IMG/VR virus record: IMGVR_UViG_3300020183_000039
Span: 22,570 to 86,569 of that record
DNA: 64,000 nucleotides
Origin: a virus
Strand: one strand, 5' to 3'
Positions 1 to 64,000 of the stretch are shown one piece after another. The position numbers and the translations under genes are program-made. Below the pieces are notes generated by a model that saw nothing but the letters and a program-made list of their open reading frames with translations, was not told the origin of the DNA and searched no databases. Every line of letters begins with the position of its first letter. Position 1 is the stretch's first letter.

Positions 1-617
1 GCACCGAGAGCGGTGTCTCCCATAGACGCGGGATCCGCAAGCACCAGCGCGGCATTAGCCGATGAGGGCTCCGTAGCCAGAGTCCCGAGCGGCTGAGGGA
101 TTGTAGGCAAAGCTCCCGGATACGACGCCAAGGAGTCGTAAACGGAAACTTCAGCGAAGGTTCTCCTCACTCTGATTCCCCTCTCGCCATACTCGTTGTA
201 CTCAGCCTCGTCGAGTGTGAGTGCGGGACGCGGAGCATTGAAAGCTCCGTTGTCAAATACGAGTTCTTCGACGACAACGTTGAAGTACCAATCGTCGTAG
301 ACGACGAACTCCTCGGCCGCTACGACCTGAAACTCGAAGATGTAGTCGTACTCCTGGTGATACGTCCAGGAGGCCGTGGCGTACGGGTAGAGAGTACCAC
401 CAAGGGTTTCCCACCACTCAGGCAGCTCTACACTGCACTCGATAGAACCATCGGGCTCTTCCTCGCAGGAGTCCTCCTCGATTACTACCGTTTGAGTGTA
501 TGTCCAAGCAGCCGTCTCGTACGGCGAGGGCTTTTGGCTCCCGCCTATCGTTTGCCACCACTTAGGTCGCGGATCGCTAGGCGAAGCGTCTGGGTCTCGA
601 CTGTAGTCCCTTCCCAT
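1..617 (-). CDS. Probable tail/baseplate protein, C-terminus beyond left edge
   Basis: The frame opens with ATG at 617, just after an in-frame TAA at 648-650, and stays open to base 1, so about 205 residues are visible and the end of the protein is missing. Two imperfect repeats stand near residues 18-40 and 66-86; each pairs a double Trp with a later PYxTAxWTY stretch. It follows the spike-like gene at 662-1309 and has a GGGTAAAT element 28 nt before its start, so it may begin a new transcript. No family is recognised. A structural role is inferred from position alone. Confidence 0.7.
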   Translation of the reverse strand, partial: MGRDYSRDPDASPSDPRPKWWQTIGGSQKPSPYETAAWTYTQTVVIEEDSCEEEPDGSIECSVELPEWWETLGGTLYPYATASWTYHQEYDYIFEFQVVAAEEFVVYDDWYFNVVVEELVFDNGAFNAPRPALTLDEAEYNEYGERGIRVRRTFAEVSVYDSLASYPGALPTIPQPLGTLATEPSSANAALVLADPASMGDTALG

Positions 618-645
618 CCACGCGATCCGGGCGTCGTTAGGAAGG

Positions 646-653
646 ATTTACCC
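646..653 (-). promoter_or_regulatory. Late-promoter-like element GGGTAAAT
   Basis: On the minus strand this reads CAGGGTAAATCC, 28 nt before the ATG at 617. It is one member of a recurring coding-strand element (consensus GGGTAAAA) found before structural, lysis and auxiliary genes here. The promoter role is inferred. Confidence 0.45.
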
Positions 654-661
654 TGATGAAG

Positions 662-1309
662 TTAAGTCGTGGCTTCGACATCGTCATTGACCTTGCCCTC
701 GCTATCACCATCGCTATCCGCCGCCTGCGACTGGTGGATGTGCTTCAAGTCGATATGACGAACCCATTTGTAGCCGCCTCGATTGAGGCAAACGCATAGC
801 CAGTCATATCCTTGAGGCCCACCCTCCTCTACTATCATGCACCCGATATTGTCCTTGCTAGCCGGAGGGAGCTGGCCGGACGGGTAGACAGGGAGGCGTG
901 TCATAGCGGAGTTCTGAGGCTGCTTAGCCTTGTTGAACTCATTGGGGTCGTAGACCGGATCGCCGAAGTTCAGTCGGTTGGGATCTCCGTCGCGGGGCGT
1001 GATAGGGACCCGAGCCTTCTTGTCGACAAGAGCTTTGGGCTGCTTCCCTTTGAAAGGCACGACCGGGTAGATCCAGTCTGTCTCCGTCGGTTTTCCGCTC
1101 TGGTCAAATCCCTTGCCCTTGAGATAGTCCGGGTTGACCTGATCCAGGACTACTCGCACTCTGCCCTCTTGTTTGGGATCTTCTACGTCGATCACGGTGC
1201 CGTAGGTGCTTTGCATCTGGCCGCTAAGGCTAGCGGCCTGTTGGGCCCCACGGAAAGATCGAAGAAGTATACCGGCCAGCTGGTCGATGTTTGAGCTAGT
1301 ATTGGCCAT
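662..1309 (-). CDS. Baseplate spike/assembly protein, gpV/gp5 OB-fold-like
   Basis: This 215-residue protein has near residues 36-60 the pattern YGTVIDVEDPKQEGRVRVVL, then DWIYPVVPF. That is how the OB-fold domain of tail-spike proteins (P2 gpV, T4 gp5 N-terminus, VgrG) usually begins: a G-x-V, a DP, then GRVRV. In those phages the domain sits at the tip of the tail tube and joins the spike to the hub. The last 25 residues are acidic and probably disordered. Its ATG overlaps the stop of 1309-1608 (TGATG). No beta-helix spike repeats are visible, so the spike proper may be elsewhere. Assignment is by motif and context. Confidence 0.55.
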   Translation of the reverse strand: MANTSSNIDQLAGILLRSFRGAQQAASLSGQMQSTYGTVIDVEDPKQEGRVRVVLDQVNPDYLKGKGFDQSGKPTETDWIYPVVPFKGKQPKALVDKKARVPITPRDGDPNRLNFGDPVYDPNEFNKAKQPQNSAMTRLPVYPSGQLPPASKDNIGCMIVEEGGPQGYDWLCVCLNRGGYKWVRHIDLKHIHQSQAADSDGDSEGKVNDDVEATT

Positions 1310-1608
1310 CAGCGAGTGATGCTTCTAACGGCAGCTTTTACCCGGCGCTGTGGCACCGCTTTCTTCGGAGTGAGCGGACGAGGCTCTTCGTGATGACGCT
1401 TGACCTCAGGCGCCACAGTCGGTTCTTCAGAAGCCTCAGTGGCCTGAGCAGAGCTTTTCTTCTTGCGAGCACGCTTAGCTTGAGGCTCGCTTCCAAACCC
1501 TTGGGCCGACTCAAAACCGGCTTCGGATTGCTCTTCCGGAAACTCGTTAGTAAGAACTTCCGGTTGCGGTTCGATCACGCTTTCAGCGATGAAGTCGTCC
1601 ATGGTCAT
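1309..1608 (-). CDS. Hypothetical charged linker-like protein in baseplate operon
   Basis: This protein has 99 residues starting MTMDDFIAES. The ATG at 1608 overlaps the TGA of the 1756-residue upstream gene, which is why this start is chosen over one at 1677. It is very rich in Glu, Lys, Arg, Ala and Pro, without a hydrophobic core, and so is probably disordered; the C-terminal third is strongly basic. It lies between the Ig-repeat protein and the spike-like gene. I recognise no family. Confidence 0.6.
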   Translation of the reverse strand: MTMDDFIAESVIEPQPEVLTNEFPEEQSEAGFESAQGFGSEPQAKRARKKKSSAQATEASEEPTVAPEVKRHHEEPRPLTPKKAVPQRRVKAAVRSITR

Positions 1609-4600
1609 TGTACTGTGATAGATGCTTGATTCGAGGTAGCCTGAGACGCCGGAGTACCATTGGAACTGATAAGGCAACGGAAGAGATAGCCATTTGCCAA
1701 AGTCGAGAATGGTCTCACGACGAGGAACGAAGTGTCTGGATAAGTAGCTATGATGACATCATAGCCCTGGTCCGCCACTGTAGCCGTGGGTAGAGGACCA
1801 TCGTACGTGCCGGAATCCAGGGTGGGCTCAGGAGTATTGCCCGTGTCATTGGTGCTGATCAAGCGGCCGAAGTCGTCGATCAGTTCCAGGAGAGACTCAG
1901 TGAGGACCTCCTCAGGAACGAATGTGAATCCGAACTCGTCATTGTCGATCAGAGGCCCGTCACTGATTGTAGTCCAGCCGCCGCCACTGTTAGTGTTCAT
2001 CTGCCACTGGTACGTCAGCGTGCCGCTGTCGTCAGAGTAGGCCTGGATGAAGAAGCTCGCGAGCTCTCTGAGGCCGATAGGGCCGAGATTTTGCGGCTGC
2101 TGAGTGATGTAAATGCCGATGCCGTAGATGACCAAGCGGCCGGGGCCAGTCGAAGTGGCCGGAGGCGCCGTATTGCTCGAGGTAACGATGCAACGGACTT
2201 TGTAGTTGAGCGCGGCAGTCGAAAGAGCAACCACGCGCAGGTTTGGTCCTTCTGGATAGAAGGAAACCAGGCCGTCCCAGGGATCGTCTGTGACGGTGGT
2301 CGGGTAGGGAGCCCCGTCCATGTCTCCGTCATCAAGCGTCTGAGTAGCGGGAGCGGCGATGTCTTCGACAAGTTCGAAACCGTCTTCCGTCTCGAGAATC
2401 AACAGAGATTCTGTTGCGATGTCATCGCCGGAAACGGACGCTCCGATAAGCCCGTTGTCATAGCTTTGGCCGGTGATTGTGACAAAGCCAGACCCGGTGT
2501 CTAGTTGCCACTCGTAGGACAGAGTGCCACCATCGTCGGTGGTAGCATTGACCGAGAAGTAGCCTTCTTCGCGCGTGAAGAGATACAGGTCACTCGGACC
2601 TGTAATCGTGATAGTGCCAGGAAGAACAGTAAGCTGTGCGCTGCTGCTGAACACCGTCGGAGCCCCGCCAGTGCTATTGACAGCGGCACGGTAGAGGCTT
2701 CCGTCGAGAGCAAGGCCAGCCGGCGTGACACCGAGAACCGGAGTCGTGACGCCGGAGAATTGACCTCCATTCGTGAGGTTGATCCAATTCGTACCATTCC
2801 ACTGTTGCCACTGGTACGAGACAACTCCGTTATCGTTCGTCGTTGCGGCGACAGAGAACTGCGCGAGGTTCGTGGAAACGACAGTGGAGTCACCAGGCTG
2901 ACTCGTGATCGTGATCTCCTTGGGAATCACCGTGAGCAAGCAAGGCTCGGAGGTGACGTACGTGAATCCGAGATCAGATTCGACCGCTACTCTGAATTGA
3001 GCCTGATTGTAGAAGTTGTCCTGAGGGGTGATCGTCAGCTTGTAAGTAGTCGCGCCATCGAACGTGGCATTATCGTTGATGTCAACCCACGGAGAAGTCG
3101 GGGTGAGACGAACTTGCCAACGGAAGAAGAACGGCTCGACGACCCCGTTGAGAATGGTGATCTCAACGTCGCCGCTGTCACCAACGAGAAGCGAAAGCGA
3201 GAGTGGCTTGATAGCCACGAACGCGCTTGACCTAGAGCGAGTACCAAGCGGACGGGGAGGACGGGGGAGGAACTCTTTGCGCTCGTGAAGAAGGTAAGCA
3301 GTCTCGGTCTCGACGCAGATGTCGTCGATGACATCCTCCTCATCGATCAGGATCTCGCCGGCCTCTGTGGTGATCTCAAGATCATTCTCCGTGGTGATGG
3401 CAGGGGTGGCGTCCTCTTTGCCGAACAGGCACTCGGTGCGGAAACTGTAGAGCGCCTTGGGATCGAAGACAGGATCATCGCTCGCGGACAGGTCTGCCAC
3501 AAAGTACGCATAGCACACCGCGTAGTTCGAGAAAGACGCGCGATCAACATCGTCCGGGAACTCGACATTAGGAGCGATGAACTCACTGGAATCTCCGAGT
3601 TCAGCTTCGGGGCCGATTGCGTACGTCAGGATGCCCTCGTCCACGTCGGTCTGGAGGAAGCCCGTGAGGAACCGTCTCCGACTGGAGTACTGGAGGTAAC
3701 GGCCAGCGCGAGAGCCATCTGGAAGCAACCGACGATACGCGTAAGCATCGTAGTCTACGATCGTGGATGGGTTGAAAGGCTTCGAGTTGGCGGGGTTCTC
3801 GAAACTGATGATCGCCTGCTGAAATCCAGACTGGTTATCTAGGTCCGTATCGCGGACTTGAGAAACGAGATAGTCCTCCACGTAGAACGTGGTGTAGTCC
3901 GGCAGAGCGGTTCCATCTAGATAGTAGTCCTCGTCATAGAGTCTCGGTCGAAGGCTCGAAGGAGTAGTTTGAGTCTCCGAAGGAGGCAGGAGCCGCGAGA
4001 AGTAGCTCTGGTTCGCAAGTACTGCCTCGGTGCGGTTCCAGAATCTTGCGTTCCGGGGGTACTCGAGAGGCAGTCGAGCAAAATGACGGTACTGAGCCGG
4101 ATCTTCCGGGCCTGTGTTCTTGTCCGCGATCAGCGTGTTAGTGTACGCGGCGTCGTAGCCTACGTCGGCCACATTGAGCACACGATGCTTCCAGAGACGC
4201 AGAGGCGTCTTGGAGTTCATCACCGTCGGACGCATGCGCCAAGCGGGAGACTGGAAGATGATCTGATCCAGACGGACTCGGATGGGCAGAGGAGGGCAAG
4301 GCTCCGGCGGAGGATTTTCCGGATCGCAAGGCTGGCAGAGAAGCTCACCCTTGTCGTAGAAGCCTTCGTCCGCGTCGGAAGTCGGGACTGTGAAGTCGAT
4401 GACCCCGTTGTCGAGATAGCATTGAGGAGGAGGAAGAGGCTTACCGCAGGGCGTGCAAACCGTGGGAAGATACGTATCCGTGTACTCGCCCTGATCAACC
4501 ACTGTCTCAGCGGAATCGTCGCCGAACTCCTCGTCGTTCAGAGTGCAAGTGATCTCCGATGCTACGCCAATGAAACCGTCGTCATAGCCGATGCAGGCGA

Positions 4601-6875
4601 TCTCGGGACTAACTACTCTGTCATATTCCTCGCCGTCGTACAGCACGCAGTCGTCATCGATATCCGCAGAGCCGAGGCCATCGATCCCGGGAGGACCGAG
4701 GAACGGGAGTTGCCCGTAGACGTAAGGACCATTGTCGATGGTGCCGCACTCCTCGCCACAGACCGTGTTGACTAGCGGCGGCGGCAGCGGGTTGCCCACC
4801 GTATAGATCCCGCCATCAGCGTTCTCGCAGAGAGTCGTGGGAGCAAAGTTGCAGAACGGTTGGATCAGCTCGTCGAACTCTCCGTCATCGAACGACAGGA
4901 ATCCAGAGATGAACTTGGCATTGAGGCATCCGACATCGGATTGCTCAGCGTAGAGCACAGCATCGAGTTCTGGTCTGCGATCGAATTCGCCGTCATCGGC
5001 CGTCATCCAGGCGGCTTCGGCCGGGATCGGGAAGTAGGTCTCGTTGTCTAGAGTCGGGTCAAAGACCCACTCCACGCAGGGGAACTCGACTTCGCCGAAC
5101 GTCGTCTTAGCGTTGTACTCGAACGACACCGCACTGAGCTCGAGCCCGTCGAACGCTAGAGCAAAGCCATCGTACTCGCCATCCGAGTCGCTAGCGACAA
5201 GCACGATCTCGTTGAACTGGCCCGGATCAGACATGAGGACAGGACCCGGTTGCCCGTCGACATCGATGATCAAATCATCGTAGTCAATGATACGCTCGAA
5301 ATCCTCTTGAGTGACGTTTCCGTCAAAGGGGCTACGATCGTAGATTCCCTCGTCGACCACGTTCGTGGGCGGGATGGCATCATCGAAGTCCCCATCGTCC
5401 AGGTAGAACTGCCCCAGTGGCTGCTCATACTCCCCATTGTTGATATCTCCGTCGATAGGTCCCAAGAACAGCACGCCATTGCAGCCTATGGCAAAGCTAG
5501 TATCTGGCCCGGGATCCGTAGCGATCTCATCTGGCTCCGGGTCATAAAACTGTCGGAGCGTCATCGTGAAGTTCGGAGTATCGCAGATACCGAACTCGGG
5601 GTCAGGAGGCAGATAGCAAGGCTTGGTATAGATGCTCGCGTCGTCGATGCAGATCTCGAACCCGTTTTCCGTTGCCAGCTCAGTGGGCTCGTCTGTGAAG
5701 AACCCGTCGTCATCCAGACTAGACGTCGGAACGGATGTCAGCGGGTACTCACCATTGCTAACGGTCTCCAGGGGCGGGATCGGATCTTCGAATGTCCCGT
5801 TGTCGGTAATACTAGCACTGCCCTGCGGAGCATTGATGAGAAGTTTGATCGGAGGCTCGGTCTCGACATTGCAAGCCGGGTCTTCGATGGCCAGAAGTTC
5901 GCCGTTGTCCGTCTCCAGATCTTTCAGATCCTGAGTCTGCAGGACAGTCGTTTTCGTCTCGAGAGACACCGTAGGATTATAGACGTCGTCACAGCCTTCG
6001 ACTGAGAAGTTGTAGTGAGACGTGAGGTATGCCGTGGCTGGCCCTGGCTTGAGACCGATAAGCTCAAGAAGTTCGGCAATGGAGATCTCCTTGAGGATGT
6101 CGTCCAGAGACAGCCCTTCTTCTTCGTTGAACCCGTGGACGTCAAGGGCGTCGAAGAGGAAATGACTCGAGATCCAGTTGCCTTTGTTGCCCCAAAGGCC
6201 GAGGAACTGGTTCCTGATCTGCTCAGATCCCCAGTCATTGATGTCTTCCCAGTCTTCGATGAAGAAGAGGAATGGCTCGGCGAGAGAGCCTTCTACAGAG
6301 ATATTGACGCCAGTGCTATCGGAGTTAAGGATCCGGACAGACGTGAGCCGTTGAGATATGTCCTGAGTAACATAGAAAGTCTCGTCGGGACCGCCGGCTG
6401 CCGTGACATCGACAAGCTCATTGAACACGTACTCGCCGCCTACAATCAGGCGAGGAGTGCTTTCGTACAGGACGTCACGAGGCTGGCCAAACGGCACAAC
6501 ATGGGTCTTGCCGTCCTGCGCGAAGACGTCGAAGGCCAGGTCAGCTGAGGCCCCGACTTTAGAGCGGTTGAAAGGGGCCGGACGCTCGGAGTAGTCCCTG
6601 TCTTTATTGTAGACACCGTAAGAGCCGACCTGTACGGCTCGCTTCTCGGATACAGTACGAGGAAGCCCTTCCCACTCGTACGACCCATCGATCGTGGGGA
6701 TCCTTTTCCCCCAGTACGAAGGCCCGTTAAAGCCAAGCAGCTGAGCGTTCCAATCGATCTGGCCGTTAACACGCGCCAGAACCTGACTCAGAGCCTGCTT
6801 CTGCTCTTCGGTGTAAACCGTGGGAAGATGGCCACGGAGCTCGTATTGTTCCCGGTCGAATACGGGGCTCGGCAT
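1605..6875 (-). CDS. Giant Ig-like repeat fibre/adhesin protein (1756 aa)
   Basis: Probably a virion surface or fibre protein. The N-terminal 150 residues have no clear family. From about residue 340 to 860 there is a long run of short acidic repeats with the core D-D/E-G-x-F/Y-D, often followed by PP (for example DDGEFD, DEGFYD, DNGEYE). From about 1220 to the end are four bacterial Ig-like repeats, each starting near I-T-x-Q-P and containing the YQWQ or YEWQ core. Ig-like domains on phages commonly bind cell-surface sugars. The gene sits between fibre-like genes (6879-8565) and the spike-like gene, with short overlaps. No tail-tape-measure features are seen. The receptor-binding role is inferred. 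Confidence 0.7.
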   Translation of the reverse strand: MPSPVFDREQYELRGHLPTVYTEEQKQALSQVLARVNGQIDWNAQLLGFNGPSYWGKRIPTIDGSYEWEGLPRTVSEKRAVQVGSYGVYNKDRDYSERPAPFNRSKVGASADLAFDVFAQDGKTHVVPFGQPRDVLYESTPRLIVGGEYVFNELVDVTAAGGPDETFYVTQDISQRLTSVRILNSDSTGVNISVEGSLAEPFLFFIEDWEDINDWGSEQIRNQFLGLWGNKGNWISSHFLFDALDVHGFNEEEGLSLDDILKEISIAELLELIGLKPGPATAYLTSHYNFSVEGCDDVYNPTVSLETKTTVLQTQDLKDLETDNGELLAIEDPACNVETEPPIKLLINAPQGSASITDNGTFEDPIPPLETVSNGEYPLTSVPTSSLDDDGFFTDEPTELATENGFEICIDDASIYTKPCYLPPDPEFGICDTPNFTMTLRQFYDPEPDEIATDPGPDTSFAIGCNGVLFLGPIDGDINNGEYEQPLGQFYLDDGDFDDAIPPTNVVDEGIYDRSPFDGNVTQEDFERIIDYDDLIIDVDGQPGPVLMSDPGQFNEIVLVASDSDGEYDGFALAFDGLELSAVSFEYNAKTTFGEVEFPCVEWVFDPTLDNETYFPIPAEAAWMTADDGEFDRRPELDAVLYAEQSDVGCLNAKFISGFLSFDDGEFDELIQPFCNFAPTTLCENADGGIYTVGNPLPPPLVNTVCGEECGTIDNGPYVYGQLPFLGPPGIDGLGSADIDDDCVLYDGEEYDRVVSPEIACIGYDDGFIGVASEITCTLNDEEFGDDSAETVVDQGEYTDTYLPTVCTPCGKPLPPPQCYLDNGVIDFTVPTSDADEGFYDKGELLCQPCDPENPPPEPCPPLPIRVRLDQIIFQSPAWRMRPTVMNSKTPLRLWKHRVLNVADVGYDAAYTNTLIADKNTGPEDPAQYRHFARLPLEYPRNARFWNRTEAVLANQSYFSRLLPPSETQTTPSSLRPRLYDEDYYLDGTALPDYTTFYVEDYLVSQVRDTDLDNQSGFQQAIISFENPANSKPFNPSTIVDYDAYAYRRLLPDGSRAGRYLQYSSRRRFLTGFLQTDVDEGILTYAIGPEAELGDSSEFIAPNVEFPDDVDRASFSNYAVCYAYFVADLSASDDPVFDPKALYSFRTECLFGKEDATPAITTENDLEITTEAGEILIDEEDVIDDICVETETAYLLHERKEFLPRPPRPLGTRSRSSAFVAIKPLSLSLLVGDSGDVEITILNGVVEPFFFRWQVRLTPTSPWVDINDNATFDGATTYKLTITPQDNFYNQAQFRVAVESDLGFTYVTSEPCLLTVIPKEITITSQPGDSTVVSTNLAQFSVAATTNDNGVVSYQWQQWNGTNWINLTNGGQFSGVTTPVLGVTPAGLALDGSLYRAAVNSTGGAPTVFSSSAQLTVLPGTITITGPSDLYLFTREEGYFSVNATTDDGGTLSYEWQLDTGSGFVTITGQSYDNGLIGASVSGDDIATESLLILETEDGFELVEDIAAPATQTLDDGDMDGAPYPTTVTDDPWDGLVSFYPEGPNLRVVALSTAALNYKVRCIVTSSNTAPPATSTGPGRLVIYGIGIYITQQPQNLGPIGLRELASFFIQAYSDDSGTLTYQWQMNTNSGGGWTTISDGPLIDNDEFGFTFVPEEVLTESLLELIDDFGRLISTNDTGNTPEPTLDSGTYDGPLPTATVADQGYDVIIATYPDTSFLVVRPFSTLANGYLFRCLISSNGTPASQATSNQASITVQ

Positions 6876-6878
6876 GGC

Positions 6879-7082
6879 TTAGAAAGTCCCGTTGTTGACG
6901 AGAGTCGGAAGAGCCGCTTCTATAGCGGCCTTCTGCGCGTCCACGTAAGCCTTGGTAGCTCCTTCGTCGGGGACAAGGGGATAGACATTAACATCGGTCT
7001 CGAGTCCCGTGATGCGATTGCCACGCATATCAAGAACTCCGGTTATCTGAACGTCCGCACCAGAAACCCTAGAAGAAGCCAT
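6879..7082 (-). CDS. Short fibre-linker protein with ATKAYVD motif
   Basis: This 67-residue protein contains MRGNRITGL followed 20 residues later by EGATKAYVDAQ. The pairing of 'x-G-N-x-I-x-x-L' with 'A-x-K-x-Y-V-D' is widespread in phage tail fibres, at the junction between shaft segments (T4 gp12/gp37 type). It ends in NNGTF, similar to the DxGFF ends of two neighbours. Its start lies inside the end of 7069-8565. It may be a small trimeric adaptor. Function is inferred from motif and place. Confidence 0.6.
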   Translation of the reverse strand: MASSRVSGADVQITGVLDMRGNRITGLETDVNVYPLVPDEGATKAYVDAQKAAIEAALPTLVNNGTF

Positions 7083-8565
7083 CGTCCAACGCTGTCGTGA
7101 ATGTTATGTCGACGTATGCCTTTGTCGACAGATCAGACTGCTCAACAGGTGCTCCCAAGTTGATCACTTGCTGTGGAGTTACTGTTGAAGTCTGAACTAT
7201 AGAGACGATATTCTCAGCCAGGACCAGAAATCCAGCTGGGTCCGTGGCTACGTTATCTCGAAGTGGATCAGAAAGAAGATCCGCGTCTCCGACGATCTGA
7301 GTCGGAGGCCTGAGTTCGATAGCTACCGGCTGATCGAATGTCGGAGCTTCGGTGTCCGAGCCGAACTTGAAATTCCCGCGGTCGAGAAGGTCATCATAGA
7401 GTTTGACAGCGCCGGTGACCGGCGACATGTACTCAGCGGAGTACTTCTCTATGGAAGTGAAGAGTTCTCGTAGTGAATTGTCTTGGAAGTCCGTGAGCCA
7501 TTTAGCTACTGGCTCGTATTTGACGGACGTGAAATTACGCTCGTCCGTCGTCTCCACTACGGCTTGTTCCTTGACCTCCAGCGTAGCAAGTACGATGTAA
7601 GGCCGCGGTTCCAGTTGATCAAACTTACCCTCAAGGAAGGGTTGTACTATAGTAACAGAGCCTACTGGCCGCTGATTCGGGTAGACCGCTTGGCCGGTGT
7701 AGAGGACCGAGGTGACTTCGGCGGTGCCGTCCCAGAAGAACAACTTCCAGTAACGCCGGCCCCCGTCGGAATTGCCTCTAACGGTCCAACCAAGATCCTC
7801 TGGCTCCCGGCTATCTTCTATGTGCCAGACGATCGCGTCGATGGAACTGTAGAGCGCGCATTTGGCCGTCCCAAGCAGTGGTTCGGCGACCGAGAGCTTG
7901 AACTCTCTGGCCACGACCGGCACCGTGAAGTCGATGTCGACATACGAAGCGTCTGGGTACTTGCCAGCTACGGCGTATTCAGTAGGACTCCATGATCCGT
8001 CCTCGAAGCTCGAGAACATCGCCGAGACCGGGCGGTACGGAGCGGTCCTATTCGCCTCGTAAAGCGAGGCGCTGCCCCCAAGAGAGTAGTTCTCGACGTC
8101 GAAAACACCGTCAGGCGGGTCTTCAGGCCGAGCGTAGTCTATGTAGTATCCAGCCTGATAGACTCCGTCCTGAACCCCGCCGTCTACGATCGTTCTAAGA
8201 TCGATGGCGAGAGTATCGGTCTGGATCTGGCCATGCTGCCAGGTGATCGTCCCGCTCTCGAAGAGCAAGATATGTTGGTCCTCAGTCCATGCCCCAACTT
8301 CTAGCGAGCCGGGACCACGAGTTGTACCAAACTGCGGGTCGACGTAGACCAGGCCATTGTCCTTCTCCCCAAAGTACTCGAGTTGGAACCCCTGAGAGAT
8401 GCCGGGAAGGCGATTGTAGATCGGAAGACCGTCAGCTCGCCCCCAAACCGTAGGGACCGGAGCGATCCGCTTAATCCTAGCGGCTTCCTCATTGAGAACC
8501 TGGACTTTAGCAAATCCGTCTACAAGAGGCTTCGTTACGATCTTGCTAGGTGGAGCTTTCGTCAT
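7069..8565 (-). CDS. Baseplate/tail fibre protein ending in KAYVD and DDGFF
   Basis: This protein of 498 residues starts at the ATG that overlaps the stop of the baseplate J gene (ATGA). Most of it looks beta-rich without a family I can name. Near residue 480 it has LSTKAYVD, the fibre-junction motif also present in the next gene, and its last residues are ALDDGFF. A link between the J-like wedge protein and the distal fibres would fit its position. There is no catalytic motif. Confidence 0.6.
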   Translation of the reverse strand: MTKAPPSKIVTKPLVDGFAKVQVLNEEAARIKRIAPVPTVWGRADGLPIYNRLPGISQGFQLEYFGEKDNGLVYVDPQFGTTRGPGSLEVGAWTEDQHILLFESGTITWQHGQIQTDTLAIDLRTIVDGGVQDGVYQAGYYIDYARPEDPPDGVFDVENYSLGGSASLYEANRTAPYRPVSAMFSSFEDGSWSPTEYAVAGKYPDASYVDIDFTVPVVAREFKLSVAEPLLGTAKCALYSSIDAIVWHIEDSREPEDLGWTVRGNSDGGRRYWKLFFWDGTAEVTSVLYTGQAVYPNQRPVGSVTIVQPFLEGKFDQLEPRPYIVLATLEVKEQAVVETTDERNFTSVKYEPVAKWLTDFQDNSLRELFTSIEKYSAEYMSPVTGAVKLYDDLLDRGNFKFGSDTEAPTFDQPVAIELRPPTQIVGDADLLSDPLRDNVATDPAGFLVLAENIVSIVQTSTVTPQQVINLGAPVEQSDLSTKAYVDITFTTALDDGFF

Positions 8566-11500
8566 AGAGCAAGCGTCCCGTCACCGTAGTTCACTGGCTT
8601 GTACGGGAACGCGGTGCCCGTATAGAAAGATAGCTGAGAAGGCTGAGAGCGCGTGTTGGTGTTCTCCCAGACGAATGTCTTGGACGCCAGAGTGTTAGCC
8701 TTGGAGGTCACAGTGATCGTCGCCGTTCCGAGCTTATTAGTTGACACTTGCACACCAAGACGTGACAACAGTCGCTCGGAACCGACCGAAGCTACCACGA
8801 ACTTCAGAAGATTTCCGAAGACCTCTTCGATCCTGGGAGTGTTGATGACCTCTCCAGCCCACGACGTAACTAGGTCCGGCGGAGTGAATGATCGGATGGC
8901 CCGGTAGAACTTCTGAGAGTAGTCGTTCTGATCGATGATCACATCCTCGTAACGATATGTCGGATCGTAGTACTTGACCGTTTCAGCTTTGTCGGTACGA
9001 ACGAAAATCCCGTTATCGAAGTAAACCTCCAAGTCAGTAAGAGGAGTCACATGCTTCGTAGCTTCGTACTGACGGAAGATCGTGCCATTGCGGAACAGAG
9101 CCGCGTCTCCAGGAGCGAACCTAAAGATGTCTCGGAAGACCGGAATGCCACGGGTCTCCACTTGCCAGCCAGAACTGGACCAGAAATAGGATCCCAGCGT
9201 CTCCCCTACTGGCCCGATGACCTGAACTGTCTGACCGAAGATCAAGTCCGTCGGCACTCGGATAGACCCTTGCTCGATCAGCAACTGAGTGATGTCTTGC
9301 GGAGAGAAGAACGAAGGCAGAACGCTCTGATTCAGAGTGTAGTTGTATCGGAAAGTGCTTGCCGGAACTTCGATCATGAACCCGTCTTCGACAAGCTTGT
9401 CCGGATCATCAATACTCGGCGTGAAGTCGACAATCGCCTGGAAGTATCGCGGCAGCGGCAGATTAGCCTCGATCAACCGTTTGCACGAAGGAGTCAGCAC
9501 GTCGCATTGCTCAGCGAGAACAGTACAGTTCTCAAGTTCCGTAGCGTTAAAGCCACCGCGAGCTCTGTAACGAAGGTACTCGCCCAAAGCGAACCGAGCT
9601 TTGTAGCGGAACGGGCTGTCCGAAAAGAGAGGACGGCCAGCGCAGTCGAGATAACTTACTACTTCGATGACCTGCAGGATGCCGTCTGCGACAAGCTGAT
9701 CGACAAGCTCTGAGTAGGTGCCGATAGTGTTGTTGCAGAAGGTAAAGTCCTGAAGAGCTTTGACATAGAGCTGGACAACGCCTTTGAGCTCACTGATGTA
9801 GCAGGAGTCCTCAAGAACCGAGCCAGCAAGAAACTGCTCCTGGGACGGAGTCACGAGGATCTGTCCGGCCGTGTAGACTTGGTCTTCGGCAAGAAGCTGC
9901 ACCGACACGGTGTCAGTTCCAACATAGCCCTGAGCTTGAGCGGTACCAAGGTCAGCGAGGTTGCTCGTGATCGTGAAGTCTTTCTTTGCGACCCATACTG
10001 GGTAGCCAGGACGCAGCGAAAGCGGCACGTAGCTAGGCACGCGAGGCTCGTAGACCTCGTTGTTGAGATCGCTTCTCACGAACTCGACGATCTGCGGGTT
10101 GTATTCGTTTGCGTCGTTGAATGCCTCGATCTCTAAACCAGCGTTCCAATCTGAGAAGCTCTTAGCTGCGGACAACGTGCCATCAAGAACAAGCTCCTGA
10201 GTCGTCTTCTTGCCGGTGTACGTGAAGCTAGCAAGTACCACATGGAGAGTGGCCTGAGCCGCAGTCACCACGCTGATGACCTGGCCGGTAGAGTACTCGC
10301 CAGGAGATAGAGCGCGGATGATTTGGAACGAGAGGTCGTCGATATTAGCATGATACGACTTGTCGCCCGTGATCGGAGTGAACCCGTTAAGCACCTCGTA
10401 GTAGAGGGGCACAAGGCCAGTACGATTGACGACCAGATCGCCTTCTTGAAGAGTATTGCCCGTGCGGAACGACTTCGGAGACACCACTCCGAACGAAGGA
10501 CCAGAGATACTCCTCGGAGTGTAGTATGCTACCAGAGAACCGATGTCCGGATCGATATACTGAGTCTCAGTACCCAGAGTCAGAGACAGAGCCGTTGCTA
10601 ACGCGCCTTCTACGTCTGAGATGTTCGGTTCGTAGCTGACCGGGAACACCGCGTTCGGAGTCAGGATTCCGAACAGAGAGTCACGAACAGTCTGCGTGAG
10701 GTTACGAAGATCCTGAGCGTAAGGCTTGTTCGGATCGTAGCTCAACTGTAACGAGATATCTGCATCGTCCACTTCCATGGAGTAGACCGTGCCAGTGAAC
10801 TCGGTCGGAAGGGAGAAACGAACCAGATTCTGCAGGCTTCTCCGTTGAGCCGAAGTCAGCGGAGTGCCGTCCGGATTGATGACGAAGAACGAGACTGCTG
10901 GGGCGCTGTCGACAAAGTTCTCGTCATAACGATAGAAGTCTTTCTCAGACCGCCTGGGCAGCACATTGACGCCAGTTCCCGGACCAAGTGCGTCAGAGAA
11001 GAAGTCAACCCAGTCCTCAGCAGAGACCGGATTGCGACGTCGAATAAGCGTGAAGAAACGTTCTTTGACCTGAGCTAGCAACTCCGGGTCCGAGCCACCA
11101 CGAGCGGGCTCTGGATTAGTGACACCAAGAACGCCAGCAAGTGACGTTACGGCTGACGTGATGGTATTAGCGTCTACGTTCGTGTTCGATCCACGAAGAA
11201 GCGAGACGGCAGTGATGCGGCCTGTCTCCTCTCCTGCAGGGATCCTGAGATTAGCATTGGTGACGAAAGCGATCGACTGACCGCCGGTCAGATTGGAGTC
11301 GGTGGCGAGTTCGAAGCCTTCGAAAACAACAAACTCCTGGTCTCGCGGCTCGATCGTGAACTTGACCTCTACTACCGAGCCGGCCCCGGTACGCCGTTGC
11401 GCACCAAGAAAGGGTCCGATCCACTCGACAAGTACGGACTCTGGGAACGAGTTAGCGAACGCGAGGAGCTCGGATTGAGCGAAGGCCTGACCCTCGAGCA

Positions 11501-11642
11501 GCGCCATGATCGGCGAGCCGCTAGAGAAGTCATTAAGAGTTTCCCCAGAAGCCTCGTAGACCCTCTGGGCTGCCGCCGCGACCAGCTCCGATTCGTTTCT
11601 CGGATCGAGCTCGATCGGGGGCAAGGGCGCGTAATTCGGCAT
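8562..11642 (-). CDS. Baseplate wedge protein, J/gp6-like (1026 aa)
   Basis: The N-terminal third matches the baseplate J family (P2 gpJ, Mu gp47, T4 gp6). A DxxxF-x-x-GSPIMALLE helix region stands near residues 37-50, a block VVEVKFTIEP...FEGFELATD follows, then GITAVS-like strands and the ARGGSDPELLAQVKERF stretch near 180-200. J-like proteins form the ring of wedges around the hub. The C-terminal two thirds are unrecognised and make the protein much longer than P2 gpJ (about 300 residues), more like T4 gp6 in size. Its ATG overlaps the stop of 11642-12073. Confidence 0.8.
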   Translation of the reverse strand: MPNYAPLPPIELDPRNESELVAAAAQRVYEASGETLNDFSSGSPIMALLEGQAFAQSELLAFANSFPESVLVEWIGPFLGAQRRTGAGSVVEVKFTIEPRDQEFVVFEGFELATDSNLTGGQSIAFVTNANLRIPAGEETGRITAVSLLRGSNTNVDANTITSAVTSLAGVLGVTNPEPARGGSDPELLAQVKERFFTLIRRRNPVSAEDWVDFFSDALGPGTGVNVLPRRSEKDFYRYDENFVDSAPAVSFFVINPDGTPLTSAQRRSLQNLVRFSLPTEFTGTVYSMEVDDADISLQLSYDPNKPYAQDLRNLTQTVRDSLFGILTPNAVFPVSYEPNISDVEGALATALSLTLGTETQYIDPDIGSLVAYYTPRSISGPSFGVVSPKSFRTGNTLQEGDLVVNRTGLVPLYYEVLNGFTPITGDKSYHANIDDLSFQIIRALSPGEYSTGQVISVVTAAQATLHVVLASFTYTGKKTTQELVLDGTLSAAKSFSDWNAGLEIEAFNDANEYNPQIVEFVRSDLNNEVYEPRVPSYVPLSLRPGYPVWVAKKDFTITSNLADLGTAQAQGYVGTDTVSVQLLAEDQVYTAGQILVTPSQEQFLAGSVLEDSCYISELKGVVQLYVKALQDFTFCNNTIGTYSELVDQLVADGILQVIEVVSYLDCAGRPLFSDSPFRYKARFALGEYLRYRARGGFNATELENCTVLAEQCDVLTPSCKRLIEANLPLPRYFQAIVDFTPSIDDPDKLVEDGFMIEVPASTFRYNYTLNQSVLPSFFSPQDITQLLIEQGSIRVPTDLIFGQTVQVIGPVGETLGSYFWSSSGWQVETRGIPVFRDIFRFAPGDAALFRNGTIFRQYEATKHVTPLTDLEVYFDNGIFVRTDKAETVKYYDPTYRYEDVIIDQNDYSQKFYRAIRSFTPPDLVTSWAGEVINTPRIEEVFGNLLKFVVASVGSERLLSRLGVQVSTNKLGTATITVTSKANTLASKTFVWENTNTRSQPSQLSFYTGTAFPYKPVNYGDGTLAL

Positions 11643-12073
11643 CAGAAGAACCCTTCGTCGACTACTGGGAAGTTATTGATCCGCTCGTTGAGGATCTCTT
11701 TGGTGATAGCGTCTGAGTTATCAAGCTGCGCGAACTTGGCCAGGAAGTTCTGCCCGGAACCGCCCTGGTTATACTTAGCGTTGGTGTTCCAGAACTGAGG
11801 GGCGTAGTTCGGGTTGGCGTTAGTCTGGTCGCCGAATTGTACCTGCCCCATGAAGCTCTTGCTTCCGGTGATTGGGGCAACCCCGTAACTCTGGTCCGTG
11901 TCAAGCGTGACGTAGACGCGATCTAACCCGCTATCGCCGCCGCGCTGGATATCATTTCGATTGATTGGGGCATAATGCCAATCCGTGTCAGCGCCATCAA
12001 ACTTGATCTCGCGTGCTCCGTTGAGCCATTGAGACGTGACGATGACTCCTGGCCCGAACAGTGTTTTCGCCAT
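11642..12073 (-). CDS. Baseplate-region protein ending in DEGFF
   Basis: This 143-residue protein starts MAKTLFGPGVIVT. The ATG at 12073 is preferred to an in-frame GTG at 12085 because it lies 28 nt after a GGGTAAAA element, the usual spacing here. It is rich in Asn, Asp and Gly, as in small virion proteins. The last residues VVDEGFF resemble the ends of the proteins at 7069 and 6879. The N-terminal half could be a fibre-adaptor domain; this is not firmly recognised. It is the first gene of the baseplate unit downstream of a terminator. Confidence 0.6.
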   Translation of the reverse strand: MAKTLFGPGVIVTSQWLNGAREIKFDGADTDWHYAPINRNDIQRGGDSGLDRVYVTLDTDQSYGVAPITGSKSFMGQVQFGDQTNANPNYAPQFWNTNAKYNQGGSGQNFLAKFAQLDNSDAITKEILNERINNFPVVDEGFF

Positions 12074-12101
12074 TCGATCTGGCACTAGACTTCTCGGAGA
12101 G

Positions 12102-12109
12102 TTTTACCC
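12102..12109 (-). promoter_or_regulatory. Late-promoter-like element GGGTAAAA
   Basis: The minus strand reads GCGGGGTAAAACTC, 28 nt upstream of the ATG at 12073 and directly after the terminator of the tail-tube gene. That is where a promoter for the baseplate unit would be expected. The role is inferred from recurrence. Confidence 0.6.
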
Positions 12110-12111
12110 CG

Positions 12112-12140
12112 CAAAGAAAAAGCCTCCCCGAAGGGAGGCT
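12112..12140 (-). terminator. Rho-independent terminator after tail tube gene
   Basis: A perfect stem AGCCTCCC / GGGAGGCT with loop TTCG-type (12121-12140) is followed on the minus strand by TTTTTCTTTG. It ends the capsid/tube transcript. Confidence 0.9.
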
Positions 12141-12160
12141 AGTGTCATCTGATCGGAAGA

Positions 12161-12583
12161 TCAGGCGTAGGTCCAGGAGTTCACAGTAAAGACCAGCTCG
12201 ATGGTCCCTACGTCGCCGCTTTCGCGGTCCATCTCGGCGACGGTCAGCTGTTGCAGCTGGCAGCCATTGAGAATGTAGGGAGTGCTATTGCTGGTGTCAC
12301 CATTACAGGTAGTAGGCTGGATGGTAATGGTGATGAACTCGCAGTTGTAGTTTGCCCAGACTTGTTCGATCGCGTGTGCGAGAGCAGGATCGTACGGGGC
12401 CGTGATGGTGACATCGTCTACGGAACGGGGTCCCACAACTTTGTAGATGCGGTTCCCGGTTCCGTTGGCGTACTGACCACTTTCAGCCGTATCCGAGACC
12501 CCTGAGAATTGCGTCCAGATCGTCTCCAAACCAGAGATGGTGACGATAAACGCTGACTTGGGAATTGGCGTGATGACGGGCAT
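12161..12583 (-). CDS. Tail tube protein (gp19-like)
   Basis: This 140-residue protein has the size and build of myovirus tail-tube subunits. It opens with a strand ending in F-x-V-x-I-S-G-L, which fits tube families, then GRS/GPRSVDDVTITAPYD, and closes with strands ELVFTVNSWTYA. The tube stacks as hexamers inside the sheath. A strong ribosome site AGGAGG precedes the start. It lies between the major capsid gene and a terminator, an unusual order since the sheath gene is 7 kb upstream. Two or three Cys residues are unusual in a tube protein. Confidence 0.7.
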   Translation of the reverse strand: MPVITPIPKSAFIVTISGLETIWTQFSGVSDTAESGQYANGTGNRIYKVVGPRSVDDVTITAPYDPALAHAIEQVWANYNCEFITITIQPTTCNGDTSNSTPYILNGCQLQQLTVAEMDRESGDVGTIELVFTVNSWTYA

Positions 12584-12618
12584 TGGAGGTCCTCCTTATG
12601 TATGAGTACTAAGAAGGA

Positions 12619-13674
12619 TCAAGCGAACACGTCGTCGATATAGAAGCCGGAACCGAAGGCACCAGTCGCGCCGAGACCGGTGATGTTGATCACACGCTCC
12701 ACGGTGATTTCAGCGCGGACCACACGACGCTCGCGAATGTAGTACTCAGGACGAACGGCGGGAGTGCCGGTCAGCTGGTAGGTGTAAGCGTATGCGGGAG
12801 TAGCGGCGTTAGCACCACCAGCGGGCATCACGGAATCGGAAGCGCTCAGCGGGCTGTAGAACAGCAGGACGGCGTTCTCGGGGAACACGGGTTGCAGTTC
12901 GCCGTTGTCGGTCAGACGGCGGCCTTCAGCCACGCGGATGCCGCGCTCGAGACCGAAGTAGCGAGCCAGCACGTCCACGTCGATCGAGTCGGCCGTGGTG
13001 AACTGGATGCGCTCCAGGATCGCGGGGTTGGTCAGCAGGCTGTCGAACACAGCGGTGCCGATCACAGCGCTGTTGGGGCGGATACCGATCTGGTTGGACA
13101 CGGCGCGCTTCCAGTTGAGCACGTCGACGATCGGGTTGTTGGTGGCAGTACCCCAGGGGTTACCACCGGTGGCGATACCGATGGTGGTAGCGTCGGTGTC
13201 GTAAGCGGTCCAGTCGGCGTAACCGAGGCCCAGCGAGCCGCCAGCAACGATATTACCGGGCTCATAATCGGCCACGGTGCTCACGGCGGTGGCGACTTCC
13301 ACCTCGTAGCTGTTCATGAGGCGGCTCATGGCGTTGCGCGTCTCGATGGCGCGCAGGTCAACCTGAGCAGGACCCTCGCCGGCGTTCTCGATCACTTCTT
13401 CGGGAAGTTCCCAAGCGATCACTTCCTGCTGCAGAGCGTATGCAGAGGTGTCGAACCGGCTTTGAACGGCGGGGATATTGGCGCCGTAAGCACGACGGTA
13501 GTCCTGAATAGCAAAGGCTTCTTTGCCAAAGCGCAGGATCTTACCGGCCCGGGTGGGGGTGTCCACCACGGGAGCAATGAAGTTAGCGATGCTGGTCTCG
13601 GGCAGCATGAAGCCCTGGGCCAGCGTGGTCAGAATAGGATCGACACCACCGTAGGTGTCCCTTAGATTCATCAT
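12619..13674 (-). CDS. Major capsid protein
   Basis: At 351 residues this is a normal length for an HK97-fold shell protein. It follows portal, protease/scaffold, gpF-like and decoration genes, the usual head order. The N-terminus has L-P-E-T-S-I-A-N-F-I-A-P-V-V near residues 24-38 (N-arm/E-loop region), then EELPEEVIENA and a helix-rich P-domain around 115-145. Codon choice is even and C-rich at third positions, as expected for the most abundant virion protein. Two ATGs are adjacent; the first (13674) is used here. The subfamily is not certain; it is not recognisably T4 gp23. Confidence 0.75.
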   Translation of the reverse strand: MMNLRDTYGGVDPILTTLAQGFMLPETSIANFIAPVVDTPTRAGKILRFGKEAFAIQDYRRAYGANIPAVQSRFDTSAYALQQEVIAWELPEEVIENAGEGPAQVDLRAIETRNAMSRLMNSYEVEVATAVSTVADYEPGNIVAGGSLGLGYADWTAYDTDATTIGIATGGNPWGTATNNPIVDVLNWKRAVSNQIGIRPNSAVIGTAVFDSLLTNPAILERIQFTTADSIDVDVLARYFGLERGIRVAEGRRLTDNGELQPVFPENAVLLFYSPLSASDSVMPAGGANAATPAYAYTYQLTGTPAVRPEYYIRERRVVRAEITVERVINITGLGATGAFGSGFYIDDVFA

Positions 13675-13687
13675 GGACTTTAAGTCT

Positions 13688-13701
13688 CCTTCTGCAGAAG
13701 G
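13688..13701 (-). promoter_or_regulatory. Palindrome overlapping capsid-gene ribosome site
   Basis: CCTTCTGCAGAAGG is a perfect 14-base palindrome in the capsid leader. On the minus strand its right arm contains the AGAAGGAGA ribosome site, about 14 nt before the start. A hairpin, or pairing between transcripts, could hide the site. The regulatory role is inferred. Confidence 0.35.
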
Positions 13702-13762
13702 TTAGAGACGGACTTGGGCTTACACGGAAACCCGATGCCAAGGCCTGGAATAATGTTAGCGT

Positions 13763-14209
13763 TCAGCTGAAGCTGACGAGAGCGTACTGGTCGCCGCCGA
13801 TATCCAGCACGTCGCGGATGATCGGGGTCGTGCCGTTCACGGTCACGGCCGTGGAGCCGGCTGTGGCGGCGTCGGAGGCGATGCCGCCGGCGATTACTTC
13901 GAGGGCGGTACCGATGTCGTTGGCGGCCAGGGTGCCATCAGCCTCGACCAGCAGCAGACCGCTGGTGGCCACGGTCAGCATGCGCACGCGATCGGTAGCG
14001 AAGCCGGTAGGAGGAACGTTGTCGTTCACTTCGTACTGGCTCACGCCCACGGCGGCGCCGCCGTTGGATTGCTCCACCAGGAGGGGAGGGTGAGAGCCGG
14101 GGGCGGCGGTCAGTTCCACAACTCGGAACTCGTTCACCGCGGTGCCGTCGGCGACGCGGAAGGACTCAGCGAAGCGGATGTACTGCTTGCCGTATACAGG
14201 AGCTGCCAT
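13763..14209 (-). CDS. Capsid decoration protein, DUF2190-like
   Basis: This 148-residue protein is rich in small and beta-forming residues. It has the pattern of DUF2190 head-decoration (cement) proteins: an early F-R-V-x-E-L block, V-G-V-S-Q-Y near the middle, then A-x-D-I-G-x-A-L-x-V and a terminal YALVSFS. Such proteins bind the outside of HK97-type shells. It sits directly before the major capsid gene. The family call rests on composition, size and position rather than a catalytic motif. Confidence 0.6.
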   Translation of the reverse strand: MAAPVYGKQYIRFAESFRVADGTAVNEFRVVELTAAPGSHPPLLVEQSNGGAAVGVSQYEVNDNVPPTGFATDRVRMLTVATSGLLLVEADGTLAANDIGTALEVIAGGIASDAATAGSTAVTVNGTTPIIRDVLDIGGDQYALVSFS

Positions 14210-14260
14210 TATCTTAAATGATGGAGGTTGGATTCAACCACTCTATGAGTGGGTCTACAC

Positions 14261-14277
14261 ATGGGTCTTTTACCCAT
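14261..14277 (-). promoter_or_regulatory. Late-promoter-like GGGTAAAA inside a 6-bp hairpin
   Basis: ATGGGT-CTTTT-ACCCAT forms a perfect inverted repeat; its minus-strand right side contains GGGTAAAA (14268-14275). It lies 58 nt before the decoration-gene start, farther than most copies, leaving room for a leader. Confidence 0.5.
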
Positions 14278-14284
14278 CCGGAAC

Positions 14285-15208
14285 CTATCGGTATTCGATG
14301 ACACAACGGCATCGGTCGTGACATTGGCACCGCACGCCTGGCATCGGAAGACTGCCGATAGGCACCCAGCCAAGAGTCTCGTAGTAGCGACAGTCGAGGC
14401 AGACCTTGCGGTCTTTGCGAGTGATGCGCCGCATCTCACGGTACCCTTGATTCTCGCTTTCGTTAAAACGTCCTGTTTGGAACCATCGGTAAAGCGGGGT
14501 TACCAGAAAGCGTTTCAGACGACTCAGGAGCCCGGACCATGTAGCGGGTCCGGCTTGTCGATTACTCGGTCTAGCTGCTCTCTCGGCCGTGGCTAATGCC
14601 GCTTCCGGGTTCGAGAGCTCGCTTCTTGAGAGCGAGGTAGAACGCTGCTCTGTTTCGGATCTTGATGTTTTTGCCGCGTTCATCGCAGCGGTCAGGCTTT
14701 TGGCTCCCTGTACTGGGACAGTGAGACTAGCAGGTTGGGAACTTGCCGCCGTACCGATGCTTTCAATAGCGCTGTCACCGGGGAAACTCGGCCCGGCCAG
14801 AGACTCTTCTATCTCTCCTTCGTCATCCTCCTCAGCGAACTCCTCTTCCTCTTCGCCATACTTGAGGCGGCCCGAACGGAGTGACATCTGGATCTCGTTG
14901 AAGAAGACCCAGAGGTACTGCATCTGGCCCATCGCCTCGGAGTACTCGTTGTCCGTGGCCCTACGGCCCTTAGTTCCGAGCGTGAGAGCTGCCAAAGACG
15001 CGATGAGACTATCCTCAGCCGTGGCACGCTGGAACTCCGAGAAGGAGATCTTCTCGAGCTTAAGTCTCTTTTGCAGCCCTGCGGCCCTGGAGTCCATCTC
15101 CTCTTCCAGCGCTTCCAGAGAGGAGAAGGATTCGGCCAGACGCTCGGCTCTATCGATGTAGTCTTCCCTGCGCCTGGCCGCCTGACCGATGAAGGACAGA
15201 AGCTCCAC
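14285..15208 (-). CDS. Minor head protein, Mu gpF-like
   Basis: This 307-residue protein ends in a Cys-rich module typical of Mu gpF/SPP1 gp7-type head proteins: CLDCRYYETLGWVPIGSLPM, then CQCHDRCRCVIEY. The 'K-x-C-x-x-C...GW-x-P-x-G-x-x-P...C-x-C-x-x-x-C-x-C' pattern is the recognisable part. The N-terminal two thirds contain an E-rich stretch and a variable linker with many Ser and Ala. In relatives it sits inside the head near the portal and is needed for packaging or ejection. It follows the protease/scaffold gene by four bases. Confidence 0.7.
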   Translation of the reverse strand: MELLSFIGQAARRREDYIDRAERLAESFSSLEALEEEMDSRAAGLQKRLKLEKISFSEFQRATAEDSLIASLAALTLGTKGRRATDNEYSEAMGQMQYLWVFFNEIQMSLRSGRLKYGEEEEEFAEEDDEGEIEESLAGPSFPGDSAIESIGTAASSQPASLTVPVQGAKSLTAAMNAAKTSRSETEQRSTSLSRSELSNPEAALATAERAARPSNRQAGPATWSGLLSRLKRFLVTPLYRWFQTGRFNESENQGYREMRRITRKDRKVCLDCRYYETLGWVPIGSLPMPGVRCQCHDRCRCVIEYR

Positions 15209-15212
15209 GGGA

Positions 15213-17288
15213 TCAGCCCATCGAGTCGGAGAAGAGGACCGCCTTCAGAGCTTCGGCGTAGTCGATACCCTCTTCTTTAGAGAGCTTCACGGCTCGCTCG
15301 TGGGGATCAAGATCCTCGTCACGGATCACTGGCTCACCGCCGGCGATCTCAGAATAGCAAACCTGGGAGGGAAGATTCTCCAGGATGCGCATCAGAGGGG
15401 TAGCGGCCGTCTCACCTTCCGAGAACTCGAGAGTGCCGTACTCGAGACCTTCCATGTAGCTCACCAGCTCGTCCTGACCGACGATAGCTTCGGTCAGCTT
15501 GCCAGCCTCGTACAGGCTTTCGGCAAACTGCTCCAGGCGCATGCGATTGGCCTGACGCTCAGCAAACTCAGCCTGCTCACGCAGTTTAGCGTTAGCGGCT
15601 TCCAGCTCTTCGAGGCGCGCCATCATGGCGGCCAGAGGATCGGCTTCGGAGTGGTTGATCTCCATCACCCGAACTTTGCCGTTCTTGATCTGCTTACCGG
15701 CACCTTTAGGACCGCCGGTGGCCATGTACTTGCTGGGGTAGCCGGCGGGCTCGGGGCCTTTGCCGGTCATACCGCGCTCTTCAGCCATCTGCGAGGACTT
15801 ACCGGTGTAATCGCCCTTGTAGTTCTTGGCCATCTCACCACCGTCAGAGCCTTTGGCCATGCGGTTCTCTTCTTTGCCAGTACCCTTCATGCCGCGCTGG
15901 GTTTCGCCTTCTACGCCGGCTTTGCCGACTTCGCCACGACCAGACTGGTCGTTGTAAGGATCTTGAGCCTTGCGGCCCTTCATCCCGTCCTGGCCACGCT
16001 TAGGCTGAGTAGTCTTATTGACGTACTTGTTGTTGTCCGTCTCGACGTGCTGTTCGTCGTCGTCCTCGAGCTCGTCTTCGTCCGGCTCTTCGAAGCCGAG
16101 GTTGACGCCCTTAGAGGTCGAGCGAGTGCGGACCAGGCCACCGGGACCACCTTCGGTCTCCTTGGTACCAGAGTCGGTGGCGTTCATGTGGTCGGTACCA
16201 CGCTTCTTCTTCGAAGCCTCGAGAGTAGGCTCTTGGTACTTGTCTTCGTCCTCTTCGACCTGAGGCTCTGCGGCGCCGGACTTAGGATTCTTCTTGACTT
16301 TGGAGGCTTCGGGGCCTTCGCCATCAGACTCCTCAGCTTCAAGGCCAGACATTCCCTTCGGAGCAGGGGATTTAAGACCTTTGACCTTGCCGTCATGCTC
16401 AGCCGTGGCTTCGCCATGCTTCATGTCATCTTCGGCCATAGCTTCGTCCATGGACTTACCGGTAGCTTCAGCTTTCTTCTTAGCAGCCTGCTTCTTCAGC
16501 GGCTCGGGGAGGTCTTTACCTTCCATCTCCTTGGACATCACCTCGTCGTCGTCCTCTTCGTCTTCTTCGGACTTGCCCTCGGTGCCCATCTTACCGCCTT
16601 TCATGGACTTGCCCTTCTTGTGGGCCATGCCGCTCATGTGCTCAGCGTACTCGCCAGCATCCTCACCCTCGGCGGGGGCGTTTTCTTCAACTTGCGGCGC
16701 CTCAAGCTGTTGCTCGGCGCCCAGTTCTTCTGCAGTCATCTGAGAGCGTGCCTCATCGAGTTTTTCTTTAAGGAGTTCGAGGGGTCCGAGGTCCCTCTTA
16801 AGAGTGGGGCCAAGCTCCTTGTCGAACACGTCGTCCGGCATGAGAGTAATGGCCGCGGCGAATTCTAGGACCCCATCGGCGTTTTCCTCGTAAGCGAAGC
16901 CCTTGAGGCCTTTGACGGCCGGAGGCTGAGCACCGAGAAGAGCCACGTGGCGCAATGACCACTTGCCTGGCTCTGGATTGATCTTAGAATCTGGCGAGTA
17001 GAACGAAGCACTCACCTTCTTGTACAGACCATTGTTGATGTAGTCTGCAGCGAGAGGCGAAAAGTCGATCTCGGCGAAGAGCTCATCGCCTTTCACCTTC
17101 ACGTCTTTAACCCAGCCCCAGGCCGGTACTTTGTCGTTGTCCTCGTGCCCGATGCGGATCGGGGCCTCATGAACATCGGGCTTGTAGGAGTCGGCGATCT
17201 GCTTTAGATCATTGACCGAGAACTCCCTAGTCACGCCCTGGGCCGAAGTCTGCGTCCCGGCCTTGAAGATGTGAACTTCTTTGATCAT
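15213..17288 (-). CDS. Prohead protease fused to scaffold, Mu gpI-like
   Basis: Residues 1-150 match the Mu gpI prohead protease family: REFSVNDLKQIADSY, HEAPIRIGHEDNDKVPAWGWV, YKKVSASFYSPDS and LRHVALLGAQPPAVKGL. The middle (about 200-540) is a long low-complexity region with repeated Lys, Glu, Gly and Met, including degenerate KGMKGTG-like units. Residues 550-600 form a coiled coil as in scaffolds, and the end is helical. In Mu-type phages protease and scaffold share one reading frame; here the linker is unusually long (691 residues in total). It probably cleaves itself and the capsid N-arm during head maturation. Confidence 0.8.
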   Translation of the reverse strand: MIKEVHIFKAGTQTSAQGVTREFSVNDLKQIADSYKPDVHEAPIRIGHEDNDKVPAWGWVKDVKVKGDELFAEIDFSPLAADYINNGLYKKVSASFYSPDSKINPEPGKWSLRHVALLGAQPPAVKGLKGFAYEENADGVLEFAAAITLMPDDVFDKELGPTLKRDLGPLELLKEKLDEARSQMTAEELGAEQQLEAPQVEENAPAEGEDAGEYAEHMSGMAHKKGKSMKGGKMGTEGKSEEDEEDDDEVMSKEMEGKDLPEPLKKQAAKKKAEATGKSMDEAMAEDDMKHGEATAEHDGKVKGLKSPAPKGMSGLEAEESDGEGPEASKVKKNPKSGAAEPQVEEDEDKYQEPTLEASKKKRGTDHMNATDSGTKETEGGPGGLVRTRSTSKGVNLGFEEPDEDELEDDDEQHVETDNNKYVNKTTQPKRGQDGMKGRKAQDPYNDQSGRGEVGKAGVEGETQRGMKGTGKEENRMAKGSDGGEMAKNYKGDYTGKSSQMAEERGMTGKGPEPAGYPSKYMATGGPKGAGKQIKNGKVRVMEINHSEADPLAAMMARLEELEAANAKLREQAEFAERQANRMRLEQFAESLYEAGKLTEAIVGQDELVSYMEGLEYGTLEFSEGETAATPLMRILENLPSQVCYSEIAGGEPVIRDEDLDPHERAVKLSKEEGIDYAEALKAVLFSDSMG

Positions 17289-17323
17289 CGTATGTGATAG
17301 AAGCTGGGAACAGCCTCAGAGTG

Positions 17324-17331
17324 TTTTACCC
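17324..17331 (-). promoter_or_regulatory. Late-promoter-like GGGTAAAA overlapping portal stop codon
   Basis: CTCGGGTAAAACAC lies 35 nt before the protease start. The TAA in the element is also the portal stop codon, so a separate transcript for protease, capsid and tube could start here. Confidence 0.55.
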
Positions 17332-18714
17332 GAGAATGTCGTTGATCAGAGCGTCAAATTCTGGATCAGTCGATTCTTCTTGGGCTTGGTCTTCTGTAGC
17401 TTCTGGGACGTCTTCTGCTACCTCTTCCGCGCCTGGAGCATCTTCTGGAGCGATCTCCTGAAGTGGGCCTTCGGCCTTGGTCTCTTCGGGTTCCTCGAGC
17501 TCAACCTTATAGGTCGTTTCGATCCATTCTTTCGTCGGACGATAACCGACTTTCTCGATCATAGTAGCGACGTCCGTCATGGTAAGCTGGCTACCTTCCT
17601 CGACCTTGAAATCGCGTCGGACCCTTGGCGAGACCACGTTGGTACCGTAGTTGAGATCAACCACCCAGCGGACGAGAGTCTCATTCAAGGTTTCGCAGAG
17701 AAGCTCAGCAAGCTCTTTAGACCGCACTTCGCGGACCTGCAGAGCAACTTCGGAGGACGCTCTAGATCCAGCATCAGCGTTGCCGGTCTCGTCTTCGCCA
17801 GTGATGAGCATGTTGATCTCTTTGATCAACGAGTCCCTGAGTTGAGTGAAAGTTTCCGGGGAGCCCTGAGGATTGATGAAGTCGAGATCGTATCCCTCGG
17901 GAAGGATCAGCGCCGTCTCCTGAGACAGGTTAGTCAGGTGGTTGTACAGCGCGTCGATCTCCTGCGTAGTAGCGGCTAGAGGAGCCTTAGCTACAGCGGT
18001 AGGGTTCGCGAAGCGGTCAGAGTAGAGTAGCTGGGACTCCAGAGCACGCCGCTTGAACTTCACGATCGGGTAGAGGATCCGTCCGAGGCCGCAACCGTAC
18101 GGATCTCCATTGGCCTGAGTCCAGTAACGGAAAACCATGAACTTCCGGGCCGGAAGATCTTCGCCTACGAATGTGTTGGAGTAGGTCACCATCTTCATCG
18201 AGAAGCCCATGTCGGCCTCGTCATCGATGGCGAACAGGAATCGACGCTGGTCTCGTGGCCGAATATCGTAAGGCTTCACGCCCTGCTTGGTCCTACGCCA
18301 CATGATCTCTCCCACGGAGAAGCCGACAACGTAGGCCTCCAGCATATTGCGGAAGATCTCGTCCATCGGGAGTTCGTTCAAGATCTCCTCGACGTACTCT
18401 TTCACAGCCATGTCGCCTGGAGAGTCCGAGGCCGGCTCGACAACAAGCTCTCGCGACGTGATCTCCTGGACGACTTTCATCCACGCGGCCTGTACGTTGG
18501 AATCGAACAGAAGCCGCTGGTAGACGATGAGGGCCGAAATGCCACCCTTCTGGATTAGAAGATCGTCATTGGGACGAACGACCAGATTTCCAGGGGTCTG
18601 ACCATTGAAAAGCCCTGGATAGTACCCGTAGATCGTCTGACGAGCATACGGGTTGGTGGCGTACTGGGCTATGTCTCCCTTTGGGATCGGCGGAATGTCG
18701 AAACGTTTTGCCAT
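17326..18714 (-). CDS. Portal protein, Mu gp29/DUF935-like
   Basis: This 462-residue protein resembles the DUF935 (Mu gp29) portal family. It shows IYQRLLFDSNVQAAWMKVVQEI near 80-100, WRRTKQGVKPYDIRPRDQRRF near 155-175, YGCGLGRILYPIVKFKRR near 230, and a helical ALILPEGYDLDFI...LITGEDETGNADAGSRASSEV segment near 290-340, equivalent to the wing/crown region. The C-terminal 70 residues are acidic and Ala/Glu-rich. Portals form the dodecameric DNA gate of the head. It starts within the stop of the gp25-like gene. No terminase is found in the window. Confidence 0.8.
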   Translation of the reverse strand: MAKRFDIPPIPKGDIAQYATNPYARQTIYGYYPGLFNGQTPGNLVVRPNDDLLIQKGGISALIVYQRLLFDSNVQAAWMKVVQEITSRELVVEPASDSPGDMAVKEYVEEILNELPMDEIFRNMLEAYVVGFSVGEIMWRRTKQGVKPYDIRPRDQRRFLFAIDDEADMGFSMKMVTYSNTFVGEDLPARKFMVFRYWTQANGDPYGCGLGRILYPIVKFKRRALESQLLYSDRFANPTAVAKAPLAATTQEIDALYNHLTNLSQETALILPEGYDLDFINPQGSPETFTQLRDSLIKEINMLITGEDETGNADAGSRASSEVALQVREVRSKELAELLCETLNETLVRWVVDLNYGTNVVSPRVRRDFKVEEGSQLTMTDVATMIEKVGYRPTKEWIETTYKVELEEPEETKAEGPLQEIAPEDAPGAEEVAEDVPEATEDQAQEESTDPEFDALINDILG

Positions 18715-19067
18715 CAGATCACGAGAGACAATGTAAGCGGCGGCTGCGGCACGCCATTCGTGGAGTAAGTGACCGTCACCACATAGACTCCGTGCTCTCC
18801 ATTATCCCAATTCCCTTTGACCGAAAGGTCATCTAATCCCCCGACTTGGGTCGAGATAGCTTCTGAGATCTTGGAGTCGATAGCAGCAGGATTCACGGTC
18901 TCGAACGTGTCTTCCATGAGACCGTAATCGGCTCGCATGATACGTTCGAATGGTCGGGTCTCCAGAACCGACACAATTTGCTGCTCTAATATAGCAAAGT
19001 CTTCAGCAAGTGCGAGCTTGCCATTCTGGGCTTGAAGAGGATACGAGAGCCCTCGGATGCTTGTCAT
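18714..19067 (-). CDS. Baseplate wedge protein, gp25-like
   Basis: This 117-residue protein has the T4 gp25/P2 gpW fold signature. An N-terminal GLSYPLQ is followed by a helix with ILEQQIVSVLETRPFERIMRADYG near 30-55, the E-R-x-M-R-x-x-x-G wedge motif. It is part of the conserved core that nucleates sheath assembly. It overlaps the upstream ribbon-helix-helix gene (ATGA) and the portal gene, placing a baseplate gene inside the head block. Confidence 0.85.
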   Translation of the reverse strand: MTSIRGLSYPLQAQNGKLALAEDFAILEQQIVSVLETRPFERIMRADYGLMEDTFETVNPAAIDSKISEAISTQVGGLDDLSVKGNWDNGEHGVYVVTVTYSTNGVPQPPLTLSLVI

Positions 19068-19363
19068 CTAGCGACGTACCTCTTGACAATTTCCGAATTG
19101 ATCTTTCTCATCGAGACTTCCCAGCCTTTGGGACGCTCGGTCCCAAGCCGGGTGACCTCGTTTCGAAGCTTGTCCAAAGGCAAGCTAGGATAGAGTTCGG
19201 GGTCGATTTCAACCGAGCTTTTTATGCTCGCTACTCCATCGAGTCCTGTTTCCAGAAGGGAGGAGCAGAGGGCCCCAAGAGGGACCCCGAGCTCCGCCGC
19301 TTTCTGCTTGAGACTCGAGTGGAGATCATCCTCGACGTCGAACGCCAGGCGTTTCTTAGCCAT
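19064..19363 (-). CDS. Ribbon-helix-helix-like small protein in tail operon
   Basis: Residues 4-45 follow the ribbon-helix-helix pattern: a basic strand KKRLAFDV, an acidic turn, then a helix with LKQKAAELGVPLGALCSSLLE. RHH proteins are usually dimeric DNA-binding repressors. The remaining 55 residues are unrecognised. It stands between sheath and gp25-like genes, where a regulator is unexpected, so it could be a late repressor or simply a small structural helper. Start by ATG at 19363; the stop overlaps the next ATG. Confidence 0.55.
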   Translation of the reverse strand: MAKKRLAFDVEDDLHSSLKQKAAELGVPLGALCSSLLETGLDGVASIKSSVEIDPELYPSLPLDKLRNEVTRLGTERPKGWEVSMRKINSEIVKRYVAR

Positions 19364-19384
19364 GTTCGATCTCCTAGGCTAGGA

Positions 19385-22300
19385 TCAGGTAGCCGAGATG
19401 CCGGATGCCTCGAGAGCGGCCGGGATGCCACCGATACCGACGCGGACCAGATCCACCTCGATGCGCTCGAGGGTGGGAACTGGCACCACGAACACCTTCA
19501 CGTTCACGTAGCCATTCTCCAGAGCACCGCCGAGGTTGTTCCGCTCGTCGCAGACCACCTGGTAGGCTTCGGAAGGAGTAGCACCGAACAGAGCACCGGG
19601 CACGTAGAAGAACTCGTACAGGGTGTTGTCGGCGATGGCACGGATCTGGTTGAAGGTCACGGCGCGACCGTCGATCACGCTGAAGATCTGGCCATCGAAG
19701 GCCTGACGCAGCGTGCCGTAGATCACGTTGAGGATCACACGAGTGTTCACGAACTGGTACAGGGCCTGTTCGGAATTGCCACGGTTCACGCGAGTACGGG
19801 AACCCCAGACAAACACGGGGCCGAACACCTCACCGGTGTCTGCATCTACCGTGCTGTAGCCAGGCAGCTGACGCAGGGCATTGAGGCCTTGCGGGTTGCT
19901 GATCTCCTGCTGAGCGTTGGTGATGGCGATCTCGCAACCACGTGCTCCGGCCAAGTTGTACTTCGCACCAGCGGGAGGCAGGCGGAAGCCAGCGGCGGAA
20001 TCGCGGTAGCGGCGAATTGCCAGGCCAGTGACGAACGAAGAGGGCTGGATGAAGAGACCAACGTCGTTCTTGATGTATGGAGCGTAGTAGGCCAGGAAGC
20101 CCTGAGTCGTGCTGTAGGAGGTGGCCTCGTTGAGCAGTCGAGCGTGGTTGTTGATACCAGCTTCGATGACCCGCATCTGAGGAGTGCCGCCGTTGTTCAC
20201 GCCACGCAGAGCCTCGTTCACCAGATCACCAGCGGTGATGGCGTCGAAGTTCCACAGGTTGTTGGGGACGTCAACTTCAGGCTCGAGGAACTCGATGTCC
20301 ACGTAGCCGCCGTACAGGGTGGTGTAGCCTTGGCCGATCTGAAGCACGGGATGAGCATACACGCCGGTAGCCGAGGTGTTGGCCTGATCACCATAGCTTA
20401 GAGGCACGCAGTAGAAGTTGTTCTCGCCAGCGAAGTCCTGAGCAGGGTTGAGAGGACGAGCAAAGTCGTCTTCGGTGTACTGCCAGGTGTAGGGGTTGGA
20501 GATGCTCGTCACGAGGAACTCCACACCGCCAGCGTTGTTCACACCAGCGCTGATGATGTCGATCTCTGTACCAGCAACCGCGTCTGCGGCGGTCTCGGCG
20601 AACTGGATGGTGTTGGGGTCGACCACGATCACGAAGTAGATCCCCGTATCTTCCAGACCACCGGCCAGAGTGGCGTTGGTAGCGGTGTTGACGCTCACCT
20701 CGTCGCCGGTCAGGTAACCGTGAGAAGCGATGGTCACCTCATTGGTCACCACGTCCACGTCAGCGGCTGCGACCTGCCAGACAGGAACGCCAACCGGAGC
20801 AGAACCGTAGGACAGGCGCAGGTCGGTGCTGATGTCAGCGGTGTAGGCAACGCCGTAAGGGTCGTTCACACCGTTCTGGATGGCAACGTTAGCCTCGTCG
20901 CGCACGCCGGCCACCGCGAGAGTCACGTCCAGCTGGTACTTGCGGCCACGGATGTAGCGCAGCACGCCGGAGTCACTGAACTGGCCGCCGTCCACTGCAG
21001 TCGAGAGCTTCTTGTAGAAGCGACGAGCAGCTGTGGTGATGATCGCGGAAGTTGGGAAGTCAGCGAAGGCGTTAGAAGCCAGGTCGGAAGCCGAACGAGC
21101 GAGACGGAAGAAGTTCCGGTCCACCTTCTGAGCGAAGTACACAGTGGTGGAGGTCGGGGTCGTGCCGCGGAAGATCGTCTCGGTGGCGGTCACAATGCTG
21201 CCATCGAAGTACAGCTTGTCAGCGGTAACAACGGGGTGCTCGGAGGAGAACACCATGCAGTCGCGGCCGGTCGTCAGAATAGACTGAGCGGGAGCGCCCT
21301 GAGGGTTCAGCACAGTGGCAGAGTCGGTACCAGCGCCGGGGATGGAGATGTTCGTACCGGAGTTGGCATTGGCCAGCGAGGTGGCCAGCTGGATCGTGTT
21401 ATCGTCGATCCGGATAACAAAGTACTGCGTGCCGGACGTCAGGTTAGTCGGGCTAGCAGCGCCGTCAGAAGGCAGCAGGTAGTAATTGATCGCGTCGCCG
21501 GTGCTATAACCGTGACCGATAACCGTGATCTCGTCGGTGCCAGTGTTGACGTCGGAAGCATTGAAGTACTTCAGAGTCAGGCCGCCGCTCAGGATTGCCA
21601 GAGAGGGGTCAGACAGCTGACGGACCAGACCCTTATAGTCGTGCTGGGTCGTAGGCTTCTGCAGGGTGCCGGGCAGGTGCAGAGTGTTGAAGGACACGGT
21701 GTTCACGCCACCGTTGGCCTCCAGCAGGCTCGAGATCTTGCCCTTGATCTCTACGTTGAACTCCCAAGCAGGAGTGGAATAGTAGAGAACCAGCATGCCA
21801 CCGCCTTGAGGGGTGCCAGCGGTGGTGAAGTTCACGGCTTCGTTGATAGAAGCGCGAGAAGTGCTGGTAGCCAGGCGGATCTGGTTAGGAGCCAGAGTGT
21901 TGTCGATGTCGCTCGCGATCACATAGAACGAACCGAGAAGGGGCTCGTTAGTGATGCCGGTAGCGGTATCGCTGTAGAGAGGAGCGGTGGGCAGCGGATC
22001 GTTCTCGAACAGCTCCACGCTCACGATGGTGCCGGAAGGCAGGGCATCCACGGGCCACTCTTCGGCCAGAGTCATCACGTCAGTCGCCGTGTTCAGACCG
22101 ACATCCACGCGGATGCGCTGGTCGTCCTTCATGGCAAGACGCTCACCGTCGTTCAGAGCGACGTTAGCCGAGTTAGCGGCGTTGGTGGCGTCGTAGTTGG
22201 CGGACGTGAAGAGCAGAGGAGTCGTATCGGTCCACTCGTAGATCACGTTGTCCACGAGATACAGCTCGCCGGGCTCGAAGCCGTTGGAGGGATTCGCGGG

Positions 22301-23302
22301 CGTGAAGTCGCGGTAGATCACGATGTCCGTCACGTTGAACGGACCGCAGTCCACCAGAGCCATCCACTTGTGGTTCTGATCGGAGCAAACCTCTTCCATC
22401 GTCTGGCCGAGGTTCACGCGGCTTGACTTACCGAACTTGCGGAAAGCCGGAGGAGCGATCATGTAGCCCTGGGGCAGGCGAGGCTCTTCGAAAGCGGTGC
22501 GAACGCACTGGATGTAGTCGAAGACAGTCTCGTCGCTCTCGGTGACGTTGGCGATTGCGTAGCCAGCGGCAGCAAGGATGTACAGGGAACCAACGATCTC
22601 GTTGGAGTTCACCACCTCGACAGGTGCGTTGAACACGCGGCCGGTCAGGTAGAGGTATGCGCACTCATCGCAACCAGCGGTACCAACACCTTCCTGGCGG
22701 ACGTACACGCCAGCGGTGATGTCGCTATTAGCGTTGATCGCGTCGGACACCGCATCGCGGATGGCCTCAGAGATCTTGACGTTGTTCGTCAGGTCACCGG
22801 ACACGTAGTCCACGGGGATCTCGACGGGAACACCCAGCCACACGCCGGAAGAGTTCTTCACGCCGAGAGGGATGCCGTTGATCTCCAGCTTGATGTAGAC
22901 GCGATCGCCTGTCTGGAGAGGGCTAGGAGCGGTGACGCCGTTGTCCTTGTTGGCCGACGGATCGAAGGCCACCTGGACGATATTGGAGGGAGTACCAACG
23001 CGCACAACGCGGAGGTCGCCCACAGTGCACTGCTGGAAGAAGGCCTTCACAGCATAGTACGAGTCGAGTTCGGCACGGCCTTCGGAAGGCGCGCCACCGA
23101 TCAGGTTCTCATACTCGTTCAGGCTGCCCACAAAGATGGGGCGGTTGAACGGGAAGACGGCCACGGAAGCGGATTGAGGGGCCTCAACCAGCATGTAGAC
23201 CGTGTTGAAGCTAGCTACCGAGGCGCGAGAAGCAATCGCGGACTCGTAGATGAAAGTACCCGGAGCACCGCCACGGGCGCCACCAAGCGAGATAGTAGCC
23301 AT
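19385..23302 (-). CDS. Contractile tail sheath protein, giant (1305 aa)
   Basis: The ends identify it. The N-terminus GGAPGTFIYESAIASRAS with FVGS and DSYYAVKAFF matches sheath handles. The C-terminal 250 residues (GPVFVWGSRT, NVIYGTLRQAFDGQIFSVIDG, DNTLYEFFYVPG) match the sheath core that polymerises around the tube. The middle is greatly expanded compared with T4 gp18 (about 660) or Mu (about 500). Two copies of an approximately 75-residue domain, near residues 585-665 and 850-925, share 'HGYxTGD' then 'YFVIxxDxNTIQxA'. Such domains occur in phage fibre and surface proteins and probably decorate the sheath exterior. A leader hairpin precedes the gene. Confidence 0.85.
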   Translation of the reverse strand: MATISLGGARGGAPGTFIYESAIASRASVASFNTVYMLVEAPQSASVAVFPFNRPIFVGSLNEYENLIGGAPSEGRAELDSYYAVKAFFQQCTVGDLRVVRVGTPSNIVQVAFDPSANKDNGVTAPSPLQTGDRVYIKLEINGIPLGVKNSSGVWLGVPVEIPVDYVSGDLTNNVKISEAIRDAVSDAINANSDITAGVYVRQEGVGTAGCDECAYLYLTGRVFNAPVEVVNSNEIVGSLYILAAAGYAIANVTESDETVFDYIQCVRTAFEEPRLPQGYMIAPPAFRKFGKSSRVNLGQTMEEVCSDQNHKWMALVDCGPFNVTDIVIYRDFTPANPSNGFEPGELYLVDNVIYEWTDTTPLLFTSANYDATNAANSANVALNDGERLAMKDDQRIRVDVGLNTATDVMTLAEEWPVDALPSGTIVSVELFENDPLPTAPLYSDTATGITNEPLLGSFYVIASDIDNTLAPNQIRLATSTSRASINEAVNFTTAGTPQGGGMLVLYYSTPAWEFNVEIKGKISSLLEANGGVNTVSFNTLHLPGTLQKPTTQHDYKGLVRQLSDPSLAILSGGLTLKYFNASDVNTGTDEITVIGHGYSTGDAINYYLLPSDGAASPTNLTSGTQYFVIRIDDNTIQLATSLANANSGTNISIPGAGTDSATVLNPQGAPAQSILTTGRDCMVFSSEHPVVTADKLYFDGSIVTATETIFRGTTPTSTTVYFAQKVDRNFFRLARSASDLASNAFADFPTSAIITTAARRFYKKLSTAVDGGQFSDSGVLRYIRGRKYQLDVTLAVAGVRDEANVAIQNGVNDPYGVAYTADISTDLRLSYGSAPVGVPVWQVAAADVDVVTNEVTIASHGYLTGDEVSVNTATNATLAGGLEDTGIYFVIVVDPNTIQFAETAADAVAGTEIDIISAGVNNAGGVEFLVTSISNPYTWQYTEDDFARPLNPAQDFAGENNFYCVPLSYGDQANTSATGVYAHPVLQIGQGYTTLYGGYVDIEFLEPEVDVPNNLWNFDAITAGDLVNEALRGVNNGGTPQMRVIEAGINNHARLLNEATSYSTTQGFLAYYAPYIKNDVGLFIQPSSFVTGLAIRRYRDSAAGFRLPPAGAKYNLAGARGCEIAITNAQQEISNPQGLNALRQLPGYSTVDADTGEVFGPVFVWGSRTRVNRGNSEQALYQFVNTRVILNVIYGTLRQAFDGQIFSVIDGRAVTFNQIRAIADNTLYEFFYVPGALFGATPSEAYQVVCDERNNLGGALENGYVNVKVFVVPVPTLERIEVDLVRVGIGGIPAALEASGISAT

Positions 23303-23359
23303 TTAGAGTTTAACTCCTTCTTTGATGTTGATGGGACTAGCAGCTTCGGACAATCTGCT

Positions 23360-23389
23360 CGTGGTCCCCGTAGGGGCCCATCAACCACG
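23360..23389 (-). other. Stem-loop between LysM-like and sheath genes
   Basis: CGTGGT (minus strand) pairs with ACCACG around an inner CCCC/GGGG stem with a TAC loop. The upstream gene's TGA stop lies in the left arm. There is no T-tract, so it is more likely a processing or leader structure than a terminator. Confidence 0.4.
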
Positions 23390-23812
23390 TTGTGAGTCGG
23401 AACTTGCCTGAGGCGAGTCCAGACTGAACCCGTTGAACCGGTTCTTTTCTAGAAGAGCACCGGCGTTGTACCTCGAAAGCCTCTGAGTAAAGGCATCCAG
23501 GGTCTCCCACGGGAAGATAGCGCTTGCAATGTCCTGGATTTCCGGGTTCGGGTTAGCTCCATTCAGGTTGAGAGCAGTACTCAACTGATTGAGAGTGCCC
23601 GGAGTACCGGTAGAAGCGCTCGATGGTGTCTTACCCAGAACCCCGTCGGGCCCGGACACGAAGATAGCGACACCTTGTGCGGGCGTCGTTCGAATATCAT
23701 AGCTCTCGTTGAGCTCAAGCAGAGTGCGAAACTCCCGAGAGTCTCCGTAGTAAGCGTAACCGAGCTTGTTCCAGCTGTCGCCAGTTTTCCAAACTCTTGT
23801 CTTTCCGGCCAT
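23381..23812 (-). CDS. LysM-like baseplate/tail protein (gpX or gp53 type)
   Basis: This 143-residue protein has an N-terminal module WKTGDSWNKLGYAYYGDSREFRTLLELN and IFV-x-G that looks like the LysM/P2 gpX fold. Small LysM-bearing proteins are standard parts of contractile baseplates and tail ends, where the domain stabilises the hub rather than always binding peptidoglycan. The rest is Ser/Asn-rich with no family. Its start shares bases with the stop of the gpG-like gene (TAATG). Confidence 0.6.
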   Translation of the reverse strand: MAGKTRVWKTGDSWNKLGYAYYGDSREFRTLLELNESYDIRTTPAQGVAIFVSGPDGVLGKTPSSASTGTPGTLNQLSTALNLNGANPNPEIQDIASAIFPWETLDAFTQRLSRYNAGALLEKNRFNGFSLDSPQASSDSQRG

Positions 23813-24234
23813 TAGAACCTCTGAATCAATCCCCGGTTGATGGCCTTAGCAGCGGCCTCAGTTATCCTCGGCATAGACATCATCGGGACTCCGAGCCATG
23901 GCCTAGCGGGCATCTTAGAAGTTCCGAACATGTGGTAGCGACCGTAGTTCGCGCCCATTGTCGCGTTGAAGAGCCCAGGTGCCCCGGCCGGGCGGATACG
24001 AGTGTTGTCTTGCATCCGTCCGGTGAGACGAAGGATCGGCATGCCAGGAGCGCGCCTGGACTTCCACTGCGCGTAGTTAGGTGACAGAGGAGACCACTTC
24101 GTACCCTCCTGCGGATCTTGCTCTTGGGTCCAAGCAAGACGGTTGTCCTGGAGAAGAATCTGCGCCATCTCGTTCTTGGAGTTGGCCCACCAGTTCTCGT
24201 TGAAAGTAGAGAATGAACCTCGGAACGAGATCAT
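23812..24234 (-). CDS. Virion morphogenesis/tail completion protein, Mu gpG-like
   Basis: This 140-residue protein matches phage_tail_S/Mu gpG proteins: WSPLSPNYAQWKSRRAPGMPIL, RLTGRMQDNT, then a G-A-N-Y-G-R-Y-H-M-F-G block and ARPWLGV. In Mu and P2 relatives this protein completes the head-proximal tail end. It overlaps the frameshift product upstream by four bases. Assignment is by ordered motifs and location. Confidence 0.7.
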   Translation of the reverse strand: MISFRGSFSTFNENWWANSKNEMAQILLQDNRLAWTQEQDPQEGTKWSPLSPNYAQWKSRRAPGMPILRLTGRMQDNTRIRPAGAPGLFNATMGANYGRYHMFGTSKMPARPWLGVPMMSMPRITEAAAKAINRGLIQRF

Positions 24235-24680
24235 TTCTTTCTCCGCGCTGCGCGCTTATTCTCCTCGTTCTGCTTTTCTACGAAGTCCGAAAGGATCTTC
24301 GCCATGAGGAGGATCTTGGATACCGGTTGTTCTTCCAACCAGTCGATCGAAGCATCCCATCGTTGTTTGCAGAAGTGAAAAGCCATCTCGAGCCACTGCT
24401 CGACTTTCATGACTTTCTCTTCCAAGATGTTCGGCCCCAACCAACTGGCTAGAGGCTCGACGTATCTAGACGGTATCTTCTCTAGGTCGCTCTCGGTCAG
24501 GCCACTAAGCCTCATGATGATGAGGATCACGAGGTGGTTAGTGGTTATGTCCGGGAAGTCGTTTTCTACGAGGCTGAAGAAGTAGAAGTCCTTCGGAGTC
24601 AGCTCTCTGAGGGTGATCGTCGTGCCATTCGCGAAGGTGATCTCGTAGGTGAAATCCTCTCGCGGGACGACGGTCAGTCG
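24231..24680 (-). CDS. Tail assembly chaperone, -1 frameshift extension (gpGT-like)
   Basis: This frame has no ATG or GTG near its 5' end and stays open back into the end of the upstream gene. Reading from 24680 gives 149 residues: RLTVVPREDF, then a segment (TYEITFANGTTITLRELTPK) that resembles a part of the upstream protein (TFYATLSDGRDVVLREMTAS). It is most simply produced by -1 slippage at 24680-24686 from 24674-25033, giving a fusion of about 267 residues. This is the classic arrangement of tail assembly chaperones that wrap the tape measure. A GTG at 24530 could give a shorter separate product. No tape measure gene follows directly. Confidence 0.65.
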   Translation of the reverse strand, partial: RLTVVPREDFTYEITFANGTTITLRELTPKDFYFFSLVENDFPDITTNHLVILIIMRLSGLTESDLEKIPSRYVEPLASWLGPNILEEKVMKVEQWLEMAFHFCKQRWDASIDWLEEQPVSKILLMAKILSDFVEKQNEENKRAARRKK

Positions 24681-25033
24681 TTTGGGTCCTCGTTCTCGTC
24701 AGTGCCGCCGGCTTTGGCAAGCAGGTCGGTCACCTTGCGGAGATCACGCATCTTGAGCTTCTGCAGCTCGTCGAAGGTGATCTTGCCGCTGCCGGTAGAG
24801 AGCCGTGCAGCAAGCTTCAGAGAGCGCTCCATGTCGCCAGCGCTATTGAGCTTCTCTACGAAGAGCAGATCGCTAGCGGTCATCTCGCGAAGGACAACGT
24901 CGCGGCCATCCGAAAGAGTGGCGTAGAACGTGTTGTCGGCCGCTTGGTAGGAAGATTGGACTTCCATCCCTTGAGCCAATTCTTCTGGAGATTTCCGCAT
25001 CACGCGGACGCCGGGCTTCGAAGTTTCTTCCAT
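24674..25033 (-). CDS. Tail assembly chaperone, zero-frame product (gpG-like)
   Basis: This 119-residue acidic-ended protein contains a small beta module (TFYATLSDGRDVVLREMTA near 50-70), then helices FVEKLNSAGDMERSLKLAARLS and a short C-terminal tail ENEDPND. It is the first tail gene after the metabolic block and lies 31 nt after a GGGTAAAA element. The paralogous module in the next frame and the slippery heptamer two codons before its stop identify it as the short chaperone form. Function is inferred from this architecture. Confidence 0.65.
   Translation of the reverse strand: MEETSKPGVRVMRKSPEELAQGMEVQSSYQAADNTFYATLSDGRDVVLREMTASDLLFVEKLNSAGDMERSLKLAARLSTGSGKITFDELQKLKMRDLRKVTDLLAKAGGTDENEDPND
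24680..24686 (-). promoter_or_regulatory. Programmed -1 frameshift slippery site CCCAAAC
   Basis: In the zero frame it reads (GA)C CCA AAC GAC TGA, a perfect X XXY YYZ heptamer one codon before the stop. After -1 slippage the downstream frame is open for 149 codons. Slippage in vivo is inferred. Confidence 0.65.
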
Positions 25034-25064
25034 GATTGTTTTGAGGTTGCTTCTCGTAGTAACT

Positions 25065-25072
25065 TTTTACCC
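25065..25072 (-). promoter_or_regulatory. Late-promoter-like element GGGTAAAA
   Basis: CTAGGGTAAAAAG lies 31 nt before the chaperone start; the stop of the preceding gene (TAG) touches it. It would open the structural block. Confidence 0.6.
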
Positions 25073-25962
25073 TAGTTCACACTGACCTTGATGGCCGGGT
25101 GCGGGTTGTAATCGTGGAGCTCAAGATCATCAATCGTGAGACTTTTCGGGTTCAGCCGTTTCAACCACTCAGCGGACAAGGCCATGTTGCACTCGTCGCG
25201 ATGCGGGAGCAAGATCATGTCCCTGACGGTATCATAGCAGTTCTTGTAGATGTGCGAATTGGCACTTGGCATGTAGACATACCGAGCGGTCTTACCAGTG
25301 GCTGCCGCTACGACCTTCAGGATGATCGAGTAGCGCGCGATATCGAGCGGGAAGCCCACGACCATGTCGTTGGACCGAGCGGGAACCATGACGTCGAGCC
25401 AGTTGTCCTTGGCGGGACTGAACTGCATCGCGATGTGGCACGGAGGGCATGCGGGATTGACAGCTGTCGGGTTGTGCGTGATAATCGTAGCCTGCCTGGA
25501 GTTCGGGCTTTCGATAAGCCGAACGATCACGTCGAGAAACTGGTCGACAGAACGGTCGGTGACGAGAGTCTCGTTGGGCATCTCCATTCCAGGAGCAGAC
25601 GGCGGCCACTGTCGCCACTGGCGGCAATACGCGGACGCGCCGAGTTCTCCGTTCTCGTCGGCAAGGAAGTCCCAGAAGTGCTTGGCGGGACCGAGAGCCT
25701 CGACATTGGTGCTGAACCCAATGTCGAACAGGAACTCGCGGCAGATGTTCTTCCAGGGAAGCTTCCGAAGGCGGGTGAGAGGGAAACCGACTCGCAAGTC
25801 GGCCCGAACAGAACAGCCGAAAGCGGAACGGGTCTCCCCGTTGCGGCCCTCAAAAATATCCCCATGATCCAGAAGCAGTTCCAGGTACTGCGAGTAGATC
25901 GAATCCCAATTGGACGAAAGAAGGGCTCGGTCTTCGAAGTTCAGAACGTGACCGCGGGTCAT
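25072..25962 (-). CDS. Thymidylate-synthase-family dCMP (hydroxy)methylase candidate
   Basis: This 296-residue protein has the thymidylate synthase fold: Glu76 (CREFLF), ENGELGASAYCRQWRQW near 103-119, Arg156, catalytic Cys175 in PPCHIAMQF, RSND at 196-199, His237 and Tyr239 in SHIYKN, and the C-terminal DYNPHPAIK. The residue that binds the pyrimidine O4/N3 (Asn177 in E. coli, in PFNIA) is here Asp207 in PLDIA. In known enzymes Asp at this place selects dCMP (T4 gp42 hydroxymethylase; engineered N-to-D synthases). It therefore probably makes 5-methyl- or 5-hydroxymethyl-dCMP rather than dTMP. A dNMP kinase lies two genes upstream with overlapping starts. The specificity is inferred from this single residue plus RSND and GF context. 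Confidence 0.75.
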   Translation of the reverse strand: MTRGHVLNFEDRALLSSNWDSIYSQYLELLLDHGDIFEGRNGETRSAFGCSVRADLRVGFPLTRLRKLPWKNICREFLFDIGFSTNVEALGPAKHFWDFLADENGELGASAYCRQWRQWPPSAPGMEMPNETLVTDRSVDQFLDVIVRLIESPNSRQATIITHNPTAVNPACPPCHIAMQFSPAKDNWLDVMVPARSNDMVVGFPLDIARYSIILKVVAAATGKTARYVYMPSANSHIYKNCYDTVRDMILLPHRDECNMALSAEWLKRLNPKSLTIDDLELHDYNPHPAIKVSVN

Positions 25963-26168
25963 ACTCCTCCGTAGATTTTCTTGTTGGTTTTCTCGTAGAG
26001 TTCTTCGAACTCAGGGCTATTGTAGCCCTGCGGCATCTGCACGTAGATCTGAGCGGCTGATCTCAGACTCTCGGCGGCTTGAGACCTGTGGCCCATGTCC
26101 CACCGATCGTTGGCGTCATGGAGCCAATCCATAGCGTACGCTAGCATAGCGTCCGGGTCTCTCATCAT
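25959..26168 (-). CDS. Hypothetical small helical protein between nucleotide enzymes
   Basis: This protein has 69 residues starting MMRDPDAML; the ATG at 26168 overlaps the kinase stop, and its own TGA overlaps the next ATG. The predicted helices (LAYAMDWLHDANDRW, QAAESLRSAAQIYVQM) look TPR-like. Its place between kinase and methylase suggests translation with them. No family recognised. Confidence 0.6.
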   Translation of the reverse strand: MMRDPDAMLAYAMDWLHDANDRWDMGHRSQAAESLRSAAQIYVQMPQGYNSPEFEELYEKTNKKIYGGV

Positions 26169-26782
26169 TGGGAACGGCATGTGCGTTTGAGAGCTTGAAG
26201 GCAAAGAGCCAGTGCGGCTCGAGCGTTTGTCTGCTTATCGTGAAGCTGTACGTTGGGGAACATCGTGATGTTCTCGTAGAAGTTCAGCAGTTGCTGGGTG
26301 TACAGCTCGTGCTCCTGCATCCGCGCGATGTACTCGTCGCGGATGAACCAGGGAGAAGCGTCTGGGAAGAGCTCTCGAAGTTCTTGCACATGGAGAGGAG
26401 CCGACCAGTGCCAGGGGCGGAGAACCGCGAGGTGAACCACGTTCTCGACCTGATCCGCTAGCTCGATCTCGAAGTCGATAACGTCTTCAAAGTGGCCAGC
26501 GTTGTGCCGGCGATGCTGCTCTAAAATGTAGCTGCAGGGATAGGCCCGATCGAAGATCGCGTGGGTCTCTCGAAGGCCCCACTTGGCGATGTCTTCGCGG
26601 TAGAAATCGAAGATGTTTTTCTGGTTGCTCGGCGGCGGGCCGTGGTGTGCCACGTAGCAATCGCCATCGAGTTCCTTCATCATGGCATCGATCAGAGTAG
26701 ACTTGCCGACGCGGTCCGGGCCAGAGACGATGATGAGCATGTTGGGATTCTTCACGGTTCCATTATAGCGGTCGGTTGGCAT
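26165..26782 (-). CDS. dNMP/thymidylate-type kinase
   Basis: This 205-residue protein has the Walker A motif GPDRVGKST near residues 21-29, close to the G-x-D-G-x-GKST loop of thymidylate kinases. A DR-x-Y/P region (IFDRAYPCSYILEQHRR) near 76-92 is like the DRY motif of TMP and phage deoxynucleoside kinases. It would phosphorylate a dNMP to the diphosphate. Next to the dCMP-(hydroxy)methylase-like gene, the modified dCMP is the obvious candidate substrate (compare T4 gp1 beside gp42). Start at 26782; a second ATG at 26742 just before the loop is possible, since a TATAAT lies between the two. Confidence 0.65.
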   Translation of the reverse strand: MPTDRYNGTVKNPNMLIIVSGPDRVGKSTLIDAMMKELDGDCYVAHHGPPPSNQKNIFDFYREDIAKWGLRETHAIFDRAYPCSYILEQHRRHNAGHFEDVIDFEIELADQVENVVHLAVLRPWHWSAPLHVQELRELFPDASPWFIRDEYIARMQEHELYTQQLLNFYENITMFPNVQLHDKQTNARAALALCLQALKRTCRSQ

Positions 26783-26789
26783 GGTAGTC

Positions 26790-26966
26790 CTATCTGGATG
26801 TGACGAAAGCCCAGACGGAGTCCTCGTCGTAGTACTCCAGATTTAGTACCACGTCCACGGAGCTGAGCATGCGCCGCTCCTTGTGGTCAAAAAAGTTGAT
26901 CGTTGCGTAAGGCCTGCTCCTCGACAGGAGATCGAGATTGTAGAACTGGGCTTTCTTTTTGCTCAT
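26790..26966 (-). CDS. Hypothetical 58-residue protein
   Basis: It starts MSKKKAQFYNLDLL and ends at a TAG seven bases before the kinase ATG. The composition is protein-like, with a basic N-terminus and aromatic-rich middle. It fills the gap between polymerase-linked and kinase genes. No family recognised. Confidence 0.5.
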   Translation of the reverse strand: MSKKKAQFYNLDLLSRSRPYATINFFDHKERRMLSSVDVVLNLEYYDEDSVWAFVTSR

Positions 26967-26995
26967 CGGTGGTGTCCTCGGAGGTCAAGGGTGAG

Positions 26996-27139
26996 TTAGA
27001 TAAGGTGGGACGGGGTACATCGTACTTTGTCCAGAAGTAGTCGTTTCATCGGGTCCTGGTCAATCTCCGCAAGATTGCAGGCCTGAACCAGGTTGCATCG
27101 TCCTCGGTACAGGGCATCGAGGGCTCGTTCTAATTTCAT
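26996..27139 (-). CDS. Hypothetical 47-residue protein coupled to DNA polymerase
   Basis: Its ATG at 27139 overlaps the polymerase TGA (ATGA), a coupling used throughout this genome. The sequence begins MKLERALDALYRGRCNLVQA and looks helical with two Cys. A longer frame upstream inside the polymerase is not supported. Function unknown. Confidence 0.5.
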   Translation of the reverse strand: MKLERALDALYRGRCNLVQACNLAEIDQDPMKRLLLDKVRCTPSHLI

Positions 27140-30036
27140 CAAAGCAGTCCTCGCTGCACCATAGAGTACCTTGTCTCGAGCTTCTTCACCCAGCCGAGCT
27201 CGGCCATCTGCTTCATCGAGAACTCCTCGCCATCTGGCTCGTCGTCCCACTGGGACGGGGTCTTGGTGCTCTCGTGGACAGACTTGCGGAGCCGGTCGTC
27301 GATCGCCACGGAGGAGAAGAACGCTCGGCTCAGGGGCACGTCGCACATGCCGACGCCCGCTTGGAACCTCGCCCACGAGTACAGGTGGGCCATCTGGAAC
27401 GCCACCGAGAAAGCTTCAGCCTGCTTCTCGGGGACCATGAACCACGTCTCGTCGTGGATCGACAGGATGAACTGCGCGGAGATCTTGAACCGACGAGCCA
27501 GCCAGTGGGACGCCGTCAGGATCACAGCGAGCATCTCGGCGCCGGAGGACTGGATGGTCCAGTTGATGCGGCCGGTGTGGAAGTCGTCGCCAACAGCCGC
27601 TGGGCGAAGCGCTGTGGAGATCTTCGTTCCGAGACAGGGGAGCTGCGGCACCTTAGTTCGAAGTGCGATGCCCTCCATGTAGTTGTAGCAGCCGCTGTCG
27701 CTGCCGCCCTCGTAGTAGCCATCCGGGCTCTTCTGGCCCTTCTTGAAGGCCAAAGCTCGGTTACCATACTGGCGAAGCTCGTTTGTGCCGCGGTCCTTGA
27801 ACTTTTTCTGGATCGTCCCGGCGATGGTCCGGACCCCTGCGCCATAGAGCATAGCGAAACCGACACCCTTGGCCGTGTCGCGGTCGATGTTGATCGCCTT
27901 AGCGAGCTTGGTGTGAGCATCGGTGCCCTTCTCTTTTGAGCCGGAAAGCACCGTGTGCGCCATCGGAGATGCCCCGATGAACCCGCCCTCCCAAGCGTCC
28001 GCATAGATGCTGGCGATCTGAAGCTCCTGGCCGTCGAAGTCAGCCCCGACGATTTTCCAGCCCGGCGGACATTGGATCCTGGACTTCAGCTCGGTGCCGA
28101 TGCGATGGGACTTCGTGGAGCACATGGTGACCATCAACGACTCGACAGTTCGCCGAGTCACGGTCCCATGAGCGATGATCTCGGGCATCATCATGTTCCA
28201 GTGGTTGCCATACGGGTTGTCAACCTCCAGGAAGATGCGGTCCATGACACGCTTGCGCACAGACGTCCAGTAAGAGGCGGCATTCGCGATCTCCAGAGCG
28301 CGCTTAGCGTCTGGCAATTCGCTGCTAAGCCGCCCTACTTCCATGTCCATGGTAAAGTCTTTCGACAGCAGTTGGCCCACGTTATTGCCATTGCCCTTGG
28401 GATGAGGGATCCGCTGGACCTTGCCGTCCTCGTCTGTGAAGCACCAGCCAAGCTCTTTGGTGTTGATCACCGGGCTGCCCTCCCACTTGAGCTTGAGGAG
28501 CAGATTGGAAAGCTTTGACTTAGTGGTGATTCTCTCGTCAGGGCTAGTGAGAAGCTCGGAGGCCCACTTCGGCTTGAATGCGTACTTGCCGGTGTAACCA
28601 CGAGGAGTCCAGCTGAGCTGTGAGAGCCACGGGTCAGCGGCTACCCAGGCGTCGGAGTTGTGCCTCCAGGCATGACCCTGCTTATCGAAGCCACGAAGAA
28701 CGTCAGTGAACTTCACGGTCTTCTTGCCGCCAAGGCCAGCCAGAGCGATAGCGGTCTCAGGGTCCGTATCGAAGAGCTTCTGCGCCTCGAGAAGATCCTT
28801 ATCAAACTCCTTGTTCCACTCGGCGACGTACCGCTCGACCAGCTTGTGGCAGATGTCGGTCATCTCGCGGTTGTGGTTCTCGAAGACCTTCTCGACCTGC
28901 GCGATCCACTTGGTCCAGTCGGTCGAGACAGGAATGCGCGAGCCATTGAGGAAGTAGTGGCCGGCAAGCCCGACCTTCGAGGGAGTAGCGTCGAGGTACT
29001 TCGGCCAGAGAGCTTGGAACAACTCGGTGGTGTAGAACGCGTCTTTCATCGCGTAGTCGAGTAGGTCGCGCCGCTGAGCCAACTGGTGGATCTCCGTCGC
29101 CTTCACGAAGACGTCTCGGATCTCTTTGTCGGCGTCCCGCATGCGGTGGACCTCCTTGCCGAAATACTCTCGAACCGCCGCAACGTGGAAGTTGTAGACG
29201 TTGACCAGAGCGTTGGTCGAGCCTTCGTCGGCCCAGCGCGGGCGGAAGCGGAGCTTCTTCTTCTCCTCTTCGGTCAGATCCTCTGGGTCCTTGCCCGAGA
29301 GCACGTAGAGCCAGCGTTGCCCTGATGCCAGGCCAGACACGGCGATGTGCGCCGAGAGCGTGTCGAAGTAGAAGTTCTCGGGCTCAGTTCGCTCCAGAGT
29401 GTAGCCATCGCGAGCGCGCACTCGGTCGTAGGAGATGTTGTGGCCGACCACGAAGTTGTCGTCACCGAGCGGGATGAGCCCGTACTGAGTCCACTTGTCA
29501 TGCGGAATGAGCGGATCGCACATCTCAGCGGCCAGCCAGACATACGCTGCTTCAGACGAAAGGCAGGTGCCGATGACCGGAAAGGCTCCGTTGACCACGA
29601 AGGTCTCGGTATCGTACGTGAAGGCGCTCTCAAGCGGGTGAGGCACCGACTCAGTCACCCAGTTGTTGCCCTGCTTGGTGTAGCGGGTCCAGCCAGGTTG
29701 GAACACGAAGTCGTCGTAGCTTGGAACAGCTGGAAGACTGGCTTGAGAGAACTCATTCGCTAGCTCGATGTAGCGATCAACAAATTCCCCGGCCATGAGT
29801 TCGAAGTGCCCTTCGATGCCATCGCCCTGCAGTTCCGGAAAGGGCAGGTCTCCGTCGTAGAGATTGTCCGGGTAGTCTACCGGGACAGGGATCTCGAACC
29901 TACTAAGAAGCCGCCTCGACCGTTCGAGCGTGGAGCTCTTGGGCGCGGGGCGGCTTGCGGAACCGAAGAGCTTTTTGTGGAGGTCACCCTCGAGTACAGG
30001 ATAGCCTTGCTCGTTCAGCTTCATAGACGTTGCCAT
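27139..30036 (-). CDS. Family A DNA polymerase, polymerase-gamma-like
   Basis: This 965-residue replicative polymerase has an N-terminal 3'-5' exonuclease with the D-x-E motif at about 142-144 (YDTETF). The polymerase core has motif A GADFDGQELQIAS near 664, motif B RDTAKGVGFAMLYGAG near 725, and motif C HDE near 860. The stretch 'DxQEL...GCTAxxW/GASP...GTD.H...R..AK....YGAG' follows mitochondrial polymerase gamma more closely than T7 or Pol I. This polymerase type is reported from a minority of marine cyanomyoviruses. A strong TATAAT promoter lies upstream. It would replicate the phage genome with the separate 5'-3' exonuclease (55725-56636) and ligase. Confidence 0.85.
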   Translation of the reverse strand: MATSMKLNEQGYPVLEGDLHKKLFGSASRPAPKSSTLERSRRLLSRFEIPVPVDYPDNLYDGDLPFPELQGDGIEGHFELMAGEFVDRYIELANEFSQASLPAVPSYDDFVFQPGWTRYTKQGNNWVTESVPHPLESAFTYDTETFVVNGAFPVIGTCLSSEAAYVWLAAEMCDPLIPHDKWTQYGLIPLGDDNFVVGHNISYDRVRARDGYTLERTEPENFYFDTLSAHIAVSGLASGQRWLYVLSGKDPEDLTEEEKKKLRFRPRWADEGSTNALVNVYNFHVAAVREYFGKEVHRMRDADKEIRDVFVKATEIHQLAQRRDLLDYAMKDAFYTTELFQALWPKYLDATPSKVGLAGHYFLNGSRIPVSTDWTKWIAQVEKVFENHNREMTDICHKLVERYVAEWNKEFDKDLLEAQKLFDTDPETAIALAGLGGKKTVKFTDVLRGFDKQGHAWRHNSDAWVAADPWLSQLSWTPRGYTGKYAFKPKWASELLTSPDERITTKSKLSNLLLKLKWEGSPVINTKELGWCFTDEDGKVQRIPHPKGNGNNVGQLLSKDFTMDMEVGRLSSELPDAKRALEIANAASYWTSVRKRVMDRIFLEVDNPYGNHWNMMMPEIIAHGTVTRRTVESLMVTMCSTKSHRIGTELKSRIQCPPGWKIVGADFDGQELQIASIYADAWEGGFIGASPMAHTVLSGSKEKGTDAHTKLAKAINIDRDTAKGVGFAMLYGAGVRTIAGTIQKKFKDRGTNELRQYGNRALAFKKGQKSPDGYYEGGSDSGCYNYMEGIALRTKVPQLPCLGTKISTALRPAAVGDDFHTGRINWTIQSSGAEMLAVILTASHWLARRFKISAQFILSIHDETWFMVPEKQAEAFSVAFQMAHLYSWARFQAGVGMCDVPLSRAFFSSVAIDDRLRKSVHESTKTPSQWDDEPDGEEFSMKQMAELGWVKKLETRYSMVQRGLL

Positions 30037-30058
30037 CTGATAGGTTGTGTTTGCCTTG

Positions 30059-30085
30059 ATTATAGCCTCGACGGTCAGTTGTAAA
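30059..30085 (-). promoter_or_regulatory. Sigma-70-like promoter of DNA polymerase gene
   Basis: TTTACA (30080-30085) is followed after 15 nt by a perfect TATAAT (30059-30064), 22 nt before the polymerase ATG. The -35 overlaps the last codons of the upstream small gene. Confidence 0.6.
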
Positions 30086-30251
30086 CCGTGAGGAGCCCGT
30101 AGGACCCTTTGCCCTCGCGGAGCTCTTCCGCGATCTCGAAAGCCTGCTCAAGAAGAATCTCGCCTTCGATCTCCATCGAATTAGCAAAAAGCTCGTCGGC
30201 ACGGCTCACAAGGTAGTGAATGCGGTCGACGGCTGAGTCGCGGTAGTCCAT
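30075..30251 (-). CDS. Hypothetical 58-residue helical protein
   Basis: It starts MDYRDSAVDRIHYLVSRADE and ends within the polymerase promoter. Mostly helical and charged (EIEGEILLEQAFEIAEELREG). The frame and composition are convincing for a phage small early protein. Function unknown. Confidence 0.6.
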   Translation of the reverse strand: MDYRDSAVDRIHYLVSRADELFANSMEIEGEILLEQAFEIAEELREGKGSYGLLTVYN

Positions 30252-30290
30252 GGAAGGGGTCCTGTCTGAGGTATTATGCCTCGAGGAGAG

Positions 30291-30491
30291 CTAGTGAATA
30301 CTTCGGCTCTTCTCAAAGATTCCTCGGCAGATGTCGATGTCTCTCATCGCTTGCTCGAGAGACTCTGCATTGCCGGCGAAGATTTCGTCCACCGCAGCAC
30401 CGCAATTGAGGACCCAGCGGTACTGGGAGACATGCTCACTGAACCAGATCTGGCAAATCGGATGGCTCACGGCGTCGTCCTTTAAGCGCAT
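30291..30491 (-). CDS. Hypothetical 66-residue protein
   Basis: The frame from ATG 30491 overlaps the end of the upstream gene by 56 bases. The later half (VDEIFAGNAESLEQAMRDID) reads as a real amphipathic helix, so the gene is likely, though the exact start is uncertain. No family recognised. Confidence 0.45.
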   Translation of the reverse strand: MRLKDDAVSHPICQIWFSEHVSQYRWVLNCGAAVDEIFAGNAESLEQAMRDIDICRGIFEKSRSIH

Positions 30492-30840
30492 TTCCGGAGT
30501 CGCGTCTCCAGTTGTAGCCAGATGACAGGTTGACCTTGTCTTCAGGTGGGATGTCCCAGAGGGTTTTACCTATGTCGCCATCGAACAACCCGATATCAAA
30601 GTTGTCGTCAAGCTCTTCGAGGAACTCTCGACGCTCGTTCCACTTCCGGTGTAATCGAAGCCTCCACTTCATGTACTCGTCTCTGGCTCGTCGACTCTTA
30701 GTCGCTTTCCACTGAGAGTACCAGTTCTCGAGCGCGCTCACGATGCCGATTCCGGCTTTCATCTTGAGCTGCCCCAGTTTCTTCTGGTTGGAGTTGGTCT
30801 CTTCAGCCCACTCCTCGAGTCCCCGGATGTTGCTAGTCAA
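30436..30840 (-). CDS. Hypothetical basic helical protein
   Basis: This 134-residue protein is strongly Lys/Arg/Trp-rich (SQWKATKSRRARDEYMKWRLRL as a pattern), so it may bind nucleic acid. The last 20 residues overlap the next gene in another frame. Start at 30840 is eight bases inside the preceding coiled-coil gene. No family recognised. Confidence 0.6.
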   Translation of the reverse strand: MTSNIRGLEEWAEETNSNQKKLGQLKMKAGIGIVSALENWYSQWKATKSRRARDEYMKWRLRLHRKWNERREFLEELDDNFDIGLFDGDIGKTLWDIPPEDKVNLSSGYNWRRDSGNALKGRRREPSDLPDLVQ

Positions 30841-31681
30841 GGTCCGCCTCCAGACGAGTAGTTATGGCCTGTTTGTTGAGCTCTGGGATGCCACTTCCCT
30901 CCCTGACGTCATCTCTGTACCTCTCGATGTTCTCCATTGCGTCGAACACCAGAGGGAAGCTGAGAGCCCGGTTAGCAGGGAAGTCCCGCCAGGCTATCAT
31001 TTCAGCAAGAGTGTAAGGTGAATCTTCTTCCCAAGCCTCGTCTCTGGCACCATACAGGAGCGGGAGGCCGTCATTGACCCACCACTCCCGAACGATGGGG
31101 ACGTACTTGTCCCAAGTACCAGGTTCGACAAGCGATAGTTTGCACTCCTCGCGGAACGCTTTGACGTAGTGGCGCCCGCGCTTGACGACTTCTACCGCGC
31201 TCGGAGGTACCTCCTCGAGGATATAGGCCTCCTCGCCGCTCATGACCCTTTCGTAGACAGACGGGAAGAGGATCGCCTGAGATATCAACTCGAAGTCGGG
31301 AGCAGTATCGCCCTGCTTCGACCAGTTAGATATGTTGAAGAGGATCGAATCGAAGATCGCCACTGTGCGGGCTTTCTTCACGGCCTCGGTCGTCACCGTG
31401 GTCTTGGCTGCCGTGGCATTGGCCTTCTCGAGCTCGGCCTCTAGCTCCTGGATGCGCCTCTGGAGCTTTCGATTCTCAGTCGTCGCAGCCCGCTCGACTT
31501 TGGCTTTGTAGGCGTCTAGACCTTGCCCGATCTTGTCGGCCGCGATCGTCATCTTGCCCATGTGCTCTTCGAGCTTCTGCACCCAGAGGTTGAACGAGTT
31601 CTCGAGCTTCTTGATGTCCGCCACCATCTCATCCTTCTGAGTGTTGAGGCGGTTAAGCTCGTAGTCGATCCAGTGGTGCAT
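30833..31681 (-). CDS. Coiled-coil protein of unknown function
   Basis: This 282-residue protein has a clear coiled coil over residues 5-95 (LNTQKDEMVADIKKLENSF; LQRRIQELEAELEKA). The C-terminal 180 residues are globular, with many aromatic residues (WVNDGLPLLYGARDEAWEED). No catalytic motif is evident. It lies between the glycosylase region and the polymerase cluster and could be a replication or structural helper. Confidence 0.65.
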   Translation of the reverse strand: MHHWIDYELNRLNTQKDEMVADIKKLENSFNLWVQKLEEHMGKMTIAADKIGQGLDAYKAKVERAATTENRKLQRRIQELEAELEKANATAAKTTVTTEAVKKARTVAIFDSILFNISNWSKQGDTAPDFELISQAILFPSVYERVMSGEEAYILEEVPPSAVEVVKRGRHYVKAFREECKLSLVEPGTWDKYVPIVREWWVNDGLPLLYGARDEAWEEDSPYTLAEMIAWRDFPANRALSFPLVFDAMENIERYRDDVREGSGIPELNKQAITTRLEADLD

Positions 31682-31705
31682 CAGAGTTGGTTCCTGTTTG
31701 GTGTA

Positions 31706-32311
31706 TTATGCTACCAAGGACGCCCCGGTAGATTTAGATTCCAAGCCGCAACCTCTATCGCTTCGCGTCGACAAAGCCCCTGCTGACGAGCTACGCGGTA
31801 ACGGGTCTCGTACTGCCTCTCTTTTCCTAAGCTTCTGGCTGTCTCCCAGAACGCTCGGCAACGGTTGTCCAATTCGCCATCCATGGCGGTGGTACCTGAC
31901 AAGAAAGCCTTTGAGGGCTCCGTCGTTGACCTCGTCGGGAAGTGGCCTGTGCCCCTTAACGAAAATCCTCCACGAGTCGAAGGCGTATTGCCCACAACCG
32001 TAGAGGCTTCGGGGATCTTTTCGATCCCATTCAATGTACTGCTCCGACATCTTTCTGAGCCGCTTGGCCTTGACGTTCGAGAAACCGTGAGGCTTCAGTA
32101 GTTCCTCAAGCGAGGAATCTGAAGACGCGAGCTCTGCGGCGATCGGCCATCTTTCGAACAAACTTTCTAAGCAGATGTCCCAGGCCTCTGTCCTGCGGCT
32201 CTGATTTAGCAGGATGGCTGAGACAAGGATGTGCCATTCGGTCGGGAGAGACTCTTGGATGAGCCACTCTCTTGCGTAGGAACTCGAGAGGGGCGGGTTG
32301 GTTTCCGACAT
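31706..32311 (-). CDS. HhH-GPD DNA glycosylase, MBD4-like
   Basis: This protein follows the MBD4/TDG-like thymine glycosylase domain: ILVSAILLNQSRRTEAWDICLESLF near 28-50, LLKPHGFSNVKAKRLRKMS near 70-90, then the helix-hairpin-helix and catalytic segment LYGCGQYAFDSWRIF near 103-117. The Asp in FDSWRIF is the expected catalytic residue (GKYGNDSYRIF in human MBD4). These enzymes remove T or U from G:T and G:U mismatches that arise when 5-methylcytosine or cytosine deaminates. The core ends near residue 145; the last ~55 residues run in a frame that overlaps a better-looking small gene, so the C-terminus is uncertain. Confidence 0.75.
   Translation of the reverse strand: MSETNPPLSSSYAREWLIQESLPTEWHILVSAILLNQSRRTEAWDICLESLFERWPIAAELASSDSSLEELLKPHGFSNVKAKRLRKMSEQYIEWDRKDPRSLYGCGQYAFDSWRIFVKGHRPLPDEVNDGALKGFLVRYHRHGWRIGQPLPSVLGDSQKLRKREAVRDPLPRSSSAGALSTRSDRGCGLESKSTGASLVA
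31711..31884 (-). CDS. Overlapping 57-residue basic protein (or frameshifted glycosylase end)
   Basis: In the +1 frame relative to the glycosylase an ATG at 31884 opens MDGELDNRCRAFWETARS and runs 57 codons. Its residue choice is more protein-like than the glycosylase tail it overlaps, and 'ELDNRCRAFWE' even resembles the C-terminal helix of MBD4. It is either a separate gene or the true glycosylase end after a frame change. Confidence 0.4.
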   Translation of the reverse strand: MDGELDNRCRAFWETARSLGKERQYETRYRVARQQGLCRREAIEVAAWNLNLPGRPW

Positions 32312-32326
32312 CGAATTTGCTTCGTT

Positions 32327-32890
32327 TCACTTCACGCGTCGTACTGATGCTTTGAGCTGGTCCGCGTTGAGGTCTACCACTTCGACCCTGAAATCGAAAA
32401 GCTTCTCGGGATCCGAGAGGAGGTGGAACTGGCCGGAGAAGCAGTCGTTCTCTGAGTCGCGGAGGAACTCGTTAGCGGGAGTCGGAGGCTCGCAGAGCGC
32501 GATGTCTCCAGCAACCTCGGGAGCGGCCTCCTCGATCGCGCGGATCAGGCGAGCGTTGATCGTCGAGGTGATCGCGAACTCTTCCTCAGTCTTGATCGAG
32601 GAGTAGTATTGCTCGTCCTCACTTGGGTGAAGCTCGATGGCATTGCCATTCTGGAGGATCACCTGGACCACCCGCTCGTCCTCGGGCTTCAATCGAAAGC
32701 ACACCTCGGGAGATCCGAACTCGGCATCTTCCTCGCAGTCCGCTTCGAGAATGCGAATCTCGATCAGGTCGTAGAAGGCGCCAGCAAGAGTCTCCCAGTC
32801 CGGACCATCAAGGATCTTGGCGATAGCCATGAAGATCTTCGGGTTGGCCAGCAGTCGCTCCGTGGGGTAGATGATCTGCGTTGTATCCAT
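32327..32890 (-). CDS. Hypothetical acidic protein
   Basis: This protein has 187 residues from ATG 32890 (MDTTQIIYPTE). An in-frame GTG at 32911 would lie only 7 nt after the GGTAAAA element, while 32890 gives the usual 28 nt. Acidic, helix-rich, with a proline turn ALCEPPTPANEF near 140. No family recognised. It is an isolated gene in the middle of early-type genes that carries a late-type element. Confidence 0.6.
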   Translation of the reverse strand: MDTTQIIYPTERLLANPKIFMAIAKILDGPDWETLAGAFYDLIEIRILEADCEEDAEFGSPEVCFRLKPEDERVVQVILQNGNAIELHPSEDEQYYSSIKTEEEFAITSTINARLIRAIEEAAPEVAGDIALCEPPTPANEFLRDSENDCFSGQFHLLSDPEKLFDFRVEVVDLNADQLKASVRRVK

Positions 32891-32918
32891 GAACTCCACA
32901 GGAGGCTTCACGGATTGA

Positions 32919-32926
32919 TTTTACCA
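32919..32926 (-). promoter_or_regulatory. Late-promoter-like element TGGTAAAA
   Basis: GATTGGTAAAATC stands 28 nt before the ATG at 32890. The distance matches the other copies and helps choose that start. Confidence 0.45.
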
Positions 32927-32933
32927 ATCTAGA

Positions 32934-33632
32934 TCAGAAGTAGATCAACTGCCGGTCTTCGATTCTGTAGACAGGCAGGCGCCCGCCCTCGTTGCCGCAA
33001 GAGCCATCGAGTACGATCGAAGAGTCGCTGATGTGTACGCAGTGGTAGTGGCCAGCAACGCGTGTCCACGGGAAAGTCTTGTCGGTTTCCCACCAACGAA
33101 CGCGCTGCCCGGTCGCGTGGTCGATCTTGCCGTAGAGCATCATGCCGCGAGCCTTGGAGTTAGTGTCCTCGTAGAGCACAGGTCGTGCCATGGCTTCGTT
33201 GATCTCCCCGCCGATCCAGCTAGGGAAATAGGCGTGAGCCGCTCTGTACTCTCTCAAGCGAGAATCTTTGAAGATGTAGCCGTAGTAAGCTTTGGACAGC
33301 CAGGTCCGGATCTCCTCGCGGTCGATGTTCGTATCGTCGAACTCCTTGATCGTGCGTGCCAGCCCTGGCGTCTTAACCAGATCGACCGGGTTGCCCTTGT
33401 AGAACCGGAGGAGCTTGTCCTGGTGGTTCGAATGGATGACCACGGCCCCGAACGCGTCCTGGAAGGTGCGCACTAGGCCGTAGACCTCAGCGGTCTCGGA
33501 CGTGTTACAGCGTGAGTCGAACAGGTCACCGAGGAGGATGACGAGGCAGTCCGGGATCTGAGCCGCGTACTCTAGAGCTTTCTCCAGCGGGCGCGCTTGC
33601 GAGTGCACGTCGCCGATGATCAAAGTTTCCAT
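32934..33632 (-). CDS. Calcineurin-like metallophosphatase (Pnkp-phosphatase-like)
   Basis: This 232-residue protein carries the metal-binding motifs of calcineurin-type phosphoesterases in order: GDVHSQ near 8, LLGDLFDS near 34, HSNHQD near 73 (a variant of GNHE), and GHYHCVH near 200. The ATG at 33632 overlaps the stop of the polynucleotide-kinase-like gene (TGATG), so the two are co-translated. In bacterial Pnkp RNA-repair enzymes a kinase domain is followed by a phosphatase of this class. Removal of 2',3'-cyclic or 3' phosphates from broken RNA is the suggested job; other phosphomonoesters are possible. Confidence 0.7.
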   Translation of the reverse strand: METLIIGDVHSQARPLEKALEYAAQIPDCLVILLGDLFDSRCNTSETAEVYGLVRTFQDAFGAVVIHSNHQDKLLRFYKGNPVDLVKTPGLARTIKEFDDTNIDREEIRTWLSKAYYGYIFKDSRLREYRAAHAYFPSWIGGEINEAMARPVLYEDTNSKARGMMLYGKIDHATGQRVRWWETDKTFPWTRVAGHYHCVHISDSSIVLDGSCGNEGGRLPVYRIEDRQLIYF

Positions 33633-34081
33633 CAGATGCGTATCGTGGCGGTGAAGCCCTCTTTGTCGATAGACGAGAGCTGGGATTTCAGGATGCACCA
33701 CATGTTCTCCACCACGTGGTCTGGCACCTCGCGGTCCCGAGCCGAGTTGCGGGCCAAGCACTCTTCAAGAGTGGCGTCGACGACCACCCCGATCACGGTC
33801 TCGTACCCGGAGCGTCGTAACAGGTTGATCGCCTCGCGGCGGTAGGAGGTCCTGTAGTGGGTCGCGTCTAAGATAACGGGGTTACCTACGTTAGTGCTGA
33901 CCTTGCGTTCTAGGACCTTCTTGATCTCCGCCCAGTCGCCCTGGATCCTCTCCGACCCGTAGAGCTCCTCTCGGATCGTGTCGGTCGAAACGACAAGAGC
34001 CCCGACTACGTCAGCCAGGACTCTAGCACGTGTGGTCTTGCCAGAGCCCGGGGCCCCGATCATGACATACGCGGCGGTCAT
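33632..34081 (-). CDS. Polynucleotide-kinase-like P-loop kinase (AAA_33)
   Basis: This 149-residue protein starts MTAAYVMIGAPGSGKTTRA, with Walker A at about 9-16, followed by STDTIREELYG (the D-x-x-R lid entrance typical of T4 Pnkp/AAA_33 kinases), VILDATHY near 70, and R-x-x-R-R lid residues. T4-type kinases phosphorylate 5'-OH ends of RNA or DNA. The overlap with a phosphatase gene and the Rnl1-like ligase 3 kb upstream point to RNA end healing. Confidence 0.7.
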   Translation of the reverse strand: MTAAYVMIGAPGSGKTTRARVLADVVGALVVSTDTIREELYGSERIQGDWAEIKKVLERKVSTNVGNPVILDATHYRTSYRREAINLLRRSGYETVIGVVVDATLEECLARNSARDREVPDHVVENMWCILKSQLSSIDKEGFTATIRI

Positions 34082-34149
34082 CTTGTTCCTTTATGCCATT
34101 CCAATTCTATCCGAGTCTGACTTAAGCAAACCTGGCTTGTACCGGCTGA

Positions 34150-34893
34150 TCAAGTGGTTTCTCTGAGAGCGATACCGGTGATGATGCCAGTGAAGAAAGA
34201 GCCCGTATCGATCCTTAGCACGTCTCCGGTCTTCGTCTCGTAGACCACTGGCTCTCCGTTGCGGCAGATCGTGTGCCCGTGCACTGTCAGATAGTCTTTG
34301 CCGTAGCCTTCGACATGGCGATCCCAGATCAGAACCTCTGGATCTTGCTCGTCAAGCGGGACCCCGGACTCGACCGAAGCGTGGCTCACGAGAAGCTTTC
34401 GAGGCTCGTCGTGCTCCCACTCGATCTCAGAAGGATGCTCGTAGTAGAGCGGAAGAGTCTCCAGCCATGACCACATGTCGGTATCGGTCATGAAGTCGAA
34501 GTTCTCCTTCGTGCCGCCATTCTGCTTCCAGAGCTGGTATTTGCCTTTGGCCAGCCGGAACGGATTGCCCTGGACGTGTTCGTCTTTGGACTCCTTGTAA
34601 GCGTCCAGTGCCATCTGCTCGTGGTTGCCGCGGACTACGTGCACAGCTTTGAGCCCGTACGACTTGGGCTTCTCGTGGATAGCGCGCACCGTGCGAAGCA
34701 CAACGTCACTGTCGTCACCTCGGTCGATCAAGTCGCCAGTGAAGACCAGCGTGCATCTAGTACCATAAACCTGGGCTAGTATCTGACGAAGAGCGTCAGC
34801 GCAACCATGGATGTCACCGATGACCACGACGGATTTGTCGTCGAGCTTGTGATCGGCTAGAAGGACACCTTGCTGTTGGAGTTGGTTTTCCAT
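34150..34893 (-). CDS. Lambda-phosphatase-like Ser/Thr phosphatase
   Basis: This protein has 247 residues from ATG 34893 (MENQLQQQG). PPP-family motifs are present: GDIHGC near 28, GDLIDRGDDS near 54, RGNHEQ near 90, VSHAS near 170 and VHGHT near 205. Lambda phosphatase relatives dephosphorylate proteins or nucleotides. A frame extension to 34932 is rejected because it crosses the leader. It is one of three such phosphatases in 4 kb. Confidence 0.75.
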   Translation of the reverse strand: MENQLQQQGVLLADHKLDDKSVVVIGDIHGCADALRQILAQVYGTRCTLVFTGDLIDRGDDSDVVLRTVRAIHEKPKSYGLKAVHVVRGNHEQMALDAYKESKDEHVQGNPFRLAKGKYQLWKQNGGTKENFDFMTDTDMWSWLETLPLYYEHPSEIEWEHDEPRKLLVSHASVESGVPLDEQDPEVLIWDRHVEGYGKDYLTVHGHTICRNGEPVVYETKTGDVLRIDTGSFFTGIITGIALRETT

Positions 34894-34938
34894 GGGTCCA
34901 TCATAAACTATAAAGGAGCCATTAAGGAGCAAAGTGAA

Positions 34939-35103
34939 TCAATCCGGGAACTGGTCACCTTTGCCACTTAGACTTTTGGCAAAGAGTTCGGTCCACTCCT
35001 CGAGCTCTTCGGTTCGCATGACCGTGAGACCATTGTCTTGGATCAGGTCGTGGAGCTGCTGGACTCTGTCCAGCTCTTCTTGAGTGATCATAATGTCTCT
35101 CAT
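34939..35103 (-). CDS. Hypothetical 54-residue helical protein
   Basis: Starts MRDIMITQEELDRVQQLHDL at the ATG overlapping the stop of 35100-35309. Entirely helical and acidic. Probably co-translated with its neighbour. Function unknown. Confidence 0.6.
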   Translation of the reverse strand: MRDIMITQEELDRVQQLHDLIQDNGLTVMRTEELEEWTELFAKSLSGKGDQFPD

Positions 35104-35309
35104 GCGCACAGTCCGTGGTCGGTCGCGTAGCGCCCCTTGTCTCCCTTCTTCAGTCGAAGAGCAAGCATCAGGGAGTCTTCGGCCGAAAGGCTTCTTACCT
35201 CCCCGATGTACTCACCGAAAGGATCCCTAACGCGGACGACGTGGACCGAGCGGCCGCCTGAGCCGCCCAGAGTCCCGTCTTCGTAGAGCTCGAAGATGTA
35301 GCCTGTCAT
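35100..35309 (-). CDS. Hypothetical 69-residue protein
   Basis: MTGYIFELYEDGTLGG... is a small beta-strand-rich protein (VHVVRVRDPFGEYIGEV) behind a good sigma-70-like promoter at 35337-35365. No family recognised. Confidence 0.6.
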   Translation of the reverse strand: MTGYIFELYEDGTLGGSGGRSVHVVRVRDPFGEYIGEVRSLSAEDSLMLALRLKKGDKGRYATDHGLCA

Positions 35310-35336
35310 TGACCTCCTTTGTGGTCCTATATGTTC

Positions 35337-35365
35337 ATTCTATACCCGAGCCGAGCAACCGTAAA
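35337..35365 (-). promoter_or_regulatory. Sigma-70-like early promoter
   Basis: TTTACG (35360-35365), 17-nt spacer, TAGAAT (35337-35342), ahead of the gene starting at 35309. Matches the TTTACN-17-TAnnAT set in this window. Confidence 0.5.
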
Positions 35366-35370
35366 CAACT

Positions 35371-35580
35371 CTACTGCAATGTGGTCGCCATCTCGAGGGC
35401 GATGCGGCGAAGATCGTCGGACGTCATGTGCTCGAGCCCAGCTTCGTCCATGATGTCCGCGGTCTTCTTCAGGTACGAGATGAGCGAATCGAGGATAGCG
35501 TTGCTCAGGTGCTGCTCGAGCAGTTTCTCGAGCTCCTGCTGAGTGTAGCCAGGTGGAGCGATGATTTGAACTTCGCTCAT
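35371..35580 (-). CDS. Hypothetical 69-residue helical protein
   Basis: MSEVQIIAPPGYTQQELEKL... is predicted as several helices. Its ATG overlaps the stop of the membrane-anchored gene at 35577, so the two are coupled. Function unknown. Confidence 0.6.
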   Translation of the reverse strand: MSEVQIIAPPGYTQQELEKLLEQHLSNAILDSLISYLKKTADIMDEAGLEHMTSDDLRRIALEMATTLQ

Positions 35581-36044
35581 TTGTCTACGTTGAAGACTGG
35601 AGCAGGGATGCTTCCTTGGCTTGGGATCATGTACACGGTCTTGTTACCATTCTTGTTACCCTCTTCAAGGCCCGTGATCCAAAGATATGACAGGTAGTCG
35701 CGGTTGCCCTTGAGGCTATCGCCGATGATCTGGTTGGCCTGAGCGACACCTTTGGCACGTTCGACCTCGGCCTGAGCAAGCTCTTTGGCAGAGTCGAGCT
35801 TGGCCTTGGCCTCGAGCACGGCCACTTGACGGGTGAACTCGGCCTCCTGGAGCTGAGCTTTACCGCTGAGGGTCTTGGTGTACACGCCGTACTGTGGCAA
35901 GCCGAAAGCCAAGCCGCCGACGACGATGGCACCAAGCAGGCCGATGATGATCGCGCTAGACTCGTCGTTTCGCATTAGTCTTGTGGGTTGTTGTGGACTA
36001 GCAGGTGGTTGAGGAATGCAGCCGAGAAGGCCGAAGCAATCCAA
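35577..36044 (-). CDS. Membrane-anchored SPFH/prohibitin-tail-like protein
   Basis: One transmembrane helix (AIIIGLLGAIVVGGLAFGLP) is followed by a long helix EAEFTRQVAVLEAKAKLDSAKELAQAE and GVAQANQIIGDSL. This is the coiled-coil part seen at the C-terminus of SPFH (band 7) proteins; the SPFH domain itself is absent. Such short proteins occur in several cyanophages. An inner ATG at 35975 (MRNDESS) may be the real start. The promoter at 36098-36126 points at this gene. Confidence 0.6.
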   Translation of the reverse strand: MDCFGLLGCIPQPPASPQQPTRLMRNDESSAIIIGLLGAIVVGGLAFGLPQYGVYTKTLSGKAQLQEAEFTRQVAVLEAKAKLDSAKELAQAEVERAKGVAQANQIIGDSLKGNRDYLSYLWITGLEEGNKNGNKTVYMIPSQGSIPAPVFNVDK

Positions 36045-36057
36045 AGAAGGAAGAAGC

Positions 36058-36240
36058 TCATTCCCAGAACCGATCTCCTAAGCCAAGGGCCATAACCATT
36101 GTAGCATAATCACCCTCAGAAGTAAACCCGGAAGCCGCCCATCGATCGTAGGCGCACTTGTAGACGAAACCCCAGAGCTGCTGCTTCTTGGTCATCTGGT
36201 ACCTCTCAGCCGCGATGCGGGCCTTGTTGATCGTGTCCAT
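36058..36240 (-). CDS. Hypothetical 60-residue protein
   Basis: MDTINKARIAAERYQMTKK... is mainly helical. Start shares bases with the stop of 36240-36869 (TGATG). Its 3' end contains the promoter for the next gene. No family recognised. Confidence 0.6.
   Translation of the reverse strand: MDTINKARIAAERYQMTKKQQLWGFVYKCAYDRWAASGFTSEGDYATMVMALGLGDRFWE
36098..36126 (-). promoter_or_regulatory. Sigma-70-like early promoter
   Basis: TTTACT (36121-36126), 17-nt spacer, TACAAT (36098-36103), inside the 3' end of 36058-36240 and 54 nt before the membrane-protein start at 36044. Confidence 0.55.
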
Positions 36241-36869
36241 CAGATGTCGAGGTCGACGTAGGATAGCTCTCCGAGGCCGATGAACTCGACCCCGTCGAAC
36301 ACGGTGTGGTGATCGAAGTGCCAGTGCCCGTGGATCCAGAGCTCTGGCTTGTGCACGTAGAGCAGGTTGTCGAAGAACTGCCGTGTGACGCTGGGGATGT
36401 CGTACTTGTACTTGTTCTTCACGCTAAGGACGTGGTTCACCATGGTCTCGGGGCACTCGTGGGAGACAACGACCTTCGGACGAGCCTCCTCGTAAGCGTC
36501 CATGAGCGTGAGAAACTCCGAGTAGCTGAGCTCTTCGTCGGCCCACCAGTCCCAGCCCTCCGTGCGAAGATGCTTGTCAATCGACAGAGCACCGCCAACA
36601 CAGAACACGGAATCGTCAACCAACGCACCGTCAGGGATCCAACACTGATGAGAACGGCACTGCGAGGGGTTATCATGGTTGCCTCGGATGAACTTGTGGT
36701 CGCCCTTGGACATGGCGTCAAAAGGCGGGCGGGAGTAGATTTCGGTACGAGGGTTGTAGAACCCTATGCCGAGGTCGCCCACTTGGATCGAGCGAGGGAC
36801 ATCCTTGATGAGCTTCTTGTAGCGAGTCCACTTGCCGTGGACATCACCGATGAAGCGGATAGTGGTCAT
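36240..36869 (-). CDS. Calcineurin-like phosphoesterase
   Basis: This protein has 209 residues from ATG 36869, which overlaps the stop of 36866-37111. Motifs: FIGDVHGKW near 6, VGDLGIGF near 30, RGNHDNP near 60, VVSHECP near 135, WIHGHWHFD near 180. This order is that of single-domain metallophosphoesterases. It lies directly downstream of the RNA ligase cluster, so an RNA-end role is possible, but nucleotide or protein substrates cannot be excluded. Confidence 0.7.
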   Translation of the reverse strand: MTTIRFIGDVHGKWTRYKKLIKDVPRSIQVGDLGIGFYNPRTEIYSRPPFDAMSKGDHKFIRGNHDNPSQCRSHQCWIPDGALVDDSVFCVGGALSIDKHLRTEGWDWWADEELSYSEFLTLMDAYEEARPKVVVSHECPETMVNHVLSVKNKYKYDIPSVTRQFFDNLLYVHKPELWIHGHWHFDHHTVFDGVEFIGLGELSYVDLDI

Positions 36870-37111
36870 GTGTCCATCCACTCCCAGCCAAGCAAGAATC
36901 TGGTCATCAGGCGGCTGAGGCGATTAGGGCGCTTAGCCACGTGGACGTGAAAGTTCCCGTTGATCCTCCAGCAACCGGCGGTCTTCGGAATTTCGATTTG
37001 AGATCCCGCGATCGTGAACGTATTCGGGCAAGTCAATTTAAGCGGCTCCCCGATATTGTTCTCGGTAACTGTCACGCCCCACGGGTCAGGCACGTTAATC
37101 TCGTTGTTCAT
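36866..37111 (-). CDS. Hypothetical 81-residue protein downstream of RNA ligase
   Basis: Starts MNNEINVPDPWGVTVTENN at the ATG overlapping the RNA ligase TGA. Beta-rich first half, basic C-terminal half (HVAKRPNRLSRLMTRFLL). No family recognised. Confidence 0.6.
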   Translation of the reverse strand: MNNEINVPDPWGVTVTENNIGEPLKLTCPNTFTIAGSQIEIPKTAGCWRINGNFHVHVAKRPNRLSRLMTRFLLGWEWMDT

Positions 37112-38190
37112 AGGACTGCGATCTCCTGGTACTTCTTCTCTGTCTGCTCGGAGAGCCACTCGGAGAAGCTCGAGTATTTGCCAGCTCTGATACCGAACAT
37201 GGCGCCGCTCACAGCTTTATGGTGCTCCATGACCTGCATAGCGAACTCCTTCTGGTTCAGCTCTCGGTAGAGCCGCACGAAGTCTTCGACCCAGTGGCCG
37301 ATCACGGCGATCTGAGAGACCCGCAGGTCGAACTCCTTGCGATACTCCGGAAAGTAAGTCAAGAACTCTTCGAGATCATCGGCCTTCCAAAGCTCGAAGA
37401 AACTCGGGTCGCCATTGCCCTTGACCTGGTGCATGCGGACGTACGACTCGCCCTTGACCTTCAGTCGGCTACCGTGCTTGTCCACGATGACAAAGCCTTC
37501 GTGCTCTGAGCCCTTGAGTGTGGACGCGCACTCGAGGATCTTGTCCAGAGATCGGAGGTAGGTCCAGGGTTGCGCGACTTGGAATGTCCCGCTGAAGCCT
37601 TCCAAAGGCATCTCGGCCATGGTCGCTTTGTCGCGCACGGCCAGAAGCGGAAGAGTGTCAAACTTGTGGTTGACGACGACCTTGTTGCGCGACGAGCAGA
37701 GCTCGAAGATGTAGACGAGACTCGGTTCCAGATCGTCCTTGGAGTACCCGACCTTGCCGAACACCTGCCAGAAGAGCTGCTCGAATGTCATCGGCATCTC
37801 GCCGAACCGAATGTCCGCTCCGACGGTCCCGGACGTGGAGACCACCCAGGTCCCGTAGTGATTGAAGAGCTTGATGAGAGACCCGTCGTACTTCTCGTAG
37901 ACCCGAGCCGACTTCCAGTCGATCTCAGCGGCCCACGGCTCTCCCGGGTTGAAGAACCGGTCGAACGCGTACGCCACGGTCTGCCACGTGCCGAACCAGT
38001 CCTCGACAACCGCACCACGGCACACTTGCACGATGCGGGAGGACTTGTCAGCTATCGGCCCGTACTTCAAGCAGTAGAGGCCGGTGTGGCGCTGGTCGTT
38101 CGTGATACGGATGCCTTGCTCCTTGAGCGACTCGAGACCATGCTCGGAGATCCACTCTTCGAGGAAGACGACAGATGGGTTCCTTTCCAT
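37108..38190 (-). CDS. rnlA: RNA ligase 1 (T4 RnlA-like)
   Basis: This 360-residue ATP-dependent RNA ligase has the nucleotidyl-transferase motif I KYDG with Lys100, motif III near FELCSSRNKVV (about 165-180), motif IV EGFVIVD near 240 and motif V LKVKGESYVRMH near 252. The N-terminal part and C-terminal helical domain fit the Rnl1 family, which reseals tRNA anticodon loops cut by host nucleases such as PrrC after the ends have been healed by kinase and phosphatase. Kinase, phosphatases and two tRNA genes lie within 6 kb. A terminator sits just upstream of its start. Confidence 0.85.
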   Translation of the reverse strand: MERNPSVVFLEEWISEHGLESLKEQGIRITNDQRHTGLYCLKYGPIADKSSRIVQVCRGAVVEDWFGTWQTVAYAFDRFFNPGEPWAAEIDWKSARVYEKYDGSLIKLFNHYGTWVVSTSGTVGADIRFGEMPMTFEQLFWQVFGKVGYSKDDLEPSLVYIFELCSSRNKVVVNHKFDTLPLLAVRDKATMAEMPLEGFSGTFQVAQPWTYLRSLDKILECASTLKGSEHEGFVIVDKHGSRLKVKGESYVRMHQVKGNGDPSFFELWKADDLEEFLTYFPEYRKEFDLRVSQIAVIGHWVEDFVRLYRELNQKEFAMQVMEHHKAVSGAMFGIRAGKYSSFSEWLSEQTEKKYQEIAVL

Positions 38191-38200
38191 GAGTTGATCA

Positions 38201-38231
38201 TAAAGAAAGGGCGACCGAGTTAGCCGCCCTT
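38201..38231 (-). terminator. Rho-independent terminator
   Basis: Minus-strand AAGGGCG...CGCCCTT stem (38207-38213 with 38225-38231) followed by TTTCTTTATG; ends the small-gene unit that includes 38240-38341, just before the RNA ligase gene. Confidence 0.8.
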
Positions 38232-38239
38232 GTACCAGT

Positions 38240-38341
38240 TCATTCGTTGGTCGCTTCGATGATGATCGCAGCTATGACGCCGATGACCCATAGCAGACCG
38301 ATACCGATGAAGATGTTGAGGCTCCAGACTGGGTCAGTCAT
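38240..38341 (-). CDS. 33-residue single-helix membrane peptide
   Basis: MTDPVWSLNIFIGIGLLWVI... is almost entirely one hydrophobic helix with a short charged end. The ATG lies eight bases inside the preceding gene. Small membrane peptides of this kind are common in cyanophages; function unknown. Confidence 0.5.
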   Translation of the reverse strand: MTDPVWSLNIFIGIGLLWVIGVIAAIIIEATNE

Positions 38342-38651
38342 CGTTCTCGAGGAACCAGTTGTCAGGTTTGGTGAACCAACATGCCAGGTCGGTAGGATCT
38401 TGCGGGCCGATGAGGTGGTTCCGAGGGTCCGGGTCTCCGAGGTCGAGGTCGTTGAGGAACTCGTTCATGGAGCCCGGCTCAGGCTTTCCCTGGATGGCTT
38501 CTCGACGCGCTTGGTTGATGATACGAGCCGCGGACCGATTGTGGTCTGCCCACTTCTGTGCCCAGGTCATCTCCTCGAAAGAGACGGCGATGCCGCCCGC
38601 GATGCGGGCCGCGATGTCCTCGAGGCGAAGGCGCGTCTCGGTGGAAAGCAT
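38334..38651 (-). CDS. Hypothetical 105-residue protein
   Basis: MLSTETRLRLEDIAARIAGG... has an N-terminal helical half and an acidic, proline-rich second half (LDLGDPDPRNHLIGPQDP). A weak GAGGTAAGATC element lies 23 nt before its start, beside the tRNA-Thr 3' end. No family recognised. Confidence 0.6.
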   Translation of the reverse strand: MLSTETRLRLEDIAARIAGGIAVSFEEMTWAQKWADHNRSAARIINQARREAIQGKPEPGSMNEFLNDLDLGDPDPRNHLIGPQDPTDLACWFTKPDNWFLENDD

Positions 38652-38686
38652 GTTGATCTCTCGGCCTGAGGGATCTTACCTCGAAA

Positions 38687-38757
38687 GCCTTCGACTGGAT
38701 TTGAACCAGCGACCTGCTGTTTACGAAACAGCTGCACTACCACTGTGCTACGAAGGC
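38687..38757 (-). tRNA. tRNA-Thr (anticodon CGT)
   Basis: A 7-bp acceptor stem GCCTTCG/CGAAGGC, anticodon arm GCTGT-TTCGTAA-ACAGC with anticodon CGT, and T-loop TTCAAAT all fold correctly over 71 nt. CCA is not encoded. It reads ACG codons, frequent in this GC-rich genome. Confidence 0.9.
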
Positions 38758-38899
38758 GAAGGCCCCGTTTAACACGTGAGACGCCTCAAGGGCGCACAGA
38801 GGTGGGGGCACGAGCGGGGGAGGCCATCCCCCCGACCTACCGAAGTAGGATTTAGTGCCACCGGCATTCCGGTTTATCTTTCCGGCGCAAAGTGGCAAC
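38758..38899 (-). other. Structured spacer between two tRNA genes
   Basis: No gene fits here. On the minus strand it contains several stems: CCGG-9nt-CCGG, CCTAC-TTCG-GTAGG, and GGGGGA-TGGCC-TCCCCC. It lacks a T-loop motif, so it is not a third tRNA that I can recognise. It may be a small RNA or processing structure transcribed with the tRNAs. Confidence 0.4.
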
Positions 38900-38970
38900 T
38901 GGCGTGGCAGGGCTCGAACCTGCGGCCAGCCGATTAACAGTCGGCGGCTCTACCACTGAGCTACACGCCA
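38900..38970 (-). tRNA. tRNA-Asn (anticodon GTT)
   Basis: Acceptor TGGCGTG/CACGCCA, D-arm GCTC...GAGC, anticodon arm GCCGA-CTGTTAA-TCGGC with GTT, and T-arm GCAGG-TTCGAGC-CCTGC give a complete 71-nt tRNA. CCA is not encoded beyond the paired A. Confidence 0.92.
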
Positions 38971-38972
38971 AT

Positions 38973-38999
38973 GAAGAAAGGGAGCCCTCTCGAGCTCCC
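38973..38999 (-). terminator. Rho-independent terminator of lysozyme-like gene
   Basis: Minus-strand GGGAGC-TCGAGAGG-GCTCCC followed by TTTCTTC, two bases before the tRNA-Asn 5' end. Readthrough would be needed for tRNA expression unless a promoter overlaps (TTTACC-15-TATGAT lies here). Confidence 0.75.
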
Positions 39000-39012
39000 A
39001 GTCATCATAGAC

Positions 39013-39645
39013 TCAGCTCTCGAGGGTAAACTTACGAGCGTACTCGTAAGCGAAGTGAGTCCGTGCACCGTGATGGCCCCACCCGATCCACTTGTAAGCG
39101 GTTCGCATGTAGTCGTCGATGGTGCGGCCTGGCTTCAGCATCTTGTCCTCGATGGTTTTCCACTGGGGCTCCTCGAAGATGTAGCTGAGCTGGGCGTGAA
39201 TGGAAGAGGGGTCATGCCCGAGCTTCCGAGCGTGGGTCCCAAGCCCGCGGAAGCGGTTCTCGGATGTCCACTGGATGAGGCCGAAGCCTCCCGAGCGGCA
39301 ACCGTGGTAGCCCGCGCGCGCGCCGCCTTCGCAGACGTTGGGAACGAATGTCGACTCTTGTCGAATGTTCCCCATGATGGTGGCAAGCGCGTTGCGGTCT
39401 TTGATTCCGCGGTCTTGAAGCGTCTGGAGCGCAATCTGTTCGTTTGCGTTGCAGCCCTTACAGATCAGTCGTGGTTCCTTGATTGGTTCTGGAGCGGCCT
39501 CTCGGATGGCTACCTTCGTGTCCGGCTCTTCTCGAATGATCGAGTAGGGGATAGTGGCCGAAGCCACTGGCGAAGGCAGTAGAGCCAATGACGTCGCAGC
39601 AGTACCCACCAGGGACACGGCCGCAATCGTGAGGGACGAAAGCAT
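39013..39645 (-). CDS. Secreted phage-tail-lysozyme-like protein
   Basis: This 210-residue protein has a signal-peptide-like start (LSSLTIAAVSLVGTAATSLALLPSPVASA), then a short linker. From about 70 a phage-lysozyme2-like domain follows: LQDRGIKDRNALATIMGNIRQEST, GGFGLIQWTSENRF, and WIGWGHHGART. The MGN-x-x-x-E-S and G-F-G-L-x-Q-W-T motifs hold the likely catalytic Glu and substrate cleft. It is probably exported to degrade or remodel peptidoglycan, separate from the cytoplasmic endolysin at 57930. A long structured leader and its own promoter and terminator mark it as a single-gene unit. Confidence 0.75.
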   Translation of the reverse strand: MLSSLTIAAVSLVGTAATSLALLPSPVASATIPYSIIREEPDTKVAIREAAPEPIKEPRLICKGCNANEQIALQTLQDRGIKDRNALATIMGNIRQESTFVPNVCEGGARAGYHGCRSGGFGLIQWTSENRFRGLGTHARKLGHDPSSIHAQLSYIFEEPQWKTIEDKMLKPGRTIDDYMRTAYKWIGWGHHGARTHFAYEYARKFTLES

Positions 39646-39819
39646 TAGATAGGATAGAACTCAGCATCCGTATAGAGGACGGTCACTCGCCCGTCTCAGG
39701 GCGCATTCCTCCACGGCACAGGAAGTTTAAGGGACGTTGCATCCCCGAGTCTCGCCTCGGGTAGGTTCCGAGAAACCCCTCATAAAGATCGCCGTCGTTG
39801 ATACGACCGAGACCTTGTG
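39646..39819 (-). ncRNA. Structured 5' leader of lysozyme-like gene
   Basis: About 170 nt separate the promoter from the ATG without coding capacity. Stems include CCCGAG-GCGAGA-CTCGGG (perfect 6 bp), CGCCC-TGAGA-CGGGCG, and GACGG-8nt-CCGTC, the last two mutually exclusive. That suggests alternative folding, as in a riboswitch or attenuator. It does not match a riboswitch consensus I know. Confidence 0.4.
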
Positions 39820-39846
39820 ATTATACACCAATCATTAAACTGTGAA
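39820..39846 (-). promoter_or_regulatory. Sigma-70-like promoter of lysozyme-like unit
   Basis: TTCACA (39841-39846), 15 nt, perfect TATAAT (39820-39825); the -35 is inside the end of 39835-40005. Confidence 0.55.
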
Positions 39847-40005
39847 CTTGTCTCTCTGCAATTTGATCGACTGGAGGAGCGAATCCACCTGGCAAATCTT
39901 CTCGGTGAGAGCCTCGTCTTCAGCGTAGTCGTGGATGAGTCGTTGGATCCAGAACTCTAAGGCTTCGATGGCCAGGTCGTGGTCGTGAAGGGACAGCAAA
40001 GACAT
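39835..40005 (-). CDS. Hypothetical 56-residue helical protein
   Basis: MSLLSLHDHDLAIEALEFWI... is an all-helical acidic protein ending in a TAA within the next promoter. It follows 40007-40210 directly. Function unknown. Confidence 0.6.
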   Translation of the reverse strand: MSLLSLHDHDLAIEALEFWIQRLIHDYAEDEALTEKICQVDSLLQSIKLQRDKFTV

Positions 40006-40006
40006 G

Positions 40007-40210
40007 TCAGTCGCGGTCGGAGATGTCCCAAGTCGTCATCTCGGGAGCCAGGCTCATGCGGCCAGCGCGGATCTCGTTGCGGCGCCACTCCTCGCGCTCT
40101 AGTTGCTTGAGGTACTGCTCCATGACGAGCTGGCAGGCCGGGTCATTCTTGGCGGTCTCGTTGACGAGGAAGGCGCCGTTGTGGACGCGTTGTAGAGGTT
40201 GTTTGTCCAT
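40007..40210 (-). CDS. Hypothetical 67-residue protein
   Basis: MDKQPLQRVHNGAFLVNETA... is helical with a Glu/Arg-rich centre (YLKQLEREEWRRNEIRAG). It begins just after a strong terminator, so its promoter must be very close or it depends on readthrough. No family recognised. Confidence 0.6.
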   Translation of the reverse strand: MDKQPLQRVHNGAFLVNETAKNDPACQLVMEQYLKQLEREEWRRNEIRAGRMSLAPEMTTWDISDRD

Positions 40211-40221
40211 GGTGTTTGCAG

Positions 40222-40250
40222 ATAAGAAGAAAGCCCCGCCGAAGCGGGGC
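40222..40250 (-). terminator. Rho-independent terminator, TTCG loop
   Basis: GCCCCGC-TTCG-GCGGGGC stem (40233-40250) followed on the minus strand by TTTCTTCTTATC; ends 40259-40513. The same stem recurs after psbA. Confidence 0.9.
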
Positions 40251-40258
40251 CGAAGAAG

Positions 40259-40513
40259 TCAGGCAGGCTTAGAGTTGAGAGCCAGAGTGCGCATGCCGGG
40301 TCCGGTAACCACCCAGCCGTTCACCTGCTCCCAGCGGATGAGCCCGATCTCGCGGAGCTCGTTGATGCGATGCTCGCGAGTGTGGTGGGAGGTCCAGACT
40401 CTGTGGAGCTCGCCGGTCTGGTAGCCACGGCGGAGGTCTTCACGGAGACCCGTGGAAGCGATGATCGCGAGGAGCGCTTTCTTCTGGAACCTGGAGAGCT
40501 TGATGAAGTTCAT
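40259..40513 (-). CDS. Winged-helix-like small protein
   Basis: This 84-residue protein has the order helix, helix, recognition helix, wing: SRFQKKALLAIIAST, HTREHRINELREIGLI, then RWEQVNGWVVT-x-x-G. That pattern is common in small winged-helix DNA-binding proteins. Promoter and terminator make it a stand-alone unit, suggesting a regulator. The call rests on pattern only. Confidence 0.5.
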   Translation of the reverse strand: MNFIKLSRFQKKALLAIIASTGLREDLRRGYQTGELHRVWTSHHTREHRINELREIGLIRWEQVNGWVVTGPGMRTLALNSKPA

Positions 40514-40534
40514 TGGCCTTCCTTTGACAGATCA

Positions 40535-40563
40535 ATCATATACCATTGACCTGAGAAAGTAAA
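40535..40563 (-). promoter_or_regulatory. Sigma-70-like early promoter
   Basis: TTTACT (40558-40563), 17 nt beginning TTCTCAGGT, TATGAT (40535-40540), then TGATCTGTCAAAGG leader, 22 nt before the ATG of 40259-40513. Confidence 0.7.
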
Positions 40564-40566
40564 CCC

Positions 40567-41082
40567 CTAGTCCCAGAACCTGTCCATGGTCTCCACCACG
40601 CGGCGGAAGTGACACCACGCTACGAATCGCCCGTTGTAGAGCCTCTCGTTCAACTGCAGCATGCGGATCTCATGCGCGCAGGCGTGAGTGATCGCATTCG
40701 ACTCGGTGTAGCCCCACGCGCGGAAACAGTCGAACTTCTCAATGTAGACTACAAACGGAAACTGCCGTTGATAGGCTCTGTGAAACACCGCGTCCCGTCT
40801 CAACCCGTCCTTCTGTTTGATCTCGACCTTGCCGTACCCGAACTGGTTGTCGATCTCGTCGATGCTGAAGTCCAGCCCGTCGATGTACTCCTCGGCCAGC
40901 TGCGTGTCGAAGACCACTTCTGTGCGCTGCCAGTCCTCGGTCAGCCCGATGCAATAGTCCTTGAACTCCTTGTCGTGCGCTCGCCACACGATGTTGTGGA
41001 CGAAGAAGGGGTACTGCATCACGGCCTTTGGGTACCGGATGGAGAAGTGCAGGATCTCGAACGAGCGATCGGTGTCGGTCAT
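40567..41082 (-). CDS. Hypothetical 171-residue protein
   Basis: Rich in aromatic residues and His (HFSIRYPKAVMQYPFFVHN; RAWGYTESNAITHACAHEIR). A mixed alpha/beta fold is likely. The stop is followed by the promoter of the winged-helix-like gene. No family recognised. Confidence 0.65.
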   Translation of the reverse strand: MTDTDRSFEILHFSIRYPKAVMQYPFFVHNIVWRAHDKEFKDYCIGLTEDWQRTEVVFDTQLAEEYIDGLDFSIDEIDNQFGYGKVEIKQKDGLRRDAVFHRAYQRQFPFVVYIEKFDCFRAWGYTESNAITHACAHEIRMLQLNERLYNGRFVAWCHFRRVVETMDRFWD

Positions 41083-41234
41083 GGCCTCAGAGAGTGGCGG
41101 AGCCCTAGCAGTAGGAACACACAGGCGAAGCCCACGTAGATGTAGAACGTGGCGGCCGGAGCCAAGAGCGTGAGGCCCAGCGAGGCCATCGCCAGGAGGA
41201 AGAAGATCGTAGCTGGTAGTTTCGATGCCCGCAT
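41079..41234 (-). CDS. 51-residue two-helix membrane protein
   Basis: MRASKLPATIFFLLAMASL... holds two hydrophobic helices separated by a short Pro-Ala turn and a basic C-terminus. Its stop overlaps the next ATG (ATGA). A pore or holin-like role is conceivable by size alone, but nothing proves it. Confidence 0.55.
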   Translation of the reverse strand: MRASKLPATIFFLLAMASLGLTLLAPAATFYIYVGFACVFLLLGLRHSLRP

Positions 41235-41241
41235 GGTGTCC

Positions 41242-41442
41242 TCAGTAGTCGGAGCCGTCCGGCCAGTCTTCCTCTTCGGCCCTGTCAGGGTCCCAGAGGA
41301 GGCAATTGAGCATGTCCGATAGATACCTAATCTCCTCCAGTTCGAGGCCCTCCAGGGTCATCAGGGGACCGTCTCCGAAACAGATGGAGATCGAGTAGCC
41401 GAAGTCTGGGCTATAGCCGGAAGTGGCTTGGATGCGAGTCAT
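41242..41442 (-). CDS. Hypothetical 66-residue acidic protein
   Basis: MTRIQATSGYSPDFGYSISI... with a helical LEGLELEEIRYLSDMLNCLL segment and acidic tail. Overlaps the next gene by four bases. Function unknown. Confidence 0.6.
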   Translation of the reverse strand: MTRIQATSGYSPDFGYSISICFGDGPLMTLEGLELEEIRYLSDMLNCLLWDPDRAEEEDWPDGSDY

Positions 41443-41666
41443 CGTCCCAGCCTCAGTTTACGCTCAGGGCTTACGGTCGGATTGAACCAGTCGTCGTAGG
41501 GCCAGATGTACTGATCCATCCAGCCGCTTCCGAGTTCCTCCCAGAAGTCCACGTACTCGCAGAGGTAATCGCTTGATTGCGGGATGGACAAAAGAGCCTG
41601 CCACCACTCGAAAGCAAGTCCAAGTCCCTCGAAGCCGTCCCAGAAACGAGTCCATACGATGCGCAT
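41439..41666 (-). CDS. Hypothetical 75-residue Trp-rich protein
   Basis: MRIVWTRFWDGFEGLGLAFE... contains nine Trp residues, an unusual number for its length. Stop and start overlaps connect it to both neighbours. No family recognised. Confidence 0.6.
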   Translation of the reverse strand: MRIVWTRFWDGFEGLGLAFEWWQALLSIPQSSDYLCEYVDFWEELGSGWMDQYIWPYDDWFNPTVSPERKLRLGR

Positions 41667-41935
41667 CAGAAGCCTCCGAACGAGAGCTCGGAGTCGCAGT
41701 GGAAGAGGTCGAACACGGCTCCTTCGGAGTCGCTCATGGTGCGCCAGTAGCGTACGAAGAAGATGTCCTCCATATCGTCCATGGCGGTCGCGAGGTCCTT
41801 AGCTTCTTCGAGGAGGAGCTGCGAGGTACGAGGCTCGTGCTCGGTGAACTCCAGATCGTGGGCGCGGTCAACCAGATGGCTGATGCGCTCCATAGCAAGG
41901 GCCTCAAGATTCATACGGTACGTGTCAAAGGTCAT
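41666..41935 (-). CDS. Hypothetical 89-residue helical protein
   Basis: Starts MTFDTYRMNLEALAMERIS; the longer frame to 42049 is rejected since another small gene (41925-42083) occupies it. Two long acidic helices. Function unknown. Confidence 0.6.
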   Translation of the reverse strand: MTFDTYRMNLEALAMERISHLVDRAHDLEFTEHEPRTSQLLLEEAKDLATAMDDMEDIFFVRYWRTMSDSEGAVFDLFHCDSELSFGGF

Positions 41936-42083
41936 GATCGAATCCGTACGGAGCTCGCATCCACTCGTGGAATTCGCGGCCAAGATCGAGAGCCTCCATG
42001 ATAAGCCCCTGGTTAAGCAGGTGCTCCATGCGGCTCTCTGCCCAATCAAGAGTAGCCTCTACGAACTGGGTTTTCTCGTCCAT
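41925..42083 (-). CDS. Hypothetical 52-residue helical protein
   Basis: MDEKTQFVEATLDWAESRME... overlaps both neighbours by 11-25 bases in other frames. Composition and helix pattern look genuine. Function unknown. Confidence 0.55.
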   Translation of the reverse strand: MDEKTQFVEATLDWAESRMEHLLNQGLIMEALDLGREFHEWMRAPYGFDHDL

Positions 42084-42340
42084 GTCGGGTCCCCGGGAAT
42101 GGGTTCCGTGCCGTATTCCCAGTCATCATAGTCGTCCGAGTTCCGGAGTGAACCCGCCATGTCCGACGAGTTTGACAGGTCTTCGGAAGCCAATGAGACC
42201 AAGGAGTCCTTGTACTTCTGGATTCCTTCACGCGCTAGCCTCATGAAGTCCGGTCTAGAGGCCTCGTAGTCAGTCACTAGTTTGGTGGTGCCGAACATGG
42301 TCTTCATGTAGTTCACGTCGCGATCAACTGGCCTGCCCAT
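42059..42340 (-). CDS. Hypothetical 93-residue protein
   Basis: MGRPVDRDVNYMKTMFGTTK... with a central helix (FMRLAREGIQKYKDSLVSLA) and an acidic, disordered C-terminal third. No family recognised. Confidence 0.6.
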   Translation of the reverse strand: MGRPVDRDVNYMKTMFGTTKLVTDYEASRPDFMRLAREGIQKYKDSLVSLASEDLSNSSDMAGSLRNSDDYDDWEYGTEPIPGDPTWTRKPSS

Positions 42341-42343
42341 TGG

Positions 42344-42856
42344 TCAACCTCCTTGGAGCCTGCGAGCAACATAGTAGTCGTTCTGGATCATGGTGATCCG
42401 ATCGTCGTAGACCTTCTGGTCGTAGAGTGTGTTGCCGAGGAAGCGCGAGATAAGCGACCTCACGGCGTCCCACAACACGAGCTTCCGGCTCTCGTCATGA
42501 TCCTTCGGAGAGCTCGGGTGAGCACTCAGCTTGGTCTTAGACCCGAAGTAGACGATCTTCCCGATGGTCATCGAGCGAAGCATGTGGAAGCCGTCGGTGA
42601 CCACCATCAGCTCGTCCGCGTTGATCGAGTCGATGATGCGCTTGGTGTTGGTGAAGTTGGTGACCGTGTCCCAGGCCGAATAGTCCAAAGTGGTTCTGGA
42701 CGGGTCCAACCCAGCGATCTTGATCTTCTGGACGCAAGTGACCGGGTCGCTTTCGGACGACACGATGAAGAAAGAGCCGGGATTCTGCTTCACCAGCTCG
42801 ATTGCTTTGTCCATCCGCGCGACGTTCCCGCCGAGCTCAAGGATGACCTTAGTCAT
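42344..42856 (-). CDS. DUF218/YdcF-like protein
   Basis: This 170-residue protein has the YdcF/SanA (DUF218) pattern: ILELGGNVARMDKAIEL, FIVSSESDP, AGLDPSRTTLDYSAWDTVTNF (equivalent to the conserved E/D-x-x-S-x-x-T-x-x-N motif), and MVVTDGFHMLRS. Members bind S-adenosylmethionine or act on cell-envelope precursors; phage copies are uncommon. It has no transmembrane segment here, so it is the soluble core. Function in the phage is unknown. Confidence 0.65.
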   Translation of the reverse strand: MTKVILELGGNVARMDKAIELVKQNPGSFFIVSSESDPVTCVQKIKIAGLDPSRTTLDYSAWDTVTNFTNTKRIIDSINADELMVVTDGFHMLRSMTIGKIVYFGSKTKLSAHPSSPKDHDESRKLVLWDAVRSLISRFLGNTLYDQKVYDDRITMIQNDYYVARRLQGG

Positions 42857-43130
42857 CTTCCTCCATGATACGAGAGAGTTGGGAGTAGGTGGGAAGGCCC
42901 AACGCTACGCGAAGCGCGTTGTTCTCTCTCACCAGGAGTTTTACCGCGTCGAGCGTGGAGATCTCGCACTGGTCTGGGATCGTGTCTTCGATGGCAACTC
43001 CGATGAGGCCGACGTACTGTCTCCAGTGGCGCTCCTCAGCCTCGATCATCGCCAGCTCTTTGAGCCCCTCGTTATTCTCCTTGTAGAGGCGCTCGACCGC
43101 GGCCAGCGCGCCCTCTTCTCCGTTCATCAT
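42849..43130 (-). CDS. Hypothetical 93-residue protein
   Basis: Starts MMNGEEGALAAVERL; the ATG at 43130 overlaps the stop of 43127-43417. Helical with a short Cys-containing turn. An extension to 43238 would overlay the upstream gene and is rejected. Confidence 0.6.
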   Translation of the reverse strand: MMNGEEGALAAVERLYKENNEGLKELAMIEAEERHWRQYVGLIGVAIEDTIPDQCEISTLDAVKLLVRENNALRVALGLPTYSQLSRIMEEDD

Positions 43131-43417
43131 TGCCCTCCGATGTGAGTAGTCGCGACGAGGCACGGGTTGCGTGGTACGCACTCGAGCCATTCGCTCCCAT
43201 CGTACACAGCAGGGAAGTACACGTACTTGCCGCCCCATGCGGTGAAGCTGCAGCCCTCGCTACCTCCGTACCCAGCGTCGAACTCACGGTCAAAGACCGG
43301 ATAGTCGATGGGAACGGCCATCGGGGCCATAGGGCGCGCTTCGGACTTGATGACCAGCACCTCGAGTTCGTCCTCGAGACTGACCATCATCGCTTCGAGC
43401 TCTGTTCGCCAGTTCAT
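43127..43417 (-). CDS. Hypothetical 96-residue protein
   Basis: Starts MNWRTELEAMMVSLEDELEV at the ATG overlapping the topoisomerase stop. A helical beginning, then a Gly/Tyr/Phe-rich domain (FDAGYGGSEGCSFTAWGGKY). No family recognised. Confidence 0.6.
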   Translation of the reverse strand: MNWRTELEAMMVSLEDELEVLVIKSEARPMAPMAVPIDYPVFDREFDAGYGGSEGCSFTAWGGKYVYFPAVYDGSEWLECVPRNPCLVATTHIGGQ

Positions 43418-45411
43418 ACCACTTCTCCAGGGATAGCGATTCGGTGACCTCGGCCGCCGGGCCACTTGGGCTTCAGCTGGTTGGCCGAGATCTCTCGCGG
43501 CTTGCGCCGCTTGGACGTGTACTCGAGAGTGTAGGTGCCAGTACCGAAGTAGCGTAGCGTAGCACCCTCAGGAAGCCACCGCTTGCCTTTGACCGTGGTG
43601 CGAGACAGCGCGTCCCAAGAAATTGAATTTGCAAATGTACCTTCCGATGTATCCCATACGGCCAACCATAGATTTGACGGCAAATGAGTAGTTGAAACTT
43701 TGCCAAGTACTTTTGTCGGTTGGTTATACACAGGACCCTTAAACCAGGCTCCTACTTTATACACGAAGCCGTTATCGCAGGCCAGAACCATCTTCTCGTC
43801 GGGTTGGACGATCATCGTGGCTCCTCGCGGGCCTTTGAGCTGGGTCAGGATGCCTTTGTCTTCGTCCAGCAGAATGAACCGAGGCTTGGGTCCGACCTGA
43901 GCAACCTGGACCTTCTCCTTGCCAACTTTGACGGTGGTAGCAACGGCTACGTACTTGGGCTCCTCGATAGCTTCGGACCTGCGGGCGTTCCCGTGCCGTT
44001 CGGCCAGATCCTCGACCTCCTTGATGATGTACTCCTTGCGAAGCTTCTCGCTGGATGTCAACCCGAGGATCTCCTTGATACGCTTCTGGATGTCCTTGGC
44101 CTCCTGCTGGAGGTCCGTCTCGTCGAGCTTGGTGAGAGCCGAGAGGCGCATGTCGAGGATGGCGTCCGCTTGCTTCGGCGTGAACTGCATCTTCTCGAGT
44201 CGTTTCTTCGCGTCGGCTCGGTCCTTCGAGGCCCTGATTGTGGTGATCACATCGTCGATGATCGTGAGTGCCGTGATGAGCCCCTGCACCACCTCGAGAC
44301 GACCGCGACGCTTCTCGAGTTCGGCCTTAAGCGCCACCACGAATCGCCCGTCGCGCCACTTCGCCCAGCGGATGAGCATGTCGTGCGGAGCCAGCAGGAC
44401 AGGCTTCAGATGGTCGATCGAGAGGTTGTGGGCCGAGAACTTCGAGTCGAGCGACGTATTGCGGAAGATCTCAGACTCGGCCTTGTCCACGTCGACGTTA
44501 GCCTTGAGCACGAGGACCAAGCGGATGCCACTACGGTCGGTCTCGTCTCGGACATCTGCCACAGTGGAGACCTTGTCCTTCTCGATGGCTTCTTTGATCT
44601 GGTTGCCGATCTGTTCGGTGTTAGAGTGGAGCGGAAGGTTGGTGAACACCAGGGACATGCGCTTAGAGCGCTTGCCGTAGTCGATCTCCTCGCGCTCGCA
44701 CTTGGCACGCATGCGGATCGCCCCGATGCCGGTGTTGAGGTACTCGACCAGACCTTCGTCCTTGACCACGTCGCAGCCGGTTGGGAAGTCCGGAACCAGA
44801 GCGTTCTTCGCGGCCTTGATATCGTCCTCGGCCAGAGCTCGTAGAGCCTTGGCCACGCCACGAAGGTTGTGAGTCGGGACGCGAGTGGCGAAGCCGACGC
44901 CGATGCCCTCGGAGCCATTGAGGAGCAACGCGGGCACTCGAGCGTTGAACTGGATCGGCTCCTGTAGAGACCCATCGTAGTTGTCCTTGGCCGCCCAGGT
45001 TTCAGAGTCCTGGAGCAGAGTCTCCCAGGCGAAGCTCGTGAGCTTTGCTTCCGTGTAGCGAGGAGCGGCCGCTCCGTCAGTCGGACTACCCCAGTTGCCA
45101 TGGCCGTCGACCAGCGGGTGGTTGTTCGTCCACCACGCGGCCGCTGTGACCATCGCTCCGTAAGCCCCGGAGTGCGGGTGGAGCTTGCCCATCGTCTCGC
45201 CCTCGACCCTTGCGGCCTTCATGTAGCGGGCGTCGGGCCGCAGCCCGAGCCACTTCATGGCGGTGAGGACCCTGCGGGTCACCGGCTTCAGGCCGTCGTA
45301 CAGGTCGGGGATGGCGCGCCCGACCAGCACCGCCATGCTGTAGTCGAGGTACGCGGTCTTCATCTCGTCGACCACGCTCACCGGAGTGACCTTGGCGTTC
45401 TCTTCGGTCAC
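43414..45411 (-). CDS. Type IIA topoisomerase A subunit (GyrA/ParC-like)
   Basis: This 665-residue protein carries the breakage-reunion domain: YLDYSMAVLVGRAIPDLYDGLKPV near 21-44, the region around GKLHPHSGAYGAM near 75-87, and catalytic Tyr119 in AAAPRYTEAKL. A GSEGIGVGFATRVPTHNL block and a coiled-coil tower follow; the C-terminal pinwheel is short and partial (gyrase A is about 870). T4-like phages split topoisomerase II across three genes, so a GyrA-like single subunit is notable. No B subunit is in the window. A short AT-rich stretch with different codon use lies near the 3' end. Confidence 0.85.
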   Translation of the reverse strand: MTEENAKVTPVSVVDEMKTAYLDYSMAVLVGRAIPDLYDGLKPVTRRVLTAMKWLGLRPDARYMKAARVEGETMGKLHPHSGAYGAMVTAAAWWTNNHPLVDGHGNWGSPTDGAAAPRYTEAKLTSFAWETLLQDSETWAAKDNYDGSLQEPIQFNARVPALLLNGSEGIGVGFATRVPTHNLRGVAKALRALAEDDIKAAKNALVPDFPTGCDVVKDEGLVEYLNTGIGAIRMRAKCEREEIDYGKRSKRMSLVFTNLPLHSNTEQIGNQIKEAIEKDKVSTVADVRDETDRSGIRLVLVLKANVDVDKAESEIFRNTSLDSKFSAHNLSIDHLKPVLLAPHDMLIRWAKWRDGRFVVALKAELEKRRGRLEVVQGLITALTIIDDVITTIRASKDRADAKKRLEKMQFTPKQADAILDMRLSALTKLDETDLQQEAKDIQKRIKEILGLTSSEKLRKEYIIKEVEDLAERHGNARRSEAIEEPKYVAVATTVKVGKEKVQVAQVGPKPRFILLDEDKGILTQLKGPRGATMIVQPDEKMVLACDNGFVYKVGAWFKGPVYNQPTKVLGKVSTTHLPSNLWLAVWDTSEGTFANSISWDALSRTTVKGKRWLPEGATLRYFGTGTYTLEYTSKRRKPREISANQLKPKWPGGRGHRIAIPGEVV
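43618..43745 (-). other. AT-rich codon patch inside topoisomerase gene
   Basis: About 41% GC against roughly 60% on either side. Codons switch to AAA, TCA, ACA, GCA, AAT and ATT without breaking the frame (AVWDTSEGTFANSISWD). It looks like a recombined or converted segment. Confidence 0.6.
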
Positions 45412-45638
45412 GCGAGCACCTCCTGCTGGTCAAGCAGCAGTTCGTTGATGATGCCTTCGAGCTCAAGAAGAGCCTCGTCGTAGGTCATCGGGTCGTAGCC
45501 CTCGTCGAAGCTAGCCTGGTCGGAGTAGACGCCGTTAGGGTCGTTCTTCTGGAGGAACTCCAGGATCGCCTCGCGTGAACCGATGTCGTAGAGGCGTTGT
45601 GCTTGGCCGAGCATTTTGCGTTGGTTCTGGGAATTCAT
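45408..45638 (-). CDS. Hypothetical 76-residue protein coupled to topoisomerase
   Basis: MNSQNQRKMLGQAQRLYDIG... is helical and acidic. Its stop overlaps the topoisomerase ATG and a clear early promoter lies 7 nt upstream of the leader, so it heads this unit. No family recognised. Confidence 0.6.
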   Translation of the reverse strand: MNSQNQRKMLGQAQRLYDIGSREAILEFLQKNDPNGVYSDQASFDEGYDPMTYDEALLELEGIINELLLDQQEVLA

Positions 45639-45644
45639 AGGTCT

Positions 45645-45673
45645 ATCTTAACATGAGAACCTGAGAAAGTAAA
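45645..45673 (-). promoter_or_regulatory. Sigma-70-like early promoter
   Basis: TTTACT (45668-45673), 17 nt beginning TTCTCAGGT, TAAGAT (45645-45650). Likely drives 45638 onward including the topoisomerase. Confidence 0.7.
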
Positions 45674-45684
45674 CCTGTCCCAAG

Positions 45685-45876
45685 TCAGATGTCGCATTTG
45701 ATGTGAGCTCGGAGCTCCCTGACGAAGATGTCGTAGGTAGCATCGAGGATCTGATCGCAACGGTGATACTCGTCCGACCCTACCACGGTGGAGTTCATCT
45801 GGTAGTAGCGGACCGCGCGGTGGATGAGCTTGGCCTCCTCATCGTTAAAACTGGTTGTCGGGTACGTGGGATCCAT
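45685..45876 (-). CDS. Hypothetical 63-residue protein
   Basis: MDPTYPTTSFNDEEAKLIHR... is helical with a Cys/His-containing middle. Function unknown. Confidence 0.6.
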   Translation of the reverse strand: MDPTYPTTSFNDEEAKLIHRAVRYYQMNSTVVGSDEYHRCDQILDATYDIFVRELRAHIKCDI

Positions 45877-45921
45877 CAGTCGTGCATCTGGTTTTATCGC
45901 CCAGATGAAAAGTATAATGAA

Positions 45922-46080
45922 CTAGCTTTCGTCCGATTGTGCGACTTTGTGGCCACAGGCGAAGAGGAACTGCTTGAAGTGATAGAGCATCTCGTCGATG
46001 GACTCGCCCTCGGGCACAGTCATCACGATGCCGTAGCCTGTATTGTCTTCAAGCGTGAAGGTGTACTTGCCTAAGCTCAC
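45922..46080 (-). CDS. Hypothetical 52-residue protein, GTG start
   Basis: GTG at 46080 overlaps the stop of the upstream membrane protein (GTGA). VSLGKYTFTLEDNTGYGIVM... is a small beta-alpha protein. An ATG-started extension to 46179 would lie inside the upstream gene and is rejected. Confidence 0.55.
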   Translation of the reverse strand: MSLGKYTFTLEDNTGYGIVMTVPEGESIDEMLYHFKQFLFACGHKVAQSDES

Positions 46081-46298
46081 TTGGACTCCATGCGTGGTTT
46101 GATGATCTCCCAGATAGCCAGGGCTCCGACGGCCTGAGCGTACGTCGCCTGGTAGATCCCGCAGGACGAGAGGATCCACTGGATGACGAAAGCACCGAAA
46201 AGGGTCCCGGCAGCAGACACTAAAAGAAGCCCAGCGGCAACACCGAGGGCTTCTGCGACGCTCTTTGCGGTGAGCGGTTTGGTGAGCAGGGTACTCAT
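46077..46298 (-). CDS. 73-residue two-helix membrane protein
   Basis: MSTLLTKPLTAKSVAEALGV... has two hydrophobic stretches (AAGLLLVSAAGTLFGAFVIQ and YAQAVGALAIWEII) and a positive C-terminus. The ATG follows the preceding stop by one base. Could be a holin-class protein by size, but it is not next to a lysin. Confidence 0.55.
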   Translation of the reverse strand: MSTLLTKPLTAKSVAEALGVAAGLLLVSAAGTLFGAFVIQWILSSCGIYQATYAQAVGALAIWEIIKPRMESK

Positions 46299-46299
46299 T

Positions 46300-46491
46300 T
46301 CACGTGGTTCGTTGTTTGACGCATCGCTGGAATCTTCGCCACTCGTCATCGGCGATGTTGTCGGTTCCGTAAGGGGCTCCCACGATGGCAGAGCACCATC
46401 GAGCTGTCTCTTCTGGTACCGGGACGGGGACAAAGTCGAACTGGATGATCGTTGACGTAGCTATTATAGCCGCCAACCCCCGTAGTATCAT
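46300..46491 (-). CDS. Small secreted or membrane-anchored protein
   Basis: MILRGLAAIIATSTIIQFDF... has a short hydrophobic signal-like start, then a compact domain with two Cys. The ATG overlaps the stop of the next upstream secreted protein. Function unknown. Confidence 0.5.
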   Translation of the reverse strand: MILRGLAAIIATSTIIQFDFVPVPVPEETARWCSAIVGAPYGTDNIADDEWRRFQRCVKQRTT

Positions 46492-46664
46492 TGTCCCTGC
46501 GAGTAGATGCCGTACTTGGTCAGGCACAGGCCCTGCTGGTTGCAGCAGACCTTGACCCGCTCACCACCGAGCCACACCCAGTACGAGTAGTTGCAAGGCT
46601 GAGCCAGCGCGAGTGTAGCGTTGCCAACAATCAACGCGAAGAGCGCGAACACAGTCGGTTTCAT
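46488..46664 (-). CDS. Small exported Cys-rich protein
   Basis: This 58-residue protein has a classic signal peptide (KPTVFALFALIVGNATLALAQ). The mature part of about 37 residues holds four Cys (C-x-...-VKVCCNQQGLC). It is probably periplasmic and disulfide-bonded. The start MKPT overlaps the stop of the upstream gene. No family recognised. Confidence 0.55.
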   Translation of the reverse strand: MKPTVFALFALIVGNATLALAQPCNYSYWVWLGGERVKVCCNQQGLCLTKYGIYSQGQ

Positions 46665-46906
46665 AGTTTCCACCCCGCCGTCGACTCGTACTTCGTTGTG
46701 GTCTTCTCGAAGCCGTCTTGCTTAGCCTTGAGGTACCACTGAGTCGCGGCGACGCAGAGCTCCTCGGTCATGGACGTGATGATCGGAGCGCCTTCCAGAT
46801 CGTACGAGACGAACGTGCCCCAGCGTTGCTTCTTCACCGTGAAAGTTTCGTCATAGAGCACTGGTTTGACGCCCTCTATGATATTGATCTTCGACAGGCC
46901 GGTCAT
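46661..46906 (-). CDS. Hypothetical 81-residue protein
   Basis: Starts MTGLSKINIIEGVKPVLYDE after AGGAGATCAAAG. A beta-rich first half and an amphipathic helix (EELCVAATQWYLKAKQDG). Function unknown. Confidence 0.6.
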   Translation of the reverse strand: MTGLSKINIIEGVKPVLYDETFTVKKQRWGTFVSYDLEGAPIITSMTEELCVAATQWYLKAKQDGFEKTTTKYESTAGWKL

Positions 46907-47019
46907 CTTTGATCTCCTGTAGAGTCGTGGAGAGGATAGAGCATTTGTGGCAGAGGGGAAGCCCCGGCGGGGACGCGGAACGAGCCGCATTCGCACAGAG
47001 GCCAGATCTCGCGGATCAT
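46903..47019 (-). CDS. Possible small zinc-ribbon gene, perhaps frameshifted
   Basis: ATG at 47019 overlaps the HTH gene stop and opens MIREIWPLCECGSFRVPAGA, 38 residues. A one-base frame change near 46960 would continue as LCHKCSILST, giving a C-x-C...C-x-x-C zinc-ribbon. So it is either a short gene or a damaged one. Confidence 0.4.
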   Translation of the reverse strand: MIREIWPLCECGSFRVPAGASPLPQMLYPLHDSTGDQR

Positions 47020-47450
47020 CGGGAGAGCCTCAGAGCTTCGACCAGGCGGCGAGTCCAGGTCCGTACGGCCGGAGCTTCGCGCTTATCTAGCTCCCAGTCG
47101 GCCAGCGCCTTGGCGAGTTCGGTGTCGGTGATGCCGAGCACGTGGGCCAGACCCTGGCGAAGCTGAGAGGCCTCGCGGTCAGAGATCGACGGAGCGTAGA
47201 AGCGGAAGAAGTCGCCAGCGTAGGTGTACGGGTAGCGGAAGTCCTTGGAGCGAGGCTTAACCTGGCGAGGGACCACCGGAACGTGCTTGTACATCTTGCC
47301 GTGGACGATCGACGAGATGGTCGGCTCGCTGACGCAGTAGTCGTCGGAGAGGTCCTTGATGCGCCGGCCGTGAGCCCAAGCGGTACGCATCTCGACGATC
47401 TGCTCGTCGGTGAACTGGGGCTTGCGGCCGCTGCGAGTGGTCTCGGTCAT
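47016..47450 (-). CDS. Helix-turn-helix DNA-binding protein
   Basis: This 144-residue protein has near residues 13-52 the pattern FTDEQIVEMRTAWAHGRRIKDLSDDYCVSEPTISSIVHGK, a resolvase/NUMOD-like helix-turn-helix with V-S-x-x-T-I-S as the recognition helix. The C-terminal half is helical and basic (TWTRRLVEALRLSR). It may be a regulator of nearby early genes or the DNA-binding part of a lost homing enzyme. No nuclease motif is visible. Confidence 0.6.
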   Translation of the reverse strand: MTETTRSGRKPQFTDEQIVEMRTAWAHGRRIKDLSDDYCVSEPTISSIVHGKMYKHVPVVPRQVKPRSKDFRYPYTYAGDFFRFYAPSISDREASQLRQGLAHVLGITDTELAKALADWELDKREAPAVRTWTRRLVEALRLSR

Positions 47451-47473
47451 GGTGCTGGTTTAGGAAAGTAGGT

Positions 47474-47638
47474 TCAGGATGCTTGAAGGTCTTGGAGCCA
47501 GGACTCCAGTTGTTCGATCTGCCTCTCGCACTCCCAGCGTGTAGGGTTCGAGTGGTCGTAGAGCCAGAGATCCTCCTCGAGCTCTTTGATCTTGGCGCGG
47601 ACGGCAGTGGCGTCGCGGTAGTCGATAAGGTGCCTCAT
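47474..47638 (-). CDS. Hypothetical 54-residue coiled-coil protein
   Basis: MRHLIDYRDATAVRAKIKEL... is one long acidic helix. ATG overlaps the upstream stop (ATGA). Function unknown. Confidence 0.55.
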   Translation of the reverse strand: MRHLIDYRDATAVRAKIKELEEDLWLYDHSNPTRWECERQIEQLESWLQDLQAS

Positions 47639-47811
47639 TGCCCGTCCATGTCAAGGATCTGGTCGATCGCCTCGAGCTTGCCGAGCAGCATGAAGGCTTT
47701 GGGAGAGTCGTAGCCTGGGCCGCACTCGTCCTGGTACTGCCGGTAGACGGCGTTCTTGAGGCGGATGATCGCGTTGCGAGAGACGTCGATCGGGATCTCG
47801 GTAGTGACCAT
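47635..47811 (-). CDS. Hypothetical 58-residue protein
   Basis: MVTTEIPIDVSRNAIIRLKN... is a small alpha/beta protein, starting four bases after the AP2 gene stop and overlapping the next ATG. Function unknown. Confidence 0.55.
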   Translation of the reverse strand: MVTTEIPIDVSRNAIIRLKNAVYRQYQDECGPGYDSPKAFMLLGKLEAIDQILDMDGQ

Positions 47812-47814
47812 GGC

Positions 47815-48177
47815 TCAGACCTCGTTAAGAACAGACGATGCTAGGGGACCAACGTACTTGAGGACCAGTTCGTTCCACTTGAGAGCGGCTTCGCGCTCCG
47901 TGTGAAAGTGGCCGCCGTAGTACCTACGCCCCTGGTAGCATAGCATTGTCCGCCAGGGCTTCTCCTGGGAGTTAGCCCCGGAATTGCGCTGGACGCCGCG
48001 GTAAGCGGACACAGATCGCTTTGTCTTCCGAGAAGTGAGAGTGATCCAGCGCTCTAGTGGCGTCTTGTTGCTACGCCAGTAACTATTCGATGGAGCCGCA
48101 CTTGGGCGTGGTTGCTGAGGCTTGAACCTACCGGTCTGGTTCCAGTAGTCGATCAGCTGCTCAGTTAGAGCCATCAT
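47815..48177 (-). CDS. AP2-domain protein
   Basis: This protein has 120 residues from the ATG that overlaps the RlpA-like stop. The C-terminal 60 residues are an AP2/ERF-type DNA-binding domain: YRGVQRNSG, PWRTMLCYQGRRYYGGHF, TEREAALKWNELVLKYVGPLA. In phages this domain is usually attached to an HNH homing endonuclease; here there is no HNH part, so it may be a stand-alone DNA-binding remnant or regulator. An open frame continuing upstream to 48708 is an antisense-type artefact with Arg/Pro-rich content. Confidence 0.75.
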   Translation of the reverse strand: MMALTEQLIDYWNQTGRFKPQQPRPSAAPSNSYWRSNKTPLERWITLTSRKTKRSVSAYRGVQRNSGANSQEKPWRTMLCYQGRRYYGGHFHTEREAALKWNELVLKYVGPLASSVLNEV

Positions 48178-48506
48178 AGCTCCTGGATGCGGACCCGCGC
48201 GATGCCGTCGGTAGGGACACCGAGGATCTTCGCGGCTTTGTACGAGAGGTCGATGCTCGAGCAGTCGCACCGGTCCGTGATCGGAACGACCAGCGACCGG
48301 CCGTTGTGGACCACGCGGACCCGAGAGCCGCAGGGGAGCCACGGGTGGGCGGCTGAGACCCTGTGGTCGGAGTAGGTGCCGCCGCAGGCATCGGCCCGGC
48401 CATGGTACCACTGGTGGTAGACGGTGGCGGTCACGTCGCGTCCGCCGGCGTAGGCCGGGAGGCCGACCACCAGAGAGGCTGCCACGATGTGGAGAAACTT
48501 CTTCAT
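48174..48506 (-). CDS. RlpA-like double-psi beta-barrel protein, exported
   Basis: This 110-residue protein has a signal peptide (KKFLHIVAASLVVGLPAYAG) and an RlpA-like domain: ATVYHQWYHGRADACGG, SAAHPWLPCGSRVRVVHNGRS, VVPITDRCDCSSIDLSYKAAKILG. The catalytic-type His and Asp of RlpA transglycosylases are in place, with four Cys. It may attack septal or denuded peptidoglycan. This makes three predicted wall-active proteins in the window (also 39013 and 57930). Confidence 0.75.
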   Translation of the reverse strand: MKKFLHIVAASLVVGLPAYAGGRDVTATVYHQWYHGRADACGGTYSDHRVSAAHPWLPCGSRVRVVHNGRSLVVPITDRCDCSSIDLSYKAAKILGVPTDGIARVRIQEL

Positions 48507-48829
48507 GCCGGCACCTTCTTGGCGACGGTGAAGGCCACGCCGGTCTTGGTGGTGATGTCCGCGCGGGTCTTAGCGTCGTCCTCGAGAGTCTTGACCACGG
48601 CCTTGGCGGCTTTGATCTCCATCTCGTCCTGTGGAGTGTAGCTGTAGGTCTTGGTGAGTCGGACCTGAAGCTTGCCTTTGGGGCAGTCCACGGTGGTGAA
48701 ACCGACATCCTCGAGGAGCTCGAGAGCTTCGGCTTTGAGTTCCGCTTCCTGCTGAGCCAGGGCCTCGCGCTTCGCGGCGATTGCGGCGAGCTTGGTGGCG
48801 ATGGTGTTGAGCTGGGTTTGGGTTGCCAT
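48503..48829 (-). CDS. Hypothetical 108-residue protein
   Basis: MATQTQLNTIATKLAAIAAK... has an N-terminal coiled coil to about residue 40, a small strand region (TTVDCPKGKLQVRLTKTYSY) and a helical end. Similar small proteins bind DNA polymerase or nuclease partners in phages, but no family is recognised here. Confidence 0.6.
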   Translation of the reverse strand: MATQTQLNTIATKLAAIAAKREALAQQEAELKAEALELLEDVGFTTVDCPKGKLQVRLTKTYSYTPQDEMEIKAAKAVVKTLEDDAKTRADITTKTGVAFTVAKKVPA

Positions 48830-48836
48830 TGTGGTG

Positions 48837-48850
48837 GGCGGTATCCCGCC
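48837..48850 (-). promoter_or_regulatory. Hairpin before start of 48503-48829
   Basis: GGCGG-GATA-CCGCC lies 8 nt before the ATG, between a TAAGATAGATCTGTAAACG leader and the start. It could tune translation. The leader resembles other early units; a matching -35 is not seen. Confidence 0.35.
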
Positions 48851-48919
48851 TCGTTTACAGATCTATCTTAAGTCCGCAGGAAGTCTTTTACTTAAGACAT
48901 GTACCACTTTTGGAACTGG

Positions 48920-49258
48920 TCACCTGATGAGCCCAGTGGCGTGAAGCCGGTTGTAGAGCGACGGCAGGCGACGACCCCACCCTTGCGGAATGTGCGGTCC
49001 GTTGCACTTCCAAGGCGTCACGCAGTTCGGGCACATGTCCTCGTCCCACGGCGACGGCGTGGTGAGCACTCGAGCCACCTTCGGATCGAAGCCGCCGGCT
49101 CTCTTGAGCCGCTTCAGCAAAGCGTCGAAGTTTTTGGCTGACAGCACGACGCGCTTGGCCTTGTGAGCCATCTCGTCGCGAAGCGTGTCCTTGAGCTCCT
49201 CGATGCGAGCGCGACGCTCTGGTGTGAAGTGCTTGGTCAGAGTCGAGAAAGGTCTCAT
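48920..49258 (-). CDS. Hypothetical 112-residue protein with C-x-x-C
   Basis: MRPFSTLTKHFTPERRARIE... is basic and helical in the first 50 residues, then has DMCPNCVTPWKC, a possible metal site. Its ATG overlaps the upstream stop (ATGA). No family recognised. Confidence 0.6.
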   Translation of the reverse strand: MRPFSTLTKHFTPERRARIEELKDTLRDEMAHKAKRVVLSAKNFDALLKRLKRAGGFDPKVARVLTTPSPWDEDMCPNCVTPWKCNGPHIPQGWGRRLPSLYNRLHATGLIR

Positions 49259-49524
49259 CGATGTGAGCCTCCCCAGCGGGCAAGAACGTCTCGAGCGGCG
49301 GCGGGCCAGTCTTTGTCCCAGATCTCTTCTAGGCCGTTCTCGTGCTCCCAGAACACCGCCATCAGTTCTTCATCCGTCGGCCCTTCCGGCTCGGGCTCGG
49401 CCAGGACGGCGCGGGCGCGGTCAAGAAGTTCGTCCTCTTGATCTGATGTCCAGCCCAGCATTCCACTGCTTCCACGGTGGATGTTGTCAACTAGCTCAGC
49501 GCACAGTGCTCGGAAGTCAGTCAT
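49255..49524 (-). CDS. Hypothetical 89-residue acidic protein
   Basis: Starts MTDFRALCAELVDNIHRGSS, a protein type seen repeatedly among small cyanophage early genes, though I cannot assign a family. Rich in Glu/Asp/Trp. The ATG lies eight bases inside the upstream gene. Confidence 0.6.
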   Translation of the reverse strand: MTDFRALCAELVDNIHRGSSGMLGWTSDQEDELLDRARAVLAEPEPEGPTDEELMAVFWEHENGLEEIWDKDWPAAARDVLARWGGSHR

Positions 49525-49750
49525 CGGATTCTCCAGGGTCAAGTTCGCAGGCGAGGCTCAGGAGATCATCCGCGGGCACGAGCCACTCGCTCTCTCGTGA
49601 GCACCCGTGGACATGCACCGCCTTCCTCAGTGCGGCGGCGAGGGCTCTTCGGTCGGTCTCGAAGCTCGGCTCCCCGTAGAGGGCGACCCGGTTAAAAGCG
49701 TCGTAGACGAGCCGGGCGTGAGGAGACAGAGGGTCATTGGCGTTGGCCAT
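49517..49750 (-). CDS. Hypothetical 77-residue protein
   Basis: MANANDPLSPHARLVYDAFN... helical, with a small Cys/His centre. Start shares bases with the upstream stop (TGATG). Function unknown. Confidence 0.6.
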   Translation of the reverse strand: MANANDPLSPHARLVYDAFNRVALYGEPSFETDRRALAAALRKAVHVHGCSRESEWLVPADDLLSLACELDPGESDD

Positions 49751-49899
49751 CAGAAGAACTCCTTAAGCATCAACTTAAGGTGAGCCCAGGCGCTAAGCGG
49801 CTCTTTAGCAGGTCTCACCTCCCACCCTCTTCCCCCGTCCCCGCACAGCTTCTCGTCGTCTCGCGCAAGCACGCGCTTCGTTCTAGTACTCAGTTTCAC
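49750..49899 (-). CDS. Hypothetical 49-residue basic protein, GTG start
   Basis: GTG at 49899 overlaps the upstream stop (GTGA) and the frame reaches the next start. VKLSTRTKRVLARDDEKLCG... is basic at the front and amphipathic at the end. It fills an otherwise empty 145-base gap. Confidence 0.45.
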   Translation of the reverse strand: MKLSTRTKRVLARDDEKLCGDGGRGWEVRPAKEPLSAWAHLKLMLKEFF

Positions 49900-50075
49900 T
49901 CGGTAGGTTCCTCGAAGTTGAAATAGGTGTCGATCTCGAGCCAGATGGCGTCGGAGATGTTGTCTATGATGGCTCCTTCGCTGGGGTTCTCCACGTGCTT
50001 ATGGGCTCGACGGTAACCTTGAGCGGCCCCGTCCTCGATGCAGCGTTCCAGAATTGTACGAATGTCAGGTCTCAT
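49896..50075 (-). CDS. Hypothetical 59-residue protein
   Basis: Starts MRPDIRTILERCIEDGAAQG at the ATG overlapping the upstream stop. Acidic end. Function unknown. Confidence 0.6.
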   Translation of the reverse strand: MRPDIRTILERCIEDGAAQGYRRAHKHVENPSEGAIIDNISDAIWLEIDTYFNFEEPTE

Positions 50076-50239
50076 TCCCACGTCCTCCGCTGTGCTGCGT
50101 AAGCTACTTGCATGATCTTATCACATTCGTCATGGGACAAACCCGTGGTCTGACGAATCCACTCGTACTCGCAGTCGTCCGTGAGATGCGCTAGAGCATA
50201 GGCGTAGTCGTCCGCGGTGAAGCTATCGGAGGTGGTCAT
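50072..50239 (-). CDS. Hypothetical 55-residue protein
   Basis: MTTSDSFTADDYAYALAHLT... acidic, helical, two Cys. Overlapping stop-start joins on both sides (ATGA). Function unknown. Confidence 0.55.
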   Translation of the reverse strand: MTTSDSFTADDYAYALAHLTDDCEYEWIRQTTGLSHDECDKIMQVAYAAQRRTWE

Positions 50240-50445
50240 CTCACCACCTCTGACTGCTCGAGCCGGTCAAGCATCTTTTCGAACTCCTCCTCGGTCTCCC
50301 AGCCCTCACCACAGCCACGTCCCCAGTCATCGAGCTTGTCGAGCCAGAGCTGGACGCTCGTGTGGTCTATGGTGATGTTGCGGTAGACGTAGAGACGATT
50401 GAGGAAAGCCGAGTAGGCTCGAGCTCTGTGGTAGTCGGTGATCAT
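50236..50445 (-). CDS. Hypothetical 69-residue protein
   Basis: Starts MITDYHRARAYSAFLNRLYV at an ATGA overlap; the open frame upstream to 50541 belongs to the opposite coding phase of the neighbour. Helical. Function unknown. Confidence 0.55.
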   Translation of the reverse strand: MITDYHRARAYSAFLNRLYVYRNITIDHTSVQLWLDKLDDWGRGCGEGWETEEEFEKMLDRLEQSEVVR

Positions 50446-50564
50446 GGCCTGAGGAGGAGGTAGAAGTTGCGAGCCGAGAGCTCGTTCACTTGAGTCTCGC
50501 GAGTGCGGTGCCTGAGCCAATCTTCGAAAGCCGCCCTCCACGATCGGAGGGCCTGTTCGATCAC
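50442..50564 (-). CDS. Hypothetical 40-residue basic peptide, GTG start
   Basis: GTG at 50564 overlaps the upstream stop (GTGA). VIEQALRSWRAAFEDWLRHR... is an amphipathic basic helix. A longer open frame to 50804 runs through the neighbouring gene and is rejected. Confidence 0.45.
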   Translation of the reverse strand: MIEQALRSWRAAFEDWLRHRTRETQVNELSARNFYLLLRP

Positions 50565-50764
50565 TTCTGCATCGCGTCGCAGGCCCGTTGGACCCCGGCC
50601 TGGCAGTCGCGCCACGTCATCGAATCGAGAGTGGAGCTCAGAGTCCAGAACGCTCCGGCGCTGGCCAGGAGGACGAAAGTCGTAGTGGCCAGAGCCCTGC
50701 GGAACTTTCTTGGGCGAGCGGCCTTGCGAGTGCGGCGGGTACGAGGGAAAGCGGTGGTGGTCAT
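50561..50764 (-). CDS. 67-residue single-span membrane protein
   Basis: Very basic first 25 residues (RTRRTRKAARPRKFRRA), one hydrophobic helix (TTTFVLLASAGAFWTL), then a small exterior part with two Cys: a type II topology. It heads a unit with a good early promoter 25 nt upstream. Function unknown. Confidence 0.55.
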   Translation of the reverse strand: MTTTAFPRTRRTRKAARPRKFRRALATTTFVLLASAGAFWTLSSTLDSMTWRDCQAGVQRACDAMQK

Positions 50765-50788
50765 GAGAGGTTCCTGTGTTACAGATCA

Positions 50789-50817
50789 ATCTTAAGTTTG
50801 CCACTCGAGAAGGTAAA
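50789..50817 (-). promoter_or_regulatory. Sigma-70-like early promoter
   Basis: TTTACC (50812-50817), 17 nt beginning TTCTCGAGT, TAAGAT (50789-50794), then TGATCTGT leader before the ATG at 50764. Confidence 0.7.
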
Positions 50818-50846
50818 CGGTTGATGTACCAGTCATAAGATTGGGC

Positions 50847-50924
50847 CTACCAAGCCTCCTCAGGAGCCACGAAGTCCTCTACTGCTCTGAGGCGTGTGAG
50901 CAGCGAGTTGATACTGGCCATCAT
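50847..50924 (-). CDS. Possible 25-residue peptide
   Basis: ATG at 50924 overlaps the upstream stop (ATGA) and opens MMASINSLLTRLRAVEDFVA. Very short; supported only by the coupling pattern. Confidence 0.25.
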   Translation of the reverse strand: MMASINSLLTRLRAVEDFVAPEEAW

Positions 50925-51163
50925 GGATTCATCCGAGTGTCGGCGGCCTGCCGAAGGAATTTAGCGATGAAAGCCGGACCCGCTCCGGTTGGCCACCCGT
51001 CCTCTTCCTCGAGGAACGAAGCCACGGCGTGGATGGCCAAACGGGCCTCGGGTCGCGGGTGGTCCGTGGAGCCTATCTTCAGGGCTATCCTCCCTCGTTC
51101 GATCGCGTCGGTGACGTCGTCGACCAGAGGGTGGAAGTCCCAGTCGAAGCGTGAAGTCTTCAT
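50921..51163 (-). CDS. Hypothetical 80-residue protein
   Basis: MKTSRFDWDFHPLVDDVTDA... with helices and a Gly-Pro turn (DGWPTGAGPAFIAKF). It follows a terminator. No family recognised. Confidence 0.55.
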   Translation of the reverse strand: MKTSRFDWDFHPLVDDVTDAIERGRIALKIGSTDHPRPEARLAIHAVASFLEEEDGWPTGAGPAFIAKFLRQAADTRMNP

Positions 51164-51191
51164 CTGGGTGAGTGTCTACAGAGTGATCATA

Positions 51192-51219
51192 GTGAAAAGG
51201 GCCACTTGTCGGCGGCCCT
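51192..51219 (-). terminator. Rho-independent terminator
   Basis: Minus-strand AAGGGCC-GCCGACAAGT-GGCCCTT then TTC, after 51240-51446. Confidence 0.7.
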
Positions 51220-51239
51220 TGTTCCACTTAGTTAACTGG

Positions 51240-51446
51240 TCAGACTAGCTGGTCCGGATAGACCACGACGTACGTTCGGTACTCGTCGTGGAGCTGTACC
51301 AGCACGAAGCGATTGTGCCCGTAGCGATGCTCCATTCGGACGACCGTGCACGGCTGCGTCTTACGAAGCCCACTGTCGCTGAGGAAGGCGTCCGCCTTGA
51401 GAGTGCGAACCTCGCCCTCGTAGAACAGATCTCGTGTGGTTTCCAT
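51240..51446 (-). CDS. Hypothetical 68-residue beta-rich protein
   Basis: METTRDLFYEGEVRTLKADA... could be a small barrel (VVRMEHRYGHNRFVLVQLHDEY). Second gene of a two-gene unit ended by a terminator. Function unknown. Confidence 0.6.
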   Translation of the reverse strand: METTRDLFYEGEVRTLKADAFLSDSGLRKTQPCTVVRMEHRYGHNRFVLVQLHDEYRTYVVVYPDQLV

Positions 51447-51454
51447 CGTAGGTA

Positions 51455-51718
51455 TCAGTGGGAGAGGTACTCGAGAACTTCGGGGTCCTCGGCGTCGAAG
51501 ATCCCCAGGTAGGCGGCTGTGACCTTGCGGGCCGCTTCGACTGAGGCGAAGGTCATCTCGACTATGGGCCAGCCGTGAGGAGCCTTGCCGAGGAGCTTCA
51601 TCTCCTTGACCTCGCTCTCGTCGATCGCAGCGGCAGTGACCATGTGGGCCACGCCGGCCCAGACGTTCTCGAAGTCGTCGTAGCAGACGTCGTACTGAGC
51701 GGTGAAGGTGGTTTCCAT
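51455..51718 (-). CDS. Hypothetical 87-residue protein
   Basis: METTFTAQYDVCYDDFENVW... alpha/beta pattern with an even mixture (WPIVEMTFASVEAARKVTAAYLG). First gene after an early promoter. No family recognised. Confidence 0.6.
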   Translation of the reverse strand: METTFTAQYDVCYDDFENVWAGVAHMVTAAAIDESEVKEMKLLGKAPHGWPIVEMTFASVEAARKVTAAYLGIFDAEDPEVLEYLSH

Positions 51719-51744
51719 GAGAGGTGGTTTCCTTTGACAGATCT

Positions 51745-51773
51745 ATCCTAACCTACTTTCTTACTTTTGTAAA
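51745..51773 (-). promoter_or_regulatory. Sigma-70-like early promoter
   Basis: TTTACA (51768-51773), 17 nt, TAGGAT (51745-51750), then AGATCTGTCAAAGG leader, 27 nt before the ATG at 51718. Confidence 0.7.
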
Positions 51774-51867
51774 TAGTCTGGTCGCCGCCGAGCTTCGTTT
51801 ATACTTTGACTCTGGGAGTCGGTTCTAGATGCGCGAACGATAGGTACTACGTACCGTGCAAACGAGA

Positions 51868-52224
51868 TTAACGGTCGAGCCGGTACGCGTAGGTGAAGTC
51901 CAGACCGTAGGCCGGGCACACGTAGAGCACGCTGCCCATGCCGCAATCGTCGTAGTCATCTGACATACCACTGATGAACGGAGCGTCACCGAGCCCGTTC
52001 TTCACAGAGGCGTCCTCGATCTCGGCCTCGCGTACCGCTCGAGCCGCTTCGATGAGCAGGTAGAGGTCCGCGGCGGACATCGTGATCTTCGTCGATTTGA
52101 GGTCGGCGCGACGCAAGTTGCCGAGCAGGTCTACCAGCTCACGGTAGGTCATCCCTGAGCCGTCCGGCCTCTTCAGCGTCACCGGCACGGGCCGCTTCCA
52201 GAATCTCTTGACAACGTTGAACAT
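51868..52224 (-). CDS. Hypothetical 118-residue protein
   Basis: MFNVVKRFWKRPVPVTLKRP... has a basic start, a helical core (YRELVDLLGNLRRADLKST) and a Gly/Asp-rich turn. Overlaps the upstream gene by 86 bases in a different phase. No family recognised. Confidence 0.55.
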   Translation of the reverse strand: MFNVVKRFWKRPVPVTLKRPDGSGMTYRELVDLLGNLRRADLKSTKITMSAADLYLLIEAARAVREAEIEDASVKNGLGDAPFISGMSDDYDDCGMGSVLYVCPAYGLDFTYAYRLDR

Positions 52225-52360
52225 GACGATTGTAGATCTTGAGCGAGTACATCCCGAGCTTGCCGAACTCGTCGCAGCCGACGAGCGTGTCGCAATACGG
52301 GCAGGTGAACTTCTGAAGGCGCTTGATCATGTCTCTGCGCCTGCGCGGGTGTGGTCTCAT
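52139..52360 (-). CDS. Small zinc-finger-like protein
   Basis: This 73-residue protein starts at the ATG overlapping the ligase stop. CPYCDTL near 20, then H-x-x-x-x-C (HVQRCQEIL) about 27 residues later, make a C2HC zinc-finger pattern. The long overlap with the downstream gene is unusual even here. An inner ATG at 52330 is possible. Confidence 0.5.
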   Translation of the reverse strand: MRPHPRRRRDMIKRLQKFTCPYCDTLVGCDEFGKLGMYSLKIYNRHVQRCQEILEAARAGDAEEAGRLRDDLP

Positions 52361-53280
52361 AGGTCCCAGTCAGGGCGAAATCCGATGAAGGCGGGGTGGC
52401 GCGGCTTGTCCTTCGTGCCGCTCGGCAGGTACCGGAAGGTCACCGTCTGACCCAGAAACTTCTCCTCGTTGTCGTAGATCTCCTTGCGGAGAGCGTGGTT
52501 CATGCCGGTCCCTACGCGGAACCGCACGCCGGGGAAGTCGGAGTCCGGCAGGCCCTCGAGGACCAGGGCCGAGTGGCGACCTTTGGTGGTGCCCCAGAGT
52601 TCCTCGGGTACGGTCTTGAGGCTGGCCCCGTACTTCTCCTCCTCGAATCCCACGACCTTGCCTTCGGTCTGAGCAAGCGGCTTGAGTTTGATCAGCGACT
52701 TGCTGCCTTTGCCAAAGACGTACTTGTCGTCGTGCTTCTCGGTCCGAAGCATGAGGCCCTCGGACGAGTACTCGGCGAACTTGTCCCACGCGGTCTCGAG
52801 ATCCTCTCCAGAGCGGCACTCGTACGTCGGGCAAAGCACTACGTGCTTGCGGATCTCAGGCGGAAGGCCGGCGATGGCGAACTGAGCGAGCGCGAATCGT
52901 CGTATCCACGGAGCGTCAACCAGTGACGGATCGAAGTAGTCGAAGACCCAGTAGATGAAGTCGATCGGCTCGGACGACTTGCGGGTCACCGCCGCGGAGG
53001 ACTGGAACGTGTCTCCAACCGTGAGCTCCCCGTCGAAGTAGGCTGGGACCTGAGATAGGATCTCCTGCACGTAGAGGTTCGGGATGGGCTTCTGTCGTCT
53101 CGACCACGCGCAGGCGCTCTCGCCTGTCTTCTCGGCGGTCACTGGCGGCAGGGTGATGCAGCGGTACCCGTCGAACTTCGGAGATGCAACGACCGGAAAG
53201 CAGTCGACCTGGTCGATGGACTTCAGGGTGCGACCCGCGGCGAGCGGGAGAGGCACGTTGTCGTTTGTTGTCTTGGCCAT
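52357..53280 (-). CDS. ATP-dependent DNA ligase (T7-like)
   Basis: This 307-residue protein contains motif I KFDG with Lys35 (SPKFDGYRC), motif III FDGELTVG near 79, IYWVFDYF near 108, motif IV EGLMLR near 175, motif V SLIKLKP near 195, then an OB-like end (FLGQTVTFRYLPSGTKDKPRHPAFIGFR). Length and the closing R-x-P-x-F-x-G-F-R motif fit small phage DNA ligases such as T7 gp1.3. It would seal nicks in replication together with the separate 5'-3' exonuclease. Confidence 0.85.
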   Translation of the reverse strand: MAKTTNDNVPLPLAAGRTLKSIDQVDCFPVVASPKFDGYRCITLPPVTAEKTGESACAWSRRQKPIPNLYVQEILSQVPAYFDGELTVGDTFQSSAAVTRKSSEPIDFIYWVFDYFDPSLVDAPWIRRFALAQFAIAGLPPEIRKHVVLCPTYECRSGEDLETAWDKFAEYSSEGLMLRTEKHDDKYVFGKGSKSLIKLKPLAQTEGKVVGFEEEKYGASLKTVPEELWGTTKGRHSALVLEGLPDSDFPGVRFRVGTGMNHALRKEIYDNEEKFLGQTVTFRYLPSGTKDKPRHPAFIGFRPDWDL

Positions 53281-53301
53281 GGATTGGTTTGACCTATGAT
53301 C

Positions 53302-53330
53302 ATCTTATCATAGATTTGTACTTATGTACA
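53302..53330 (-). promoter_or_regulatory. Sigma-70-like promoter of DNA ligase gene
   Basis: TGTACA (53325-53330), 17 nt, TAAGAT (53302-53307), right after a terminator and 21 nt before the ligase ATG. Confidence 0.55.
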
Positions 53331-53332
53331 TA

Positions 53333-53354
53333 GAAAAAGGGCGCCGAAGCGCCC
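53333..53354 (-). terminator. Rho-independent terminator, TTCG loop
   Basis: GGGCGC-TTCG-GCGCCC (53339-53354) followed by TTTTTC on the minus strand; ends 53413-53637. Confidence 0.9.
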
Positions 53355-53412
53355 TCGACCCCACACATTCCCCTAGGAGCTACGAATATCTATGCTCAAC
53401 TCGGTTGTCGCA

Positions 53413-53637
53413 TCAGAGGTAGATGCCAGAGATATACTTGCAGTTGTCGTCCACGAACTGGACGCGAGTGCGGCGCTCACCGTTAGGGCCGTTCTTGTTC
53501 TTCATCACCACGGCGCGGGAGGCACCCACGTCCCAAGCGATAGAGAGCAACTCGGAGGTCATACGGTTGAGGCTCTTAAGCTCCGCCTTGGTGGCGTGCT
53601 TGATGAAGGAGGGTTGAATACGCAGAGATGCGGCCAT
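53413..53637 (-). CDS. Hypothetical 74-residue protein
   Basis: MAASLRIQPSFIKHATKAEL... basic, with a helix then strands (AVVMKNKNG, TRVQFVDDN). A single-gene unit between promoter 53684-53711 and terminator. No family recognised. Confidence 0.6.
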   Translation of the reverse strand: MAASLRIQPSFIKHATKAELKSLNRMTSELLSIAWDVGASRAVVMKNKNGPNGERRTRVQFVDDNCKYISGIYL

Positions 53638-53683
53638 GTTGTTTAGCGGAGATCAAGAGGTGGTTGGTGTCCCTCTTGAATAG

Positions 53684-53711
53684 ATAGTAGCCTGAACCGA
53701 CCGAGTGTAAA
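53684..53711 (-). promoter_or_regulatory. Sigma-70-like early promoter
   Basis: TTTACA (53706-53711), 16 nt, TACTAT (53684-53689), 46 nt before the ATG at 53637. Confidence 0.45.
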
Positions 53712-53715
53712 CCCG

Positions 53716-53946
53716 TTAGTTTCCAGTTGCTAGACTGGTACCAAGGGCGATATGCCGCACCATCCGCGGAGTCGAAGACGACTTCTCAATGAGCTCCAGG
53801 TCGTTCTCGAGCATCTTCTCGATCTCCTCAGTGGTCAACCCGCTCGAGCGCAGCTGGACGACCTCCTCGACGACGTCCGTCAGCTTGTCCCTCATGGCCG
53901 GGCTCAAGGACAGGACGAACATTGCCTCGTGATTGAAGTAGCCCAT
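53716..53946 (-). CDS. Hypothetical 76-residue protein
   Basis: MGYFNHEAMFVLSLSPAMRD... helical, acidic centre (VVEEVVQLRSSGLTTEEIEKML). It starts only about seven bases after the T-tract of the preceding terminator, so expression needs readthrough. No family recognised. Confidence 0.55.
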   Translation of the reverse strand: MGYFNHEAMFVLSLSPAMRDKLTDVVEEVVQLRSSGLTTEEIEKMLENDLELIEKSSSTPRMVRHIALGTSLATGN

Positions 53947-53952
53947 CTTAGC

Positions 53953-53978
53953 TCAAAAGAAAGGGCTCCGAAGAGCCC
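53953..53978 (-). terminator. Rho-independent terminator, TTCG loop
   Basis: GGGCTC-TTCG-GAGCCC (53963-53978) followed by TTTCTTTTG on the minus strand; ends the DUF932 gene. Confidence 0.9.
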
Positions 53979-54025
53979 ATGTATCTTGATGGTAACCGGA
54001 ACCGACCTCCGGTATACTCAAAGAA

Positions 54026-54847
54026 TCACGCGAGAGCCAGAGCCGCGTCGATAGCTCTCCGAGCGACGATAGACCCAGTGCCGAAGTTGGCGTAAGCGAA
54101 ACGCTTGTCGTTCTCCTTCTTGGATCTGTGCGTGTTGTACTCGGTGATAGCGTTGAACACGTCGTAGAGAGTACCCTCTCCATTACCAGCCCCGTTGCGG
54201 TAGAGATTCACGATCTCGTCGCGGTGGCGGATGGTCTCCTCGGCTTTCTTGTTGTAGGCAGCACGGATAATGAGATCCACTTGGCTGATTGTAGCCTTGG
54301 TCGAAGCCAGGACCTCGGCCGCCTGCTGGAATTGCTGCATCCGGTCGTTGACGTAGTTGATCGTCTCGGTGATGCCCAGAGCTCGCTCGTTAACGCCCAT
54401 CTTGTGGCGAAGGCGAGTCGACATCTCGGAGTACGCCATCGCGAAGGTGTTCTGGCAGACGACTCGTACGTCGGTGACCCCGGCGGAGAGCTGGGTCGAG
54501 CCGTCGTGGGAGTTGAGCAGAGTCAGCATGCCGCGATGAGGCTCGTCGGCGATCTTGAACTCCTCGGTCATCTGGGCCTGGATGAACACGCTCCGGCCGC
54601 CCTTGAGGTAACCGGTGTTCTTGATCTCCAGAAGCCCTTCGGAGATAAGCGGTTGCAGCAGCCCGGTCAGCACCGAGTTCTGCACGACCTCGTAAGCCTT
54701 GCTCACGATGCTCAGGTGGGCGTTGCTGTCTCCGCGTACCAGAGCCTTACAGCAGCTCAGCTCGCGTTGGCCACCGTCGGGAAGCCCGATCGAAACCGGG
54801 CACTCGACGACAGACCAGTCAAGGGAAACTTGGGTTGCTAGTTCCAT
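54026..54847 (-). CDS. DUF932 phage/plasmid-like protein
   Basis: This 273-residue protein carries the DUF932 (TIGR03299-like) features: ALVRGDSNAHLSIVSKAYEVVQN near 35-57, KGGRSVFIQAQM near 83, LTLLNSHDGSTQLSAGVTDVRVVCQNTFAMA near 107-138, and a C-terminal ..EGTLYDVFNAITEYNTHR... The family occurs on phages and plasmids near replication genes; its role is unknown, possibly DNA binding. Single-gene unit with its own terminator. Confidence 0.8.
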   Translation of the reverse strand: MELATQVSLDWSVVECPVSIGLPDGGQRELSCCKALVRGDSNAHLSIVSKAYEVVQNSVLTGLLQPLISEGLLEIKNTGYLKGGRSVFIQAQMTEEFKIADEPHRGMLTLLNSHDGSTQLSAGVTDVRVVCQNTFAMAYSEMSTRLRHKMGVNERALGITETINYVNDRMQQFQQAAEVLASTKATISQVDLIIRAAYNKKAEETIRHRDEIVNLYRNGAGNGEGTLYDVFNAITEYNTHRSKKENDKRFAYANFGTGSIVARRAIDAALALA

Positions 54848-54942
54848 TTGGAACCTCAGTTGCTTACATATCTATTGTATCATACCGAAGTATGAACAGC
54901 ACATCGCTTAGCGTCGCGCTCTAGAGCGCGCTAGCTACGCGC

Positions 54943-55146
54943 TTAGAAGTGGTCGGCCTCGTCACCAGCGTCTGGACCAGATCCTTTGGTGATAAGCACG
55001 GTGCCATCTTTCTGGATGTCCCAGTTCACCCACTCCCAATCCTCCATGCCGACGGCCTCGGCCACCTCGTCGGGAAAGACCATGTAGAGCTCGCCGGAGA
55101 TGGGATCCATCTCGATCTGAGTTGTTCCGGTGATCGTGTCAGTCAT
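54943..55146 (-). CDS. Hypothetical 67-residue acidic protein
   Basis: MTDTITGTTQIEMDPISGEL... pattern 'DPxSGELYMxFPDEVAEAVGxEDWExVxWD', a small acidic fold seen in phage early genes. Last gene of the exonuclease unit. Function unknown. Confidence 0.6.
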   Translation of the reverse strand: MTDTITGTTQIEMDPISGELYMVFPDEVAEAVGMEDWEWVNWDIQKDGTVLITKGSGPDAGDEADHF

Positions 55147-55330
55147 CTTTGGCTATGGATGAGAGTAGTCCTGGTCCGATGTTGTGCTTAGCCATGTACG
55201 CCGCGATCTCGTCGAGAACGGCTCGAGCTTTAGGGACGTGCGTGGGCCAGTCGGCCTCGTGGTGCCAGTCGCTAAGCGCCCTAGCCGTGATCTCGATCAG
55301 CTCGTGGACATCATTGTCCTTGGGATTCAC
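55139..55330 (-). CDS. Hypothetical 63-residue helical protein
   Basis: MNPKDNDVHELIEITARALS... overlaps both neighbours. His/Trp-rich helix (LSDWHHEADWPTHV). Function unknown. Confidence 0.6.
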   Translation of the reverse strand: MNPKDNDVHELIEITARALSDWHHEADWPTHVPKARAVLDEIAAYMAKHNIGPGLLSSIAKDD

Positions 55331-55505
55331 CCGCTAACTCCAGTTTCTGAGGTTCCACCGGGACAGTGAAGTACGGCTTCAGAAGCCCCCAGTCCGGGCT
55401 GCCCTCCCACGTCTGCAGGTGCAGGCCAGCTAGGATCGCCCTTACATCCTTAAGAGAGCGGATCTTGTCCGTGTCCAGCTGCCAGTTGCGCTTTGGTTCA
55501 GTCAT
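55311..55505 (-). CDS. Small paralogue pair member B
   Basis: This 64-residue protein is related to its upstream neighbour: both have W-Q-L-D...I-x-x-L-x-D-V-x-x-I-L-x-G-L-x-L-x-T-x-x-x-x-P-x-W...K-x-Y-F-T. A tandem duplication of a small gene. Function unknown. Confidence 0.65.
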   Translation of the reverse strand: MTEPKRNWQLDTDKIRSLKDVRAILAGLHLQTWEGSPDWGLLKPYFTVPVEPQKLELAGESQGQ

Positions 55506-55728
55506 TCTCGAGTTCTCCGTAGCCTTGAGTTTCCATCGCTTCCTTCAGCTCGTCCTCTGTGGGAAGTACCTGAGGGATCTCGATGCGCTTTGTGAAGTAC
55601 TTCTTGATGACGTCCCAGCCGGGTGTGTCAGAGTACGTAGTCAGGTTAAGGCCATCGAGGATGATCTTGACGTCATCGAGAGTTTCGATGGTGGCAACGT
55701 CGAGCTGCCAGGCTTCTTGAACGTTCAT
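55498..55728 (-). CDS. Small paralogue pair member A
   Basis: This 76-residue protein is a paralogue of 55311-55505 with a longer acidic C-terminus (LPTEDELKEAMETQGYGELEND). It is coupled to the exonuclease stop by ATGA. Function unknown. Confidence 0.65.
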   Translation of the reverse strand: MNVQEAWQLDVATIETLDDVKIILDGLNLTTYSDTPGWDVIKKYFTKRIEIPQVLPTEDELKEAMETQGYGELEND

Positions 55729-56636
55729 GCTACTGCGTATGGTTTGGTCGGATTGTTTGCGGTCAAGCGGAGAGCGTCGGAGATCTTCTTCATGCGCTTT
55801 GCCAGGGCGTTGAACTCGAAGCGCGCGAAGACTTGCTGCGTCTCGAGAAGACTACCTTGACCGAGCTCGAAAGACCCGAAGTCCGTGTCTTGAAGCTCAG
55901 AGACATATGTCGAAGTCACGAGAGGCAGGTTCTTTCGGACCAACTCAACGTGCTCAGCGACCTTCTTGTGAGAAAGGATCTGCTCGAGGCTACCCTGGCA
56001 CTCCTGCACTATCTTCGCGGCGGTTTTCCCGCCGACACCTTTGATACCGGCCACGTTGTCCGATCCATCGCCGGCCAGTGCTTTGACCAGAGGTATCTGC
56101 GACGGGGTTACTCCCCACTTCTCGATGACCTCCGTCAGTCCCATGGAGAAGACCTTCTTAGCCGAGTTGAAGAGCAGCACGCGCGTGCGATCAGAGACGC
56201 ACTGGAGGATGTCCTGGTCACACGTGAAGATCACGACCTCATCAAAGTCGATAGCGTCACGGCTTAGAGTGAAGATCGAGTCGTCGGCCTCGTAGCCCCG
56301 GATCCCAACGGTCTCGATACCGAGTGCCGGAAGCATCTCGTCGAGAACCGCTCTGGCCTCGTAGCGAAAGTCGTCCCAGTCCGCCGAGTCACCACCACCG
56401 CGATTCGCCTTGTAGTCGGCATCGGCCTCCTTGCGCCAGTTGCCGCCCGCGTCGTAGCAGACTGTGACATGCGTGGGCTTCTCGGCGTCGATTGCCGACA
56501 GCAGGTTGTTGGTGAAGCCGTAGATGCCGGTCGTCGGGACCCCGTAAGACGTGCTTAGTCCGCCGGTAGACCGCATGAGGGCATTGCGGCTCCGGTGAAA
56601 CAGAGCATAGAAGTCTACGAGCAGAAGCTTCTTCAC
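55725..56636 (-). CDS. 5'-3' exonuclease/flap nuclease
   Basis: This 303-residue protein of the Pol I N-terminal/T4 RNase H family has VDFYALFHRSRNA near 8-20, CYDAGGNWRKE near 60-70, YEADD near 115 and TCDQDILQCV near 138-147 (metal-binding acids). The helix-hairpin-helix is LAGDGSDNVAGIKGVGGKTAAKI near 187-209. It removes RNA primers or flaps. The polymerase of this phage has no such domain, so the two genes complement each other. Confidence 0.88.
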   Translation of the reverse strand: MKKLLLVDFYALFHRSRNALMRSTGGLSTSYGVPTTGIYGFTNNLLSAIDAEKPTHVTVCYDAGGNWRKEADADYKANRGGGDSADWDDFRYEARAVLDEMLPALGIETVGIRGYEADDSIFTLSRDAIDFDEVVIFTCDQDILQCVSDRTRVLLFNSAKKVFSMGLTEVIEKWGVTPSQIPLVKALAGDGSDNVAGIKGVGGKTAAKIVQECQGSLEQILSHKKVAEHVELVRKNLPLVTSTYVSELQDTDFGSFELGQGSLLETQQVFARFEFNALAKRMKKISDALRLTANNPTKPYAVA

Positions 56637-56863
56637 AGCATAGTCTCCATCATCTTGAAGACATTGAAGTTAAGCTTGAAGTCTTCCTGAGAGACCACCT
56701 CTTTCACGAAGAGAGGTACTCCGGATCGAGACACAAAGGTCATGATACCGTGGCCGCCTTCGCAGTGGAGGTAGTTGATGCGGTCACTCACCTTAACGGC
56801 TCGCAGCGACTCGTCTTTGGGATAAGTCGCAATGGGGTCCTTGAGGGTTGCAGACTCGGGCAT
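56633..56863 (-). CDS. Hypothetical 76-residue protein
   Basis: Starts MPESATLKDPIATYPKDESL. Its stop overlaps the exonuclease ATG. Small mixed protein (MTFVSRSGVPLFVKEVVSQED). A longer frame to 57016 crosses the neighbour and is rejected. Confidence 0.55.
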   Translation of the reverse strand: MPESATLKDPIATYPKDESLRAVKVSDRINYLHCEGGHGIMTFVSRSGVPLFVKEVVSQEDFKLNFNVFKMMETML

Positions 56864-57143
56864 GAGTTGTGATTCGTTGAAGTTTTGCCTTGCGGAGCTC
56901 AGCCTCGATAAAGGCACGGACCTTAGGGTCAGTAGCCTTTCCAAGCGCCTCCGATAAGCGTCTGAGGTACTCATCTTGCGTCGGAAGATTGCCGATGTGC
57001 TCGCGCTCGGAGGCACCTAGCTCGTTGAGCGTGCTGCCAGCTTTCACTCGGGCCTTGCCGAAGTTCCCAGTGAGAGCGCCCTTGGTGCGAAGCAGATCCG
57101 CGGTTTTGATGCGGTTGACGTTGGTTTGTGGAGTTGTTTCCAT
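56793..57143 (-). CDS. Hypothetical 116-residue basic helical protein
   Basis: Starts METTPQTNVNRIKTADLLRT. A helix-rich, basic protein, whose last 24 residues overlap the next gene in another phase. The 110 bases upstream (57144-57253) hold only a GC-rich hairpin (GGGGAGG/CCTCCCC). No family recognised. Confidence 0.55.
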   Translation of the reverse strand: METTPQTNVNRIKTADLLRTKGALTGNFGKARVKAGSTLNELGASEREHIGNLPTQDEYLRRLSEALGKATDPKVRAFIEAELRKAKLQRITTHARVCNPQGPHCDLSQRRVAASR

Positions 57144-57253
57144 GTGTTGATTATGGAGACTACTCGAGAAAGTTCTCGAGATGGTGGACACTTCTTGGAC
57201 TGGTAATCCCTGAGGGGAGGAACTGCCCCTCCCCGATGGCACTAGCCTCAGGC

Positions 57254-57463
57254 TTACGGTCGGGTGACCGTGTAGCCGTGATCCTCGAGCAGAAGGATCG
57301 CTTCCGCGATCATGCTGGGCTCTGAGATCGGCTCGTCGTTCGCCATGTCGTTGACCAGAGTCTTCATCTGAGCGAGGCTTTCCAGCATCTGCTGGTCGGT
57401 CTCGTCCGAACGTTGCTTCAGTTCAGCGATCTGAGCGGCGAACGTGTCTGCGATGATTCCCAT
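57254..57463 (-). CDS. Hypothetical 69-residue coiled-coil protein
   Basis: Starts MGIIADTFAAQIAELKQRSD; one long coiled coil followed by a short strand (EDHGYTVTRP). The frame upstream to 57601 runs through speD. Function unknown. Confidence 0.6.
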   Translation of the reverse strand: MGIIADTFAAQIAELKQRSDETDQQMLESLAQMKTLVNDMANDEPISEPSMIAEAILLLEDHGYTVTRP

Positions 57464-57512
57464 CGGTTGGATTGTGTAGGCTCCTGACGGTTTCCCGCCT
57501 GAGACCACTATA

Positions 57513-57857
57513 TCATACCTGGCGCTGAATGGTCTGTCTCGAGAGGCAACTCGCCCTGAGTTTCTCGAGTATAGTCGCGAGCCCCGCCTCTGGGTCGGCA
57601 TGATCTCCGCATGTGTAGATGTCCAGCGCGGCCTTGTTAAGCTCGGGCCACGTGTGGATGGAGATATGCGACTCTGCTAAGAGCAGGAAGGCTGTGATGC
57701 CGTGAGGGCTGAACCGATGGTAGGCGGTCTTGAGGATCGTCGCGTGAGCGGCCTTGGCTGCTAGAGTCATGGCCTCAAGGATCAGTTCCGCGTCGTCGAG
57801 CAGGAACGGGTCCTCGGACTTGATGTCCGCGATGATGTGGCGTGATATGGGTGTCAA
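57513..57857 (-). CDS. speD: S-adenosylmethionine decarboxylase proenzyme
   Basis: At 114 residues this has the size of the bacterial class Ib proenzyme. The self-processing site is intact: LLLAESHISIHTWPE with Ser63 becoming the pyruvoyl group, and AALDIYTCGDH supplying the conserved Cys and acids. It makes decarboxylated SAM for spermidine synthesis. speD is an auxiliary gene of several cyanophages and is thought to support polyamine supply during infection. It lies back-to-back with the endolysin gene; the intergenic space of about 40 bases carries the plus-strand late element. Confidence 0.9.
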   Translation of the reverse strand: MTPISRHIIADIKSEDPFLLDDAELILEAMTLAAKAAHATILKTAYHRFSPHGITAFLLLAESHISIHTWPELNKAALDIYTCGDHADPEAGLATILEKLRASCLSRQTIQRQV

Positions 57858-57897
57858 TTCGGATACGCGAACACCAGCATGAAATCATACCCTGACC

Positions 57898-57905
57898 GGG
57901 TAAAA
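57898..57905 (+). promoter_or_regulatory. Late-promoter-like GGGTAAAA on the plus strand
   Basis: ACCGGGTAAAAGTG lies 24 nt before the endolysin ATG at 57930. It is the only clear plus-strand copy and it faces a plus-strand gene, which supports orientation-dependent function. Confidence 0.65.
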
Positions 57906-57929
57906 GTGAATCACGAGCTAGCTACTTCC

Positions 57930-59210
57930 ATGAAACCTAGTAAGGATTGCCTCGATCTGATCAAGAGCTTCGAAGGCTACCACAAGAGACTGCCTGACGG
58001 CTCAGCGGCCGCCTACCTCGATCCGGTCAACATCCCGACGATCGGGTGGGGCACCATCCAGTACCCGGACGGAAAAGCCGTGCGGCTGGGCGACGTTCGC
58101 ACAGAAGCTCAGTGCACTGAGTACCTGATGCACGAAGTCGAAGGCAAGGCGGCGGCTGTGGAGAAGCTGGTCAAGGCGCCGATGACGCAGTCGATGTTCG
58201 ACGCGCTAGTATCTTTCGCTTACAACGTCGGAGCCGGCGCGTTCCAGGACTCAACGCTACTACGCATGCTTAACACCGGCAACTACGAGGCTGCCGGGCA
58301 ACAACTGCTGGTGTGGAACAAGGGTGGCGGGCGTGTCCTGCCAGGCCTGGTACGTCGTCGGGACTCCGAGATGGCCCTGTTCTTCAAAGACGGGCGCAGT
58401 GCTGGTGACGCTCAGCCGGCAAAGCTCACTCGGATCGTGGCCAAGGTGGGCACCTGCCTCAAGAAAGAACCTCTCCCGTCCTCAGAGCTCGACAAGAATG
58501 AGAAGGTCGCCGTGCCGGTGGGTCAGAGCTACGACATCGTGTGGCAGAGCAAGGAAGCCGATAACCACATCAAGGTGAGCCTAGCATACGGAGCCGGTAA
58601 CTGGTTCGTTTACGCTCCGCACTGGTCCGGGTTGCAGCAGTCCGCTCCGGCCCCCAATCCGGCTCCTTCTAAGCCGGGTAGCAAGACTCTCAATGTCCCC
58701 TACTACTCGCAGCGCGACAACGCTACGCAGGGCAACGATAACTGGACGCGCACGTGCTTCAGTTCCAGCTGCGCGATGCTCGCAAAGTTTCTGAAGCCGA
58801 GTAGTATCACGGGTGACGACGACTACATCACGAAGCGTCGGAAGTTCGGAGACTCGACCGATCCGAACGCACAGGTGGCCTGCCTGCGGTCTCTTGGCAT
58901 CAAGGCCAGGTACGTGCAGAATCTGAACAATACCGATCTCGTCAAGCAGATCGACCGTGGAGTGCCAGTGCCTGTCGGAATCCTGCACCACGGGCCTACT
59001 TCGGCTCCTACTGGTGGCGGCCACTGGATCATCGTGATCGGGTACGACGACACTGGCTTCATCGTGCACGACCCGTGGGGAGAGATCAATAACGCGACCG
59101 GCACGTACTCGTCTAAGAACGGAAAGAGCCTGCACTACTCGTACAAGCTCTTCGACTCTCGCTGGACCGTGTATGGACCCAGCGACGGTTGGGCTGTCGT
59201 GGTCGACTAA
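57930..59210 (+). CDS. Two-domain endolysin: GH24 lysozyme plus C39-like peptidase
   Basis: This protein has 426 residues from ATG 57930. The first 150 residues are a T4/P22-type GH24 lysozyme: LIKSFEGYHKRLPDG with catalytic Glu near 13, PTIGWGTIQY, and ALVSFAYNVGAGAF. A middle segment (about 165-230) resembles an SH3-like wall-binding domain. The C-terminal part from about 250 looks like a C39-family papain-fold peptidase: LNVPYYSQRDN, then WTRTCFSSSCAMLAKFL with the putative nucleophile Cys, GGHWIIVIGYDDTGFIVHDPWG with His and Asp. It would cut both glycan and peptide bonds at lysis. The upstream ATG at 57879 precedes the late element and is not used here. Confidence 0.85.
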   Translation: MKPSKDCLDLIKSFEGYHKRLPDGSAAAYLDPVNIPTIGWGTIQYPDGKAVRLGDVRTEAQCTEYLMHEVEGKAAAVEKLVKAPMTQSMFDALVSFAYNVGAGAFQDSTLLRMLNTGNYEAAGQQLLVWNKGGGRVLPGLVRRRDSEMALFFKDGRSAGDAQPAKLTRIVAKVGTCLKKEPLPSSELDKNEKVAVPVGQSYDIVWQSKEADNHIKVSLAYGAGNWFVYAPHWSGLQQSAPAPNPAPSKPGSKTLNVPYYSQRDNATQGNDNWTRTCFSSSCAMLAKFLKPSSITGDDDYITKRRKFGDSTDPNAQVACLRSLGIKARYVQNLNNTDLVKQIDRGVPVPVGILHHGPTSAPTGGGHWIIVIGYDDTGFIVHDPWGEINNATGTYSSKNGKSLHYSYKLFDSRWTVYGPSDGWAVVVD

Positions 59211-59461
59211 TCGACCCCGTGGTTGAGCTCCGCGTAGATCAACTTTTCGAGGTCGTCCCGTTCCTTACGCTTCTTGGCCTTCTCAAGGCCCCGAACCAAC
59301 TTGCGCAGGCGCTTGATCTCGTGGTGGATCGAGCGCTCTGCCGCCAAGAGCTCGTCGAACTCCATCTTCCGAGTCGAAGCGAGATTGGCCTTGATCTGAA
59401 GCTCGTAAGCTTTGCGCGAGATCTCTTTGAGGATCTCGATCTTGAGGTCTTCCGACTCCAT
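59207..59461 (-). CDS. Hypothetical 84-residue coiled-coil protein
   Basis: MESEDLKIEILKEISRKAYE... is a continuous basic/acidic coiled coil. It converges with the endolysin (four-base overlap of stops). Function unknown. Confidence 0.6.
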   Translation of the reverse strand: MESEDLKIEILKEISRKAYELQIKANLASTRKMEFDELLAAERSIHHEIKRLRKLVRGLEKAKKRKERDDLEKLIYAELNHGVD

Positions 59462-59469
59462 GGTTTCTC

Positions 59470-59661
59470 CTACTTGAAGCCTTTGGCCGCTTTGCGGTCC
59501 TTGATCTCGATGTAGCTCATACCCCAGCCGCGATTGAGCATCCAGTGATCACGGAGCTCTTCGTAGTCTTCCCAGACGCTGTGCCCGCCTCCGTCAAGAT
59601 GCAACACGTAGTAGTGGCGATCGTAGAGACCGTCGGAGGTCTGCGTGAAAGTGGCTACCAT
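59470..59661 (-). CDS. Hypothetical 63-residue protein
   Basis: MVATFTQTSDGLYDRHYYVL... beta-rich with many aromatics, coupled to the Dps-like gene stop. Function unknown. Confidence 0.6.
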   Translation of the reverse strand: MVATFTQTSDGLYDRHYYVLHLDGGGHSVWEDYEELRDHWMLNRGWGMSYIEIKDRKAAKGFK

Positions 59662-60083
59662 CAGTTACCCTGAGCTGCGGCAAGCAGGTACATGATGCCA
59701 TTCGCGTCCTCGCAGAGTTGCTCGAGGAGATTCACCAGGCCGACGAACATCTTGTCGTCCTTCGAGGCCTCGCGGAGCTTCACGAGAGCCGCATAGTACG
59801 TGGTGCAGTAGCCCATGAGGAAGTTCACAAGCTCAGGTGCCGCAAACGAAGCAAGCTCACCTCCTGGGCCAGCAAACTCTTCAAAGCTCGGATTGTAGCC
59901 CAGAGGCCTGAGTACCTCCACAAGAGTGTCGGTCTTGTCGCCAGCGGTCTCGTAGATGCGGCCAAAGAGGAGATGAGACTCGTAGAAGTTTGGGCCTCGG
60001 ACACTCCAGTGGGCCATACGAGCCGCGATGGACAGGTCGTTCTGAGCTTTGAGAACGTTGTAGGCCAGGGCCGTATTGAGCAT
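59661..60083 (-). CDS. dps: Dps-like ferritin
   Basis: This 140-residue protein has the Dps pattern AHWSVRGPNFYESHLLFGRIYE. The four ferroxidase ligands are present with exact family spacing: His25, His37, Asp52, Glu56. Dps shells bind iron, detoxify peroxide and often coat DNA. It lacks the Lys-rich N-terminal tail used for DNA binding, so iron and peroxide protection is the likelier role, for instance guarding photosystem components during infection. Its late-type element is 25 nt upstream. Confidence 0.8.
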   Translation of the reverse strand: MLNTALAYNVLKAQNDLSIAARMAHWSVRGPNFYESHLLFGRIYETAGDKTDTLVEVLRPLGYNPSFEEFAGPGGELASFAAPELVNFLMGYCTTYYAALVKLREASKDDKMFVGLVNLLEQLCEDANGIMYLLAAAQGN

Positions 60084-60108
60084 CGCCGGACGAAGAGCTA
60101 TAGACTGA

Positions 60109-60116
60109 TTTTACCC
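60109..60116 (-). promoter_or_regulatory. Late-promoter-like element GGGTAAAA before dps-like gene
   Basis: ATCCGGGTAAAATC on the minus strand, 25 nt before ATG 60083. The complementary TTTTACCC forms the -35 of the hsp20 promoter. Confidence 0.6.
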
Positions 60117-60136
60117 GGATCAGAGCAGGGTATAAC
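60110..60136 (+). promoter_or_regulatory. Promoter candidate for hsp20
   Basis: TTTACC (60110-60115), 15 nt, TATAAC (60131-60136). It overlaps the divergent dps-like element. The 58-nt leader ends in CAGGAG before the ATG at 60194. Confidence 0.45.
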
Positions 60137-60193
60137 TATTAGGAGATCCTTTAGATCTCACCTGACCCTTAGTCTATCAAGACCCTCAGGAGT

Positions 60194-60565
60194 ATGTACA
60201 ACTTCAAGACCTCTGGCACGGCCATCGTGCCTAGCACTATCGGTAGTGTCGATCGTATGTTCGACGCTTTATTCAACGAGTTTCCCGCCAAGCAGACTCG
60301 CGGCCTGTCGTACGAGATCAAATCCGACGATGACTCGGTCTACGCTGAGGTGGAAGTTCCGGGCGTCGATCCGAAGGACGTCGCGGTGAGAGTAGAAGGA
60401 CGCGCGATTCACGTGGAGACTCCGCGCGGAAACACCTACTTCACCATCGGATCACGCGTGGACGGCGACCAAGTCAAGGCCTCGGTAAAGCACGGTCTCC
60501 TGACCCTGACTATTCCGAAGCGGCAAGCCAAGACGGTCGCCGTGGTAGTGGAGGACGATAACTGA
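60194..60565 (+). CDS. hsp20: Small heat shock protein (Hsp20/alpha-crystallin)
   Basis: This 123-residue protein has the alpha-crystallin domain at about 38-115: YEIKSDDDSVYAEVEVPGVDPKDVAVRVEGRAIHVE, then a loop and VKASVKHGLLTLTIPK with the conserved GLLTLTIP. An IxV-like end is weak (VAVVVEDDN). The N-terminal arm is short. Hsp20 genes are common in cyanophages and may help fold virion or photosystem proteins. It is the only other plus-strand gene in the window and ends at a strong terminator. Confidence 0.9.
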   Translation: MYNFKTSGTAIVPSTIGSVDRMFDALFNEFPAKQTRGLSYEIKSDDDSVYAEVEVPGVDPKDVAVRVEGRAIHVETPRGNTYFTIGSRVDGDQVKASVKHGLLTLTIPKRQAKTVAVVVEDDN

Positions 60566-60584
60566 CGAATCGACCAACAACAAG

Positions 60585-60607
60585 GCCGCCCTCACGGGCG
60601 GCTTTTT
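60585..60607 (+). terminator. Rho-independent terminator of hsp20
   Basis: GCCGCCC-TCA-CGGGCGGC type stem (60585-60602) followed by TTTTTC on the plus strand. Confidence 0.9.
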
Positions 60608-60620
60608 CATTGTCTGGAGT

Positions 60621-60639
60621 TTTTCACTCTGGGTGAAAA
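60621..60639 (-). terminator. Weak AT-type hairpin, possible minus-strand terminator
   Basis: TTTTCAC-TCTGG-GTGAAAA is a perfect 7-bp inverted repeat between converging genes. Low GC makes termination uncertain. Confidence 0.35.
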
Positions 60640-60658
60640 TGTGCTACGAGTGAAACTT

Positions 60659-60811
60659 TCAGACGTCATAGATCCGACACTCGGGAGCGTCAGGGTTGTA
60701 CTTGCAAAAGTCTCTGAAGCCTGAGAAGATGTGGTCGCACTCGTCTTCGATTGGGCAGCCGCAGGGCTTCACATCTCCAGAGTGAAACTTCTCGTCTTTT
60801 GGGTCGTCCAT
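60659..60811 (-). CDS. Hypothetical 50-residue Cys-rich protein
   Basis: MDDPKDEKFHSGDVKPCGCP... holds five Cys (C-x-C, ECDH, FCKY, PECR), which suggests a metal-binding mini-domain. It is too short to match a family. Confidence 0.5.
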   Translation of the reverse strand: MDDPKDEKFHSGDVKPCGCPIEDECDHIFSGFRDFCKYNPDAPECRIYDV

Positions 60812-60818
60812 AGCAGTC

Positions 60819-61073
60819 TTACAGGGTCTCTACCCGGAAGATTTCGATAGTGACCTGACCGCCGCCGGCACTCACGGCAACGAATTCGCTATCGGGGTCG
60901 TAGTTTGCTACTGTCTCGACTAGACGATCACTGAACGTAGACGGAAAGTCGGACTTGCTAAGAAGCCCGAACATCTCGTCCCACTGGAAGAATTCGCAAC
61001 TACCAGAGTCGTAGAAATGAACTCCCCTGGTGCCGCGGTGCTTGGCGAAGCTTTTTGTGAGATGGGGAGACAT
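60819..61073 (-). CDS. Hypothetical 84-residue protein
   Basis: MSPHLTKSFAKHRGTRGVHF... ends in strands FVAVSAGGGQVTIEIFRVE. Resembles small KTSC-like folds only loosely. Function unknown. Confidence 0.55.
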   Translation of the reverse strand: MSPHLTKSFAKHRGTRGVHFYDSGSCEFFQWDEMFGLLSKSDFPSTFSDRLVETVANYDPDSEFVAVSAGGGQVTIEIFRVETL

Positions 61074-61081
61074 GTCGCACC

Positions 61082-61324
61082 TCAGCGCTTCAGGAACTTG
61101 GCCTTGACTTTGGCAGCACCGTAAAGCACTTCGGCTTTCTTCGGAGCCTCGGCCTTAGGAGCTTCCGCTTTGGGCTTTTCCTTCTTAGGCTTATCGGCCT
61201 TAGGAGCCTCGACTACAGGAGCGGGCTCAGGGACTGGAGCGGGCTCTTGAACTTGAACTTCTGCTTGCTGCTCAAGAGCGTTGATCTCGGCCTCAAGGGC
61301 CTGTAGTTCTTGGTCTTCGGTCAT
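61082..61324 (-). CDS. Low-complexity Ala/Pro/Lys/Glu-rich protein
   Basis: This 80-residue protein has an acidic N-terminal coiled coil followed by repeated PxPE, then KPKKEKPKAEAPKAEAP, an extended histone-like disordered tail. It may be a virion-internal or DNA-associated protein. The stop of the upstream gene overlaps its ATG (ATGA). Confidence 0.6.
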   Translation of the reverse strand: MTEDQELQALEAEINALEQQAEVQVQEPAPVPEPAPVVEAPKADKPKKEKPKAEAPKAEAPKKAEVLYGAAKVKAKFLKR

Positions 61325-61683
61325 CGTGGCTCGAATCCTTTTGCTTTAACTTCAGGGAAGAAGCCGATCCCTCGTCCAGCTTTGGGTTTCTGGACTCCAG
61401 GAGTTTCGATCTCTTTCGGGTGCCAGGCTGGATAGCCTTTGTGGGCATGCTCGGACTCTCGCGCCCATTCGCGACCCAAACGGGCCTTCTGGAACTCTTC
61501 GCGTGACGAAGGGTCCCGGCCCATAGAGGCGTGGATGCCCGGCTGGGTGCGTTCGACATCGTACGCGATATCCGAGTCGGGCTCTCGCTCTTTCTTGGTG
61601 AGAGCCTTACGGAACTTCTCATCCTCGGCCTTCATCAGGTCTAGGAGCGAAATCACTTTCTCGTTGAACTGGCCGCCGAGCAT
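61321..61683 (-). CDS. Hypothetical 120-residue protein, late-type promoter
   Basis: MLGGQFNEKVISLLDLMKAE... charged and His/Pro-rich, largely disordered C-terminal half. It follows a GGGTAAAA element by 20 nt, so it is likely a late protein, possibly virion-associated. No family recognised. Confidence 0.6.
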   Translation of the reverse strand: MLGGQFNEKVISLLDLMKAEDEKFRKALTKKEREPDSDIAYDVERTQPGIHASMGRDPSSREEFQKARLGREWARESEHAHKGYPAWHPKEIETPGVQKPKAGRGIGFFPEVKAKGFEPR

Positions 61684-61703
61684 AGGTCCTCCCTGAAGAG
61701 TGA

Positions 61704-61711
61704 TTTTACCC
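61704..61711 (-). promoter_or_regulatory. Late-promoter-like element GGGTAAAA
   Basis: CGAGGGTAAAATC, 20 nt before ATG 61683. Confidence 0.6.
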
Positions 61712-61715
61712 TCGT

Positions 61716-61808
61716 CTAGCCGATCTCGAGTTCAAGTACTTGCGAGATGACTACGGTGCCAATGCCACGAGCACCCGGCGTAAAAGTGTAGTTCTCGATG
61801 ACGGTCAT
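61716..61808 (-). CDS. 30-residue late peptide
   Basis: ATG at 61808 opens MTVIENYTFTPGARGIGTVV and stops at 61716. It has its own GGTAAAA element 28 nt upstream, the typical distance, and it fills the space before the next element. Beta-strand-like. No family recognised. Confidence 0.45.
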   Translation of the reverse strand: MTVIENYTFTPGARGIGTVVISQVLELEIG

Positions 61809-61812
61809 AGAG

Positions 61813-62361
61813 CTAGAAGCGAGAAGCATCAAAGGATTTTACCTCCTCACATACTTCCATGCCGACGTAGCGGACCCCGATCAGTCCGGGCTCGGCGTAG
61901 CGTTGCGCCTGCGATAGCACGCAAAGCTGGTCTTCTGTGAAGAGAGGAAACTGGCGACGAAGTTCAGGGTCGATCTTGGGTGATGGATTGAGGAGTTTCC
62001 ACTTCTCGACGGCGAAGTCGACCTCGTCTTCCGCTCGGAGAACCGTATTGTGATAATCGTTATCAAAGTACTCGGAGCCCTTGCCGGTCACCTGCTGAGC
62101 GCGCCCGACGATCTTCTTGGCCTCGTCAGGGGTGATCTTCCGGTCAGCGGAGGCCCGACAAGCAGACGAGAAGAGCCGCGCCAAGTCCCCGTCCGGCAGG
62201 ACCTTCGACACGGAGCACACGAGGTCTCTTGCGAACTCGCCATGCTTCGAAGCCAGGAGCACGTTGCCAAAGTGCGCGATAAGAGACACAGCCGTAGCCG
62301 TCCCGATGGAATAGGCCACCCACTGCTTGATGGTAGGTTTTTGTCGTCCGAAGTGGAGCAT
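61813..62361 (-). CDS. Membrane-anchored protein of unknown function
   Basis: This 182-residue protein has an N-terminal hydrophobic helix (IGTATAVSLIAHFGNVLLAS) and a globular domain rich in helices (LFTEDQLCVLSQAQRYAEPG). It probably faces the cytoplasm or lumen from a membrane. The last codons contain the late-type element of the next gene. No family recognised. Confidence 0.6.
   Translation of the reverse strand: MLHFGRQKPTIKQWVAYSIGTATAVSLIAHFGNVLLASKHGEFARDLVCSVSKVLPDGDLARLFSSACRASADRKITPDEAKKIVGRAQQVTGKGSEYFDNDYHNTVLRAEDEVDFAVEKWKLLNPSPKIDPELRRQFPLFTEDQLCVLSQAQRYAEPGLIGVRYVGMEVCEEVKSFDASRF
61837..61844 (-). promoter_or_regulatory. Late-promoter-like element AGGTAAAA
   Basis: GGAGGTAAAATCC lies in the last codons of 61813-62361 and 28 nt before the 30-residue gene. 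Confidence 0.45.
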
Positions 62362-62370
62362 AGCGCATAG

Positions 62371-62392
62371 AAAAGGAGGGCTCTCGCCCTCC
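62371..62392 (-). terminator. Rho-independent terminator
   Basis: GGAGGG-CGAGAG-CCCTCC followed by TTTTC on the minus strand, between 62398 and 61813 genes. Confidence 0.85.
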
Positions 62393-62397
62393 GAGTA

Positions 62398-62496
62398 TCA
62401 CACGACCCCAGCCGGGAGGTTGTGCTTGTACTGCTTAGCGATGCGAGCGTCGCGCCGCTTGATGACACTCAGCCATGTGAGGAATGCGGGCTTCAT
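62398..62496 (-). CDS. 32-residue basic peptide
   Basis: MKPAFLTWLSVIKRRDARIA... starts at an ATG overlapping the upstream stop. Very basic amphipathic helix. Function unknown. Confidence 0.45.
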   Translation of the reverse strand: MKPAFLTWLSVIKRRDARIAKQYKHNLPAGVV

Positions 62497-62645
62497 AGCT
62501 TGCACTCCCCATACGCCCGGTACTTGAGCCAACGGTAGGTGAACCAGCGGGTGGCATCACAGTGGATGCCGTTCCACCAGTCTCTGAACGTGGCCTGGTG
62601 CTTCTCGGTGTCGTAGCGGACACCGCGGTAGGTGGCAATTGACAT
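62493..62645 (-). CDS. DUF4278-like 50-residue protein
   Basis: ATYRGVRYDTEKH near the start is the 'x-Y-R-G-V-x-Y' opening of cyanobacterial DUF4278 proteins. The rest is Trp- and Arg-rich. It may come from host DNA. The short length leaves the call tentative. Confidence 0.5.
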   Translation of the reverse strand: MSIATYRGVRYDTEKHQATFRDWWNGIHCDATRWFTYRWLKYRAYGECKL

Positions 62646-62681
62646 CGGTCCCCCGAAATGTGGTTGACATTTCGCGTTCCT

Positions 62682-62846
62682 TCAGTCGGCGTTTGCGTCC
62701 CCGAACTTGCAATTACGAGGGACGACCTGCCTGATCTCCCAGACCAGATGGTTCCGAGTGTCTCGAGGCATGTCGTACCGATGGAGTTTGTCTACGATCG
62801 TGGTTGCCTGGGAGCAGGTCAACAGGATCGGTAGAAGCAAATCCAT
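62682..62846 (-). CDS. Hypothetical 54-residue protein, possibly exported
   Basis: MDLLLPILLTCSQATTIVDK... has a short hydrophobic start and a basic middle. A late-type element stands 63 nt upstream. Function unknown. Confidence 0.5.
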   Translation of the reverse strand: MDLLLPILLTCSQATTIVDKLHRYDMPRDTRNHLVWEIRQVVPRNCKFGDANAD

Positions 62847-62909
62847 GGGATGAACGATCCGTTCCGCGTCGGCTTACTTCCGTCACCAAGGGTGATGAAC
62901 GTGATGAGA

Positions 62910-62917
62910 TTTTACCT
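62910..62917 (-). promoter_or_regulatory. Late-promoter-like element AGGTAAAA
   Basis: TGAGAGGTAAAATCTC overlaps the stop region of the nblA-like gene; 63 nt before ATG 62846. Confidence 0.45.
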
Positions 62918-63124
62918 CTCAGGCGGTTCTCCAGCCCACCCGAGTCGTTCCTCCATGATGTCGATGTAAGCCAGAAGCTGCTTGGTCTGGTGAGTCATGC
63001 GCGTGAGTGTATCGATGGCGCTAGCCAGATTCTCCACGAGCTCGTCCCGCGGCAGCTCAGCAATGTGGCGTTTGATCGACTCGATGCGAAGTTCTTTCTC
63101 GAGCGGGAGTGGTTCCACATTCAT
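62912..63124 (-). CDS. nblA: NblA-like phycobilisome degradation protein
   Basis: This 70-residue protein aligns without gaps to the NblA pattern over about 45 residues: L-P-L-E-K-E-L-R-I (NblA: L-S-L-E-Q-E-F-K-L), then A-E-L-P-R-D-E (K-L-S-R-E-Q), a leucine-spaced helix, and Q-T-K-Q-L-L-A (L-Y-R-H-L-L-K). NblA is a helical adaptor of about 60 residues that brings phycobilisomes to the Clp protease. Phage copies are known in freshwater and a few marine cyanophages. Together with psbA 600 bases away this suggests remodelling of the host antenna while PSII cores are kept. The family call is by pattern, not search. Confidence 0.6.
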   Translation of the reverse strand: MNVEPLPLEKELRIESIKRHIAELPRDELVENLASAIDTLTRMTHQTKQLLAYIDIMEERLGWAGEPPER

Positions 63125-63399
63125 GATAGCGAGATGGCCAGGTCTAGAGCTTTGCGAGCGGTCTGAGCGAGTGGTCTTCCGAGGCTGAGTCCTCGTTCGT
63201 CGACTTCCTTGGCCATGACGTGCCGCTGCAATTGGAACCCCAGCAGGTCGTCGTCAGGGCCACATACAGTAGACCACCCGACAGGTTCTACGAAAAAGAT
63301 GCCGGCGTGCGCGATAACACGCCAGCCGACATCTACAAACCCGAGCTCACGCAGAGCGCACTCGAGCTTTAGAGAGTAGCAAGCGTCCTCCAGGGTCAT
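63121..63399 (-). CDS. Hypothetical 92-residue protein
   Basis: MTLEDACYSLKLECALRELG... alpha/beta pattern with two early Cys and strands GWRVIAHAGIFFVEPVGW. ATGA overlap with the nblA-like gene; a GGTAAAA element is 23 nt upstream, so the two are one late unit. No family recognised. Confidence 0.6.
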   Translation of the reverse strand: MTLEDACYSLKLECALRELGFVDVGWRVIAHAGIFFVEPVGWSTVCGPDDDLLGFQLQRHVMAKEVDERGLSLGRPLAQTARKALDLAISLS

Positions 63400-63422
63400 A
63401 CTCTCCTTTGAAGCTAAAAGGG

Positions 63423-63430
63423 TTTTACCA
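63423..63430 (-). promoter_or_regulatory. Late-promoter-like element TGGTAAAA
   Basis: GAGGTGGTAAAACCC, 23 nt before ATG 63399; likely drives the nblA-like unit. Confidence 0.55.
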
Positions 63431-63432
63431 CC

Positions 63433-63558
63433 TCATCGGTTGAAAGGAGAGCGGTAGAATCGACGGAAAGCCGTGATGACGATAATCGCCGTAGAGATCA
63501 CTCCGACGAGTCCGAGGGCTGTGACGAGATCTCCGGAGAAGCTGTAGGTTGCAGGCAT
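63433..63558 (-). CDS. 41-residue single-helix membrane peptide near psbA
   Basis: MPATYSFSGDLVTALGLVGV... has a short polar start, one transmembrane helix and a basic tail (FRRFYRSPFNR). The build is that of small photosystem subunits (PsbN, PsbX size), but no specific match is claimed. A TATAAT lies 24 nt upstream (63582-63587). Confidence 0.5.
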   Translation of the reverse strand: MPATYSFSGDLVTALGLVGVISTAIIVITAFRRFYRSPFNR

Positions 63559-63670
63559 TCTGGTACCATGGCTGACAGACTATTATAGTCTAAGCCTGGC
63601 CAAGTATCCATCAAGATCTGGAGAGTGTTACCAGAACTCGAGAACTCAAAATACTCTTTGTAAGTGCTCA

Positions 63671-63696
63671 TAAAGAAAGCCCCGCCGAAGCGGGGC
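63671..63696 (-). terminator. Rho-independent terminator of psbA
   Basis: GCCCCGC-TTCG-GCGGGGC (63679-63696) followed by TTTCTTTATG on the minus strand. The stem-loop is identical to that at 40233-40250. Confidence 0.92.
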
Positions 63697-63708
63697 CCAA
63701 TGAAAAGA

Positions 63709-64000
<292 letters not shown>

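Follow-up and report, generated by a model that had tools for sequence, protein, structure and literature searches.

A cyanophage thymidylate synthase relative predicted to act on dCMP, and its MBD4-like glycosylase companion

The locus and its genes

The window, that is, the whole stretch of 64,000 nucleotides that was analysed, covers positions 22,570 to 86,569 of the IMG/VR virus record IMGVR_UViG_3300020183_000039 (record length 86,569 bases) and contains a relative of thymidylate synthase (TS) in the company of genes for a kinase, a DNA polymerase and a DNA glycosylase (Table 1). Reading of the open reading frames bears out the extent that the original prediction gave to the TS relative and places the gene on the minus strand; its start codon overlaps the stop codon of the small upstream ORF (ATGA) and is preceded by a GGAGGAG stretch. 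The kinase gene lies two genes upstream.

Table 1. Features of the window and the codons discussed in the text.
Feature	Positions	Strand	Remarks
TS-fold enzyme, Asp replacing Asn177, predicted dCMP methylase (or hydroxymethylase)	25072..25962	-	296 aa
Asp207 codon (E. coli TS Asn177 position, T4 gp42 Asp179)	25342..25344	-	pyrimidine specificity (PMC6400193, PMC8670742)
Catalytic Cys175 codon (E. coli Cys146)	25438..25440	-	
Cys172 codon (E. coli Leu143, T4 gp42 Asp145)	25447..25449	-	clade-specific C-P-P-C-H motif; lacks the T4 hydroxymethylase signature (PMC6400193)
Small conserved ORF	25959..26204	-	no assigned function; between kinase and TS
P-loop kinase, thymidylate-kinase/PPK2/YorR type, predicted modified-dCMP kinase	26165..26782	-	
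PolG-like family A DNA polymerase	27139..30036	-	would have to incorporate modified dCTP
MBD4-like HhH-GPD DNA glycosylase, conserved catalytic Asp	31706..32311	-	predicted G:T / G:hmU mismatch repair
Orphan protein adjoining the glycosylase	32327..32911	-	unmatched in Pfam, PHROGs and among PDB folds; conserved across window clade
psbA (D1), C-terminal end, cut by record end	63709..64000	-	cyanophage marker

The window phage is a cyanophage, since it carries the end of psbA and a PolG-like polymerase related to those of cyanophages (49% identity to Synechococcus phage S-CBWM1 and 37% to S-TIM5); on these genes, its host is a cyanobacterium. The window also contains a tRNA-Thr and a tRNA-Asn gene (38686-38757 and 38898-38971, minus strand), and an Asn-Thr tRNA pair is likewise present in S-TIM5 (L018). 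The tail sheath protein (19385-23302, minus strand) is very long, at 1305 residues, with insertions that look like members of baseplate and fibre families.

Active-site residues of the TS relative

The Pfam Thymidylat_synt profile (E 5e-50) covers almost the entire protein; this whole-fold match and the presence of the catalytic cysteine place it in the thymidylate synthase superfamily PF00303. A residue check of the protein gives E76, W97, Y112, R156, C175, H176, R196, D199, D207, H237 and Y239. The E. coli TS sequence used in the alignment conforms to the published numbering in length (264) and at residues 58, 80, 94, 143, 146, 147 and 177. Asp207, in the motif RSNDMVVGFPLDIARY, occupies the position of Asn177 of E. 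coli TS and of Asp179 of T4 gp42, so that the Asn of dUMP-specific ThyA enzymes is replaced. The key motifs are RSND, MVVGF and PLDIARY in the window protein, RSCD, VFLGL and PFNIASY in E. coli TS, and RSND, VVFGF and RNDYAWQ in T4 gp42; the residue alignment thus confirms the original prediction of a catalytic Cys175 and an Asn-to-Asp switch (PLDIA where dUMP-specific enzymes have PFNIA), with RSND and GF as in gp42. In comparison with canonical ThyA (E. coli TS and the Asn-type TS of phages), the window enzyme retains the fold, the catalytic Cys, His147, Trp80 and a near-complete tail, but differs in the changes of Asn177 to Asp, Leu143 to Cys, Trp83 to Leu, Gln165 to Ala and Arg127 to Gln.

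A distinct clade of Asp-type enzymes

Relatives collected from IMG/VR, by scans with the window protein and with an alignment, fall into two groups, a window clade at 57-82% identity and an S-TIM5 clade at 36-39%. All 33 members placed in the tree, the ThyA of S-TIM5 among them, have their catalytic Cys within C-P-[PG]-C-H and carry an Asp at position 177. In an unrooted maximum-likelihood tree they form one clade (support 100/99) beside the Asn-type TS, separate from the Xp12-like N-V-P-C-P clade and from the T4 gp42-like D-x-x-C-T sequences, and of the named phage TS that do not belong to it, the nine nearest ones examined all have Leu143, His147 and Asn177. Sequencing error was rejected as a source of the Asp, which is invariant in these 33 members and in the fragment L006, at identities ranging down to about 36%. 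An independent origin of the Asp is not claimed, as a single Asn/Asp change fits the unrooted tree.

A cultured counterpart is the ThyA of cyanophage S-TIM5 (Aurunvirus), which shares the C-P-P-C-H clade, the Asp, the kinase and a related PolG-like polymerase, but which is only 36% identical and whose kinase gene does not adjoin the TS gene. The expectation, voiced with the original prediction, that such an enzyme would be foreign to a cyanophage ThyA did not hold, since S-TIM5 and its relatives already carry Asp-type ThyA.

The companion kinase and other neighbours

The product of the kinase gene has a P-loop NMP-kinase fold (AlphaFold model, pLDDT 82.5), with Foldseek matches to PPK2, B. subtilis YorR and thymidylate kinase, and is a putative kinase for 5-methyl- or hydroxymethyl-dCMP. 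A dNMP-kinase-like gene is present in 25 of the 26 records of the C-P-P-C-H class (the exception being a 49-kb record) and within 10 kb of none of 80 Asn-type TS loci. Two records of the window clade, G002 and G042, contain a second dNMP-kinase-like copy with one TGA inside when read.

No dCTPase, MazG or glycosyltransferase was recognised among the 41 small ORFs of the window by Pfam or PHROGs. The orphan protein next to the glycosylase was considered as a dCTPase; it was modelled with a pLDDT of 83.7, yet found no fold match in the PDB. A C5-methyltransferase-like gene is carried by S-TIM5, S-TIM54 and the window-clade record G006, which would be odd if every cytosine were already 5-modified; cytosine replacement may therefore be partial. 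In S-TIM5, this C5-cytosine-methyltransferase-like gene (L007, 4409-5626, minus strand) lies near the Asp-type ThyA.

The MBD4-like glycosylase

The 15 best PDB matches of the glycosylase are all MBD4 (E 3e-12), and homologues match MBD4 as well (L005, 6e-15; AXL1 gp65, 1e-13). Tyr109, Asp112 and Asp130 are invariant over 19 phage MBD4-like members, and Asp130 aligns, via AXL1 gp65, with the Asp of the PEDHKL segment of MBD4, the catalytic Asp of that enzyme. By its best matches and this conserved residue, the protein belongs with MBD4; like the human and mouse G:T mismatch glycosylase, it has an HhH-GPD fold by sequence and the conserved Tyr and Asp, but it is viral, carries an extra C-terminal stretch and consists of the glycosylase region only, no N-terminal methyl-CpG-binding domain being found in it. 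A role of the HhH-GPD protein as a transferase in base hypermodification (the aGPT-Pplase idea) was considered and dropped, the 15 best PDB matches all being MBD4.

AXL1 gp65 (L021, 18327-18809, minus strand) has been described as lacking a canonical active site, that of EndoIII (PMC9206674), but the Asp aligned with that of MBD4 is present. The MBD4-type conservation offers another reading of this protein than the absence of a canonical active site.

Three queries of 50,697 phage records led, between them, to the same five phages, AXL1, DoCa6, YB23, Donnerlittchen and S-TIM54, and the TS is of the Asp type in all five MBD4-like-bearing isolates, including AXL1, whose TS has Asp at 177. Xp12, whose DNA contains 5-methylcytosine in place of cytosine, is reported to carry a homologue of AXL1 gp65 (PMC9206674). 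In IMG/VR, 24 contigs with an MBD4-like gene were found, and each of the 18 that also encode a TS has the Asp type (4 C-P-P-C-H, 10 D-x-x-C-T and 4 N-V-P-C-P), a set that includes some near copies, was drawn partly with queries chosen from such phages and represents about four independent lineages. As a control, an MBD4-like gene lay within 10 kb of the TS in one of 80 Asn-type loci and in none of 80 gp42-like loci. The one Asn-type case, on the 36-kb contig L192 (about 2174 and 9991, both on the plus strand), has a glycosylase resembling that of S-TIM54. The contigs behind L033-L045, several of them over 150 kb, carry MBD4-like genes; among them are ten with a T4-like (D-x-x-C-T) Asp-type TS, and ThyX is found on some.

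Within the C-P-P-C-H class the glycosylase gene is patchy and thus accessory: it is present in S-TIM54 but absent from S-TIM5 and from most records of the S-TIM5 clade, and some of the window clade lacks it too.

Substrate: dCMP or dUMP

That the substrate of the window enzyme is dCMP, not dUMP, is well supported by several lines of comparative evidence: the invariant Asp, the ThyX genes of relatives, the companion kinase, and the tie between Asp177 and cytosine-modified contigs. N177D mutations turn TS into a dCMP methylase, and no other positions are as strongly associated with contigs of modified cytosine as 177 and 147 (PMC8670742). ThyX is encoded in 11 of the 26 class records, including the complete genomes of S-TIM5 and S-TIM54 and the window-clade records G029 and G030, so that dTMP would be made by another route in these phages; it was not found in the window phage's own record, which is possibly incomplete. 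A dUMP methylase of the ordinary kind, making dTMP in spite of the Asp, would agree with the retention of the TS fold, of the tail and of the His147 and Trp80 positions; we consider it improbable, given an Asp that is invariant throughout a deep clade, a ThyX gene beside the TS in relatives and the known preference for dCMP that the Asn-to-Asp change brings (PMC8670742). It is more improbable still that the phage makes 5-methyl-dCMP as an indirect route to dTMP by way of dCMP deaminase, leaving the cytosine of the DNA unmodified: S-TIM5 and S-TIM54 do encode a dCMP deaminase, but their genomes encode ThyX too, no dCMP deaminase was found in the window record, and the MBD4-like gene would be left unexplained. 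Of the dCMP (hydroxy)methylase originally proposed, the switch to dCMP thus stands, whereas the residues do not support hydroxymethylation in the manner of T4, in view of Cys172, the kept tail and a position outside the gp42 clade, Ser110-x-Tyr112 being the only match to T4 at the sites concerned.

Product: 5-methyl- or 5-hydroxymethyl-dCMP

In T4 dCMP hydroxymethylase (dCH), Asp145, together with Ser94 and Tyr96, activates a water molecule, even the D145N change kills the enzyme, and the C-terminal tail, which in TS keeps water out, is missing (PMC6400193). The window enzyme resembles T4 gp42 in its Asp at 177, RSND, GF and the Ser-x-Tyr before the active site (Ser110-Ala-Tyr112 for Ser94/Tyr96, conserved in the window clade; Gly-Ala-Tyr in S-TIM5), but is only 24% identical to it, lies in another clade of the tree, and has neither Asp145 nor Thr149. 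No Asp or Glu stands three residues before its catalytic Cys, the acidic residue expected of the T4 type (PMC6400193), the position being taken by Cys172. Its tail, ending in HPAIKVSVN, is kept, although in the window clade the C-terminal end is one residue shorter than in E. coli TS; a [KR]-x-x-[VL] end is shared by the Xp12-like and C-P-P-C-H classes and absent from the T4-like sequences aligned. The Xp12/AXL1-type dCMP methylases (Bosavirus and relatives), represented here by AXL1, DLP4, YB23, DoCa6 and Donnerlittchen in place of Xp12 (MT664984), share with the window enzyme the Asp at 177, a [KR]-x-x-V tail and an MBD4-like gene nearby; they differ in their N-V-P-C-P motif, which the window enzyme lacks, in forming a separate clade, and in an operon with pyrophosphohydrolase, dCMP deaminase and DHFR.

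With Asp145 absent and the water-sealing tail kept, 5-methyl-dCMP appears distinctly likelier as the product than 5-hydroxymethyl-dCMP, two of three markers (the residue at position 143, Ser-x-Tyr and the tail) agreeing on reduction. A dCMP hydroxymethylase, in which the methylene intermediate takes up water and 5-hydroxymethylcytosine enters the DNA as in T4 before glucosylation, is unlikely but has points in its favour: the Ser-x-Tyr pair equals that of T4, the last tail residue is missing in the window clade, 10 of the 18 MBD4-bearing contigs have a T4-like hydroxymethylase-type TS, and DHFR, which hydroxymethylation does not require, was sought without success in 19 records of the class as well as in both complete genomes (S-TIM5 and S-TIM54). 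This last point was dropped as proof of hydroxymethylation, as the cyanobacterial control genome, that of Synechococcus elongatus, carries DHFR. Cys172 sits at the very site where D145N is fatal to T4 dCH (PMC6400193), His176 is kept where T4 has Thr, the enzyme stands outside the D-x-x-C-T group with its tail kept, and no glycosyltransferase was recognised in the window, all of which argue against hydration.

Proposed mechanism

In the pathway that we infer for the window phage, Asp207 would pair with cytosine and protonate N3, Cys175 would attack C6 and methylenetetrahydrofolate would supply the carbon; the fate of the intermediate would then most likely be reduction to 5-methyl-dCMP, as for Xp12, and not the hydration seen in T4, because the enzyme keeps its tail and has no acid to activate water. 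The companion P-loop kinase would raise 5-methyl-dCMP to the diphosphate, the phage polymerase would build the modified nucleotide into DNA as a protection against host restriction, and the MBD4-like glycosylase would remove the T (or hmU) left opposite G after deamination of modified cytosine. Modified cytosine in the virion DNA is plausible, and the MBD4-like companion adds to this. As a whole, the reading of the window gene as a dCMP-specific member of the TS fold in a psbA-bearing cyanophage, which makes 5-methyl-dCMP through Asp207 and Cys175 and works with kinase, polymerase and glycosylase repair, is one that we regard as fairly probable from the sequence evidence, which directly gives the residues, the clade, the neighbouring genes and the psbA fragment. 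Counting against it are the lack of a recognised dCTPase or MazG in the window, the absence of DHFR from the class records, the T4-like Ser-x-Tyr and shortened end of the window-clade enzymes, the C5-methyltransferase-like genes of S-TIM5, S-TIM54 and G006, and an MBD4-like gene that many class members lack and that occurs once beside an Asn-type TS.

Significance

5-modified cytosine made by TS relatives is known from the T-even and Xp12 phages. More tentatively, and with somewhat less than even confidence, the dCMP-modifying enzymes may comprise a third lineage, in cyanophages, that replaces cytosine with 5-methylcytosine (or 5-hydroxymethylcytosine), and in modified-cytosine phages an MBD4-like glycosylase that repairs deamination of the modified base may repeatedly have joined these enzymes, a viral counterpart of the maintenance of 5-methylcytosine in vertebrates. 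If true, the distinct cyanophage clade would be a new dCMP-modifying lineage with S-TIM5 and S-TIM54 as cultured members, and, through the MBD4-like companion, phage repair of deaminated methylcytosine would become known for the first time, no earlier report having been found in the literature searched. C5-modified DNA in these phages would affect both their resistance to restriction and the methylation-sensitive reading of metagenomes.
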